The notes under the pieces were generated by a model that saw only the letters and a list, made by a program, of their open reading frames with translations, searched no databases and was not told the DNA's origin. A stretch of DNA of 20,837 bases, from NCBI GenBank assembly GCA_020723935.1, contig DYHY01000005.1, positions 3,223 to 24,059 on the forward strand, in the 5' to 3' direction. A program made the position numbers and the translations under genes. Each line of letters begins with the position of its first letter. The stretch's first letter is position 1. Origin of the DNA: Candidatus Micrarchaeum sp. (GTDB lineage Archaea; SpSt-1190; DYHY01). This document shows, piece after piece, positions 1 through 20,837 of this stretch.

Positions 1-201
1 TTCCTGTTCCTGGGGACGATAGGCCTCGAGCGGATGCTCTCGGAGTTCTACAAGGGCTTCGTCAAGAAGGGGTATTCGCCCGGGAAGTTCAAGGAAGGCA
101 GGTATTCGCATCCGGAATGGATGGAGAAGCGCAAGGCGCTGATACTCCCCTATGCCGCGACGTGGCTGGCCTTCGCGCTCCTCGTCCTGATCGGCGCCTG
201 A
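1..201 (+). CDS. C-terminal part of an unrecognised membrane protein (5' end outside window)
   Basis: An open frame enters from the left edge in frame 1 and ends with TGA at 199-201, giving 66 residues. A hydrophobic stretch at the edge is followed by a charged, aromatic-rich middle with many Lys, Tyr and Gly. A final hydrophobic segment (about residues 48-66, ending LLVLIGA) looks like a C-terminal membrane helix. I do not recognise the family from this fragment. Codon usage (GC-rich third positions) matches the neighbours. It converges on the minus-strand helicase gene with only 12 nt between the two stop codons. The coding call is fairly safe; the function is unknown. Confidence 0.6.
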   Translation, partial: FLFLGTIGLERMLSEFYKGFVKKGYSPGKFKEGRYSHPEWMEKRKALILPYAATWLAFALLVLIGA

Positions 202-208
202 AAAAAAA
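201..208 (-). terminator. T8 run after the hel308 stop codon
   Basis: On the minus strand the helicase TGA (216-214) is followed by GGCCC and then eight consecutive T residues. Archaeal RNA polymerase commonly terminates at such U-tracts without needing a strong hairpin. The run also overlaps the TGA of the convergent upstream gene. Confidence 0.5.
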
Positions 209-213
209 GGGCC

Positions 214-2418
214 TCAGCGGTTCCTTCTAAGGAGGTTCTCGGCAGTCTTCTCCCCGACGATCTCGGCGAGCCTGCGCTTCTCCGAAGTGAGGACTGCTTC
301 CCTGTTCCTGAGGCCCGCCGACCAGAGGCGCCGCGCCTTCACCCGGCCTATCCCCGGCAGGGCGATGATTGCGAGGAGCTCCTCCTTCACGCCGTGCTCC
401 AGGCGCATCCTTATTTTGGAGAGCTCCGAAGCGCGCCCCCGCATCCCGGAGAGTTTCGCAAGCTCCGATGCCGAGTAGGCGACCCAGTCGGCGTTCAGGA
501 GCTTGGTCCTGAGGTCGCCGGGCGCGATCCCATAGTCCTCCATTATCTCCCTGTCGGGCTTCTCGTTCATCCAGGCCTCGAGGGCGCAGGAAAGCTTCAC
601 CGCGCGAAGGAAGACGTCCACAGCCTCAAGGTCCCAGGGCTCGGGGGGCTTTGTCAGGAACGCCTCCCTTCCCGCGCGCAGCCACAGGCCGTCCTTCTCG
701 CACGCGCGCACGGACATCCCCAGCCTCATCTCGAAGGTGCCTGAAACCATCGCGAGGTATCCGAACGTACCCACTGCCTTCCCCTCGCCCGCCATGGCGT
801 CCAGCATCGTCCTCGCGCTCATCGGGTCCAGATAGAGCTCCGCGACCCTCTGCCCTATCTTCGTGAGGATGAGGTCGCCGTCGGCGCCGAGACTCCCCAT
901 CTCGGCAAAGCCCCCCTTGGTTTCCCCCCGCAGCCCCCCTTCCACGAACCCCCATTCCGAGAGCTCGCGCAGGACCTCAAGGATTGTCGAGCGTATTGCG
1001 GAGATGTCCCCGTACTGGTGGGCATAGAACGTCGAGGAGAAAAAGTCCATCAGGGCGCCCCTCGTCGGAGCGAAGCCGGAGGCGATCGCGCCCAGCGCCT
1101 CCCTGCGAAGTATCGGCTGGGCGCCGAGGCGCGAATAGATGTCCTCGGACCTGCCGTTCACATATTTCGCGAAGAGGAGCTCGGCTTCCGCCTCGCTCTT
1201 GGACACCATCACGCTCTCACCGAGGGTGTCGTACGTTGGCCTCCCGGCGCGCCCGACGGCCTGCTTGTAGAGGGAGACCGGCCAGTCGCGCGGGCCGTCC
1301 TCGCCCCAGCCGACGAGGCCGCGGATTATTATCATCCTCGCCGGGAGGTTCATCCCCGCCACGAGGGTGACGGTCGCCCCGATGAACTTCACGAAGCCCT
1401 CTCTGAAAGCCTTCTCGACGAGGACCTTCTGCGAATGGACGAGGCCCGCGTGGTGGAAGGCCGTCCCGGACCGCAGGCATGCGGAGAGCTTCTCGCACTG
1501 GGCGGTAGGCGACGGCAGCGCCTCGAGGGCCTGCTCGGCAAGGCCGGAAAGGACCACCTTCTCCTCGGGCTTGAGATGGCGCGCGACCACTTCGGCCATC
1601 GTCTCCGCACTCTTCTCCGCGCTCCTCCTTGTGTTGAGGAACATTATGCTCTGGTGGCCGCCCTTAAGGCAGTCGAGGACGAGGCCCTCCTCACCCTCCC
1701 TGGGCACCGCGCGGTTCTTCCCGTCGGAGAACTCTATCTCGTCGCCGACAAGGACCCCCTCCCTCAAGGGGATGGGGCGGAAGTCGCTCTTGACGAGCCT
1801 AGCGCCCAGCCACTTGGCCATCTCCTCCGCGTTCCCGACCGTCGCGGAGAGGGCGAGGACCTGCGCCTTGGGCGCAGTCTTCCTGAACTTGACTATAACG
1901 GATTCGAGGGTCGGCCCCCTGTCGCTCCCCAGCTCGTGTATCTCGTCCACGACGAGGAGGCCTGTCCTCGCGACCCAGTCGACCCGGTGCCTCATGAGCG
2001 CGTCGAGCTTCTCCGTCGTCAGGAAGATCACGTCGTACTGGCCGAGGCGCTCGTCGGACTCGTCCAGGCCGCCTATCGAGAGCGCCGAGCGCACGGCCGG
2101 CTCGTATTTCCCGAAATCCTCGTGCTTCTCCCCCGCCAGGGCCCGCAGGGGCGTTATGTAGACGACCTTCTTCTTGGAAAGGACAGCCCTTATCGCCGCA
2201 AGCTCCGCTATGAGCGTCTTCCCGCTCCCCGTCCCGCTGCAGAGGAGGACGTTCTTCCCGTCGAGGACCCCTGCATTGAGCGCCTCGTCCTGCGGGGGAT
2301 AGAGCCGCGCCAGGAGATCCCCCAGGAACGGCTCTGCGAACCGCCGGACCCCCTCAGGAATCCTGGCTAGGCCCCCGCCGCTTGCGCCGGGGGCTGGTTT
2401 CCTTTGTGCTGCGGGCAT
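214..2418 (-). CDS. hel308: Hel308-type superfamily 2 DNA helicase
   Basis: This 734-residue protein is predicted to be an ATP-dependent 3'-5' DNA helicase acting at stalled replication forks, as described for archaeal Hel308 (HelQ-like, Ski2 group). Visible motifs in order: Q-motif region YPPQDEA (40-46), Walker A SGTGSGKT (61-68), motif Ia TPLRALA (89-95), motif II DEIH (158-161), motif III SAT (191-193), then motif V-like GMNLPAR and motif VI QAVGRAGRP in the second RecA domain. A winged-helix/ratchet region follows. The C-terminus carries a helix-hairpin-helix, ALPGIGRVKARRL, from about residue 686. Length is normal for Hel308. The first 20 residues are Pro/Gly/Ala-rich and poorly conserved in character. 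The ATG at 2418 is chosen because a TATA box lies 29.5 nt upstream. A more generic Ski2-like helicase is the alternative, but the C-terminal HhH favours Hel308. Confidence 0.93.
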   Translation of the reverse strand: MPAAQRKPAPGASGGGLARIPEGVRRFAEPFLGDLLARLYPPQDEALNAGVLDGKNVLLCSGTGSGKTLIAELAAIRAVLSKKKVVYITPLRALAGEKHEDFGKYEPAVRSALSIGGLDESDERLGQYDVIFLTTEKLDALMRHRVDWVARTGLLVVDEIHELGSDRGPTLESVIVKFRKTAPKAQVLALSATVGNAEEMAKWLGARLVKSDFRPIPLREGVLVGDEIEFSDGKNRAVPREGEEGLVLDCLKGGHQSIMFLNTRRSAEKSAETMAEVVARHLKPEEKVVLSGLAEQALEALPSPTAQCEKLSACLRSGTAFHHAGLVHSQKVLVEKAFREGFVKFIGATVTLVAGMNLPARMIIIRGLVGWGEDGPRDWPVSLYKQAVGRAGRPTYDTLGESVMVSKSEAEAELLFAKYVNGRSEDIYSRLGAQPILRREALGAIASGFAPTRGALMDFFSSTFYAHQYGDISAIRSTILEVLRELSEWGFVEGGLRGETKGGFAEMGSLGADGDLILTKIGQRVAELYLDPMSARTMLDAMAGEGKAVGTFGYLAMVSGTFEMRLGMSVRACEKDGLWLRAGREAFLTKPPEPWDLEAVDVFLRAVKLSCALEAWMNEKPDREIMEDYGIAPGDLRTKLLNADWVAYSASELAKLSGMRGRASELSKIRMRLEHGVKEELLAIIALPGIGRVKARRLWSAGLRNREAVLTSEKRRLAEIVGEKTAENLLRRNR

Positions 2419-2442
2419 CTGGCGCTTCCAGCACGTCCCGGC

Positions 2443-2453
2443 TCTTTAAAAAA
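2443..2453 (-). promoter_or_regulatory. TATA box of hel308
   Basis: The minus strand reads TTTTTTAAAGA. The centre of its TTTAAA core (2447.5) is 29.5 nt upstream of the ATG at 2418, so transcription should start at or within a few bases of the start codon. This gives hel308 its own promoter, separate from the genes upstream. Confidence 0.6.
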
Positions 2454-2478
2454 CGGCAAGCCCGGGGAATGCCGGTAC

Positions 2479-2506
2479 TTTCTCCCGGCCCTTTCTCAGG
2501 GAGAAA
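2479..2506. repeat. Inverted repeat spanning the stop codon of the caspase-like gene
   Basis: TTTCTCCC (2479-2486) and GGGAGAAA (2499-2506) form a perfect 8-bp stem with a 12-nt loop. The TGA at 2498-2496 lies inside the loop. In mRNA from the minus strand this would fold a hairpin across the end of the coding region. No T-run follows, so a classical terminator is not supported. Confidence 0.35.
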
Positions 2507-3401
2507 CGGGCGCCGGCGCAGGGGAATAGCTTCCCACGAGGAGGGGCTGGACGAGGACCTCGTTTCCGGGCGCGACCTCGCTCACGGCGCCGTCCGTGCC
2601 CATCCTGTACGTCCGCACTTCCAGGTCCATCCCGCCGTCGCCGGGAAGGCCTTGGAACACGTAGCCGGAGAACGCCCCTATCCCGAACGGACCACCTTCC
2701 GCAGGGGGCGAGTAGGACTGCTGGGACGCGGCGTTGGCCTCCCCCCACAAGGGATCAACGAGGCCGCCTCCGTTGAGCGCCATCGCGAGGCGCGCGAGGG
2801 GCATGTCGGGGAGGCTCACGCGCGGGAAGGCCTGCGTCGAATGGACGCTGGAGACCTCGACGTATATCTCGGGCCGCCCCTCCAGGGGAACCACATATTC
2901 GGAATAGGCCGCCTGCATTGCGGAGAGGAACTTGTCGGCTATTGGCTTCCCCCCGCACTGGTTGAAGCTGAAGACGAGGCGCCTGTTCCCGGCCCCGTCG
3001 GAAACGCCCTTCGCGACGTAGCTTGCGAGGGTCTCGAACGTCACGCCCGTCTCCGAGCCGTCCGCGCCCGGCGCGAGGAGGAACCCGTGGCCGTCGCCGT
3101 GCGTGTTCATCGTGACGTAAGCGACGTTGTTGTCCCTGACGACCTGGTAGATTGCGCTGAGCGCCTCGTCCCGGCTTATCCCGGAGAACGCCTGCGCGGG
3201 GTTGGCTGCGTTCCACCGCCTCGCGAGGTCCGCGAACTGCCCGAGGCCCGAATAGTTCCCTCCGGAGCCGGAAACCAGGTATTGCTCGAGGGCGTTGTTG
3301 ACCTGGACGTCCGTCCCGGTGGGGTCGGTGAGCGCGAGGACCGTTATCTCGGCGTCCGGGAAGTTGTTGAGCTTCGCGGAGAGTATGCCCATCCCCTCCA
3401 C
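2496..3401 (-). CDS. Predicted caspase-like (clan CD) cysteine peptidase; 5' end disrupted or mis-sequenced
   Basis: From the GTG at 3401 the frame gives 301 residues. A hydrophobic strand ending in His-Gly (VTMNTHG, H101) and a second ending in NQCGG (FSFNQCGG, C149) match the catalytic His-Gly and Cys-Gly pattern of clan CD peptidases (caspases, legumain, gingipain), and the 48-residue His-Cys spacing is normal for that clan. Function is inferred from motifs only. The frame stays open and protein-like upstream to 3539 (46 codons without a start codon), then meets the TGA of the upstream gene at 3542-3540. Removing one base from the G6 run at 3535-3530 would join this frame to a GTG at 3543 that overlaps that TGA. 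So the true start is probably 3543, with a sequencing error or real frameshift between. No signal peptide or membrane helix is seen, which suggests a cytosolic protein. The tail is Pro-rich. Confidence 0.6.
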   Translation of the reverse strand: MEGMGILSAKLNNFPDAEITVLALTDPTGTDVQVNNALEQYLVSGSGGNYSGLGQFADLARRWNAANPAQAFSGISRDEALSAIYQVVRDNNVAYVTMNTHGDGHGFLLAPGADGSETGVTFETLASYVAKGVSDGAGNRRLVFSFNQCGGKPIADKFLSAMQAAYSEYVVPLEGRPEIYVEVSSVHSTQAFPRVSLPDMPLARLAMALNGGGLVDPLWGEANAASQQSYSPPAEGGPFGIGAFSGYVFQGLPGDGGMDLEVRTYRMGTDGAVSEVAPGNEVLVQPLLVGSYSPAPAPVSP

Positions 3402-3529
3402 CAGGCGCGGGGAGGGTATCCTCGCGCCGCTGGCGTAGATGAACGGCCTGCCGTTGACAAGGAGTGTCTCGCTCTCGATCCCGGCCTGGCCGAGGGCAGC
3501 GGATACGTAATCCGATGCGAGCTGCGCCT

Positions 3530-3535
3530 CCCCCC
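3530..3535 (-). repeat. G6 homopolymer at the apparent frameshift
   Basis: On the minus strand a CCC is followed by six G, 5 codons into the presumed start region of the caspase-like gene. One base fewer would restore a continuous frame from the GTG at 3543. This could be an assembly error, a real mutation or a slippage site. Confidence 0.4.
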
Positions 3536-3539
3536 GGGC

Positions 3540-4169
3540 TCACGCGGTGCAGGAGGCGTCCCTCACGGCAAGGTCGCATGACTTGGTCGCCGTGAGGACG
3601 TAGCCGCGCTGGACGCAGTAGTAGGCGTATATCCTGCTGATGGCGGTCTCGATCGTCGCGTTAGTCCTGTTCACGACCGTCCTGTTGGCTATCACGATGT
3701 CCCCGCTCCTCTTCATGAGGCTCTTCGTGAACGACGCGAAGGCATTCTCGCCCAGGACCTGGGTGTTGTTCACCTCGAAATAGCATCCGCGCCCGGCGTC
3801 GACGAAGTTGCTCCCCGCGGCCCTGTTCCCAGTCGTGTTGTAATCGATCTTGAGGTAGAACTGCGTCTTGCCCGAATCCCTGTTCCTCACCCAGTATTCC
3901 CACGTCTCCAGGTGCGTCTGCGCCTTCTGCGGCCCCGCCGGGACCGGCGCCTTGACGAGGAGCACGACCGCCGCGACCGCGACGGCGGAGAGGAGGAGGC
4001 CTATCAGGATGACCGCCCAGATGGAGATGTCCCCGCCCCTCTTCTCCCCTTCCTCCGGGGGGCCGGCCGCCGCCGGAGGGGCCTGGGGTTCGCCGGCAGG
4101 CGGCGCTGCCGCCGCAGCAATCGCGGGGATCGGGGCTCCTATCTGCGCGTCCTGGGGAGGATATGCCAT
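3540..4169 (-). CDS. Single-span membrane protein with Ala/Pro-rich cytoplasmic tail and glycosylatable outer domain
   Basis: The family is not recognised. The 209-residue product starts with about 48 residues rich in Ala and Pro. One strong transmembrane helix follows (about residues 51-72, WAVILIGLLLSAVAVAAVVL), then an outer domain of about 135 residues. That domain has several N-glycosylation sequons (NTT, NNT, NRT twice, NAT) and four cysteines that could form two disulfides. Topology is inferred as N-in, C-out. The ATG at 4169 is chosen over upstream TTG options because an AAGGAG Shine-Dalgarno element sits 9 nt before it, inside the end of the preceding gene. The stop (3542-3540) overlaps a GTG that may start the caspase-like gene. 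The downstream frame is the same as this one, so a readthrough fusion cannot be fully excluded. Confidence 0.75.
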   Translation of the reverse strand: MAYPPQDAQIGAPIPAIAAAAAPPAGEPQAPPAAAGPPEEGEKRGGDISIWAVILIGLLLSAVAVAAVVLLVKAPVPAGPQKAQTHLETWEYWVRNRDSGKTQFYLKIDYNTTGNRAAGSNFVDAGRGCYFEVNNTQVLGENAFASFTKSLMKRSGDIVIANRTVVNRTNATIETAISRIYAYYCVQRGYVLTATKSCDLAVRDASCTA

Positions 4170-4173
4170 CGCC

Positions 4174-5001
4174 CTATTGCTCCTTGCCCTCCCCGTCGTT
4201 GTCGTCGTCGGAAGAAGAAGCAGCAGCAACAACAACAACGCCCGCTATCTGGCTCTTGCCGGGCGGAAGGATTTTGTCCACTTCGTCGTCCCTTCCGGCG
4301 AAGCCCAGGCGCTCCTTTATTTCCTTTATCGCCTGCTTCCTCTCAGCGGCGCCGGGGATGAGCCTGATGGATCCGGCTGGCGCCGCGGAGGGCGGCGCGC
4401 AGGCCACCTTGCCGTCCGGGGAGACGAACACGGCCATCTCCAGGATCGTGTTCTTGAAATAGTTCTTCCTCCCCAGTATCATGAAGGCTCCCTTGGGGAC
4501 GAACTCGCCCGGCGGGGCGCGCTTGGTCACCTGGTCGGGGGAGATGTGGTAGACGTCGACCGATGCGAGGCGCGCCTGCCACGCCCGCGAATAGGATGCG
4601 CAGAAGGTCGCCGCCTCGGAAAGGGTCCTCTCCCCGCACGCGCCCCTTATCACGACGAACGGGCTTCCCGACGGGTCGGCGTGGAAGATCGTGTCGCCCT
4701 TCCCGGCGTGCTTCTTCACCGCGGCCTCGTTGGTCTCCGCGTCCTTCCCCGCTATCACGAGATTCCCCTCGGAGGAGACGAAGTTCCTGAACCTGTCGAA
4801 CCATTCGCGCCTGGCGTCTTTCCCCCTTTTCGGGGAAGCGGCAGTCCCCTTTCCACCCTCATCGGAGAGCGTCCTGAGGAAGCCCGCGGCTGCGCGCGCC
4901 TTCTCGCGCGCCCTCTTGGCCCTGTCGAAATACTCGGCAGCGTTCTGCCTGGCCCCCTTCTTCACGTCCACCTCCACTTCCTGCTCTCGTTCGACTCCCA
5001 T
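4174..5001 (-). CDS. Stand-alone NFACT-R domain protein (RqcH/NEMF C-terminal half)
   Basis: This 275-residue protein matches the C-terminal half of RqcH/Tae2/NEMF ribosome-quality-control factors. Residues about 15-40 (NAAEYFDRAKRAREKAR) resemble the end of the coiled-coil region. Residues about 68-190 form the NFACT-R domain, with hallmarks FVSSEGNLVIAGKDAETNE, KGDTIFHAD (102-109), SEAATFCASYSRAW (128-141) and PKGAFMILGRKNY (169-181). Full RqcH proteins carry NFACT-N and HhH domains before this and are more than twice as long. Here the ATG at 5001 begins just before the coiled-coil end, so the parts that contact tRNA in RqcH are missing. Binding to RNA or ribosomes is inferred. The tail is low-complexity (runs of V, A, S, D) and acidic. 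It heads an operon with the membrane protein, 4 nt downstream. Confidence 0.85.
   Translation of the reverse strand: MGVEREQEVEVDVKKGARQNAAEYFDRAKRAREKARAAAGFLRTLSDEGGKGTAASPKRGKDARREWFDRFRNFVSSEGNLVIAGKDAETNEAAVKKHAGKGDTIFHADPSGSPFVVIRGACGERTLSEAATFCASYSRAWQARLASVDVYHISPDQVTKRAPPGEFVPKGAFMILGRKNYFKNTILEMAVFVSPDGKVACAPPSAAPAGSIRLIPGAAERKQAIKEIKERLGFAGRDDEVDKILPPGKSQIAGVVVVAAASSSDDDNDGEGKEQ
4195..4239 (-). repeat. Stepped trinucleotide repeat coding for V4-A3-S3-D3
   Basis: Within the 3' end of the NFACT-R gene the codons run GTT x4, GCT x3, TCT x2 plus TCC, GAC x3, AAC, GAC. It looks like a degenerate trinucleotide microsatellite and codes for a low-complexity, acidic C-terminal tail. Confidence 0.6.
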
Positions 5002-5011
5002 TCTTACCGCC

Positions 5012-5023
5012 CGCGGGCCCGCG
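5012..5023. repeat. 12-bp perfect palindrome between NFACT-R gene and truA
   Basis: CGCGGGCCCGCG is a perfect palindrome 11 nt upstream of the NFACT-R start codon, in the 75-bp divergent region. It could be a regulator-binding site, but in GC-rich DNA a chance palindrome of this size is plausible. Confidence 0.25.
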
Positions 5024-5043
5024 CTAATGACCGCAACAGAAAG

Positions 5044-5055
5044 CCAAATAAAAAG
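5044..5055 (+). promoter_or_regulatory. TATA box of truA
   Basis: CCAAATAAAAAG is the only AT-rich block in the divergent region. The centre of CAAATAAA (5048.5) is 28.5 nt upstream of the truA ATG at 5077, so the transcript should be leaderless or nearly so. Confidence 0.6.
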
Positions 5056-5076
5056 GAATCGTGCGGGGGAAGCGGG

Positions 5077-5886
5077 ATGGCGCAGGAAAAGGGGGCGGCT
5101 ATGGGGAGGTTCGCCCTCCTACTCGCGTACGACGGAGGAGGCTTCTTCGGCAGCCAGGTCCAGAACGGCACGAGAGTGCGCACCGTCGCAGGGGAGCTCT
5201 CGCGCGTCCTCGCAGGGTCGGGCTTCGCGGCGCCATCCGCGAAGGTGGCGCTCGCTTCGAGGACCGACCGCGGGGTTTCCGCGGCCATGAACGTCGCGGC
5301 TTACGACGGCGCAAGGCCGATCCTAGGGAAGATAAACCACCACCTCCCGCCCGACATGTGCGCATGGGGCTGGGCGCGCGTACCTGCCTCCTTCAGCCCG
5401 CGCCATGCCGACTGGAAGAGGTATTCATACTTCCTCCCGGACGAGGGGCAGGACGAGGACCTCCTGAGGCGCGCCCTCTCGTATTTCACGGGAGCGCACG
5501 ACTTCGCCAACTTCGCCTACCATGAGAAGGCGACCGTCTCCTCCCTGGATGAGGCGTCCCTCTCGCGCGTCCCCGGCTTCTTCGTAGCCACCTTCAGGGC
5601 CGGCAAGTTCCTGCGCCTGCAGATAAGGAGGATGGTCGCCGCGGCCGATTCGGCGTCCCGCGGGAGGATGAACCTCCCGCTCCTAGATGCCCTGATCTCG
5701 GGGAAGGTGAGGAAAGGGGCGGAGACCGCCCCCGCCGAAGGCCTGGTCCTGGAGGAGGTCGATTACGGCGGGAGGGTGACGTTCGAGGAGAAGAAGCCTG
5801 TCGCCGTTTCCGAGCGCTTCTCGATGCAGGCCCGTCTGGCGAGCCAGAGGGGCGCGGCACTGAAGCGCATCGCCGGCTCGGATTAG
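5077..5886 (+). CDS. truA: tRNA pseudouridine synthase TruA
   Basis: The 269-residue protein is predicted to convert uridine to pseudouridine in the anticodon stem-loop of tRNAs (positions 38-40 in characterised TruA). Visible hallmarks are the N-terminal LLLAYDGGGFFGSQVQ (15-29), the catalytic-Asp motif SRTDRGVSA (61-69, D64), the KRYSYFLP strand and the C-terminal LRLQIRRMV motif. Length is typical. ATG 5077 is preferred over the in-frame ATG at 5101 because it lies 28.5 nt from the TATA box and follows a purine-rich stretch. The frame is open far upstream, across the antisense of the NFACT-R gene; that is an artefact of GC-rich sequence. Its TAG overlaps the convergent acetyltransferase stop by 3 nt within the tetranucleotide TTAG. 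Confidence 0.92.
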   Translation: MAQEKGAAMGRFALLLAYDGGGFFGSQVQNGTRVRTVAGELSRVLAGSGFAAPSAKVALASRTDRGVSAAMNVAAYDGARPILGKINHHLPPDMCAWGWARVPASFSPRHADWKRYSYFLPDEGQDEDLLRRALSYFTGAHDFANFAYHEKATVSSLDEASLSRVPGFFVATFRAGKFLRLQIRRMVAAADSASRGRMNLPLLDALISGKVRKGAETAPAEGLVLEEVDYGGRVTFEEKKPVAVSERFSMQARLASQRGAALKRIAGSD

Positions 5887-6425
5887 ACGCGCCTGGACAT
5901 CGAGAGCTCCCCACGGAGCCTCCCCTTGTAGAGGACGCGCCCCCTGAGGACGCCTTCCCTGCGGAAGCCCAGCTTCCGGTAGAGCGCGATTGCCGGAGCG
6001 TTCCCCTCGAAGACCGTGAGGTGTAATGTCCTCATCCCCATGCGGCGCGCCTCCCTTATGGCGATCCGTCCCAGCTTCGTCCCGAGGCCCTTCCCGCGCT
6101 CGCCCCTGGCGATCGCTATCCCGAACTCTCCGGCGAGCCTCCGCCGCCACCTGCCGCGCGAGACGTTGAAGGCGGCGACTATCCTCCCGCTCGCCCCCTC
6201 CTCGACGAAATAGAGTGCCTTGTTCCCTAGGGCGATCGCCTGCAGGTTCTCCTCCAGCCACCTCGCCTCGTCGGAGACGCCGGCCCTCGAGTCCATGAGG
6301 ATCATCGCGTCCTCCTCAACGAGGGCGTTCACGAAATCCGTCGCCCTCTCGGCGTCCTCCATTGTCGGGAGGCGCAGGAACAGGCCGCGGGCTATCTCCT
6401 TTCCCGCCTGTGCTTCGGCAGCCAC
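5883..6425 (-). CDS. GNAT-family N-acetyltransferase
   Basis: The 180-residue protein has the Gcn5-related acetyltransferase fold. The first strand and loop are LFLRLPTMEDAE (15-26). The acetyl-CoA pyrophosphate-binding loop is RGERGKGLGTKL (107-118). The final motif NAPAIALYRKLGFRREGVLRG (142-162) is typical of RimI/RimL/PhnO-like enzymes. The substrate cannot be inferred; a protein N-terminus, an amino group of a small molecule and a ribosomal protein are all possible. The start is GTG 6425, because the in-frame ATG at residue 22 would remove the first strand. The gene overlaps the 3' end of rfcL by 34 nt and is probably co-transcribed with it. The three C-terminal residues RRV are followed by TAA, which overlaps the truA stop. 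Confidence 0.85.
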   Translation of the reverse strand: MAAEAQAGKEIARGLFLRLPTMEDAERATDFVNALVEEDAMILMDSRAGVSDEARWLEENLQAIALGNKALYFVEEGASGRIVAAFNVSRGRWRRRLAGEFGIAIARGERGKGLGTKLGRIAIREARRMGMRTLHLTVFEGNAPAIALYRKLGFRREGVLRGRVLYKGRLRGELSMSRRV

Positions 6426-7858
6426 AGCCTCGAAAGAGCCTCCCTCTCGTCCGCGTCAAGCTCCAGAGCGTCCTGTATCCCGCGGTCGGATGCGATGAGG
6501 AACATCGCCTTGCGCGCCTTGATGAACGGGAACTTGGCCTTCGCCTTCGCGGCTATGGATTTCGCGAGGCGCCTTGCTTTGACCGTCGATGCATCGTACC
6601 TGGAGGCGGGCCACACTATCCTCCCCTCGACCTTCGCCCTGCCCGCCTTCGCCGAGGAGACGCCGGCGGTCCCGAAATCCACCTGGTAGGGGAGGAGGAA
6701 ATACGAGCCTATCCTCCTGTTGCGCCCCGCGGCCCTGTCCGCATCCGACAGGCTCCTGTACGCCGCGGCAAGCTCCGCCGGATCCCTGTATCTCCCCGGG
6801 AGGTTCTCGGAAAGGTAGCGCGCGAACTCGTCCTGCGGCATGTCCAGGTCGCGGAACGCCGAGCGCGCGACGCGCGGGTCGGTCGTCGAGAGGACGAGCC
6901 TCACCGCCCGCTCGACGTTCGTCCCCCTGTCCCTCCCCTCGACCGCCGAGAGGTCGTCGGGGGTGAGGCGCTTCCTGCCGCGCGAGACGGTCTCGAGCAT
7001 CGTTATCGCGGCCCGCACGTCCCCGCCGGCCCTCGTGGCTATCTCGGAGAAGACGGACTCGTCCGCCGACACGCCTTCGGCCTTCGCGATGCGGGCGAGG
7101 CGGGCCGCGAGGTCCGCCGTCGTCGGCTCGGAAAATTCCACGAGCCTGCACTTGCTCCTGAGGGGCGAGAGCTTCGCGTTCCATTCCCACCAGTTCCCGC
7201 CGGCGCGCAGGGGCAGGGCGAGGAGGAGCGGCCGCGCGCCCTCGCGCTCGACCTTGGCGAGGTTAGCGTAGGTTATCGCCCAGAGCATCCTCCCGTTGAA
7301 GCCGGGCCCCGCCTCGGCGCGCATCACGTCCCTGAGGAACGAGAATATCTCGAACTTCCCCGGCTTCTTCCCACGGAACCTCTTGGCGAACTCCGCCTCC
7401 CACTTCTTTATGTCGAAGGACGCGCCGCCCTCGGAAAGTATCACTTTGTTCGCCGTGAGTATCACCGGGTACGCCGACTTGGAAATCACTTCGGAGATGG
7501 CGCCGACCCCCCCATAATCCCCCCCGCGCCCCTTGCCCGAGAGGCCGTCGACCTCGTCCACGAGGAGGAGGCGCCCGCCCCCAAGGAGGCTGGCCTGCAT
7601 CCCCGCCCGGCCGAGGACGTCGTTCACCTGCTCGCGGTTCCTCAGGTTGCTTGTGTTCATCTCGACGACCTCCAGGCCCGCTTCCCTCGCGACGATGTGC
7701 GCGAGGCTCGTCTTCCCGACGCCGGGCGGGCCGTAGAGGAGGCATGCCTTCTCGCCCCTCTTCCAGGACGCGAGCCACTTCTCCACTTCCCTGACCGCGT
7801 CCCTGTTCCCGACGAGGTCCCCGGCCTTGGCGGGAGCGTGCCTGTCGACCCAAAGCAT
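6392..7858 (-). CDS. rfcL: Replication factor C large subunit, with an unusual insertion after sensor 1
   Basis: RfcL is the large subunit of the clamp loader that opens PCNA and places it on primed DNA. The 488-residue product starts MLWVDRHAPAKAGDLVGN, the usual RfcL opening. It has Walker A GPPGVGKT (43-50), Walker B LLLVDEVDG (97-105), sensor 1 VILTAN (132-137) and SPLRSKC (231-237). In typical RfcL only about ten residues separate the TAN of sensor 1 from the SPLR region. Here about 90 residues lie between (about 138-228), containing basic, aromatic and helical segments and no recognisable domain. The C-terminal collar and the Lys/Arg-rich end are present, but no clear PIP box (PCNA-binding motif) was seen. 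The ATG lies 28.5 nt from a shared TATA box. The downstream GNAT gene overlaps it. Confidence 0.92.
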   Translation of the reverse strand: MLWVDRHAPAKAGDLVGNRDAVREVEKWLASWKRGEKACLLYGPPGVGKTSLAHIVAREAGLEVVEMNTSNLRNREQVNDVLGRAGMQASLLGGGRLLLVDEVDGLSGKGRGGDYGGVGAISEVISKSAYPVILTANKVILSEGGASFDIKKWEAEFAKRFRGKKPGKFEIFSFLRDVMRAEAGPGFNGRMLWAITYANLAKVEREGARPLLLALPLRAGGNWWEWNAKLSPLRSKCRLVEFSEPTTADLAARLARIAKAEGVSADESVFSEIATRAGGDVRAAITMLETVSRGRKRLTPDDLSAVEGRDRGTNVERAVRLVLSTTDPRVARSAFRDLDMPQDEFARYLSENLPGRYRDPAELAAAYRSLSDADRAAGRNRRIGSYFLLPYQVDFGTAGVSSAKAGRAKVEGRIVWPASRYDASTVKARRLAKSIAAKAKAKFPFIKARKAMFLIASDRGIQDALELDADEREALSRLWLPKHRRERR

Positions 7859-7882
7859 CAGGGCCCCAAGCCCAAATCAACT

Positions 7883-7890
7883 ATTTAAAT
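7883..7890. promoter_or_regulatory. Shared palindromic TATA box for rfcL and the divergent gene
   Basis: ATTTAAAT is a perfect 8-bp palindrome centred at 7886.5. It is the only AT-rich block in the 56-bp divergent region. The rfcL ATG (7858, minus) and the plus-strand ATG (7915) are each exactly 28.5 nt from the centre. This places both start codons at the expected transcription start of leaderless archaeal mRNAs, so one box appears to serve both directions. Confidence 0.65.
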
Positions 7891-7914
7891 CTGCGAGGAA
7901 TCCCGGCCTTCGAG

Positions 7915-8736
7915 ATGGTGACGGTACTCTCCCTTCTTAGGTACGACACGCCCCACGCGGCCTGGGCCTCGAGGATGATACTTGGGAAGCGGCCCGCGGT
8001 CGTGGCCCTTGAGCTGCCCGCCGACTTCCAGGGCGCGATAGACTCGTTCCTTTCCGGCAGGTCCTCGGAGAAGAGGTTCCTCTCCGACTTCGGCAGGATG
8101 CTCGGGCGCGAGGTTAGGATAGACAGGAGGATCCTCAAGGCGGGCGAGCCGCCGGAATACAAGCGCTCGGACGACGCCGCCCTCTACTTCGTCCTTGCTG
8201 CAAAGCAGGTCGGCGCGAAGGTCTACGCGGTCGACGCGTCCTTTTCGTCCCTCAAGGGCGAGGTGGAGAAGGCGCTCGTCGCGGGGAAGAAGGGCAGGGG
8301 CGCCGCGATGGGGCGCGCCGCCCGCTCGCTCCACGAGCCGGATCCGGGCTATCTCACGTTCGCCGAGTTCGTCCACGCGCCGTTCCACTTCTTCGAGCTC
8401 GTCGCCGGCCACCACCCCGAGGAGGGGCCGGGAAGGCACGATCCCGCCTGCCGCATATGCAGGGCGGGCGTGTCCTGGGAGAGGTTCTTCCATTCGGCGT
8501 ATTCCGCTGCGACCAACGTCCTCCACCCGATAAGCGAGGCCAAGTACGTCTCTGCGCTCAACGCCTTCGACAGGCTGCGGGAGGCAAAGATCGTCGATCG
8601 CCTGGCGCGCCTCGAGCGCTTCCCGCCCAAGGGGGTCCGGGCGGACGGGGAGAAGATCCTGATAATACACCTCTGGCATGCGCCCGCGGTTGAGGCGGGG
8701 CTCAGGAAGTTGAAGATTCCGGTGTCATCTTCCTAA
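7915..8736 (+). CDS. Uncharacterised protein, weakly TraB/DUF5682-like, with a CxxC motif
   Basis: The 273-residue protein begins with a strand-loop LSLLRYDTPHAAWASRMI followed by RPAVVALELPADFQGAI (26-42). This resembles the pattern His...(P/A)xVVxxExPADF seen at the start of DUF5682 and TraB/PrgY/GumN-like proteins. A later strand, AAKQVGAKVYAVDAS (95-109), also fits that fold. The match is from memory and is weak. A His/Cys cluster (H166, H167, H175, C179, C182) could bind metal. No signal peptide or membrane helix is seen. The gene is divergent from rfcL through a shared TATA box and ends 9 nt before the convergent stop of the surface-protein gene. The function is unknown. Confidence 0.7.
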   Translation: MVTVLSLLRYDTPHAAWASRMILGKRPAVVALELPADFQGAIDSFLSGRSSEKRFLSDFGRMLGREVRIDRRILKAGEPPEYKRSDDAALYFVLAAKQVGAKVYAVDASFSSLKGEVEKALVAGKKGRGAAMGRAARSLHEPDPGYLTFAEFVHAPFHFFELVAGHHPEEGPGRHDPACRICRAGVSWERFFHSAYSAATNVLHPISEAKYVSALNAFDRLREAKIVDRLARLERFPPKGVRADGEKILIIHLWHAPAVEAGLRKLKIPVSSS

Positions 8737-8745
8737 GGCAAAGAA

Positions 8746-11403
8746 CTATTGGCCGCCGGGGGGCATTCTGTAGTACTGCTGCTGTTGCTGCCCTTGCTGC
8801 CCGCCCTGGCCGAGATATTGCTGCTGCGGCTGCTGGGGCGGAGCCGGATACTGCCCGGCGAACTGCTGGGGGCCCTTGCGCACGGCGGCGGGCTTCTTCC
8901 TGATCTTCGCGTAGTAGTAGAAGCCGCCCACGACCGCGACTATCCCCGCGATTATCAGGAGCGTAGCGCCGGACTGCGGGGTGACGCAGTCCTTCTCGGC
9001 CTTGTCGTATTCCGCCCGCGCCCTGTCGTATGCCGTCTTCGCGTTCGCCGCGTCGTTCCTGTCCACATAATCCTTCAGGGCGGTCAGGAGCGCGTCCAGG
9101 TTCTTGAGGCTGTAGTACTTGCAGTTCTGCCCGAGCGCGTCGGCCGAGGACCGCAGGGCGTCGCTCTGCCGCTTGAGGCGCAGTATCGCCGAGGGCACGG
9201 CGGCCGCCGCGAACTGCGAGGAGCTCGCCTCGCCCGTCGACTGGGATTTCGCGGTCAGGATCACTGGTATGTGCGCGTTCTCCGCCACATCCATGCCAAG
9301 AGTGACGGTCACGTTCACCGCTGCGCTCTCTCCGGGGCTGAGCGAGACCGTCTGGGGCGATGCCGTCCCAGGGCCGCTCACGCTGAGTTGGAACGTGTCG
9401 GCCGAGCTCCCTCCGTTCATGATCTTGAACGCTACGTACTTGGAACTCCCGATGCCAACGTTCACGCTCGCGGGGGGCGCGACCGGAAATGTTATCCTGC
9501 TAGCGACGACCGTGATCGTCAGGGCGGCCGAAGCGGACACCTGCTCGCCCGACGCGTCGGAGGTGGTCCCGACGATCTCCATCACCTGCCCCGCCTGCGC
9601 GGCTATCGTGCCGGGATCGCTCACCGAGACCTGGGCCTCCGCGCTCTGCCTGCCCGGGACCCTTATCGTGGATCCCGCCGGGAAGGAGACCCTGAACGGG
9701 GTCTGCGAGACCTTGAGGGAGACCGTCGTCTCGGCGAGGAGGTTGTTTGTTATCAGCACGGTCGCGAAAGCCGAGCCGCCCTTGGGGACTGTGAAGTTCT
9801 CCGGGCTCGCCTTCATCGAGAGGGCCTCCCCCTTCCCCTCGACGTAGACGGTCGTCTTCGGGGACTCGAAGATGCCGAGGCTCACCGTGTCGACGCCGAA
9901 GACCCCCAGATTTATCCTGTCGCCCGACCCGCTGCAGTTGGAAAGGCCCGCCGTCTCGGCGGTCGAGATCCTCGCGATGATCTGCGTCGCCATCGAGGCG
10001 GTCTTGTTCTTGGAGGCTATGAACGCCGCCACGTCCCTCGAGAACGCCGTCGCGTTCCCGTAGGTCGAGAGCGCGCTGGAGAGGCCGTCTGCGATCGCGG
10101 GATTGCTCTCTATCGCCCGCAGGATGGTCATGAGCTTGCGGTTGTAGGCGGTCCCGCCGCACCCGATCTTCTCGATGAATATCGTCCTGCTGGCGGTCGC
10201 CGAGCCGACGGAGGGCATCTTCCCGGTCGGGCTCTCGGAGAGCTTCGCCGGCGGGTCGGAGAAGACGGACCAGTACACCGTCCCGGAGGGGTTGGTGCTG
10301 GAGGTGCGGAGGACGACTGAGACGTCGAAGGGCGAGGACACCGCGACGCGCTCGGCCGAGGAGTATATCTCGGAGGCCACCGACACGAACCCGGACGGCT
10401 GGAAGGATATCGGCGCGGTCTTGGTGACGTTCGTCGTCTCCGAGGAGGCGCGCACGTAGCCGCTCGTCGCGTTCGCTCCGACGGGGGCGAGGACGTCCAC
10501 GGTGATGCGGATGCGCTCCCCGGGCGCGAGGGGCTTGGTCGTCACCTTGCTGTATTCCCAGTCCAGGGGGAGGCCGGAGAAGTCGACGGAGAAGGGCTCA
10601 GTGGTCGTCCCGAGGTTCGTGATGTTGACCGCGACGTGCTCGTTCACCCCGCTCCTCACGGAGACTGTGGAGCTCTCGGGGACGACGGAGAAGTCGGTGG
10701 GCTTCAGGTTCTCCGGCGAGAACATGGCGTAGACCATCCCGGTCGCGTGGTCCGCGACGACGACGGTGAACGAGAGGGAGTCGCTGGCTGAGTAGGACCT
10801 GTTGGAGTATATCTGGAAGAACCCGCCGAAGCCTTGGGTCTTCACCTCCTCCACCGACGGGCCGTTGGTCACGAAGAAGAGTATGTCGTATGTCACGGAC
10901 CCGTCAGTCTTGCACCCGTTCCCGGCGATCGCCCCCTGCAGGAGGACGCGCGATGTCGCCTCGTCGAGCTTAGAGGATATCGCGCTCTTCTGGAGGGCGC
11001 ACGGGCAGGTGGACGCGTTCGTCAACGCGTTCGTCCTCCCGGCTATCCCGTTCATCGAAACCTGCGTGCCGAAGCCCCCCTTCGTCGTCCCCGGGACGGA
11101 GAAGTAGAGCGCGCTCCCGTCCTGGAAGAACGTCGTGTAGTTCGCCCCCTGGCTGGAGACGAAGGTCGCCTGCTTGTCGACGAAGTAGCCGGCGGGCGCC
11201 GCGTAATTGACGCGCACGGCCGCGGAGAGGTTCGCGGGCGCGCAAGGCAGGTGGAGGCTGCTGTGGAAGTCGAAGGGGCACGCGATGGGCGTCCCGGAGA
11301 GGGTACAGTCTATTGCATGGCCCGCGGAGGGGAGAATCAGGAGCTGCGCAAGGGCAGCGATCGCGACGATGAGGATGGCGCGCAGCAGTCTCCCTCGCCC
11401 CAT
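8746..11403 (-). CDS. Large secreted, membrane-anchored surface protein with Ig-like repeats and Gln-rich tail
   Basis: The 885-residue product has a clear signal peptide (hydrophobic 7-24, probable cleavage after HA at 30). The long extracellular part is rich in Ser, Thr, Val and Asn-x-Ser/Thr sequons. It contains several beta-sandwich-like segments with the 'VPKGGSAFATVLITNN' and 'LSPGESAAVNVTVTL' pattern of NEW3/CARDB-type domains. A helical, two-Cys segment (about 738-805) precedes a single transmembrane helix (about 813-832, LLIIAGIVAVVGGFYYYA). A basic stop-transfer and a 50-residue Gln/Pro/Gly/Tyr-rich cytoplasmic tail follow. A cell-surface or envelope role is inferred; the exact family is not known. 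ATG 11403 shares its A with the rfcS stop (TGATG), which indicates translational coupling. The open frame upstream of 11403 is only the rfcS shadow. Confidence 0.85.
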   Translation of the reverse strand: MGRGRLLRAILIVAIAALAQLLILPSAGHAIDCTLSGTPIACPFDFHSSLHLPCAPANLSAAVRVNYAAPAGYFVDKQATFVSSQGANYTTFFQDGSALYFSVPGTTKGGFGTQVSMNGIAGRTNALTNASTCPCALQKSAISSKLDEATSRVLLQGAIAGNGCKTDGSVTYDILFFVTNGPSVEEVKTQGFGGFFQIYSNRSYSASDSLSFTVVVADHATGMVYAMFSPENLKPTDFSVVPESSTVSVRSGVNEHVAVNITNLGTTTEPFSVDFSGLPLDWEYSKVTTKPLAPGERIRITVDVLAPVGANATSGYVRASSETTNVTKTAPISFQPSGFVSVASEIYSSAERVAVSSPFDVSVVLRTSSTNPSGTVYWSVFSDPPAKLSESPTGKMPSVGSATASRTIFIEKIGCGGTAYNRKLMTILRAIESNPAIADGLSSALSTYGNATAFSRDVAAFIASKNKTASMATQIIARISTAETAGLSNCSGSGDRINLGVFGVDTVSLGIFESPKTTVYVEGKGEALSMKASPENFTVPKGGSAFATVLITNNLLAETTVSLKVSQTPFRVSFPAGSTIRVPGRQSAEAQVSVSDPGTIAAQAGQVMEIVGTTSDASGEQVSASAALTITVVASRITFPVAPPASVNVGIGSSKYVAFKIMNGGSSADTFQLSVSGPGTASPQTVSLSPGESAAVNVTVTLGMDVAENAHIPVILTAKSQSTGEASSSQFAAAAVPSAILRLKRQSDALRSSADALGQNCKYYSLKNLDALLTALKDYVDRNDAANAKTAYDRARAEYDKAEKDCVTPQSGATLLIIAGIVAVVGGFYYYAKIRKKPAAVRKGPQQFAGQYPAPPQQPQQQYLGQGGQQGQQQQQYYRMPPGGQ

Positions 11404-12386
11404 CAGGTCCCGCGCTCCGTTCTCTGCGCCGACTTGGGCGAGAGGGCGCAAGCCTCCGCGAGGAACGCGTCCAGCTGTATCCGCTCGCTCGCCCCCTCCA
11501 TCATCCTGAAAGCGTATTCCGAGAGGGCGCGCACGAGCGCCATCTTGGCTTGGGCGGGGAGCTCGTCGATGGAGAAAATCTCCCTGTGGAAGGCCTTCAC
11601 GACCTCCTCGCCCCCGAGGCCCCCGCTGTTCACCACCTTGATGAGCTTCTCGCGCGCGGCCTGGAAGTCCCCCTCGACCGCGGCGAGGACGAGGATCTCG
11701 CGCGCCTCCTCGGGGAAGAGCGAGCGGGCGACGGAATAGATCTCCTTGCCGCTGACCTTCCTGCCGAAGGCCGCCGCGGTCTGCAGGACGTTCGTGGCCG
11801 CCCGCAGGTCCCCTTCCGAGACCTCTATTATCGCTTCCAGGGCGTCCTTCTCGGTCTTCACGCCCTCCTCCGACACGATTTTCTCCAGGTATCTGCGTAT
11901 CTCCTCGTCCTTGAGGGGCAGGAACCGGAAGGTCGCGCACCTGGACTGTAGCGGGTCTATTATCTTGTTGATGTAGTTGCACGAGAGGATGAACCTGCAC
12001 GTCGAGGCGTACTTCTCCATCGTCCTTCGCAGGGCGTTCTGCGCGTCGCGCGTGAGCGCGTCGCACTCGTCCAGGAATATTATCTTGTGGCTGCCGCCGA
12101 CCGCAAGGGTCCTTGCGAAGTTCTTGATCTTCACCCTCACGACATCTATCCCGCGCTCGTCGGAGGCGTTGGTCTCGAGGAACCTGTCCTGCCAGCCGTC
12201 CTTGAAGAGCTCCCGGGCGATGCAGACCGCCGCGGTCGTCTTCCCGACGCCGGCCGGGCCGGAGAAGAGCATGTGCGGGACGCTTCCGGACTTCACCAGG
12301 GCTTCCAGGCGCTCGACGGTCTGCTTCTGGCCCACCATCTCCCTGAGCTTCTGAGGCCTGTATTTCTCGGTCCAGATGGCTTCCAT
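11403..12386 (-). CDS. rfcS: Replication factor C small subunit
   Basis: The 327-residue AAA+ subunit forms the clamp loader with RfcL. Seen in order: IWTEKYRP (4-11), Walker A GPAGVGKT (43-50), the small-subunit signature NASDERG (73-79), Walker B IIFLDECDA (102-110), sensor 1 SCN (135-137) and the arginine-finger motif SRC (148-150). Three C-terminal collar helices follow. Length is standard and no intein is present. ATG 12386 is chosen over a GTG 14 codons upstream because the family starts at this position and the shared TATA box is 28.5 nt away. The last codon runs into the surface-protein start (TGATG). Confidence 0.96.
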   Translation of the reverse strand: MEAIWTEKYRPQKLREMVGQKQTVERLEALVKSGSVPHMLFSGPAGVGKTTAAVCIARELFKDGWQDRFLETNASDERGIDVVRVKIKNFARTLAVGGSHKIIFLDECDALTRDAQNALRRTMEKYASTCRFILSCNYINKIIDPLQSRCATFRFLPLKDEEIRRYLEKIVSEEGVKTEKDALEAIIEVSEGDLRAATNVLQTAAAFGRKVSGKEIYSVARSLFPEEAREILVLAAVEGDFQAAREKLIKVVNSGGLGGEEVVKAFHREIFSIDELPAQAKMALVRALSEYAFRMMEGASERIQLDAFLAEACALSPKSAQRTERGT

Positions 12387-12410
12387 TGAGGCCTCCCGCA
12401 CTACTGTTAC

Positions 12411-12418
12411 ATTTAAAA
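12411..12418. promoter_or_regulatory. Shared near-palindromic TATA box for rfcS and the divergent small gene
   Basis: ATTTAAAA contains the palindromic core TTTAAA centred at 12414.5. The rfcS ATG (12386, minus) and the plus-strand ATG at 12443 are each exactly 28.5 nt away, the same geometry as at rfcL. Confidence 0.65.
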
Positions 12419-12442
12419 GTTCACCCACGGGCCCTCCCCGGT

Positions 12443-12667
12443 ATGGTCAACGCCAGAAGCCTCATTTCGCCCGCGGCGGCGGCCGGGATAGGCGTGGTTT
12501 CGCCCTTCCTGCCACGGTTCGCCGGACAGCCCTTCTTAGCCCTCGCCCTCGCGATAGTCGCCGCCTTCCTCGTCCCGGCCAAGAGCAAGGCGTACATCCT
12601 CCTCTTCATGTTCGTCTGGGTCATCGCCTTCACGGTTTCCAGCGCATTCTTCGCGGCAGGAGTCTGA
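12443..12667 (+). CDS. Small membrane protein with two or three hydrophobic segments
   Basis: The 74-residue protein consists almost entirely of hydrophobic stretches. They are about residues 7-25 (Ala/Gly-rich), 29-45 (PFLALALAIVAAFLV) and 50-73 (AYILLFMFVWVIAFTVSSAFFA), with a short positively charged loop PAKSKAY between the last two. The family is not recognised. ATG 12443 is set by its distance to the TATA box and excludes an unsupported in-frame extension upstream. It lies 7 nt before aspS and is probably its operon leader. Confidence 0.75.
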   Translation: MVNARSLISPAAAAGIGVVSPFLPRFAGQPFLALALAIVAAFLVPAKSKAYILLFMFVWVIAFTVSSAFFAAGV

Positions 12668-12674
12668 GCGCGCC

Positions 12675-13958
12675 ATGGCCCTGCGCACCAAGTACTCGGC
12701 CGAGATAACGAAGGCGGATGTCGGGAAGCGCGTAACAGTCGCCGGCTGGGTCCACGCCATCCGCGACCTCAAGGCAGTCAAGTTCGTCATCCTGCGCGAC
12801 AGGACCGGGACAGTCCAGGTCGTCGCGAACAAGGCGACGCCCAAGGATCTCTTCGATGCCATCTCCGCCCTCGGGAAGGAGGACGTGGTCTCGATCGAGG
12901 CGAAGGTCGTCGAAAGCAGGCAGGCCTCGGCCGGCTACGAGCTCTCGCCCGAGAGGCTGGAGATCGTCGCAAAGTCCGCCCAGCCCCTGCCCCTCGACCC
13001 GGCGGAGAAGACGCCCGCGAACCTGGACACGCGCCTGGACTCGCGCTTCATGGACGTGAGGCGGAAGAGGATAACCGACCTCTTCGTCCTCCAGTCCGAG
13101 CTCCTCGCGGAATCGCGCAAGTTCTTCAGGGAGGGCGGCTTCGTGGAGATAGCGACCCCCAAGATCCTGGCCGCCGGGGCCGAAGGGGGCTCGACCCTCT
13201 TCCCGATAGCCTACTACGACAAGGAGGCCTTCCTCGCCCAGTCGCCGCAGCTCTACAAACAGATGATGATGTCCTCGGGCCTAGACAGGGTCTTTGAGAT
13301 AGCGCCGGCCTACCGCGCCGAGAAGAGCAACACAGTACGCCACCTCGCCGAGTTCATATCGGTGGACTGCGAGCTCTCGTTCATCAGGAGCGAGGAGGAC
13401 GTGATGGACGTGATGGAGGGCTTTATCAAGGCGCTCGTCAAGCGCGCGAAGGAGGTCCTCCCGGGCGAGGAGGGCTTCCCGCGGACCGACTACAAGTTCC
13501 CGCGCATCACCTGCCAGGAGGGCGCGGGGATGCTGGGGATAGAGTTCGGCGGCGACTTTTCGAGCGAGGAGGAGAAGAGGCTCGGGACCCTCATGCGCGA
13601 GAAGGGCTTCGACTTCTTCTTCCTGACGAAATACTCGTCAGCGATAAAGCCGTTCTACATAATGGCGGATTCCACTGATCCGTCGGTCTGCAACGCGTTC
13701 GACCTGGAGTTCGACGGCCTGGAGGTCACCAGCGGCGGGCAGAGGGAGCACCGGCCCGAGATGCTGGAGGCGCGGATGCGCGCGATGGGCCTGGACCCGG
13801 AGAACTTCGGCTCCTACTTGTCAGCCTTCCGCTACGGCATGCCTCCGCACGGGGGCTTCGGCTTCGGGATAGCACGCTTCATGCAGATGCTCTTGAAGAT
13901 GGACAACGTCCGCGAGGCGGTCCTCTTCCCGAGGGACCAGAACAGGCTCTCGCCCTGA
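12675..13958 (+). CDS. aspS: Archaeal-type aspartyl-tRNA synthetase (possibly non-discriminating)
   Basis: This 427-residue class IIb synthetase charges tRNA(Asp) with aspartate. An N-terminal OB-fold anticodon-binding domain (about 1-105, VTVAGWVHAIRDL) is followed by the catalytic core. The core has motif 1 FREGGFVEIATPKI (151-164), the ATEGG-like AAGAEGGSTLFP loop, QSPQLYKQ (189-196), motif 2 FEIAPAYRAEKSN (207-219), SGGQREHR and motif 3 GGFGFGIARF (393-402), ending FPRDQNRLSP. These features favour AspRS over AsnRS. The residue corresponding to the discriminating Trp of Thermococcus AspRS is His (H27) here, and the corresponding Lys is Ser (S85). This suggests that it may also charge tRNA(Asn) with Asp. 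It is likely co-transcribed with the small membrane protein. Confidence 0.93.
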   Translation: MALRTKYSAEITKADVGKRVTVAGWVHAIRDLKAVKFVILRDRTGTVQVVANKATPKDLFDAISALGKEDVVSIEAKVVESRQASAGYELSPERLEIVAKSAQPLPLDPAEKTPANLDTRLDSRFMDVRRKRITDLFVLQSELLAESRKFFREGGFVEIATPKILAAGAEGGSTLFPIAYYDKEAFLAQSPQLYKQMMMSSGLDRVFEIAPAYRAEKSNTVRHLAEFISVDCELSFIRSEEDVMDVMEGFIKALVKRAKEVLPGEEGFPRTDYKFPRITCQEGAGMLGIEFGGDFSSEEEKRLGTLMREKGFDFFFLTKYSSAIKPFYIMADSTDPSVCNAFDLEFDGLEVTSGGQREHRPEMLEARMRAMGLDPENFGSYLSAFRYGMPPHGGFGFGIARFMQMLLKMDNVREAVLFPRDQNRLSP

Positions 13959-13963
13959 AAAAG

Positions 13964-13972
13964 ACAAATAAA
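13964..13972 (+). promoter_or_regulatory. TATA box of the potassium-channel gene
   Basis: ACAAATAAA lies just after the aspS stop. The centre of CAAATAAA (13968.5) is 27.5 nt upstream of the ATG at 13996. The core is the same as in the truA promoter. Confidence 0.5.
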
Positions 13973-13995
13973 GGGGAGGGGCGGCCGCAAGCCGC

Positions 13996-14358
13996 ATGAG
14001 AATCGAAGACGAGACGAAGTTTCGCATAGCCCTCGGCATGCTGGCGATACTCGCCCTCGTCGGGACGTTCTTCTACCATTTCGTCGAGAAATGGTCGTAC
14101 CTCGATGCGATATACTTCTCCGCTACGACCCTCACGACGGTCGGCTTCGGCGACCTGCATCCCACGCAGCCCATCTCCAAGATCTTCACGATATTCTACA
14201 TCCTCTCGGGGGTCTCGCTCACGCTCTACAGCATATCGGAGTTCGCAAAGATCCAGCTGGAGCTAGGTTCGGGCGAGGGCAAGGTCGTAGAGAAGCTCGT
14301 GCGGCGGCCGGACGGCGACAAGAGCGAGGTCGTCTGGGCGCACCTCAAGAGGAAATAG
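13996..14358 (+). CDS. Minimal two-helix potassium channel
   Basis: The 120-residue protein has the KcsA-type pore layout. An outer helix (about 10-29) is followed by the pore helix YFSATTLTT, the selectivity filter TVGFGD (48-53) and an inner helix (about 60-80). A charged cytoplasmic tail of about 40 residues ends LKRK. The filter predicts K+ selectivity. No voltage sensor and no RCK (ligand-binding) domain are present, so this is a bare pore that would work as a tetramer. Length is short for the ion-channel family (Ion_trans_2). It has its own TATA box and is followed by a DUF4346-like gene after 50 nt. Confidence 0.88.
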   Translation: MRIEDETKFRIALGMLAILALVGTFFYHFVEKWSYLDAIYFSATTLTTVGFGDLHPTQPISKIFTIFYILSGVSLTLYSISEFAKIQLELGSGEGKVVEKLVRRPDGDKSEVVWAHLKRK

Positions 14359-14361
14359 GCG

Positions 14362-14388
14362 CGCGCCGGACGCGCCGGACGCGCCGGA
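14362..14388 (+). repeat. Three tandem copies of a 9-bp unit
   Basis: CGCGCCGGA is repeated three times without mismatch just after the potassium-channel stop codon, in the 50-bp gap before the next gene. It may be a short variable tandem repeat; no function is visible. Confidence 0.6.
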
Positions 14389-14408
14389 AGAAAGGAAACG
14401 AAGGGAAA

Positions 14409-14777
14409 ATGGCAGGGAAGAGGCGAAGGCGGGAACCCGGAAGAATGGCTTTCAAGCTTCACCCCATAAGGCGGGCGAGGAGGGTCAAGCTCGTCGTCGC
14501 CGAGAGGCACAGCCACCCGCTGAAGCTGGACAAGAGGAGCTACCTCCTCGTCAAGATTGACTACGCGAAGGGCGAGCTCGCCGTCGGGCGCTGCACCCCG
14601 GGCCACGTCCTGACCCACGAGTTCAGGGGGAAGGGCGCAAAGAGCCTCTGCAAGGCGGTCGTCGCCTCCGGCCTGATGACACGCCTAGATCACGCCGCCT
14701 ACCTGGGCCGCGAGCTGCAGCGCGCCGAGATATGCCTCAAGAACAGGAAGATGAGGTACGTCCAGGACGCGGCCTAG
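14409..14777 (+). CDS. DUF4346-like protein
   Basis: The 122-residue protein carries SYLLVKIDYAKGELAV (44-59), a FRGKGAKSLCKAVVASGLM segment (72-90) and the strongly patterned end RLDHAAYLGRELQRAE (92-107) and YVQD (117-120). This pattern is what I recall for DUF4346, a domain also found attached to methyltransferase-related or dihydropteroate-synthase-like archaeal proteins. The biochemical function is unknown. A basic N-terminal tail (KRRRREPGR) precedes the domain, and an alternative ATG at 14445 would drop it. The A/G-rich leader before 14409 offers only a weak ribosome-binding site. Its TAG shares the palindrome CTAG with the stop of the convergent gene. Confidence 0.75.
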   Translation: MAGKRRRREPGRMAFKLHPIRRARRVKLVVAERHSHPLKLDKRSYLLVKIDYAKGELAVGRCTPGHVLTHEFRGKGAKSLCKAVVASGLMTRLDHAAYLGRELQRAEICLKNRKMRYVQDAA

Positions 14778-15550
14778 CGCAGGGTCTCCTTGAACCAGGC
14801 AGCGGTCGCAAGGACCGCCTTCCCCACGAGCGCCGGGTCCCGGCGGACCCTCGCAAGGTCCTTCCATCCGTGGTTCCCCCCGGTGAGGACTAGCTTCTTC
14901 CTCTGCGACCCGAGCGCGCGAAGGAGCCTCTCGGACTGCCCGATCGGGACCAGGCCGTCCCTGCGCGGATGCATTATCAGGACGGGGCAGGAGATTCCGC
15001 GCGCCGCCGATAGCGGGGAGACCTTGGCAAGGTCGGAGAAGAACCTCCTCCCCAGCCGGTATTTCTCCCCGGTCCCGCGCCTCGTCAGGGTGACCCTTCC
15101 TGCCTCCTTCAACTCCCCCCTTTCCCGCGGCCCGAGGCGGTTGTAGTCGGCCCGGGTCTCCCGCGGGAACGACACCGGATACCAAAGCGCGAGCGATTCC
15201 ACGCCGCGCCCCGCGCAAAGGAGGGCCACCATCCCCCCGAAGCTTGCGCCCAGCACGCCCACGCGTGCGAACCTCCGCCTGAAAAGGCGCACGAGCCTCG
15301 AGAGGTCCTCCTTCTCGGTGAGGACTGACATCCTGTGGAAGTCGCCCCATCCCGGGGGGCTAGTGTACCTGAAATCGAAGCGGAAGCTTGCGATCCGCGC
15401 CTTCGCAAGCTCGCGCGCGAGGAGCGCGAAGCCCCCACCTTCCTTCCCCTTGTCGGCGCGGAAGCCGTGCGCCATGAGGACGATCGCGCGCGAGCCGGCG
15501 GGCTCCTGGAGGAAGCCTTCCAAGCCGCAGACCCTCGCGAGGCGCTCCAT
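14774..15550 (-). CDS. Alpha/beta hydrolase (dienelactone-hydrolase or peptidase-like)
   Basis: The 258-residue protein is a serine hydrolase with a complete predicted triad. The oxyanion region is MAHGF (26-30), the nucleophile elbow GASFGG (101-106, S103), the acid HPRRDGLVP (194-202, D198) and the histidine GGNHGWKD (224-231, H227). No signal peptide or membrane helix is seen, so a cytosolic enzyme is expected. The substrate is unknown; esters and short peptides are both possible. The ATG at 15550 is only 3 nt after the tldE stop, which strongly indicates an operon with tldD and tldE. Confidence 0.85.
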   Translation of the reverse strand: MERLARVCGLEGFLQEPAGSRAIVLMAHGFRADKGKEGGGFALLARELAKARIASFRFDFRYTSPPGWGDFHRMSVLTEKEDLSRLVRLFRRRFARVGVLGASFGGMVALLCAGRGVESLALWYPVSFPRETRADYNRLGPRERGELKEAGRVTLTRRGTGEKYRLGRRFFSDLAKVSPLSAARGISCPVLIMHPRRDGLVPIGQSERLLRALGSQRKKLVLTGGNHGWKDLARVRRDPALVGKAVLATAAWFKETLR

Positions 15551-15553
15551 CCC

Positions 15554-16873
15554 TCAGGCGACCACGTCCGCCCTTAGCATGACGGGGCCTGTCACGAAGG
15601 ATTTGGCCTTCTCGACGCAGTCCCTTGCGACGACCACTTCGTCCGCGAGGACGTCGAAGATGTTCCCGACTATCAGGCCGTATTTCACCGGTGTTTTCCC
15701 GCCGTCCTTCCCGACGAGGAAGGAGTTCTTCATCTCCACGGAGAACTCCCCTGAGAAAGGGTTCGTCGTGTGCGTCCCGGAGAGCCAGTGCACGAGGAAC
15801 AGGCCGCCCTCCGAGAGCATGTCGTCGCGCTTGGCCGAGCCGCGGCCGATGACGATGTTCGTCGGCGATATGGAGGGCCTGCCGGAAAACCCGCGGAAGC
15901 CGTTCCCCGTCGGCTTGGCTTTCGCCTGCATGGCGGTTTCCCAGTCGTAGAGGAAGCTCTTCAGGATTCCTTTGGAGACTACCTGCGTCTTCGCGCACGG
16001 GACGCCCTCGGAGTCTCCCGGGAAGCTCCCGAGGCCCCCCTTGAGGAGCCCGTCGTCGGTGATGTCGAGGTTCGCCGCGAAAACCTTCCTCCCGATCTTC
16101 CCGGCGAGCCTGCTGTTGGCGTGCAGGACGTTCTCGCCGTCTATCGCGGGGAGGAGGGTGTTGGAGAGGAGGCCCGAGACCGCCTGGGGCTCTAGGAGGA
16201 TCCTCGCCGCCTTCACCCCCTCGATCTTCTGCGGGTTCCTGCCCTCGACCGCGCGGTCCGCGGCTATCCGGCCGAAGGACTCGAAATCCAGGTCGTTCTT
16301 CCTGGATTCCTTCCCCTCGAAGCCGGTGCTCCCTTCCCCGCAGCTCGCGTAGGCGCCGCCGCCTATCTCAGTGTAGGAGAATTCCATGTAGGCGCCCAGG
16401 GAGTTTGCCACCGCCTCGCGCGACGTCGTCGCCTCTATCCCGGCCCACGTCGGGCGCACCCCGACGTCCCGGAGGGTGCGCATCTCGTCGACCATCCCCT
16501 TGAGCCTCCCGAGGAGGTCGCGCCCCTCGAGGGCGTCGATCTTCTTGTCGAAGGCGCCGGGCACCCTGGCGTACTTCTCCGCACCGCCCGGGAGGCGCGG
16601 CAGGATCGTCCCGAACTTGGAGAGCGCGACGGCCTGCGCCACGACCGCGTCGAACTTGGAGACGTCGTTCCCGAACGAGAAGCCGGCGCGCCCCCTGAGG
16701 ACGATGCGCACGCCGAACCCTGACTTCTCTTCCTCCGATATGTCGCTGAACGCCCCGCTTTCGGCGGACGCCGAGATGCCGCGCCCGAGCTCGCAGAACA
16801 CCTCGGCCTCGCCGCCGGAGGATTTCGCCGCGCGCTTGGCGAGGGCTTCGGCATCTGGAAGGCCCTTGATCAT
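15554..16873 (-). CDS. tldE: TldE/PmbA-family subunit of the TldD-TldE metalloprotease
   Basis: The 439-residue protein matches the non-catalytic partner (TldE/PmbA). It carries GFGVRIVLRGRAGFSFGND in the N-terminal half and TKTQVVSKG-like and SAFYDWETA-like segments (AKTQVVSKGILKSFLYDWETAM). The C-terminal segment GLFLVHWLSGTHTTNPFSGEFSVEMKN is typical of the family. As expected for TldE it lacks the HExxxH zinc motif. In characterised systems the TldD/TldE heterodimer threads and degrades unfolded peptides and trims antibiotic precursors such as microcin B17. ATG 16873 is chosen because it overlaps the tldD stop by 4 nt (ATGA) and leaves the usual N-terminus; the longer frame upstream is tldD antisense-frame noise. 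Confidence 0.92.
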   Translation of the reverse strand: MIKGLPDAEALAKRAAKSSGGEAEVFCELGRGISASAESGAFSDISEEEKSGFGVRIVLRGRAGFSFGNDVSKFDAVVAQAVALSKFGTILPRLPGGAEKYARVPGAFDKKIDALEGRDLLGRLKGMVDEMRTLRDVGVRPTWAGIEATTSREAVANSLGAYMEFSYTEIGGGAYASCGEGSTGFEGKESRKNDLDFESFGRIAADRAVEGRNPQKIEGVKAARILLEPQAVSGLLSNTLLPAIDGENVLHANSRLAGKIGRKVFAANLDITDDGLLKGGLGSFPGDSEGVPCAKTQVVSKGILKSFLYDWETAMQAKAKPTGNGFRGFSGRPSISPTNIVIGRGSAKRDDMLSEGGLFLVHWLSGTHTTNPFSGEFSVEMKNSFLVGKDGGKTPVKYGLIVGNIFDVLADEVVVARDCVEKAKSFVTGPVMLRADVVA

Positions 16874-18201
16874 TTCCCGGCGCCCCCTACGACCGCCCTT
16901 GCCCTGACATGGGGCCCGCCGCTTCCCACCGGGACCCACTCCCCACCCTTTCCGCACATCCCCGCCTCCGCCCTCACTTCCTTCCCCACCAGGTCTATGG
17001 AAAGGAGCGTCTTGAGCGCATTCCCGAGGAGCGCCACGTCGCGCACCCGCGCGCCGAGCTCGCCGTTACGTATCAGGAAGCCTTCGAGCGCCGAGAAGTT
17101 GAAATACCCGTCGGAGGTCATCGCCGTCCCGCCGCTGGAGCCTATCAGGTAGACGCCCTCCTTGGTCTCCTTCACCATCTCCTCGAGGGTCGAGCTCCCG
17201 CCCTCGACCAGCGTGTTTGACATCCTCACGTTGTTGAAGAGGCCCCTGCAGTTCCCGGTGGAGACGGAATCCATCTTGCCCGCCGAGTTCCTCGAATGCA
17301 GGTAGCTCCTGAGGACGCCCTTGTCCACGACGACGGTGCGCTCCGGCGCCGCGCCGTCCCGATCGAACCCTGCGGTGCCGTACCCGCCCGGGAGCGTCTT
17401 GTCCTCGACGATCGTCACGAGCTCCGAGCCTATCCTCTCCCCGATCTTCCCCTCGAGGACCGAATCGCGGTTCGTGATGTGGTCTGCCTCCGCCATGTGG
17501 CCTATCGCCTCGTGGGCGAACGTCCCGACGAGGAGGGGATCCATAAGGACCGTCATCTCCCCGGCGGGGGCCTGCTCGGCGGAGAGGAGGGCGCGGGCCC
17601 GCCTCGCGCATTCGAGGGCATAGTCGGGACGGACGGACTCCATTATCTCCCAGCCGCCTGTCTTCCTTTCGCTCTGGAACATCCTCTCTATCCTGTCGCC
17701 CCCGCGGGCGATGCATGTCAGGGAGAAGCCGCAGCGGGCGATCCTCTGTGAAGCTTCGAAGCCCTCGCTCGTGCGCAGGGAAACTTCGACGGAGGAATCC
17801 GCGTAGCTGATGTCTGTGTCTGCGATCTGCCCGGCGCCCCTGACGAGCTCACGGAGGCGCCCTATCTTGTCCTCGACGGGGATTTCGTCGGGCGGTATCC
17901 TCATGGGCGTCTCGTAGCGCTTGGCGGCGGGCCGGAACCTCCCGAGGCCGTAGGCGGAGGGGACGAGCTTGCTGAGCCGCAGGGCGCTCTTCTTCACGCG
18001 CTCCAGTATCCCCTGGACCTTGAACTCCTCAGAGGTGCTGCCGTAGGCCCAGGCGCCCCTGTGGAAGGCGCGGACGTTGAAGGAAGAGCTCATCCCGTCC
18101 TTGGCTTCCAGTATCTCGCCGTTCTTGAGACGGGCGATCGTCCCGACTCCGCTCATCCGCTCGATGTCCCAGTAATCCACTTCAGCCGAAGAAGGAGCCA
18201 T
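16870..18201 (-). CDS. tldD: TldD-family zinc metallopeptidase, catalytic subunit
   Basis: The 443-residue protein is the catalytic half of the TldD-TldE peptidase. The zinc motif HEAIGH is at 230-235. Later come LHSRNSAGKMDS-like and GTAMTSDGYFNF regions. A C-terminal cysteine in GMCGKGGEWVPVGSGGP (C416) is the usual third zinc ligand. Length is slightly short of bacterial TldD but normal for archaea. ATG 18201 lies 28 nt from a TATA-like element. It is the first gene of a three-gene operon (tldD, tldE, hydrolase) and is divergent from lonB. Confidence 0.94.
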   Translation of the reverse strand: MAPSSAEVDYWDIERMSGVGTIARLKNGEILEAKDGMSSSFNVRAFHRGAWAYGSTSEEFKVQGILERVKKSALRLSKLVPSAYGLGRFRPAAKRYETPMRIPPDEIPVEDKIGRLRELVRGAGQIADTDISYADSSVEVSLRTSEGFEASQRIARCGFSLTCIARGGDRIERMFQSERKTGGWEIMESVRPDYALECARRARALLSAEQAPAGEMTVLMDPLLVGTFAHEAIGHMAEADHITNRDSVLEGKIGERIGSELVTIVEDKTLPGGYGTAGFDRDGAAPERTVVVDKGVLRSYLHSRNSAGKMDSVSTGNCRGLFNNVRMSNTLVEGGSSTLEEMVKETKEGVYLIGSSGGTAMTSDGYFNFSALEGFLIRNGELGARVRDVALLGNALKTLLSIDLVGKEVRAEAGMCGKGGEWVPVGSGGPHVRARAVVGGAGK

Positions 18202-18224
18202 TATCGGGGCGCATTCCCAGGCCA

Positions 18225-18233
18225 GATATTAAG
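18225..18233 (-). promoter_or_regulatory. TATA-like box of the tldD operon
   Basis: The minus strand reads CTTAATATC. The centre (about 18229) is 28 nt upstream of the tldD ATG at 18201, matching the spacing of the other promoters in the window. Confidence 0.5.
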
Positions 18234-18271
18234 CGTTTTCTGCGGTTTCCCGCCACGGGGGCCTCCTGATT

Positions 18272-18290
18272 CGGGGCCCGGAAGGCCCCG
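18272..18290. repeat. Inverted repeat upstream of the lonB TATA box
   Basis: CGGGGCC (18272-18278) and GGCCCCG (18284-18290) form a perfect 7-bp stem with a 5-nt loop. It lies between the tldD and lonB promoters, about 24 bp upstream of the lonB TATA box. It could be an operator for a dimeric regulator. Confidence 0.3.
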
Positions 18291-18312
18291 TCCGCCGAAG
18301 GAAGGGGAAAAA

Positions 18313-18320
18313 CATTTAAC
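18313..18320 (+). promoter_or_regulatory. TATA box of lonB
   Basis: CATTTAAC lies in an otherwise GC-rich region. The centre of TTTAA (18317) is 27 nt upstream of the ATG at 18344. Confidence 0.5.
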
Positions 18321-18343
18321 CAGCCCTCCAAGGCAGGCTTCCG

Positions 18344-20281
18344 ATGAAAGGCGCCAGGAAGGGCCGCGGGAAGGCTCCCGCAGCCGCAAATCGGGCGGAA
18401 GATGCCAACAGGAAGGTACTCTGCAAACTCCCCCGCTCGACGGCCGAGCTCCCTGTTCCGAAGAGCACGATAGACCAGGTGATAGGGCAGGATCGGTCGG
18501 TGGAGATCGTGCGCAAGGCCGCCCACCAGCGCCGCCACATCCTCCTGATAGGCGAGCCGGGGGTAGGAAAATCGCTTCTCGCGCAGGGGATGGCCGAGCT
18601 CATGCCCAAGGAGGAGCTTGAGGACATCGTCATACTCCCCAACCTGACGGACGAGAACACGCCGGTCGTGCGCCCGCTACGCGGCGGCCAGGGTGCGATA
18701 ATCGTCCAGCGCGCACAGGCGGAAGTTAGGAACATCGAGCAGGTGAGGCGCACGATCTTCCTCGTCCTCTTCGGGGCGATCGCGGCGATAACGGGGTACT
18801 ATTTCGTCATCCAGCAGCAGCCGCTTATACTCTTCGGTGGGATCACCGCCTCCGTCTTCCTCCTCATGGGCTTACAGTACACCCGCAGGGCCAAGAACAT
18901 GGTGAACGTCCCGAAGGTGATAGTCTCCCACAGGCGTGGCGACAATCCCCCCTTCATCGACGCGACGGGGAGCTACGCCGGCGCGCTCCTCGGGGACGTC
19001 CGCCACGACCCGTTCCAGTCCGGCGGCCTGGAGACGCCCGCCCACGAGCGCGTCGAAGCCGGGGCGATCCACCGCGCCCACAAGGGAGTCCTCTTCATAG
19101 ACGAGATAGCGACGCTCACGCGCCGCACGCAGATAGAGCTCCTCACCGCGATGCAGGAGAAGCGCTACGCGATAACCGGCAAGTCCGAGCGCTCCAGCGG
19201 GAGCATGGTCAAGACCGAGCCGGTGCCCTGCGACTTCGTCCTCGTCGCCGCGGGGAACCTCCCAACGATGAGCGCGATGAACCCGGCCCTGCGCTCGCGC
19301 ATAAGGGGCTACGGCTACGAGGTCTACATGGACGACAACATGCCAGACACCCTGGAGAACGAGACGCTCCTCGTGCGCTTCATCGCCCAGGAGATAGCAA
19401 AGGACGGCAAGATCCCGGCCTTCGACTCCGGGGCCGTCCGCGACATAATCATCGAGGCGAGGAAGCGCGCCGGGAGGAAGGACCACCTGACCCTGAAGCT
19501 GCGCGAGCTCGGCGGCCTCGTGCGCGCGGCGGGCGATGTCGCCCGCTCGGAAGGGGCCAGGATCGTCACCTCCGACCACGTGGACAAGGCGAAGAAGATC
19601 GCCCGCACCCTCGAGCAGCAGGTGGCGACCAAGTTCACCGAGAGGAAGAAGGACTACGAGGTCATCCTCAACACGGGCAGGATTGTGGGCAGGGTGAACG
19701 GCCTGGCTGTCATCGGCAACGACTCGGCGATAGTCCTCCCGATAGAGGCCGAGGTCACCCCGGGCGGGGAGAAGACGGACATCGTCGCCACGGGGAAGCT
19801 GGGGGAGATTGCCAAGGAGGCGATAAGGAACGTGAACGCCGTCGTCCGTAAGATCTACGGCCAGAACATCAAGGATTCTAGCGACATCTACGTCCAGTTC
19901 CTCCAGACCTACGAGGGCGTCGAGGGCGACAGCGCCTCGGTGGCGGTCGCGACTGCGATCATATCGGCGTTCAAGCGCGTCCCGGTCGACCAGTCCGTGG
20001 CGATGACAGGATCCCTCTCCATCCGCGGCGAAGTCCTCCCGGTCGGCGGGGTCACGCCGAAGGTGGAAGCCGCGATAATGGCCGGCATGAGGAAGGTGAT
20101 AGTCCCGGCGGCCAACCTCAAGGACCTGATACTCTCCAAGGATGCCCACGCGAAGATAGAAATAGTCCCCGTCTCGCGCATTGAGCAGGTGCTAAAAGAG
20201 GCCCTCGTCTCCAGGCCCAGGGGGAAGCTCGTCCTCCCCAAGATCGAGAAGGCGATAGCCTCCAAGCCCTCGACGGCCTAG
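18344..20281 (+). CDS. lonB: Membrane-anchored archaeal Lon protease (LonB type)
   Basis: The 645-residue ATP-dependent protease degrades damaged or regulatory proteins at the inner face of the membrane. It has Walker A GEPGVGKS (70-77). The archaeal LonB membrane insertion has two helices (about 136-155 and 158-177) between Walker A and Walker B, and Walker B is VLFIDE (249-254). The protease domain has the catalytic Ser in EGDSAS (S530) and the Lys in TPKVEAA (K573), a 43-residue spacing as in other Lon enzymes. All catalytic residues are intact. The N-terminal 28 residues are basic and low-complexity. The ATG at 18344 is supported by a TATA box 27 nt upstream. It is divergent from tldD, another peptidase. 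Confidence 0.96.
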
Positions 20282-20383
20282 GGTTGCGCCGCGTCCGAAC
20301 TTTTGGCGGCCTTTCCCACCCTTCCGTCCATCGCGACAGCGCGCGCGCTCACGCTAATGCCCTAGGATCGGTCTCCCCTTTGC

Positions 20384-20773
20384 TCAGAACCTGAACGGGC
20401 TTCTGGGCGTCCCGCCTGGATATCCGCCGGAGGGGGGCTGGGGAGGCATCATCGGCGCGGGGGCGGGCTCGCTGGGCGCTTCGGCGCCCGCATCCTCGGA
20501 AACGTCCTCGGTGTCCTCGCTGGCCTTCCCTAGCTCGATGTTCTGAGATATTATCACAATGTCCCCGATCGCGCGGACCGCCTTGTGCGGGACGATGACC
20601 GCGCGAACGTTCGCGAGGGTCTCGCGCAGCATGCTCTGGGGCGTGCTCTTGATGACCCAGCCATGGATCATGAACTTGCCCAAGACGACGTCGCTCACCT
20701 TGCCGAAATACGCCCCGGCATCGGTGAAAACATCCTTGTCATACATCTCCGAGATCTTCATTATTGCTGCCAT
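20384..20773 (-). CDS. PRC-barrel domain protein with acidic, Pro/Gly-rich tail
   Basis: The 129-residue protein opens with MKISEMYDKDVFTDAGAYFGKVSDVVLGKF (from residue 5), the typical start of archaeal PRC-barrel proteins. A short barrel ends in VPHKAVRAIGDIVIISQNI (61-79). The last 50 residues are disordered-looking: an acidic ASEDTEDVSEDAGAEAPSE stretch and then Pro/Gly/Met-rich repeats. PRC-barrel proteins act as small binding or scaffold domains (RNA metabolism, photosynthesis, cell division); the role here is unknown. ATG 20773 lies 26.5 nt from the TATA box; an in-frame ATG at 20761 is the alternative start. The 102-bp gap to lonB shows no clear signal. Confidence 0.85.
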   Translation of the reverse strand: MAAIMKISEMYDKDVFTDAGAYFGKVSDVVLGKFMIHGWVIKSTPQSMLRETLANVRAVIVPHKAVRAIGDIVIISQNIELGKASEDTEDVSEDAGAEAPSEPAPAPMMPPQPPSGGYPGGTPRSPFRF

Positions 20774-20794
20774 ACCCGGTCCCTTCTCCGCCGA

Positions 20795-20804
20795 TTATAT
20801 ATAA
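20795..20804. promoter_or_regulatory. Palindromic TATA box at the PRC-barrel gene
   Basis: TTATATATAA is a perfect 10-bp palindrome centred at 20799.5, 26.5 nt upstream of the PRC-barrel ATG. A plus-strand ATG at 20834, 34.5 nt from the centre and 4 nt from the window end, could start a divergent gene that uses the same box. Confidence 0.55.
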
Positions 20805-20837
20805 CTTTTTAGCCGCTTCCGGAGCCTTTTCCGATGT

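Follow-up and report, generated by a model that had tools for sequence, protein, structure and literature searches.

The locus considered here lies between the gene for an NFACT-R domain protein and the gene for a Hel308-type helicase in Candidatus Micrarchaeum sp. (contig DYHY01000005.1). Two open reading frames, ORF1 and ORF2, are found at this place on the minus strand, and they raise two questions: which kind of protein is specified by ORF2, and where does its gene begin? The window, that is, the whole stretch of DNA that was analysed, comprises 20,837 nt, and all positions refer to it unless another contig is named (Table 1). From the analyses described below, ORF2 is regarded, with a probability of roughly 0.6, as the gene of a clan CD-like cysteine peptidase, an orphan of divergent sequence whose style comes nearest to that of archaeal C13.

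Table 1. Features of the ORF1/ORF2 region and its neighbours
Feature	Position in the window	Strand	Remarks
Hel308-type helicase, downstream neighbour	214..2418	minus	
ORF2, predicted clan CD-like cysteine peptidase domain	2496..3539	minus	347 codons and TGA stop; codon score, GC3, motif
Predicted catalytic Cys codon, in FNQCGG	2955..2957	minus	C195 of ORF2; placed on the C13 catalytic Cys by hhalign
Predicted catalytic His codon, Gly next	3099..3101	minus	H147 of ORF2; placed on the C13 catalytic His by hhalign
Six-G run just after the TGA	3530..3535	minus	read in the sequence
In-frame TGA between ORF1 and ORF2	3540..3542	minus	codon score positive on both sides
ORF1, 209 aa from ATG 4169	3543..4169	minus	same frame as ORF2
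Predicted transmembrane helix of ORF1, about residues 49-72	3954..4025	minus	hydropathy up to 3.1 over 19 residues
NFACT-R domain protein (RqcH C-terminal-like), upstream neighbour	4174..5001	minus	PF05670, E=2.2e-27; NF041120

Identification of a His/Cys motif in ORF2

On the minus strand, the codon score is positive in the ORF2 frame only, and both this score and the GC3 of the frame, 0.87, are like those of the neighbouring genes. In a preliminary description of this DNA, two hydrophobic strands ending in THG and NQCGG had been noted, with 48 residues between His and Cys. Both were found again when the frame was re-read. The His is located within YVTMNTHGDGHGF and the Cys, which is the only one of ORF2, within RLVFSFNQCGG; each of them closes a hydrophobic strand. 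Counted from the GTG at 3401, the two residues are His 101 and Cys 149. In the longer numbering applied here, which is based on the whole frame from 2499 to 3539, they correspond to H147 and C195. The arrangement agrees with a feature of clan CD, a His-Gly ending strand 3 and a Cys ending strand 4, about 40 to 60 residues apart (PMC4357240).

The frequency of such an arrangement was determined by searching for a hydrophobic strand ending in HG, followed after 30 to 70 residues by a hydrophobic strand ending in C. Among the 1165 proteins predicted from the genome, ORF2 was the only one detected, a figure that is somewhat favourable to ORF2, since the thresholds were chosen so that it passes. 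Shuffled proteins yielded the motif at a rate of 0.18 to 0.21%. Applied to established families, the same rule recovered six of 11 archaeal C13 proteins, nine of 20 from C14, four of eight from C11, and one of 17 from C25.

Distribution of ORF1 and ORF2

The start of ORF1 is located only a few bases past the end of the NFACT-R gene. The nearest relative is the sole other genome of the same family; there, the NFACT-R and Hel308 genes adjoin, being separated by 23 bases, and ORF1 and ORF2 have no counterpart at this place. Searches in sets of 61, 10, and 394 archaeal genomes did not reveal homologues of ORF2 beyond chance, and none were detected in the genome contigs, viral contigs, plasmids, and phages searched. 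Four weak matches (L002, L003, L019, L020) were opened and turned out to be chance matches within unrelated genes. Comparisons of ORF2 with Pfam, NCBIfam, PADLOC, and PDB sequences gave no significant match, and searches with ORF1 produced low-complexity or transmembrane matches only. Within the reach of these searches, both ORFs are orphans. The GC3 of ORF2, being like that of the host, argues against a very recent import.

Two further frames of the window deserve mention. A frame of 672 aa on the plus strand (3868-5886) first covers ORF1 and the NFACT-R gene in antisense direction and then reaches a TruA-like protein (tRNA pseudouridine synthase) near 5100. The first 400 residues of this frame are probably non-coding, yet the frame is preferred by a mechanical gene caller. 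On the minus strand, a frame of 1106 aa (8746-12066) overlaps in its first part with the clamp-loader (RFC) gene, which is read in a different frame. By eye, the actual start is probably near 11440, and the protein would have a signal peptide, then domains of surface type and a transmembrane helix at its C terminus.

Probable relationship of ORF2 to clan CD families

Four tests were calibrated on the proteins of the organism itself: the motif described above, hhalign, a motif matrix, and HMMER profiles. By hhalign, ORF2 ranked 2 among 251 own proteins with C13, 4 with C25, 21 with C14, and 142 with C11. The rank with M28 was 188 of 251, so that high hhalign ranks are not a general property of ORF2. 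In the comparison with archaeal C13, ORF2 was the only one of the 251 proteins to have both His and Cys on the catalytic columns, in an alignment that is itself non-significant. The motif matrix, which was trained on C13, C14, and C11, gave ORF2 a score of 0.0, compared to -6.8 to 15.9 for true C25 peptidases. By this cross-family score, ORF2 falls within the range of the true C25 peptidases and among roughly the best 1% of the proteome, but lower than the majority of true C13 and C14 proteins. The hmmsearch profiles all failed on ORF2: matches to C13 legumain (PF01650), C14 caspase (PF00656), C25 gingipain (PF01364), and C11 clostripain (PF03415) were not significant, and the ranks within the own proteome were 45, 64, 77, and 517, respectively. 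Taken together, the four tests support a divergent clan CD relationship as judged from sequence, short of proof.

A structure predicted by AlphaFold without homologues was of low confidence, with a pLDDT of 48 for the whole of ORF2 and 46 for residues 16-264. In the trimmed model, the elements follow each other as strands, helix, strand, helices, strand with H147, hairpin, helix, strand with C195, helix, strand, and helix. The minimal clan CD fold consists of strands in the order 2-1-3-4 and helices 1 to 3, with a Gly beside the catalytic His (PMC4357240). The order of elements predicted for ORF2, in models with a pLDDT of 46 to 48, fits that of the caspase-haemoglobinase fold. When these low-confidence models were compared by VIA-align, phospholipase C barrels came first with Z values of 7 to 7.7, which is below the meaningful level. 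Legumain, raptor, and C80 protease domains were found lower, with Z values of 4 to 6 or as weak Foldseek rows, likewise below significance, and some of these matches span the whole domain. A phospholipase C/D fold (Z 5 to 7.7, below the meaningful level) was rejected, the alignment covering part of the barrel.

The main rival to a clan CD peptidase is another alpha/beta protein, be it a different hydrolase, a binding domain, or a surface domain, in which His-Gly and Cys stand 48 residues apart by chance. A motif rate of about 0.2% in shuffles is not negligible over 1165 proteins, no profile reaches significance, and the top fold matches are unrelated alpha/beta proteins. Against a chance pair, ORF2 is alone in the proteome with the motif and alone among 251 proteins in the C13 register, and the order of strands and helices fits clan CD as well. 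A chance origin is considered somewhat improbable, albeit with real weight. A degenerate M28-type metallo-aminopeptidase, brought up by a match to NCBIfam PRK10199 (E=0.033, residues 7-111) and by E. coli Iap, which ranks ORF2 first in the own proteome (E=0.0086), is largely refuted, considering that ORF2 goes unreported with a profile built from M28 proteins, that 12 other M28 proteins ignore it, that its hhalign rank with M28 is low, and that the His, Asp, and Glu which bind the metal are replaced in the Iap alignment. An OmpA-like domain, to which two weak PDB matches in residues 19-85 pointed, was also discarded; with E. coli OmpA, ORF2 reached only rank 15.

The preliminary description had predicted the protein to be a caspase-like clan CD cysteine peptidase. 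As far as clan CD is concerned, motif, spacing, strand and helix order, and the in-register alignment with C13 speak for the assignment, and the missing significance in all profile searches speaks against it. The term caspase-like is too narrow, since the archaeal C14 profiles do not match and, in style, the legumain-like family C13 comes nearest. Our results place ORF2 outside every family tested.

Gene model

ORF1 begins with a Pro/Ala-rich N terminus, followed by one transmembrane helix and a segment with five N-glycosylation sequons and four Cys. The TGA separating it from ORF2 was compared with others by a scan covering 1.117 of the 1.139 Mb of the genome. No other TGA in the part scanned is flanked by coding sequence both upstream and downstream while lacking a start codon among the following 30 codons. 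Downstream of it, 46 codons (3539-3402) score as coding and are devoid of ATG, GTG, or TTG. The GTG at 3401, from which the protein had been numbered in the preliminary description, is probably not the start, because these codons precede it and the frame passes through the TGA into ORF1. While the ORF and its motif had been recognized correctly, this upstream continuation in the same frame had been missed.

Three gene models fit these data: one gene, two genes with an extra G in the sequence, or a gene in early decay. The first is favoured, since the coding score is continuous across the TGA and no start is available for 46 codons. ORF1 and ORF2 are thus most likely a single gene for an anchored, outward-facing protein, containing a nonsense codon or a sequence error. 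The distribution of sequons is less easily accommodated: their density is 3.7 per 100 aa in the outer part of ORF1 compared to 0.29 in ORF2, which is only background and counts against an outward location of the latter.

Two separate genes would result if the run of six G had one G too many. If the run had five G, a GTG would overlap the TGA in the form GTGA and start ORF2, and this start, MSPGEAQLASDYV, would be in frame. ORF2 would then be cytoplasmic, which its sequon and Cys content resembles and which is compatible with the clan CD reading. On the other hand, such an arrangement requires an assembly error, the frame common to both ORFs would be a coincidence, and other conserved genes of this genome also carry an interrupting codon, in their case a TAG at transition distance from Trp or Gln. 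We consider two genes a doubtful solution. It is unlikely that the interrupted gene is a decaying pseudogene without a working enzyme. The in-frame TGA with no start codon behind it and the absence of the gene in the nearest relative would be expected in this case, but the codon bias and the motif are preserved before and after the TGA, and a further stop or frameshift is not seen.

Readthrough of the TGA was also considered. Selenocysteine was rejected, as no tRNA-Sec above the cut-off was found, and ARAGORN detected neither a clear suppressor tRNA candidate nor a CUA anticodon in the genome. The same program reported a 'tRNA-Stop (tta)' at C1 8093-7985 (L044) with a 32-base intron at position 37, which may be an intron-containing tRNA whose splice site was misplaced.

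The interrupted conserved genes are those for glutamate dehydrogenase, a DipZ-like thioredoxin, and a P-type ATPase, with in-frame TAG codons at C36 46907 and 46517 (L112), C17 95229 (L098), and C34 near 6430 (L077). In homologues of solved structure, Trp is found at an interrupted position in all three genes, and a Gln-like residue at the second ATPase site. These positions point to single-transition nonsense changes in the genome or in the assembly; the TAG codons could be such changes, assembly errors, or translated. A nonsense codon is accordingly not unusual here.

Proposed function and significance

If ORF1 and ORF2 are one gene, the product would most probably be a type II membrane protein, the frame of ORF2 running upstream via the present TGA into ORF1. 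A short cytoplasmic Pro/Ala-rich tail would be followed by the transmembrane helix, the glycosylated segment with its Cys residues, and, outside the cell, the peptidase domain. ORF2 itself would be a cysteine endopeptidase with the caspase-haemoglobinase (clan CD) fold, too divergent to be included in any described family. The catalytic dyad is predicted to consist of H147, which closes strand 3, and C195, which closes strand 4; the thiolate of C195 would attack the peptide bond as the nucleophile, assisted by H147 as general base. Helix 1 together with loops 4 and 5 determines P1 specificity throughout the clan (PMC4357240), and the P1 residue of a substrate would be seated in a pocket formed by these elements. 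An enzyme anchored in this way may cut or mature surface proteins. Quite tentatively, ORF1 and ORF2 could represent a new clan CD family, confined to a single small lineage of archaea: a legumain/caspase-like protease that is anchored in the membrane, faces outward, and processes the surface of the archaeal cell.

In the archaeal genomes searched, clan CD families are present in a minority: C14 in 20 of 374, C13 in 11 of 247, C25 in 30 of 247, and C11 in five of 247. None of the four was matched in the genome harbouring ORF2. If the assignment is true, an extra branch without detectable relatives would mean that family profiles still miss members of clan CD, and a probable surface protease would be added to a small archaeal phylum, represented here by a handful of draft genomes. 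The finding of ORF2 alone says nothing on programmed cell death.

Comparison with known clan CD families

Clostripain-like proteins of C11 (L135-L142) have the clan layout and the spacing in common with ORF2, but are otherwise not similar. For gingipain-like proteins of C25 (L143-L172), the His-Gly strand is brought into register by hhalign, but the Cys is out of alignment, and the long N-terminal subdomain of C25 is not recognised in ORF2. The caspases, metacaspases, and orthocaspases of C14 (L021-L043) show the clan layout, and a local alignment to them is found for strand 2 of ORF2 and the T-rich helix start that follows it (LTDPTGTDVQVNNAL), but the C14 signatures SGHG and D[AS]CHSGG are absent from ORF2.

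Among the C13-like proteins, three from archaeal genomes, L132 (G186), L124 (G205), and L126 (G188), differ from the usual order of the clan. Their Cys motif (FNQCFGGGM, QQCFGGGM) precedes the His motif (SDHG, TDHG), and in L132 and L124 both motifs were read. These proteins look like circularly permuted C13-like proteins.

The closest correspondence is seen with archaeal C13 (L122-L134), in which, as in ORF2, His-Gly follows strand 3 and Cys follows strand 4. In the fetched members with this order, 42 to 59 residues separate His and Cys, compared to 48 in ORF2. The Cys is followed by a CxGG or CxSG pattern in C13 and is part of CGGK in ORF2, and several C13 proteins have a Gln just before the Cys (FDQCHSGG, MEQCYAGK, FNQCFGGG), as found in FNQCGG of ORF2.
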